From Nitrospirae bacterium CG2_30_53_67 (GTDB lineage: Bacteria; CG2-30-53-67): a stretch of 18,055 nt of DNA. This document shows positions 1 through 18,055 of the stretch, piece after piece. The DNA lies in NCBI GenBank assembly GCA_001873285.1, contig MNYV01000025.1, positions 1 through 18,055 on the forward strand, written 5' to 3'. Both the position numbers and the translations under genes were made by a program. The number at the start of each line of letters is the position of its first letter. Position 1 is the stretch's first letter. The notes under the pieces were generated by a model. The model saw nothing but the letters and a program-made list of their open reading frames with translations. It made no database searches and was not told the origin of the DNA.

Positions 1-1
1 C

Positions 2-865
2 TCCTCCAATCAGAAGGGGATTTATCTTCGAAACCGTATCCGCAGGGAACTGATCCCTCTGCTGGTGGAGAGATACAACCCGAACCTGGTGGAAGACCTG
101 CAGAGGACAGCAGAGATACTCGGGGAGGAAGAGGCCTTCATGCAGGAAGAGGCTGAAAAGCGCTTCTCCCCGATGACTATCCCCGGCGGAGTGGCCCTCG
201 ATCTATCAGATCTTAAGGGTCTTTCTCATGCCATGGTGCGAAGGATGGTGAGGATGGCCATGGTCCAGGCCGGCGAGTCTTCCGAGATCACTTTCCGGCA
301 TGTGGATTCGGTCTTGAAACTGATGGAGGCGGAGGGCTCCGCGGCGAGGATCGATCTCCCGGAGGGATTGAAGGTCCGAAAGTCCTACGAAAGGCTGGAG
401 TTTTCCATGGAGAATCCAAAAGAGAGCCCTGGGGATCTTTATGAGATCCCGGTTCCCGGCAGCAAGCGGATCCCCGAGCTGAGGATCGAGGTGGAATCCA
501 GGGTCCTTTCCCTTGATGAGACAGCGGACTCTCTTCTGAAAAGCGAGGCGGTCCTGGATCTGGACAAGTGTTCCGGCCCGCTTGGTTTCAGGACAAGGCG
601 GCCGGGGGATATTTTTTATCCCAAGGGGTTCGGCAAAAAGAAAAAAGTCAAACGGTTTTTCATTGACGAGAAGATACCATACATGGAGCGCGGCCGGGTC
701 CCGCTCCTGGTCAATCGTGAAAACGAGATCCTCTGGATTGGTGGATACCGGATGGATGGGCGTTATGCCGTGGATGACAAGACCCGCCGTGCCCTTCTGA
801 TTCAGATCCGCCGCTTAAACGGGAAAGAGCATGAAGAGACTCGGCGAAGTCCTGATATCGGCTGA
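2..865 (+). CDS. tilS: tRNA(Ile)-lysidine synthase, C-terminal part (5' end outside window)
   Basis: TilS converts the wobble cytidine (C34) of tRNA-Ile(CAU) to lysidine, so the tRNA reads AUA and is charged with isoleucine. The frame is open from base 2, so the N-terminal PP-loop ATPase domain lies outside the window. The first visible codons give a YLRNRIRRELIPLL stretch followed by YNPNL, which is typical of the end of the TilS catalytic region. The C-terminal TilS domain is recognisable from GFRTRRPGD, then a KKKKVKRFF stretch, IPYMERGRVPLL and ILWIGGYRMDGRY. About 287 residues are visible. The gene overlaps hpt by 35 bp, which is the usual tilS-hpt-ftsH order. The family call is firm; only the missing 5' end is uncertain. 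Confidence 0.93.
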   Translation, partial: SSNQKGIYLRNRIRRELIPLLVERYNPNLVEDLQRTAEILGEEEAFMQEEAEKRFSPMTIPGGVALDLSDLKGLSHAMVRRMVRMAMVQAGESSEITFRHVDSVLKLMEAEGSAARIDLPEGLKVRKSYERLEFSMENPKESPGDLYEIPVPGSKRIPELRIEVESRVLSLDETADSLLKSEAVLDLDKCSGPLGFRTRRPGDIFYPKGFGKKKKVKRFFIDEKIPYMERGRVPLLVNRENEILWIGGYRMDGRYAVDDKTRRALLIQIRRLNGKEHEETRRSPDIG

Positions 866-1355
866 GGCCATCAGAAACAGGGTCTGCGATCTGGCTGGTG
901 AGATATCACGTGACTATCAAGGCAAGGACCTCCTCATGGTCGGAATCCTTAAAGGGGCCTTTGTCTTTATGGCGGACCTGGTCCGGGCGATCTCCATCCC
1001 GGTCCGGATTGATTTCCTGGGCGTGGCCAGTTATGGACCGGGCACGGACCCGTCTGAGGAGATCAAGGTTTTCAAAGATTTGAATCAGCCTGTGGCCGGC
1101 CGGGACATTTTGATCGTGGACGATATTATTGATACCGGCCTGACCACGGATTACCTGCTCCGGCTCCTTACGGTGCGGAGTCCCAGGTCCATCAAGGTCT
1201 GCTCACTGCTGAACAAGCCGTCGAGGAGAAAGGTCGAGGTTAAGATCGACTACCTGGGGTTTCAGATCCCGGATCATTTCGTCGTGGGGTACGGCATGGA
1301 TTTTAATGAGGAGTATCGGCATCTGCCGGAGGTCCACATGATCACGGCTTCGTAA
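831..1355 (+). CDS. hpt: Hypoxanthine phosphoribosyltransferase
   Basis: This is a 174-residue type I phosphoribosyltransferase that salvages hypoxanthine (and usually guanine) with PRPP to give IMP or GMP. The PRPP-binding loop is ILIVDDIIDTG, with the acidic pair at D97-D98 and T102-G103. LKGAFVFMADL near residues 40-50 matches the first pyrophosphate-binding loop, and DFLGVASYG around 61-69 is the flexible-loop region. The C-terminal FVVGYGMDFNEEYRHLP segment is typical of bacterial Hpt, and the length is normal. The start codon lies inside the end of tilS, suggesting translational coupling, with an AAAGAG stretch upstream as a weak ribosome site. Confidence 0.96.
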   Translation: MKRLGEVLISAEAIRNRVCDLAGEISRDYQGKDLLMVGILKGAFVFMADLVRAISIPVRIDFLGVASYGPGTDPSEEIKVFKDLNQPVAGRDILIVDDIIDTGLTTDYLLRLLTVRSPRSIKVCSLLNKPSRRKVEVKIDYLGFQIPDHFVVGYGMDFNEEYRHLPEVHMITAS

Positions 1356-1409
1356 AAAGTCCGTCTGCATCACGGAGATCTGATGACGCCTGTGGCCGTT
1401 CAATGCGGT

Positions 1410-1436
1410 TTGGAACTTTTTATTTGGAAATATAAT
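1410..1436 (+). promoter_or_regulatory. Possible sigma-70-type promoter upstream of ftsH
   Basis: An AT-rich stretch in the 204-bp gap between hpt and ftsH contains TTGGAA and a perfect TATAAT about 15 bp apart. That spacing is shorter than the usual 16-18 bp, so the call rests mainly on the -10 hexamer and on position. It would give ftsH its own transcript. Confidence 0.3.
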
Positions 1437-1502
1437 TTTTTTATTGTTTATCAGAAAGATTTTATGATAGGATGTGCAATATAAAAAACAATGTAAATCA
1501 AC

Positions 1503-1526
1503 AAGATAGGACATTTCTCCTGTCTT
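1503..1526 (+). other. Stem-loop just upstream of the ftsH start
   Basis: AAGATAGGA and TCCTGTCTT form 9-bp arms (one G-U pair as RNA) around a 6-nt loop. The loop ends 33 bp before the chosen ftsH start. There is no long U-run, so it is not a classical terminator; it could be an mRNA leader structure or a protein-binding site. Confidence 0.4.
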
Positions 1527-1559
1527 TTGCGCATTGATTTGCCGTCCGGGAGGCCCTTT

Positions 1560-3371
1560 GTGAATTCCTTCTATAAAAGTTTAACCCTGTGGCTTGTCAT
1601 CGGTATGGTGATGGTCCTTGTTTTCAATCTCTTCAATTACCAGAAGGACATCACGCACGAGATCACGTTTACGGAATTCCTGGATCAGGTGGATAACGGA
1701 GAAGTCAAGGAGGTTGTGATCCAGGAAGACGAAGGGATCACCGGCATCACGCAGGACGGCAAGACCTTCAGGGTCTATTCACCGCAGTATCCTGACCTGA
1801 TCAAGGACCTTCGGACCAAGGGGGTCAAGATCAAGGCCAAACCTCCCAGGAAAGAGTCACTCCTGATGACCATCCTGGTCTCATGGTTCCCCTTTCTCCT
1901 CCTCATCGGCGTCTGGATCTTTTTCATGAGGCAGATGCAGGGCGGAGGGAACAAGGCCCTCTCCTTCGGGAAGAGCCGCGCCAAGCTCCTGACCGAGGAT
2001 CAGCAGAAAGTGACCTTCAAGGACGTGGCCGGAATCGATGAGGCCAAAGAGGAACTCCAGGAAGTGATCGAGTTTCTCAAGGATCCGAAAAAGTTCCAGA
2101 AACTCGGAGGAAAGATCCCCAAGGGGGTGCTCCTGATGGGGCCGCCCGGGACAGGCAAAACCCTTCTGGCGAGGGCCATTGCCGGGGAGGCGGATGTCCC
2201 CTTTTTTACGATCAGCGGCTCTGATTTTGTTGAAATGTTTGTGGGCGTGGGCGCCTCCAGGGTCAGGGACCTCTTTGACCAGGGGAAAAAGCACGCCCCC
2301 TGCATCATCTTCATCGACGAGATCGACGCGGTGGGACGCCACCGGGGCGCCGGGCTCGGTGGAGGTCACGATGAGCGGGAGCAGACATTGAACCAGCTTC
2401 TGGTGGAGATGGATGGATTCGAATCCCATGAAAGCGTGATCCTGATCGCAGCGACCAACCGGCCCGACGTCCTCGATCCGGCCCTCATGCGTCCCGGGAG
2501 ATTCGACCGGCAGGTGGTGGTCCCGAATCCGGACATCAAGGGGAGGGAAGGGATACTCAAGGTCCATACCCGGAAGATCCCCATGGCAGAGGACGTGGAT
2601 ATCATGACCCTTGCAAGGGGGACACCGGGGTTCTCCGGGGCCGACCTGGCCAACATGGTGAACGAAGGAGCGTTGCTCGCTGCGCGCAAGAACAAGGACA
2701 AGGTCGACATGTCCGACCTCGAATCAGCCAAGGACAAGGTCATGATGGGCGCAGAGCGAAGAAGCATGGTCATGACCGATGAGGAGAAGAGAAACACGGC
2801 CTATCACGAAGCGGGACATGCCTTGGTGGCCAGGCTGGTTCCCGGCGCCGATCCGGTGCACAAGGTGACCATCATTCCCAGGGGAAGGGCGCTGGGGGTG
2901 ACTCAGCAGATACCGGAGTCGGACAAGTACACCTACTCCAAGGAGAATATGCTGGCCAGGATCACGGTGCTCCTGGGCGGAAGGGCCTCCGAGGAGCTGA
3001 TCTTTGATCAGATGACCACAGGGGCCGGAAACGACATCGAGCGGTCCACCGAGCTTGCAAGAAAGATGATCTGCGAGTGGGGCATGAGTGATAAGCTCGG
3101 CCCGGTGACCTTCGGCAAGAAGGAAGAGCAGATCTTCCTGGGGAGAGAGATCTCGCAGCACAGGGACTACAGCGAAGCCACGGCCGTGGAGATTGATTCC
3201 GAGGTGAGAAGGGTTGTCAACGAGTGTCATGACGAGGCCAGAAGGCTTCTCCAAGAGAACATTGAAACCTTGAAACGGATCGCCGAAACCCTGCTGGATA
3301 TCGAGGTTCTGAATGCAGAACAGCTCGATGAGATCATAGACGGAAAATCCCCCAAAGAGGCCAAGGAATGA
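1560..3371 (+). CDS. ftsH: ATP-dependent zinc metalloprotease FtsH
   Basis: FtsH is a hexameric membrane-anchored AAA+ protease that degrades misfolded membrane proteins and regulatory proteins. Numbered from the GTG at 1560 (603 residues), there is an N-terminal membrane segment near 5-25, a short periplasmic domain, and a second membrane segment near 102-122. Walker A is GPPGTGKT at 194-201, Walker B IIFIDEID at 249-256, and the second region of homology [19 protein letters not shown] follows. The zinc motif is HEAGH (H416, E417, H420), with the likely third ligand D492. I chose this start because GGGAGG lies 6 nt upstream and the resulting N-terminus ([14 protein letters not shown]) matches the family. 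A TTG 33 bp upstream is in frame but lacks a good ribosome site. The gene overlaps folP by 4 bp. Confidence 0.97.
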
Positions 3372-4576
3372 GATACCGGATGAGGGTCCTCAATCTGGGA
3401 ACGAGGGATGAACTCATCCGTGAAATGAAACGTCTGGGCGCCGATCCGGAAGGGATCGGCATGATGTTTCCCAAAGGATTGACCAGACTGATCCGTCTTG
3501 CCGGCATTCCCTGCAAAGTGGCCAACCTTCTCAAACAGGAATTGCTTTCACGCGGGGGAGACTGCGCTGTTTCACATGGGACGCTCACACACGCCGTGGA
3601 GACCACCGATGCCCTCATGATCGCCACGGAGAGACAGTACCGCGAGCTGATCCGTAAATTGAAGAAGCAAAAGATCTTCGGACTTCCGGAACTTGCCGGT
3701 CAGATTGAAAAGAGCATAACGAACATGAACCTCAGGAAGTTCCGGATCGAAATCGGGGGCAAGGCGCTGAATCTCGATGAAAGGACCCATATCATGGGGG
3801 TTCTGAATGTGACGCCGGATTCCTTTTCCGACGGAGGGACCTTCATGGATCCGGAGAAGGCCTATCTCCATGCTTTGAGAATGAGGGACGACGGCGCCGA
3901 TATCATCGATATCGGGGGGGAATCAACACGTCCGGGCGCAGAGGAGACGCCTGAAGACCTTGAACTCTCGAGAATCCTTCCTCTGGTCGAGCGTATTTCC
4001 AGGGAATCGGAGGCGGTCATTTCCGTGGATACCTACAAGGCGCGTGTGGCGAGAAAAGCCATTGAAGCCGGGGCACACATGATCAATGATATCAGCGGGC
4101 TGAGGTTCGATCCGGAGATGGCGCCGTTGATTGCCGAGACCGGCGTGCCGGTCGTCATCATGCATATCAAGGGGACGCCCAGGGATATGCAAAAAGAACC
4201 CTCCTATGAAGACGTCATGGGGGAGATTATCGCAAGCCTTGAGGAGAGCATGGAGATCGCTTACAGGGCAGGGGTCCGGGAGGAACAGATCGTGGTGGAT
4301 CCGGGGATCGGTTTTGGAAAGCGCCTTCAGGATAATCTGGACATCATCAGGCATCTTTCAGAACTCAAAATTCTCGGGCGGCCGATCCTGCTCGGTACCT
4401 CTCGGAAGTCATTCATCGGCAGCATTCTTAACCTCTCAGTTACGGACCGCCTTGAGGGGACTGCGGCTACCGTGAGCGTGGGGATCATGAACGGCGTCCA
4501 TATCATCCGGGTCCACGACGTTCGGGAAATGGCCAGGGTGGCCAAGGTGACCGATGCCGTGGCCCAACGCGTTTAA
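3368..4576 (+). CDS. folP: Dihydropteroate synthase with an N-terminal extension
   Basis: FolP condenses p-aminobenzoate with hydroxymethyl-dihydropterin diphosphate in folate synthesis. The TIM-barrel core starts near residue 140, with [15 protein letters not shown] at 143-157. Next come [44 protein letters not shown] and finally LLGTSRKSF, so every usual pterin, pABA and phosphate loop is present. At 402 residues it is about 120-130 longer than the core enzyme. The extra N-terminal part is a charged, mostly helical-looking region ([15 protein letters not shown], then [20 protein letters not shown]). The start overlaps the ftsH stop as ATGA, indicating coupling. A second Met five codons in (3380) is an alternative start. 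Confidence 0.95.
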
Positions 4577-4593
4577 TGTCTGGATAATTAGAA

Positions 4594-4800
4594 TCATCTC
4601 CAAAAGAGTGGGTGAAAACATAAGGGTTCAAGGGGTCAAGGATTCCAGGGGTCAAGTGAAGTGCTTTTTAAAAACTCAAGGGTCCGAGGGGTCAAGGGGC
4701 TTAGGGTCCAAGTGAAAAGCATAGAAAAAAACTGAAGGGCAACAGAAATCAAAAAACCACTTGAACCCTTGAACCCTTGAACCCTATAACCCTATCTTGT
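4594..4800 (+). repeat. Dispersed intergenic element, copy R1 (right end degenerate)
   Basis: The copy starts with the family left end (TCATCTCCAAAAGAG, then TGGGTGAAAA). It continues with GGGGTCAAGG-type iterons and ends in three head-to-tail TTGAACCCT units near 4761-4787. The recognisable right terminal repeat (ACTAAATGGGAGA in other copies) is missing or eroded, and the array runs almost to the cdaA start at 4822. The core between the two iteron blocks differs from the R2, R3 and R4 cores. The element fills the folP-cdaA gap. Confidence 0.8.
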
Positions 4801-4821
4801 ATTTTAAAGAAATGGTTCCGA

Positions 4822-5625
4822 ATGTTTTCTGAAATCTCCGACGTCCTCCACTGGTTTCTGCGGACATTTCGATGGCAGGATGCCGTCGACATCCTGATCG
4901 TTGCCTACGTCCTTTACGAGCTGTTCAAGCTTTTTAAAGGGACCCGGGCCCTTCAGATGATCATCGGGCTGACCATCCTGGTCATGGCCTCGTTCATTTT
5001 CCAGTGGGCAAAATTTTATACCATCAGCTGGCTGCTGAATAACCTGTGGGCCTATCTGGCCCTGAGTGTGATCATTCTTTTCCAGCCGGAAATCCGCAGG
5101 ACCCTGGCCCATATGGGGCAGAGCCCTGTTTTTTCATCCATGAACCTGGAATCGGAGGCCAAGACCATTGATGAACTGGTCAAGGGATCCGTCACCATGG
5201 CGAGCCGGAAGATCGGGGCGCTGATCCTGCTTGAACGTGAGCACAGCATCGAAGGCCTGATTGAGATGGGGACGCCCATTGACTCGAAGTTGTCCAAGGA
5301 GATCCTCCTCAGTATCTTCCTCCCCTATTCCCCGATTCATGACGGGGCCGTGATCATTCAGAAGGACAGGATCAAGGCCGCGGGATGTTTCCTCCCGCTT
5401 ACGCTGAATCTCAACCTGAGCAAGGAGCTGGGGACCCGTCACCGGGCGGCCATGGGCATCACTGAAGAGACCGATGCCGTGGTGATCGTGGTCTCGGAAG
5501 AGACAGGGACCATTTCCGTGGTGATCGGCGGGAAGATTACACGGGACCTGGATGCGCAGGCCCTTCGCCGTGTCCTGACCAATGTGATGCGGCCGGTTAA
5601 GAAAAAAACAAGGAAATGGTTTTAA
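4822..5625 (+). CDS. cdaA: Diadenylate cyclase CdaA (c-di-AMP synthase)
   Basis: CdaA makes cyclic di-AMP from two ATP at the inner face of the membrane. From the ATG at 4822 the protein has 267 residues. Three hydrophobic segments (roughly residues 20-90: AVDILIVAYVLYELF, ALQMIIGLTILVMAS, LWAYLALSVIILF) precede the DAC domain. The catalytic DGA motif is HDGAVII with D174, and the GTRHRAA motif begins at G204; both hallmarks are intact. A longer open frame begins inside the upstream tandem repeat, so I reject that start. The chosen ATG has only a weak AAAGAAATGG upstream. cdaR and glmM follow, the conserved cdaA-cdaR-glmM neighbourhood linking c-di-AMP to cell-wall precursor supply. Confidence 0.95.
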   Translation: MFSEISDVLHWFLRTFRWQDAVDILIVAYVLYELFKLFKGTRALQMIIGLTILVMASFIFQWAKFYTISWLLNNLWAYLALSVIILFQPEIRRTLAHMGQSPVFSSMNLESEAKTIDELVKGSVTMASRKIGALILLEREHSIEGLIEMGTPIDSKLSKEILLSIFLPYSPIHDGAVIIQKDRIKAAGCFLPLTLNLNLSKELGTRHRAAMGITEETDAVVIVVSEETGTISVVIGGKITRDLDAQALRRVLTNVMRPVKKKTRKWF

Positions 5626-5628
5626 AGA

Positions 5629-5817
5629 TCATCTCCAAAAGAGTGGGTGAAAAAGAAGGGGTCAAGGGGCCAAGGATTCAAGGGGTCGAGTGAAGTGCTA
5701 AAAACATCAGCGGTCAAGGGGTCCAGTGTTTTTCTCTGGAGATTTTGCTTGCGTTTAAGTATTTCACTTGAACCCTGGAATCCTCGACCCCTTTTTACCC
5801 ACTAAATGGGAGAAGAA
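5629..5817 (+). repeat. Dispersed intergenic element, copy R2 (inverted core)
   Basis: The left end, starting 3 bp after the cdaA stop, matches R1 (TCATCTCCAAAAGAG, TGGGTGAAAA). The right end, TTTTTACCCACTAAATGGGAGA, reads as an imperfect inverted copy of the left end. The core at about 5719-5790 (CCAGTG... TCTCTGGAGA... TTTCACTTGAA) matches the reverse complement of the core in R3 and R4. The element fills the cdaA-cdaR gap. Confidence 0.88.
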
Positions 5818-5852
5818 CCATAATTAAAAAAGGGATCAGCGGAGTGAAAGGC

Positions 5853-6773
5853 ATGAGGCGCTTTAAGGATATATTGATCAAGGATTTGTGGATCAAGGCA
5901 TTCTCCATTATTTTTGCTTTTTTCCTCTGGTTTTCCATCGTCGGGGGAGAAAGCGCTGAGGAGTTTTTTACCATCCCGCTGACCATTGTGAAAATCCCAG
6001 AGAATATGATCATCAAAAACGAACTGGTTGATTTCGTGAATTTGCGGGTGCGCGGGCAGAAGGCCGTGCTCAACTCGCTGAATGCCAAACAGATCACCGT
6101 GGAACTCAACCTCAAGGATGCAAAAGAGGGTGAAAACGTCATCACCCTCTTTCCGGAAGAAGTCAAACTCCCTGAAGGGCTCTCCGTTGTAAGGATCAGT
6201 CCTTCACAGGTCACGGTCGAGCTGAGCAAACTTGCCGAGAAAGCGCTCCCGGTGGAACCCGATTTCTTCGGGACCGCAGCCAAAGGCTACGAGATCGGGA
6301 GGGTTACGGCCACGCCGCTCAAGGTAGAGGTGATGGGGCTGAAGGAGGCGCTCAAGGATCAGGAAAAGATCAAGACCGCGCGTATAGATCTCTTCGGAAA
6401 GAACCGGTCTTTTTCCGTGGAGGCGGACCTGAAGCCCCCCAGTGGAAATGTCTATATCAAAGGGCCCAAAAAGGTCCAGGTTGACGTGGAGATCCTGGAA
6501 AAGTCAGGCCGGCGTGAATTCCGGAATATACCGGTGAAGGGGTCCGGCCCTTCGGACGGGGCGGTTTTTCATCCGGATAAGGTGACACTGGTCATCGCCG
6601 GGCCGGAGGCCAAACTTACGGATATGCTCCCTTCGATGATCGAGGTCGTGATCCAGGAGCCGGAGACACCGGGCGCCTTTGATCTGGAACCGGAGGTGAC
6701 CTTGCCCGAGGGGTTTCAGGTGATCCGGATCAGTCCTGAAAAAATACGGGTCAAGGTGGAGAAGCATTCCTGA
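5853..6773 (+). CDS. cdaR: YbbR/CdaR-domain protein, likely regulator of CdaA
   Basis: CdaR proteins are anchored by one N-terminal membrane helix and carry several extracytoplasmic YbbR repeats; in Firmicutes they modulate CdaA. Here a membrane segment (AFSIIFAFFLWFSIVGG) lies near residues 14-30. At least three to four YbbR-like beta repeats follow, seen in the recurring pattern of a proline-rich strand and an RISPSQVTVEL or RISPEKIRVKVE ending. With this ATG the protein has 306 residues. GGAG lies 8 nt upstream; a GTG at 5844 in the same frame is an alternative start. Its place between cdaA and glmM supports the assignment, though whether it activates or restrains CdaA in this lineage is unknown. 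Confidence 0.88.
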   Translation: MRRFKDILIKDLWIKAFSIIFAFFLWFSIVGGESAEEFFTIPLTIVKIPENMIIKNELVDFVNLRVRGQKAVLNSLNAKQITVELNLKDAKEGENVITLFPEEVKLPEGLSVVRISPSQVTVELSKLAEKALPVEPDFFGTAAKGYEIGRVTATPLKVEVMGLKEALKDQEKIKTARIDLFGKNRSFSVEADLKPPSGNVYIKGPKKVQVDVEILEKSGRREFRNIPVKGSGPSDGAVFHPDKVTLVIAGPEAKLTDMLPSMIEVVIQEPETPGAFDLEPEVTLPEGFQVIRISPEKIRVKVEKHS

Positions 6774-6777
6774 ACCG

Positions 6778-6964
6778 TTCTATATATACAGAGCCTCATA
6801 AACCAACAACGTCATTCCCCGGCCCCCGATCGCAGTCGAGGGCAGGCTTGATCGGGGAATCCATGGTTCGACAAGCTCACCATGACAATTGTCACCCTGA
6901 GCCTGTCGAAGGGTGGATTGTCCGGTCGAGCCGGACAATGACAAACTGATTAACCTCTGTCACT
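6778..6964. repeat. Intergenic palindromic repeats before glmM
   Basis: The 191-bp gap between cdaR and glmM holds three inverted-repeat structures. A GTCATTCCCCGG stretch near 6813 is answered by TCGGGGAATCC near 6853. A 44-bp imperfect palindrome at 6867-6910 runs from TTCGACAAGCTCA to TGAGCCTGTCGAA around a TGACAATTGTCA centre. A hairpin near 6918-6940 pairs TTGTCCGG with CCGGACAA. Sequences of the CCTGAGCCTGTCGAAGG type are a common extragenic repeat in many proteobacterial genomes. Confidence 0.75.
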
Positions 6965-6985
6965 GTGTATAAAGGAGGGTCAATC

Positions 6986-8347
6986 TTGGGCAAGTTGTTT
7001 GGAACCGACGGCGTCCGGGGTGTTGCCAACGTCTACCCCATGAACGTGGAAATGGCGATCAAGCTCGGGAGGGCGGCTTCACATATTTTCAAGAAGGCGC
7101 GCTCCGGCCGGCACAAGGTCATCATAGGCAAGGATACGAGACTTTCGGGATACATGCTGGAGAGCGCCCTCATGTCAGGAATCTGCTCCATGGGCGTGGA
7201 CGTCCTGCTGGTCGGTCCCCTCCCCACGCCGGCCATTGCCTTCATGACTAAAAATCTCCGGGCGGACGCGGGTGTGGTGATCTCCGCCTCGCACAACCCC
7301 TATCAGGACAACGGGATCAAGTTTTTCTCTCCCGATGGGTACAAACTCCCGGATGAAATAGAAGAGGAGATGGAGTCTCTTATTTTTTCCAATGATATTG
7401 ATTCCATCCGGCCCACGGCCGAGGAGGTGGGAAAGGCCTTTCGGATTGATGACGCGGAGGGCCGCTATGTTTCTTACATCAAAACAAGCTTCCCCAAGGA
7501 GTATGACCTCTCCGGGATCAAGATCGTGATTGACTGTGCCAACGGCGCGGCGTACAAGGCCGCCCCGCTGGTCATGCAGGAACTCGGCGCCGATATCGTC
7601 GTCTTGAATAACCGGCCCGACGGATGCAACATTAACAAGGACTGCGGGTCGCTCCATCCTGATGTGATCATAAAGGCCGTTCTGGACCATGGCGCCGATA
7701 TCGGCATCTCCCTGGACGGAGATGCAGACCGCGTGATCTTTTCGGATGAAAAGGGGAGTGAGGTCAACGGCGACCCCGTGATGGTCTTCTCCGCCCTGGA
7801 CATGAAAAGCCGAGGGGTCCTGCGTGAGAATACCCTGGTGACCACGGTGATGAGCAACATGGGGTTGGAACTGGCGCTGAAAAAACAGGGGATACGGGTC
7901 GTCCGGACGCAGGTCGGAGACCGGTATGTGGCCGAGGAGATGATCCGGGGAGGATATAATCTGGGCGGGGAGCAATCCGGTCATATTCTATTTATGGACT
8001 ACAATACCACGGGAGACGGGATCCTGTCGGCCCTGCAGGTCCTTTCCATCATGAGGAGGTCCGGAAAGAGTCTCTCCGAACTCGCTTCGGTCATGACCAC
8101 GCTTCCGCAGATCCTCAAGAACGTCAGGGTCAGGGAGAAAAAGGATTTTGAAAGCCTGCCGGACGTCAAGAAGGCCATCCATTCCGCAGAGCAGAAACTT
8201 AAAGAGGAGGGGAGGGTTCTGGTCAGGTATTCAGGCACTGAAAACAAGGCCAGGGTCATGATCGAAGGACCGGATTCGGATTCGATCCGGGATATGGCCG
8301 AAAGCATAGCGGGAGAGATCGAGAAGGCGATTGGTGTTAAAAATTAA
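6986..8347 (+). CDS. glmM: Phosphoglucosamine mutase
   Basis: GlmM interconverts glucosamine-6-phosphate and glucosamine-1-phosphate on the way to UDP-GlcNAc for peptidoglycan and LPS. The 453-residue protein begins [14 protein letters not shown]. The phosphoserine loop is [16 protein letters not shown] with S102, the metal loop DGDADR is at 244-249, GGEQSGH is the sugar-binding motif, and [12 protein letters not shown] is the C-terminal phosphate loop. All are intact. I chose the TTG at 6986 because AAAGGAGGG sits 6 nt upstream and the N-terminus then matches the family; a GTG at 6965 would place that ribosome site inside the gene. It follows cdaA-cdaR; in some bacteria GlmM binds and inhibits CdaA. 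Confidence 0.97.
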
Positions 8348-8349
8348 AG

Positions 8350-8551
8350 ATTATCTCCAGAAGAGTAGGTGAAAACATCAGGGGTCAAGGGGTCAAGGAT
8401 TCCAGGGGTCAAGTGAAGTGCTTTTCAAGAAATTGAGGGTCCGAGGGGTCAAGGATTCAAGTGAAATACAGAAAAGCAAGCAAAGTCTCCAGAGAGAAAC
8501 ACTGGACCCCTTGAACCCTTGAACCCTTTTTATCCACTATATGGGAGAAGA
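8350..8551 (+). repeat. Dispersed intergenic element, copy R3
   Basis: Starts 3 bp after the glmM stop with the family left end (ATTATCTCC, GAAGAGTAGGTGAAAACAT). It carries GGGGTCAAGG iterons, a core with GTGAAATACAGAAAAGCAAG and CTCCAGAGAGAAACACTGG, two TTGAACCCT units, and a right end TTTTTATCCACTATATGGGAGA that is an inverted match to the left end. The pdxJ start is about 57 bp further on. The core is nearly identical to R4 and lies in the opposite orientation to that of R2. Confidence 0.9.
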
Positions 8552-8607
8552 AACAAAATTGGGATTTCGATATTCGGATTTCAGCCTATTTTAGAAAGGG
8601 GTTTCTT

Positions 8608-9321
8608 GTGACACGACTGGGAGTGAACATTGATCACGTGGCCACGATCCGTCAGGCCAGGCTGACCACGGAACCGGATCCGGTTGCGGCCGCGCTCATT
8701 GCCGAGCTGGCCGGAGCAGACGGCATTACCATCCACCTGAGAGAGGACCGCAGGCATATCCAGGACCGTGATTTAAGTTTGATCCGTCGTGTGATTCATG
8801 TCCGACTGAACCTGGAAATGGCGGCAACCGAGGAGATCATCCGGATCGCACTGAAGGAGAGACCGGATGCGGTCTGTCTCGTTCCTGAAAAGAGGGCGGA
8901 ACTCACGACTGAAGGCGGACTGGATGTGGCGGCCCATGGGAAGTCCCTGAAGCAAGGGATCCGGAGGCTGAGGCATAAGGGGATCGAGGTCAGCATCTTC
9001 GTGGATCCCGATCCCAGACAGGTGATCGCCTCAAAGGAGTTGAACGCTGATGCCGTGGAGATCCATACCGGCGCCTATGCGGAGGCCAAAGGCAAGGCGC
9101 AGGCCCGGGAACTGGAGCGTATCCATCGGGCCGTGCAGACTGCCCGTGAGATCGGGATCAGCATCCATGCAGGGCACGGGCTGACCTACCGGAACGTCAG
9201 CCGGATCGCCGCCATACCGGAGATCGAGGAGCTGAACATCGGACACAGCATCATATCCAGGGCGGTGCTGGTAGGGCTGGAACGGGCTGTCAGGGAAATG
9301 AAGGCGCTGGTGAACCCTTGA
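8608..9321 (+). CDS. pdxJ: Pyridoxine 5'-phosphate synthase
   Basis: PdxJ closes the ring in the DXP-dependent vitamin B6 pathway, joining 1-deoxyxylulose-5-phosphate to aminoacetone phosphate. The 237-residue protein keeps the family landmarks at near-canonical numbers: N7, D9, H10 and R18 in [15 protein letters not shown]43 and R45 in ITIHLRED, H50, and E70 in [28 protein letters not shown] and [17 protein letters not shown] complete the barrel. It starts with GTG preceded by AGAAAGGGG. The last codons (AAC CCT TGA) sit in a TTGAACCC-type repeat unit, so the extreme C-terminus may have been remodelled. The usual neighbour acpS is absent downstream. Confidence 0.96.
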
Positions 9322-9355
9322 ACCCTTTGTCAACTTAATTGACGATGAGCCGAGT

Positions 9356-10918
9356 ATGAAGGTCGCGAATGCTGAACAGATGAAGAGACTGGACCGGGAG
9401 GCCGTCAGGGAGTACAGGATCCCCGGAATCGTGCTTATGGAGAACGCCTCGCTGGGGGTGATCCGTTCCATGGAGACGAAATACGGCCGGCTTTGGGGGA
9501 GGTCCGTGCTGATCTTCTGCGGCAAGGGGAACAACGGCGGGGACGGGATGGCCTCGGCCAGACACCTTGCAAACCGAGGGGCGCACGTCCAGGTGGTTCT
9601 CTTGGGAGAACCTGAGAGCCTCCAGGAAGACGCAGCAGCCAATTACGCCATCTGCGAACGCATGAAGATCCGAATCCATCCGGTGGTCTCTCCAAAAGAT
9701 TTTTCTTCGGTTTCACGCTGGATCAGTAAGGCCGATCTTATCCTGGATGCGATCCTGGGAACCGGGATCGTCCCGCCGGTCCGCGGGCTGGTGGAACAGG
9801 CAGTACGCCGGATCAACCGGTCCGGTAAACCGGTGATCTCCGTGGACCTCCCCACAGGCTTGAGTGCGGACTCTTCTGAAATCGTCGGGGAGGTGGTTCA
9901 TGCGGATTTGACTGTCACCTTCGGTCTTCCCAAAATATCCCTGGTCCAGTATCCCTCATTGTCGAATGCCGGAGAGGTCCACGTGGCGGACATCAGCCTT
10001 CCTTGGGAACTCGTGGACCAGGCTGAGATCCCAGTGGAACTTCTCGGTGAGGAGATTCTGCAGGCCCTTCCGCCGAGGAGGCCCGATCTTCACAAGGGGG
10101 AAGCAGGCCGGGTCCTTCTGATCGCAGGATCCAGGGGAATGCCTGGAGCGGCGGTAATGGCCGCCCTATCCTGTTTCAGGTCCGGCGCCGGACTGGTCTA
10201 TGCCGCCGTGCCCGGGCGGGTGCGGGAGTTTTTTCATAAACAGTTGGTAGAGGGGATCACCGTCACCCTTCCGGAAACCGAGCGGGATCATCTGAGCCTC
10301 TCCGCTCTGCCGGATATCCTCGCTGCGGCCCGGGGGAAAAAGGCGGCGGTGATGGGGCCCGGAATCGGCCTTGACCCGGCAACGGGCGATATGGTACGAT
10401 CCCTCATTCAAAAGATCCGCATCCCCATGATTCTGGACGCCGACGCCCTCAGCCATCTGGCCGGGAATACGGCCCTACTCAGGAAAATCAGGATCCCGGT
10501 GATCCTGACCCCGCATCCCGGGGAGATGGCCAGGCTGACAGACGTCTCGGACAAGGTTTTAAAGACGCGCCGCGTGGATCTGGCCCGGGAATTCGCCGCG
10601 GCGTTTGGGGTGATTCTGGTTTTAAAAGGGGCCAGGACCGTGATTGCGGATCCCAAGGGCCGGGTCTGGATCAATCCAACGGGAAATCCGGGCATGGCCA
10701 CGGCCGGGACCGGGGACGTGCTCACGGGGATGATCGCCGGGCTTGCGGCCCAAGGGATGGCGCCTCTGCAGGCTGCGCTGGCCGGTGTTTTTCTGCACGG
10801 GCGCTGCGGGGACCGAGCCGCCGCACACCGGGGTAAACGAGGACTTCTTGCCAGAGACCTGATCCGTGAGATACCGAATGTCTTGAGGACCGTTGATGAC
10901 AAGAAAAGGACCCGATGA
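9356..10918 (+). CDS. nnr: Bifunctional NAD(P)HX epimerase / ADP-dependent NAD(P)HX dehydratase
   Basis: This two-domain enzyme repairs hydrated NADH and NADPH. The N-terminal YjeF_N-type half epimerises the R and S forms: GKGNNGGDG at 56-64, ILDAILGTG, then VISVDLPTGLSADS. The C-terminal ribokinase-like half dehydrates S-NAD(P)HX with ADP: HKGEAGRVLLIAGS, VMGPGIGL, MILDADALS, ILTPHPGEMARL, LVLKGARTVI, and the catalytic loop NPGMATAGTGDVL with D454. At 520 residues it has the normal fused length. It begins 34 bp after pdxJ with a poor ribosome site. Both halves look intact. Confidence 0.95.
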   Translation: MKVANAEQMKRLDREAVREYRIPGIVLMENASLGVIRSMETKYGRLWGRSVLIFCGKGNNGGDGMASARHLANRGAHVQVVLLGEPESLQEDAAANYAICERMKIRIHPVVSPKDFSSVSRWISKADLILDAILGTGIVPPVRGLVEQAVRRINRSGKPVISVDLPTGLSADSSEIVGEVVHADLTVTFGLPKISLVQYPSLSNAGEVHVADISLPWELVDQAEIPVELLGEEILQALPPRRPDLHKGEAGRVLLIAGSRGMPGAAVMAALSCFRSGAGLVYAAVPGRVREFFHKQLVEGITVTLPETERDHLSLSALPDILAAARGKKAAVMGPGIGLDPATGDMVRSLIQKIRIPMILDADALSHLAGNTALLRKIRIPVILTPHPGEMARLTDVSDKVLKTRRVDLAREFAAAFGVILVLKGARTVIADPKGRVWINPTGNPGMATAGTGDVLTGMIAGLAAQGMAPLQAALAGVFLHGRCGDRAAAHRGKRGLLARDLIREIPNVLRTVDDKKRTR

Positions 10919-10920
10919 AA

Positions 10921-10957
10921 CCACAGAGTGCACAGAGAAACAGTCTGTGTTCTGTGG
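10921..10957 (+). terminator. Imperfect stem-loop after nnr
   Basis: CCACAGA plus CACAGA pair with TCTGTG plus TTCTGTGG across a short bulge, starting 2 bp after the nnr stop codon. A TTTTAATAAA stretch follows a few bases later. It could end nnr transcription, or it may be a copy of a common CCACAGAG-type extragenic repeat. Confidence 0.4.
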
Positions 10958-10997
10958 TCAGGTTTTAATAAACGTTCAACCAGAAAAGGAGGAAAAC

Positions 10998-11184
10998 ATG
11001 AAAAGGATTCTTGCTTGCGCAGTCTTTTTAACTCTACGGGTCGGCCGCGCTCTCTTATTATCCGATGAAGAATCTTGGGATTTCGGCCGGATACCGGATG
11101 ATCCGCCTGGATGTGTCCGAGGATGGAGACAGTGCATTTCTTAAACTGGGCGGTCCGACCCTGTCTGCGACTCTTCGATTCTAA
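10998..11184 (+). pseudogene. Remnant of an outer-membrane beta-barrel protein gene
   Basis: A strong ribosome site (AAAGGAGGAAAAC) precedes an ATG and a signal-peptide-like start, MKRILACAVFLTL. The frame then breaks near 11035-11041. In another frame, from 11041, the codons read SAALSYYPMKNLGIS, then AGYRMIRLDVSED, then LKLGGPTLSATLRF and stop at 11182-11184. Alternating strands with a terminal aromatic Phe are typical of the last strands of outer-membrane barrels of the outer-membrane-protein/YfaZ kind. Signal peptide and barrel tail are kept but the middle (probably 100 or more residues) is gone and the halves are out of frame, so this is a decayed gene. The exact family is not identifiable. 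Confidence 0.65.
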
Positions 11185-11240
11185 AGAAGCTTATGAATGA
11201 TTTGATGGATGTTTATTTTAAAGAAAAGAGGTGAGGAACA

Positions 11241-11690
11241 TTGCTTGCAGCCAAAGATCTGATGACCCGGGACGTGATCACCGTGGGGCCCGACATGCCG
11301 GTCAAGGAACTGGCCAATCTGTTGGTCGAGCGCCATATCAGCGGCGCCCCCGTGGTTGACCGGGAGGGGGCGCTGGTCGGGATCATTACCGAGAAGGATC
11401 TGATCGAGAGTAATAAAAACATTCACATCCCGACTGTGGTGACCCTCTTTGACGCGGTGATCTATCTTGAAAGCGAAAAACACTTCAAGCAAGAGCTGAA
11501 AAAGATGGCCGCTTCCAAGGTGGAGGATATCATGGTCCGGAAGGTGGTCACCATCGGAGAAGAGACCTCCATCCGTGAGATTGCCGCGATCATGTCGGAA
11601 CGGGGCAAGGGTCTGCTTCCCGTGGTCCGGGATGGGAAGCTGGTCGGGATTGTGGGCAAGGCCGATATCGTCCGGTCCATGGCCGGATAA
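11241..11690 (+). CDS. CBS-domain pair protein
   Basis: The 149-residue protein consists of two CBS motifs and little else. The first is at about residues 5-55 (DLMTRDVITVGPDMPVKEL, then GAPVVDREGALVGIITEKDL). The second is at 93-147 (VEDIMVRKVVTIGEETSI, then LLPVVRDGKLVGIVGKADIV). Such stand-alone Bateman modules bind adenosine nucleotides such as AMP, ATP or c-di-AMP and regulate partners; the ligand cannot be read from the sequence. It begins with TTG preceded by AGGTGAGGA. Its location in a cluster with a c-di-AMP synthase makes a c-di-AMP link worth considering, but that is only an inference. Confidence 0.88.
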   Translation: MLAAKDLMTRDVITVGPDMPVKELANLLVERHISGAPVVDREGALVGIITEKDLIESNKNIHIPTVVTLFDAVIYLESEKHFKQELKKMAASKVEDIMVRKVVTIGEETSIREIAAIMSERGKGLLPVVRDGKLVGIVGKADIVRSMAG

Positions 11691-11700
11691 ACAAAGATCC

Positions 11701-11744
11701 CTCTCGGTGCGTCACCCTATTGATGAACAGGACCACTTAGGCGG
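11701..11744 (-). repeat. Right-end fragment of CCTAAGTGG-tipped MITE-like family (M2a)
   Basis: CTCTCGGTGCGTCACC followed by CTATTGATGAACAGG and ACCACTTAGGCGG matches the right end of the complete element at 14443-14615. It also matches, inverted with one mismatch over 41 bp, the segment 12861-12901. The left part of this copy is missing; the CBS gene ends 10 bp upstream. It lies directly in front of tsaE. Confidence 0.85.
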
Positions 11745-11768
11745 AAACCATTTCAGGGCGACAGGAGA

Positions 11769-12278
11769 ATGTCTGCCGGATTCATGATGCAAGCGGTTCT
11801 GCGTTCGTCTTCCGAGGAGGAGACTCTTTTGATCGGAGAACGCCTCGGCGGGCGCCTGGCCGGAGGCGATATCCTTGCCCTTGCAGGGAGGCTTGGCGCA
11901 GGAAAGACCGTTCTGGCCAAAGGGATCGCCAGGGGGCTCGGGATCAGGGAAGAGGACGTTGTGAGCCCCACCTATATGCTGATTCATGAAATTTCAGGGG
12001 CCGTGAAGCTCTTTCACGTGGACCTGTACCGTGTAACCGATATGGACGACCTGGAGAATGCCGGGTTCTACGACGTCTTCGATCAAGATGCCGTGACCGT
12101 CATTGAATGGGCTGACCGCTTTCCGGGCGCGGTCTCCGAACCGTATTTGATGATCAGGCTGCAATGCGTGGACGAGAATATCAGGGAGATCTTCATAGAG
12201 CCTCATGGGGAGAGGTTCAGGCGTCTTCTAAACCTCTTGGTGAAAGAAATTCCGTCTCACCTGATCTACAGGACATGA
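11769..12278 (+). CDS. tsaE: tRNA threonylcarbamoyladenosine biosynthesis ATPase TsaE
   Basis: TsaE is the P-loop ATPase that works with TsaB and TsaD to place the t6A modification at A37 of ANN-decoding tRNAs. Walker A is GRLGAGKT at 40-47. SPTYMLIHE near 66-74, FHVDLYR near 82-88 and VIEWADRFP near 111-119 are the standard TsaE motifs, all intact. The start is unsure: AGGAGA lies only 1 nt before the ATG at 11769, and ATGs at 11784 and 11787 would give a shorter N-terminus closer to the family. The gene begins just after the M2a repeat fragment. DUF507 genes follow. Confidence 0.93.
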   Translation: MSAGFMMQAVLRSSSEEETLLIGERLGGRLAGGDILALAGRLGAGKTVLAKGIARGLGIREEDVVSPTYMLIHEISGAVKLFHVDLYRVTDMDDLENAGFYDVFDQDAVTVIEWADRFPGAVSEPYLMIRLQCVDENIREIFIEPHGERFRRLLNLLVKEIPSHLIYRT

Positions 12279-12311
12279 GGGCGCGGGCCTCTTCCGGGAA
12301 AGGTATGGGGT

Positions 12312-12590
12312 ATGCTGTCGGAAGATGAGATCAGAAGTCTCTCAAAGGAGATGAGAAGAGTCCTCTCTGACGTCCGGGGTCTGGAGTTCCTCCGGCCTGT
12401 TGAAGAGATCGAGGAGAAGATCTCCTCTGTTCTTTCGCAGAACATGCAGGAGGAAATCAAGCTCAATGCCGAATGTGACAAGATCATGGATCAATATGCC
12501 GGGCAGATCGAGCGGGGGGATGCGGATCCTCACAAATTGTTTTCAATGATCAAGCGGAAACTGGCCCGGGAGAAGGGGGTTGTACTTTGA
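12312..12590 (+). CDS. DUF507 family protein, first of a pair
   Basis: A 92-residue, highly charged, helical-looking protein that begins LSEDEIRSLSKEM and contains GLEFLRPVEEIEEKI, then a DKIMDQY stretch and KLFSMIKRKLA. This pattern fits DUF507, a family of unknown function known mainly from Desulfobacterota, Nitrospirota and Aquificota, usually as adjacent paralogues. No catalytic residues or membrane segments are visible. Its stop overlaps the start of the second copy by 4 bp (TTGA), so the two are very likely co-translated and may form a heterodimer. Confidence 0.85.
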   Translation: MLSEDEIRSLSKEMRRVLSDVRGLEFLRPVEEIEEKISSVLSQNMQEEIKLNAECDKIMDQYAGQIERGDADPHKLFSMIKRKLAREKGVVL

Positions 12591-12868
12591 AACTCTCGGA
12601 AGACCGTATCTCACACCTTTCACACCTGATTTTGGATCAGATCCTGGAGCAGGGGCTGATCTTCATGAAGGAGGATGATGAACCTGCCGCACGGGCGGAA
12701 ATCAGGAAAGTTTTTGTAACCGAACTCCAGAAGGAAGAAGCGCTCGACCAAAAAATCCGGAACAAGATCGTTTCCTACAAGAGGACGATCCCTGAAGGGA
12801 GCAATGAATGGCATATCCTTTATCAACGCTTCCAGCGGGAAGAGAAGACCCGGAAGGGATCCGCCTAA
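12587..12868 (+). CDS. DUF507 family protein, second of a pair
   Basis: A 93-residue paralogue of the preceding gene, beginning KLSEDRISHLSHLI with ILEQGLIF and a C-terminal IRNKIVSYKR and EGSNEWHILYQRF. It is soluble and charged, with no recognised active site. The start is a TTG inside the overlapping stop of the first copy, with GGGGG upstream. The last codons (GCC TAA) lie in the tip of a repeat copy (CCGCCTAAGTGG), so the stop codon belongs to the element edge. The last residues may therefore differ from those of relatives. Confidence 0.85.
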   Translation: MKLSEDRISHLSHLILDQILEQGLIFMKEDDEPAARAEIRKVFVTELQKEEALDQKIRNKIVSYKRTIPEGSNEWHILYQRFQREEKTRKGSA

Positions 12869-12995
12869 GTGGTCCTGTTCATCAATAGGGTGACTCACCG
12901 ACCTGCCTGCCGTCAGGCAGGATCGTAGTGCGGTCTTATCTCCGCGCTCGGCGGAGCGCATACCCCATGTGGTACGCCGCAGGGATTGGTTCTCC
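12861..12995 (+). repeat. Left-end fragment of CCTAAGTGG-tipped MITE-like family (M2b) with hairpins
   Basis: CCGCCTAAGTGGTCCTGTTC followed by ATCAATAGGGTGAC is an inverted match, one mismatch in 41 bp, to 11704-11744. The following 100 bp carry a hairpin at 12902-12921 (CCTGCCTG, CAGGCAGG) and another at 12944-12959 (GCGCTC, GAGCGC). No right end is seen before the minus-strand gene at 13004. The hairpins lie between converging genes and could end transcription from either side. Confidence 0.8.
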
Positions 12996-13003
12996 AACGG
13001 GGC

Positions 13004-13555
13004 TTACTTCACGGAATTTTTCTTGTTATAGCCGACCAGGGCGATGGCGAACCGGTCGTCCTGGAAAGGATGCATGTCGGGGAAACGCTCAAAAAGCCAG
13101 CCGTTGAAGATTTCATTCCCTTCTTTCAGGACCGTCACCTTCAAGGCCGGATTCTTGGTCTCGTTTGAGAGGGACGTAATGGCATTCTGGTCCATGGAGA
13201 ACTGGGGCAGGAAGTCTCCGGCCTTGATGATCAGGCTGCTTCCCGGAATCGGGTAATCCGTATGCAGGGGAATCGTCTGATCCACGCTGGTCTTTTGGGT
13301 CTTATCCTCGATCCGGATGACCGCGGATTCCCACTGGCCTGCAACGCCTTCAGGCACGGAAACGGTCTTGGGGGTCTGGGATGGCGTGCCTTGATGCATG
13401 GGCATGGCCGGTTGTTGAGGGAGATCGGCTGAAGGTTGTGCCTGAGTTTGCGTCTGCGGCTGCGGCGGGGCCGCCGTCTTTTTCTGTTCACAAGCCGTGA
13501 AAGTAATCAAAGGAATTGAAACAAGGACCATTAAAAACCACGCAGATCGTTTCAT
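13004..13555 (-). CDS. DUF2155 domain lipoprotein
   Basis: From the start at 13555 (AGGAGA upstream) the protein has 183 residues. A lipoprotein signal runs MKRSAWFLMVLVSIPLITF into TAC, with C22 as the likely lipidated residue. A Pro/Gln-rich linker spans about residues 27-62. The C-terminal DUF2155 domain shows GQWESAVIRIEDK, then a FLPQFSMDQNAITS stretch, ALKVTVLKEGNEIF, and GWLFERFPDMHPF near the end. The domain has no known biochemical role; proteins of this type are found in Geobacter-like bacteria. It is divergent from the metallopeptidase gene, with only 56 bp between starts. A Met 22 codons upstream is in frame but would disrupt the signal peptide. Confidence 0.8.
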   Translation of the reverse strand: MKRSAWFLMVLVSIPLITFTACEQKKTAAPPQPQTQTQAQPSADLPQQPAMPMHQGTPSQTPKTVSVPEGVAGQWESAVIRIEDKTQKTSVDQTIPLHTDYPIPGSSLIIKAGDFLPQFSMDQNAITSLSNETKNPALKVTVLKEGNEIFNGWLFERFPDMHPFQDDRFAIALVGYNKKNSVK

Positions 13556-13611
13556 TGTTCTTCTCCTAAAAATGAAAGACGGAACCGTGCCTTTGGGCAC
13601 AATAAAAATGA

Positions 13612-14448
13612 ATGAAAACATTAATATATGGAAATGATAAAGTCAATATTTTTATTCCTCTGATTTTTGCGGGGATTTTATCTCTTTCACAGGGGTGCGC
13701 CGGTCTCAGACCCGCTCCCGGCTATGGTGAAGATGATTTCATGACCCATCCGGTCCTCGGGCTGCCCGTGACCATACGTTACCTTCCGGCGGATGCGCCC
13801 ATTCTCCCCCTTCTTGAGGAGACAATCCGTTCCGGCATGGAGAAGGCCGGGCAGTGGGGCGAGATCCGGACTCCCTTTACAGTGACCGTCTATCCGGACC
13901 ACGAGGCCTTGGAGAATGTCGTACAAAAAAGAGGGTATGGATGGCTCAAGGCCTGGGCCACGGAAGAGAAGATCTCCCTCCAGTCCCCGCGTTCCTGGAC
14001 GTTGTTCAGGGATCAATATCTCTTTGACCTCATGGCACACGAGTTGACCCATGTGATCCACTATCAGACCGCAGGAATCCAGGCCGGCCGTTCAGCGGAA
14101 AACGATCCCTTCTGGTTCAGGGAAGGGTTGGCGTCCGTGACCGCCGGGCAGGGGTACCGAAGGTATGGGAGGAAGGCGCTGCGGAGATTATTGCGGTCGG
14201 ACCCGAAGTTTGATCCCTTCTCTCCGTCAGAGAGGGATATCCGGGACCATGAGAAGCTGGTTTATTCATCAGCTCATTATCTGACGGTCTATCTGATCGA
14301 AACCTATGGTTCCGATCGGATCAGGGACCTCCTTCACAGGATCGCACTCGGGGATTCCTTTGAGACTGCCTTTGACAAGACCTATCCCGTTTCTTTAAAA
14401 CGGCTGAGGTCGGAATGGGAACCATGGCTGGAGATGAACGAACCTTAG
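13612..14448 (+). CDS. Gluzincin-type metallopeptidase (peptidase MA-like), probably exported
   Basis: The 278-residue protein has a hydrophobic N-terminal segment (VNIFIPLIFAGILSLSQGC), suggesting export; QGC could be a weak lipobox. The zinc site is HELTHVIHY with H143, E144 and H147. WFREGLAS follows, with E171 as the likely third ligand, the usual peptidase MA-like arrangement. The C-terminal half has SSAHYLTVYLIETYGSDRIRDLL, typical of that family. Substrate unknown. The start is the only good in-frame ATG, with a poor ribosome site. The stop codon TAG lies within the tip of the MITE-like element at 14443, so the native C-terminus may have been altered. Confidence 0.78.
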   Translation: MKTLIYGNDKVNIFIPLIFAGILSLSQGCAGLRPAPGYGEDDFMTHPVLGLPVTIRYLPADAPILPLLEETIRSGMEKAGQWGEIRTPFTVTVYPDHEALENVVQKRGYGWLKAWATEEKISLQSPRSWTLFRDQYLFDLMAHELTHVIHYQTAGIQAGRSAENDPFWFREGLASVTAGQGYRRYGRKALRRLLRSDPKFDPFSPSERDIRDHEKLVYSSAHYLTVYLIETYGSDRIRDLLHRIALGDSFETAFDKTYPVSLKRLRSEWEPWLEMNEP

Positions 14449-14615
14449 TGGTCCTATTCGTAAATACGGTCGCATTCGATTGCCGTAGGGCGGCCTCCTC
14501 GGCGTTCCGCTCCTTGCGACGTACCGCAGGGGGTACGCCTCAGTCGCGCGCCTTGATGAGTCCGCCCTACGGCACTCTCGGTACGTTACCATACTTACGA
14601 ACAGGACCACTTAGG
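14443..14615. mobile_element. Complete MITE-like element, CCTAAGTGG family (M2c)
   Basis: The 173-bp element runs from CCTTAGTGGTCCTATTCG to an inverted CGAACAGGACCACTTAGG, so the terminal inverted repeats extend over about 27 bp with few mismatches. A perfect inner inverted repeat pairs TGCCGTAGGGCGG (14481-14493) with CCGCCCTACGGCA (14562-14574). It encodes no protein and folds back nearly end to end. It supplies the stop codon of the upstream metallopeptidase gene. Tips and subterminal sequence match M2a and M2b. Confidence 0.85.
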
Positions 14616-14691
14616 TTTATATTCGCTCGCTAATCCAGCCCCCAAGGGGCGGGGAATGCACTCGCTATACTTTTTCAGTTATGAAATTAGT

Positions 14692-14957
14692 ATTATCTCC
14701 AAAAGAGCGGGTGAAAACATAAGGGGTCAAGGGGTCAAGGATTCCAGGGGTCAAGTGAAGTGCTTTTCAAGAAATTGAGGGTCCGAGGGGTCAAGGGGTC
14801 AAGGATTCAAGTGAAATACAGAAAAGCAAGCAAAGTCTCCAGAGAGAAACACTGGACCCCTTGAACCCTTGAACCCTTGAACCCTTGAACCCTTGACTCC
14901 TGTGACCCTATGGTTCTTCAACCCTCGACCCCTTTTTACCCGCTAAATGGGAGAAGG
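14692..14957 (+). repeat. Dispersed intergenic element, copy R4 (longest)
   Basis: Left end ATTATCTCCAAAAGAG with CGGGTGAAAACAT; several GGGGTCAAGG iterons; a core with GTGAAATACAGAAAAGCAAG and CTCCAGAGAGAAACACTGG; five head-to-tail TTGAACCCT units near 14860-14898; and a right end TTTTTACCCGCTAAATGGGAGA that is an imperfect inverse of the left. The longer length comes from extra iteron units. The stretch 14616-14691 before it holds no recognisable gene. The mnmA start lies about 32 bp downstream. Confidence 0.9.
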
Positions 14958-14989
14958 ACCTGAAATTATTGATAAGGAAGACAGTACAC

Positions 14990-16078
14990 ATGAAAGCATC
15001 TGTTCTGGTAGCCATGAGCGGCGGGGTGGATAGTTCGGTCGCCGCTCTGCTCCTTTTGGGAAAAGGCTACAAGGTGATGGGCGCGACCATGAAGATCTGG
15101 GATGAGGCGAGAGAGGTTTCGTTCCCCTCCCCCAGGATCTGCTGCTCCCTGTCCGCGGTGGAAGATGCCATGGCCGTGTGCGGGCAATTAAAGGTCCCTT
15201 ATCATCTGCTGGAATATCATGAGCACTTCAGGACCGAGGTTGTCGAGGATTTCTGCAGGGAGTACCGGCATGGCCGCACACCCAACCCATGTGTCCTGTG
15301 CAACTCACGGCTCAAATTCGATCATTTTCTGAAAGAAGCGGATTCTCTGGGCTGCGGCTTTATGGCAACGGGCCATTATGCGAGGGTCGAGCAGGATTGC
15401 CGGACCGGGAAGTTCCTTTTGAAGCGGGGGAAGGATACAAGAAAGGATCAGTCCTATTTTCTTTACGGCGTAACCCAGGAAGTTCTTTCCCGCCTCCTCT
15501 TGCCGGTGGGAGATTATACCAAGGAGCATATCCGCAAGCTTGCCGAAGATTACGGACTCCCCGTAGCCCGGAAAAAGGAGAGTCAGGAGATCTGTTTCAT
15601 CCCGGACCATGATTACGCCTCCTTCCTCATGAGGCGGTTTCCTGAAGCTCATGAGAAAGGGGACATTTTAAACATGTCGGGAAAGGTTCTCGGGACGCAC
15701 CCGGGATATATGCATTATACCATCGGTCAGCGGAGAGGACTGGGGGTGTCCCATCCGGTCCCGCTTTATGTGCTGGAGATCCATCCTTCTGAAAATGTCA
15801 TCGTCGTCGGGCGCAAAGAGGATCTGCTGAATCGTCATGCCGTAGTGAGCGGGATCAACTGGATCTCCGGCCGGCCTCCTTGTTTATCGGACAAGATCAG
15901 CGCCAAGATCCGCTACCGGCATGCAGGCGCGGAAGTCAGATTGGATCCTGCGGATGATCCGCATGCCTTTCGTGTGACCTTCAATGAACCTCAGGAAGCC
16001 ATCACCCCGGGGCAATCCATGGTGTTTTATGAGGGAGAGGTTGTCCTCGGGGGCGGGATCATTGAAAAGGCAGAGTAG
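14990..16078 (+). CDS. mnmA: tRNA-specific 2-thiouridylase
   Basis: MnmA adds sulfur at C2 of the wobble uridine (U34) of tRNA-Lys, -Glu and -Gln. The 362-residue protein starts with the PP-loop SGGVDSSVA (S10-A18). NPCVLCNSRLKF carries the catalytic Cys (C104 of the LCN motif) and a further Cys (C101); ATGHYAR and KDQSYFLYG follow, and ESQEICFIPD carries the second catalytic Cys, C202. HYTIGQRRGLGVS is the central domain signature. All key residues are present. The ATG at 14990 has AAGGA upstream; an in-frame TTG at 14969 would add seven residues that do not look like the family. The gene stands alone between repeat elements. Confidence 0.96.
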   Translation: MKASVLVAMSGGVDSSVAALLLLGKGYKVMGATMKIWDEAREVSFPSPRICCSLSAVEDAMAVCGQLKVPYHLLEYHEHFRTEVVEDFCREYRHGRTPNPCVLCNSRLKFDHFLKEADSLGCGFMATGHYARVEQDCRTGKFLLKRGKDTRKDQSYFLYGVTQEVLSRLLLPVGDYTKEHIRKLAEDYGLPVARKKESQEICFIPDHDYASFLMRRFPEAHEKGDILNMSGKVLGTHPGYMHYTIGQRRGLGVSHPVPLYVLEIHPSENVIVVGRKEDLLNRHAVVSGINWISGRPPCLSDKISAKIRYRHAGAEVRLDPADDPHAFRVTFNEPQEAITPGQSMVFYEGEVVLGGGIIEKAE

Positions 16079-16174
16079 ACTCCGTTAGAAAACCCTGTTT
16101 TCTAACACCGCTTCAATGATAGACACTCCATTTAAGACAATAACAGGGGAGCCGGCAACTTTCTCTAACGGAGT
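16079..16174. repeat. Small inverted-repeat element abutting the mnmA stop, with terminator-like hairpin
   Basis: ACTCCGTTAGA (16079-16089) and TCTAACGGAGT (16164-16174) are perfect 11-bp inverted ends of a 96-bp segment that has no coding capacity. Inside, GTTAGAAAAC (16084-16093) and GTTTTCTAAC (16097-16106) form a perfect 10-bp hairpin with a 3-nt loop, right after the mnmA stop. It looks like a tiny MITE that may also serve as a 3'-end structure. Confidence 0.7.
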
Positions 16175-16176
16175 AG

Positions 16177-16213
16177 AGGAAAAATTTTACCATATATATG
16201 TAAAGTTTTTCCT
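16177..16213. promoter_or_regulatory. AT-rich palindrome, possible operator or activator site
   Basis: AGGAAAAATTTTAC and GTAAAGTTTTTCCT are 14-bp inverted arms with one mismatch around CATATATAT. The embedded TTTTACCATATA (16185-16196) recurs at 16300-16311, where it is flanked by AGTTT and AAACT. Placed about 180 and 80 bp before the expected start site of the sigma-54-type promoter at 16364, these fit upstream activator sites for an enhancer-binding protein. Confidence 0.5.
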
Positions 16214-16299
16214 ATTTTAGGCAAAAGTTTTCCCATTTTACCCGGCTGTTCAGGCAAGAAGCGAGACATTATCTGATAATATGGAATAATTTTCCAAAG

Positions 16300-16311
16300 T
16301 TTTACCATATA
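16300..16311 (+). promoter_or_regulatory. Second TTTTACCATATA site
   Basis: Exact 12-bp repeat of the motif at 16185-16196, inside a short AGTTT...AAACT inverted repeat. It lies about 53 bp before the -24 element of the candidate sigma-54 promoter. Confidence 0.45.
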
Positions 16312-16363
16312 AACTCTCAAAAATATTAAAAACATAAAATAATCAGGAGATTATTCTAAAAAA

Positions 16364-16379
16364 TGGCATAGAAAATGCA
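16364..16379 (+). promoter_or_regulatory. Candidate sigma-54 (-24/-12) promoter for the STAS gene
   Basis: TGGCATAGAAAATGCA matches the sigma-54 consensus TGGCAYR-N4-TTGCW, with the invariant GG and GC at the required spacing and one mismatch (ATGC for TTGC). Transcription would start near 16390, giving a leader of about 115 nt before the STAS start codon. The region is AT-rich and contains repeated palindromic motifs upstream, as expected for an activator-dependent promoter. Confidence 0.6.
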
Positions 16380-16505
16380 ACTATATAGATATTGATTTTA
16401 TTAGACGGCGATGCCATGATAGAAAACATAAATAGTCAATTATATTATAATTATTTTATGGATCTTTAGAGCAGAAAGTCTTTGACCGGAAGGAGTGTTA
16501 CCGTC

Positions 16506-16829
16506 ATGTTTAAGATCAATGTTCACAAGATCGAAGAACATACCTTTATTCTCAACCTTGAAGGTGATCTCACAGTCCAGACCTCGGTCGAGTTTCATAA
16601 CGCCATCACGCCGATCCTGCAAAGGGAGCCCAAGGCGATTTCTATTAATCTCTCCAATGTGGCTGCGATGGACGAGGCCGGCATCGTGATCCTCATGAAT
16701 GATCTCATGGATCATTCAGGCCGGGGAATCTATTTCTACCTGATCGGCCTTCCGGAGAAAATCAAAGTCTATTACCAAGCCTGTCTGCAAAATTTTGAGA
16801 ATCCCTATTTCTCAAACACCACACACTGA
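16506..16829 (+). CDS. Small STAS-domain protein (anti-sigma-factor-antagonist type)
   Basis: The 107-residue protein is a single STAS domain: ILNLEGDLTVQTSVEFHNAI is the first strand and helix, ISINLSNVAAMDEAGIVILM the conserved loop, and GIYFYLIGLPEKIKVYY the last strand and helix. In SpoIIAA-type proteins the loop is usually DSSG, with the second Ser phosphorylated; here it is D56-E57-A58-G59, so that Ser is missing. It may act without that phosphoswitch or as a scaffold in a lipid- or receptor-associated complex. Start ATG with AAGGAG 10 nt upstream. It stands alone, about 430 bp after mnmA, behind the sigma-54-type promoter candidate. Partner genes are not in the window. Confidence 0.8.
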   Translation: MFKINVHKIEEHTFILNLEGDLTVQTSVEFHNAITPILQREPKAISINLSNVAAMDEAGIVILMNDLMDHSGRGIYFYLIGLPEKIKVYYQACLQNFENPYFSNTTH

Positions 16830-16884
16830 AACCCCTTGACATTGATCTGCCGGCGGACATCCGCGTTCCGTAAGCCTCCTGGAA

Positions 16885-16983
16885 CTCGACATCAGGCTCA
16901 GTCCTTTAGTCACGAAACTCACATCAGGAAGATTCCGGTTGACTCCGAATGTCGAGAAGTGGTATGAAAAGATAGGAATCTGA
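16885..16983 (+). pseudogene. Gene-tail fragment, possibly of a DUF3368-like toxin (left copy)
   Basis: An open stretch without its own start reads LDIRLSPLVTKL, then TSGRFRLTPNVEKWYEKIGI and stops at 16981-16983. A near-identical tail is found at 17803-17895, with mostly silent or conservative changes, which suggests both were once coding. The pattern (IR..LV.KL..SG.F.L......I.G) resembles the C-terminus of the DUF3368 protein encoded between them (IRPMLVKLKESGFYL...). It is 27 bp upstream of the antitoxin start. The family assignment is tentative. Confidence 0.45.
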
Positions 16984-17010
16984 GTAATCTCTCTGCAGGT
17001 GGGGCCGCCA

Positions 17011-17262
17011 ATGGAAAGGATCATTCTGGAAATCCCGGAAGAAATACTCATCTCACTGAAGGAGACCCCGTCCGAGCTTTCGAGAGACATCCGGATGCTG
17101 GCGGCGGCCAAGCTCTACGAACTGGGCAAGCTCTCCTCCGGCAGGGCCGCCCAGCTTGCCGGCATGTCACGGGTAAGTTTCCTCCGTGCGCTCTCACAGT
17201 ACGGCGTTTCCATCCTGGCTCTGACTCCCGACGAACTCAGGCAGGATTATGAAAACGCGTAG
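17011..17262 (+). CDS. UPF0175 family protein, likely antitoxin
   Basis: The 83-residue protein starts MERIILEIPEEILISL and continues with LAAAKLYELGKLSSGRAAQLAGMSRVSFLRAL and YGVSIL, a helix-turn-helix arrangement typical of UPF0175. These small proteins are usually paired with DUF3368 or other PIN-like proteins and regarded as antitoxins that also bind DNA. AGGTGGGG lies 6 nt before the ATG; an in-frame GTG at 16999 overlaps that ribosome site. Its end overlaps the toxin gene by 14 bp, so the two are translationally coupled. A gene-tail fragment lies just upstream. Confidence 0.88.
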   Translation: MERIILEIPEEILISLKETPSELSRDIRMLAAAKLYELGKLSSGRAAQLAGMSRVSFLRALSQYGVSILALTPDELRQDYENA

Positions 17263-17743
17263 AACCGTAATTGTCAACACATCCCCCCTTTATTACCTGC
17301 ACAAGCTGGAATGCCTCGAATGTTTGGCCGGGCTGTACGGCAGCGTGACCGTCCCGGAGGCTGTAGCCGCTGAGCTTGAAGAGGGGAAGAAGGCCGGAGA
17401 GGGCGTTCCTTGTCTCAGCGACTACCCATGGATACACGTGAGAAAGGTCATGATTCCCGCCTTCATCAAGATGGTTCCCGACTTGGGGCGGGGCGAAGCT
17501 GAGGTTCTGGCGTTGGGAGCCGAAGAAGAGGATACACTTATCGTTGTTGATGACGGCCTGGCCAGGAGAATAGCAAAACTGCAAGGCTTCACGATCACGG
17601 GCACGGCAGGGGTCCTTTTAAAGGCGAAGAAGCAAGGGCTTGTCAAAGAGATCAGGCCGATGCTCGTGAAGCTGAAAGAATCGGGCTTCTATCTCAAAGA
17701 AGAGATCGTAAGCGAGATCCTCAAGATAGCAGGAGAGTCCTGA
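17249..17743 (+). CDS. DUF3368 PIN-like protein, likely toxin nuclease
   Basis: The 164-residue protein has a PIN-like layout: VIVNTSPLYYLHKL at the N-terminus (N10 where classical PIN domains have Asp), VPEAVAAEL at 35-43, LGRGEAEVLAL at 79-89 with E83 and E85, and LIVVDDGLARR at 97-107 with D101 and D102. TGTAGVLLKAKKQGL and the tail SGFYLKEEIVSEILKIAGE are characteristic of DUF3368. Members are thought to be RNases of toxin-antitoxin pairs with UPF0175 partners. It overlaps the antitoxin gene. Whether it is active given the Asn cannot be told from sequence alone. Confidence 0.87.
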   Translation: MKTRRTVIVNTSPLYYLHKLECLECLAGLYGSVTVPEAVAAELEEGKKAGEGVPCLSDYPWIHVRKVMIPAFIKMVPDLGRGEAEVLALGAEEEDTLIVVDDGLARRIAKLQGFTITGTAGVLLKAKKQGLVKEIRPMLVKLKESGFYLKEEIVSEILKIAGES

Positions 17744-17802
17744 ACCGGGTTCCAAGCCTTTGGCGCGATCATTCCCCCAGACGTCCGTCACCATCACCCT
17801 GT

Positions 17803-17895
17803 CTTATCACGAAACTTCCCTCAAAAGGATTCCACTCAAAAAGATTCCAGTTGACTCCGAATGTCGAGAAGTGGTATGAAAAGGCACGAATCTAA
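17803..17895 (+). pseudogene. Gene-tail fragment, possibly of a DUF3368-like toxin (right copy)
   Basis: An open stretch lacking a start reads LITKLPSKGFHSKRF, then QLTPNVEKWYEKARI and stops at 17893-17895. Its last 59 bp (17841-17899) match 16929-16987 with about five differences, in the same orientation. Compared with the left copy it has a few extra codons. It lies 59 bp after the toxin stop. Probably a relic of a duplicated or exchanged toxin gene end. Confidence 0.45.
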
Positions 17896-17983
17896 GTAAA
17901 TTTTACATCTCATAGGCCGGTTTCAGTCTGCCGTCACGCAGATGGCCATATGAATGCGGTTATTCTTTGAGGATCGGATAAGA

Positions 17984-18020
17984 AATAAATATCCTCCGGC
18001 TTTGCCGGAGGATATTTATT
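17984..18020. terminator. Perfect hairpin, probable bidirectional terminator
   Basis: AATAAATATCCTCCGGC and GCCGGAGGATATTTATT are perfect 17-bp arms around a TTT loop. The GC-rich top with A/T-rich flanks on both sides fits a Rho-independent terminator that works in either direction. It closes the toxin-antitoxin region. Confidence 0.85.
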
Positions 18021-18046
18021 GAGCTTCCCTCAGGAGAATTAGAATT

Positions 18047-18055
18047 ATGGATAGA
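18047..18055 (+). CDS. Possible start of a new gene, cut by window edge
   Basis: An ATG with AGGAG 10 nt upstream opens a frame (M-D-R) that runs off the window. It sits just past a strong terminator, as expected for a new transcription unit. Nothing can be said about the product. Confidence 0.3.

Follow-up and report, generated by a model that had tools for sequence, protein, structure and literature searches.

In bacterial MITEs, the direction of insertion is usually thought to be of little importance. The closest described systems are a 187 bp ISL3-mobilised MITE of Microcystis aeruginosa, present as 31-33 identical recent copies (PMC11448079), and BrickBuilt of Porphyromonas gingivalis, with one array of a 23-nt unit and 19 copies (PMC4596501). 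Both ISL3-type MITEs and MITEs carrying a minisatellite have been described before, and the statement in the preliminary description that the repeats studied here combine features of no named family has to be tempered accordingly. What is unexpected in these repeats is their orientation.

The window, i.e., the whole stretch of 18,055 nucleotides that was analysed, comes from the host genome (G000) and contains the following features:

4591..4793, + strand: copy 1; left terminal repeat, G-rich octamer blocks, type-2 core and TTGAACCC array; right end lost
5626..5819, + strand: copy 2; complete, 194 bp, in the cdaA-ybbR interval; core in the common (R) orientation
8348..8554, + strand: copy 3; complete, 207 bp, in the glmM-pdxJ interval; core inverted (F)
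9311..9328, + strand: free-standing array of two TTGAACCC units after pdxJ, not part of an element
14682..14689, no strand: left target-site duplication of copy 4, TGAAATTA, 8/8 match
14690..14960, + strand: copy 4; complete, 271 bp, before mnmA; core inverted (F)
14690..14717, + strand: left terminal inverted repeat of copy 4, GTATTATCTCCAAAAGAGCGGGTGAAAA
14721..14755, + strand: left-arm octamer array of copy 4, AAGGGGTC, 4.4 copies
14858..14896, + strand: right-arm octamer array of copy 4, TTGAACCC, 4.9 perfect copies, complementary to the left arm
14933..14960, - strand: right terminal inverted repeat of copy 4
14961..14968, no strand: right target-site duplication of copy 4, TGAAATTA

The observations made on the four copies were partly confirmed. 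All four are present near the places first reported, but the ends given there fall short of the true ones by up to 6 bp, and both the terminal inverted repeats and the octamer blocks are real. The shared right end was found in the complete copies 2, 3 and 4 but not in copy 1, which lies between folP and cdaA and ends after its TTGAACCC units at about 4793. Nor is there a single shared core, since copies 3 and 4 have interiors opposite in orientation to that of copy 2 (inverted pairs I1 and I2) and the core of copy 1 is a different one. The inverted core of copies 3 and 4 has the opposite orientation in 48 copies. Copy 4 contains ten units of the TTGAACCC type.

The family is not limited to four copies. 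Pattern search with up to 2 mismatches found 108 left and 85 right ends in the host genome, while reversed control patterns gave 0 matches there at the same threshold. The sister species (G001) carries some 20 elements, with 39 end matches at up to 3 mismatches. Each copy consists of two asymmetric terminal inverted repeats of about 28 bp flanking a non-coding interior, which is made up of a core and octamer arrays in inverted orientation. The true ends are GGATCATCTCC... on the left and ...GGGAGAAGAACC on the right, with family consensus sequences GGATCATCTCCAAAAGAGTGGGTGAAAA (left) and, read inward, GGTTCTTCTCCCATTTAGTGGGTAAAAA (right). A single octamer (GGGGTCAA / TTGAACCC), arrayed in opposite directions and in variable unit number, builds both arms. 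The elements are 67-426 bp long, contain no transposase and are too short to encode one. Thus, they show the small size, multiple copies, lack of transposase and paired terminal inverted repeats of MITEs.

Folding of copies 4, 2 and 3 as RNA was much stronger than that of shuffled sequences (z = -6.6, -7.3 and -3.9, respectively), as expected from the inverted arms. Search of the repeats against Rfam families gave no match, and a structured RNA of known type was rejected. Covariation of a T/C position between both ends, seen in copy 4, is not general across the family. When about 85,000 species genomes were scanned for exact matches, G001 and stray contigs were hit, so a broad taxonomic distribution was also rejected. 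A matching contig assigned to Omnitrophica shares 84% identity with G000:C81 over the trp genes and is therefore most likely a misbinned contig of a sister species. The terminal repeat pattern was not found in viral contigs.

Flank identity peaked at exactly 8 bp (0.70 vs 0.47 for shuffled pairs); flanks of 3-6 and 10-12 bp were at background, and those of 7 and 9 bp slightly above it. This fixed-length target-site duplication, another MITE trait, is kept at 7-8 of 8 bp in 25 of 56 copies, and about half of the copies have no clear duplication. The 8-bp targets are A/T-rich and asymmetric, with A at positions 3-4 and T at position 6. Besides the perfect duplication of copy 4, copy 3 shows 6/8 identity (AAAATTAA/AAAATTGG), its left target copy overlapping the glmM stop codon, and the duplication of copy 2 is unclear (4/8). 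Empty sites, as expected for MITEs in relatives, were found in G001 for copies 1 (C23:12767/12768) and 4, the latter with one similar copy of the target TGAAATTA. Copies 2 and 3 are likewise missing from G001, which has other DNA at these places, a different palindromic repeat in the case of copy 2. Older insertions are common to both species. Hence, the search for further copies and for empty sites, whose joint absence would have refuted the preliminary description, found both.

A complete ISL3-family insertion sequence of 1390 bp was found on CP114560.1, a Ca. Manganitrophus plasmid, with a target duplication ATTCTTTT (8/8) and the ends GGATCTTCTCCAAAGTGAGTGGGT (IRL) and GGCTCTTCTCCCAAACGAGTGGGT (IRR). 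The left-end consensus of the MITE matches this IRL at 25/28 positions, and the right-end consensus matches the IRR at 22/28 and the IRL at 24/28; 0 of 2000 shuffles were as good, and unrelated ISL3 elements reached 14-19/28. Since matching ends of this kind characterise ISL3-derived MITEs, the repeats are assigned to an ISL3-type MITE family. The TCTCC-AGTGGGT spacer is one base longer in the CP114560.1 element than in the MITE; therefore, as far as the sequences indicate, the true mobiliser was a relative and not the element itself.

Within this lineage, the nearest relative of the CP114560.1 element is a truncated, decayed ISL3 gene in G001 (NF033550, 203 bits) with the end GGGTCTTCTCCCAAACGAGTGGGT and an in-frame stop. 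No ISL3 transposase was found in the G000 assembly, which is 95% complete; a cognate transposase in the same genome is usual, not required, for ISL3-derived MITEs. An intact autonomous partner was not found in the genus, nor an ISL3 relative in the phages searched. Inspection by eye showed no left-right end pairs 0.7-3 kb apart among the matches listed for G000, and an autonomous element with MITE ends was rejected there on this basis.

The preliminary interpretation is therefore supported in part. Target duplications, empty and occupied sites, and ISL3 end matches agree with non-autonomous mobile elements carrying an internal minisatellite, while the term REP-like is unsupported because terminal repeats that occur in pairs, together with a duplication of 8 bp, belong to a DDE transposon. 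Spread of the elements as REPINs or REP-like palindromes by a RAYT (Y1) transposase would account for many intergenic, hairpin-forming copies with inverted arms, but it is very improbable, since REPINs have neither target-site duplications nor long, asymmetric terminal repeats of the kind that match a DDE insertion sequence. GG ends and A/T-rich duplications of 8 bp are also features of the IS1595 family, and one IS1595-family transposase is encoded in G001. However, the flanks of this single gene contain no sequence resembling the MITE ends (GGATCATCTCC type), so that no IS1595 element with matching ends was found; G000 has no such transposase, and the ISL3 ends match the MITE at 22-25/28. 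IS1595 was rejected as the mobiliser and retains hardly any probability. As for the octamer hairpin, it could be the primary element, older than the transposon ends and independent of them, and captured later between ISL3 ends. Both species have octamer arrays and inverted octamer pairs that lack recognisable ISL3 ends, G001 has 88 array matches vs about 20 elements, and the array after pdxJ occupies the same place in host and G001, being longer in the latter. Nevertheless, some free arrays retain a decayed end or the same TTCACTTGA core edge and could be old MITEs without their ends, and we consider the capture of a pre-existing hairpin plausible, though on balance not the probable course.

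Regarding orientation, 43 copies between co-directional (tandem) genes are in sense and 2 in antisense (43/45), with gene calls from a home-made codon model; a cruder ORF caller gave weaker figures for partial copies. A control repeat family of the same genus showed a 7:6 orientation (Fisher p = 0.0009 vs the MITE family). The bias might arise at insertion if the transposition complex distinguished the left from the right end and read which way transcription or replication runs, or a wider target that is asymmetric. The asymmetry of the 8-bp target would fit this, as would the left end, which commonly lies no more than 20 bp from the stop codon upstream. However, the 8-bp target model expects just 23.4 sense copies (52%; P ~3e-12), and the 8-bp target sequence was rejected as the cause. 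Likewise, coding-strand GC3 skew at sense sites is negative in 19 and non-negative in 24, and with both signs present replication direction is not the explanation. We know of no ISL3 precedent for insertion that senses any of these, and a bias set at insertion is regarded as doubtful. Selection on the transcribed hairpin is preferred, although unproven.

The explanation as a whole, ISL3-type MITEs moved in trans, now stranded, with recombining arms and purged antisense copies, is held with considerable confidence. From the ends and duplications, an ISL3-family DDE transposase acting in trans would once have placed copies into A/T-rich 8-bp intergenic targets. Since the transposase is absent from the host assembly and decayed in G001, the copies are probably stranded in the host today. 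The inverted octamer arms may enable recombination between copies, which would lead to the altered unit numbers, swapped interior modules and sometimes flipped cores observed. Host and G001 have differing interiors at common insertion sites, with mosaic composition (217 bp in L009 vs 344 bp in L096); coupled growth of left and right arrays was rejected, their correlation being weak (rho 0.28, p = 0.03). Antisense copies were apparently purged by selection because their hairpin in the message would not be equivalent to the sense hairpin. A bolder and only tentative reading is that the stranded family now forms, genus-wide, orientation-selected RNA hairpins immediately after stop codons in transcription units, with sense copies tolerated or useful, antisense copies purged, and arms that reshuffle and flip the interior.

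BOX and BIME mosaic repeats resemble this family in being intergenic, modular and hairpin-forming and in varying in their internal units, but to our knowledge they have neither flanking 8-bp duplications nor ISL3 ends. The CP114560.1 insertion sequence shares the terminal repeats, GG start, AGTGGGT subterminal motif and 8-bp A/T-rich duplication, and differs in being autonomous and transposase-encoding, with 1390 bp and one extra base in the end-motif spacer. BrickBuilt is also an intergenic, minisatellite-carrying MITE of narrow host range (PMC4596501), whereas here two inverted arrays of one 8-nt unit form hairpin arms, and the ends are of ISL3 type instead of those of P. gingivalis. Such inverted minisatellite arms can make a MITE a mosaic, in which the interior is exchanged while ends and site are fixed. 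The Microcystis MITE (PMC11448079) is equally non-coding, multi-copy and hairpin-forming, with GG.TCTTC-type ends matching an ISL3 element and 8-nt direct repeats; in contrast, the present family, which extends ISL3-type MITEs to a little-studied phylum, has diverged copies, about 100 in number and 67-426 bp long, which carry octamer arrays, are mosaic inside and show a transcription-sense bias, and no resident partner was found for it. This 43:2 bias beside an unbiased family raises the question of whether the hairpin affects expression or the transposase reads transcription.

All four repeats claimed for this stretch were found, and each lies on the plus strand:

4591-4793, plus strand: copy 1, incomplete, right end missing
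5626-5819, plus strand: copy 2, complete, 194 bp
8348-8554, plus strand: copy 3, complete, 207 bp
14690-14960, plus strand: copy 4, complete, 271 bp

A common left and right end had been proposed for all four, which holds for copies 2, 3 and 4 and fails for the right end of copy 1. The octamer blocks proved to be true tandem arrays, with AAGGGGTC in the left arm and TTGAACCC in the right arm being one unit in inverted orientation. From the alignment of many copies, the ends reach six bases outside the TCTCC...GGGAGA blocks, the left end reading GGATCA-TCTCC... and the right end ...GGGAGA-AGAACC. No Rfam family matched the repeats.

In the host assembly (G000; 2.36 Mb, 95% complete), 108 left and 85 right ends were detected at ≤2 mismatches, and reversed control patterns gave 0 matches at the same threshold. 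The sole other genome of the genus, Hainich groundwater H32-bin143-1 (G001), contained 39 end matches (≤3 mismatches), or roughly 20 elements, and the remaining relatives searched showed no ends except one chance match. Exact matches were sought in about 85,000 species genomes, the phylum being sampled by only eight genomes in the collection, and came only from G001, from bin CG_2015-17_54_20 (two contigs) and from one contig of an "Omnitrophica" metagenome bin. In the latter (PCVW01000054.1, L131) the element lies in the trpG-trpD gap. This contig shares 84% identity with G000:C81 over its trp genes and has most likely been assigned to the wrong bin.

Further copies and empty sites in relatives, which the preliminary description had proposed to look for, were thus both found. 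The sites of copies 1 and 4 are empty in G001, and at those of copies 2 and 3 the element is missing and other DNA is present instead. Flank-flank identity was maximal at exactly 8 bp (0.70 vs 0.47 in shuffled pairs), with background values at lengths 3-6 and 10-12. Long flanks were available for 56 copies, of which 25 kept 7 or 8 of the 8 duplicated bp, and the target consensus was W W A A A/T T W N. Since some insertions are common to both species (L009/L096, L045/L098, C4+C66/L101 and L023/L143) and others are unshared, the family was active before and after the species split, assuming that the unshared copies do not reflect losses in G001.

Neither IS1595 nor ISL3 transposases were found in G000. 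G001 has one ISL3 gene (NF033550, 203 bits), truncated and with an in-frame stop, whose upstream end is GGGTCTTCTCCCAAACGAGTGGGT. Within the plasmid collection, the gene is most similar to that of an intact ISL3 element (1390 bp; 76% identity across the aligned portion of the protein), which is carried by the Ca. Manganitrophus plasmid CP114560.1. This element has the ends GGATCTTCTCCAAAGTGAGTGGGT and GGCTCTTCTCCCAAACGAGTGGGT and is flanked by an 8/8 duplication. The left end of our MITE is identical to the left inverted repeat (IRL) of this ISL3 element at 25/28 positions, and the right end matches its right repeat at 22/28 and IRL at 24/28; none of 2000 shuffles equaled this match, and unrelated ISL3 elements reached only 14-19/28. 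The asymmetry of the ends is also common to both (TCTCC-A left, TCTCCC right). The TCTCC-AGTGGGT spacing is one base less in both of our ends, indicating that the true mobilizer was a close relative of the Manganitrophus element and not that element itself.

Complete copies range from 118 to 426 bp (n = 61, all genomes, filtered), the shortest copy recovered being 67 bp, and the octamer total rises with element length (rho 0.62). A right-end variant with about 17 additional bases is likewise flanked by target duplications. The recognized core has one orientation in 48 copies; it is inverted only in window copies 3 and 4, probably by a single flip followed by copying, besides a left-left palindrome readable both ways. 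Two palindromic copies with two left ends face to face were observed (G000:C47:6539-6816, L007, and G000:C154:6960-7240), an arrangement suggestive of recombination or copying inside the hairpin. At shared insertion sites the interiors are strongly unlike (217 bp in L009 vs 344 bp in L096), with modules also present elsewhere in the genomes, which looks like recombination between copies via the octamer arms. Genome-wide, G000 and G001 also carry octamer arrays and inverted octamer hairpins that lack ISL3 ends (e.g., L230, L295, L300). These are frequently located directly 3' of a gene and are almost absent from the 58 other genomes searched.

Other repeats were observed in the window. A second MITE-like family (AACCTTAGTGGTCC...GGACCACTTAGGTT) lies at 14443-14615, and sequences related to it are found at 11704-11745 and 12860-12985; the family has at least 20 copies in G001, where the site orthologous to 14443-14615 lacks it. 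The gap from ybbR to glmM holds a palindromic repeat (6810-6932; ...GTCACCCTGAGCCTGTCGAAGGGTG...), several copies of which are present in G001 at 95-98% identity. Another palindrome, CCACAGAG...CTCTGTGG, is found at 10914-10953 and at G001 C23:13613-13652, where it occupies exactly the site of copy 2, suggesting that the cdaA-ybbR gap is an insertion hot spot shared by both genomes. An 89% direct repeat (16924-16987 and 17836-17899) lies on either side of a UPF0175/DUF3368 (PIN-like) gene pair (16999-17743), which probably encodes a toxin and its antitoxin.

Gene calls were made with a codon model after joining the empty site, and orientation relative to these genes was strongly biased. Only 2/56 insertions fell within a gene, vs 81% of random positions, and between same-strand genes 43 copies were in the sense direction and 2 antisense, the four window copies all being sense. 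With partial copies included, the gene upstream of the left end was sense in 81/102 cases and that downstream of the right end in 76/91. Since 78% of gene gaps by length are tandem, what stands out is the direction of the copies and not how often they occupy tandem sites. The 8-bp target preference does not account for it, as the model expects only 23.4 of 45 sense, and neither does replication direction, because sense copies occur at both negative (19) and non-negative (24) coding-strand GC3 skew. The second repeat family, scored identically, was unbiased at 7:6, unlike the octamer-bearing family (Fisher p = 0.0009).

The element RNA folds far more stably than shuffled sequences, and the sense strand more stably than the antisense in 48/56 copies (mean difference 9.8 kcal/mol). 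Selection against an antisense hairpin within a message is the preferred reading of the bias, with about an even chance of being right; a direction-sensing insertion mechanism may instead be responsible. G exceeds C on the sense strand in 51/56 copies, and an antisense copy would give a C-rich, G-poor transcript stretch that, speculatively, could favor Rho-dependent termination.

A narrow search of the open-access literature found no report of sense-orientation bias in a bacterial MITE. The combination of features had not been recognized as a named family, yet both components are already known: in Microcystis, MITEs of 187 bp with GGCTCTTCG ends and 8-nt repeats are moved by ISL3 elements (PMC11448079), and BrickBuilt of Porphyromonas is a MITE with a minisatellite inside (PMC4596501).
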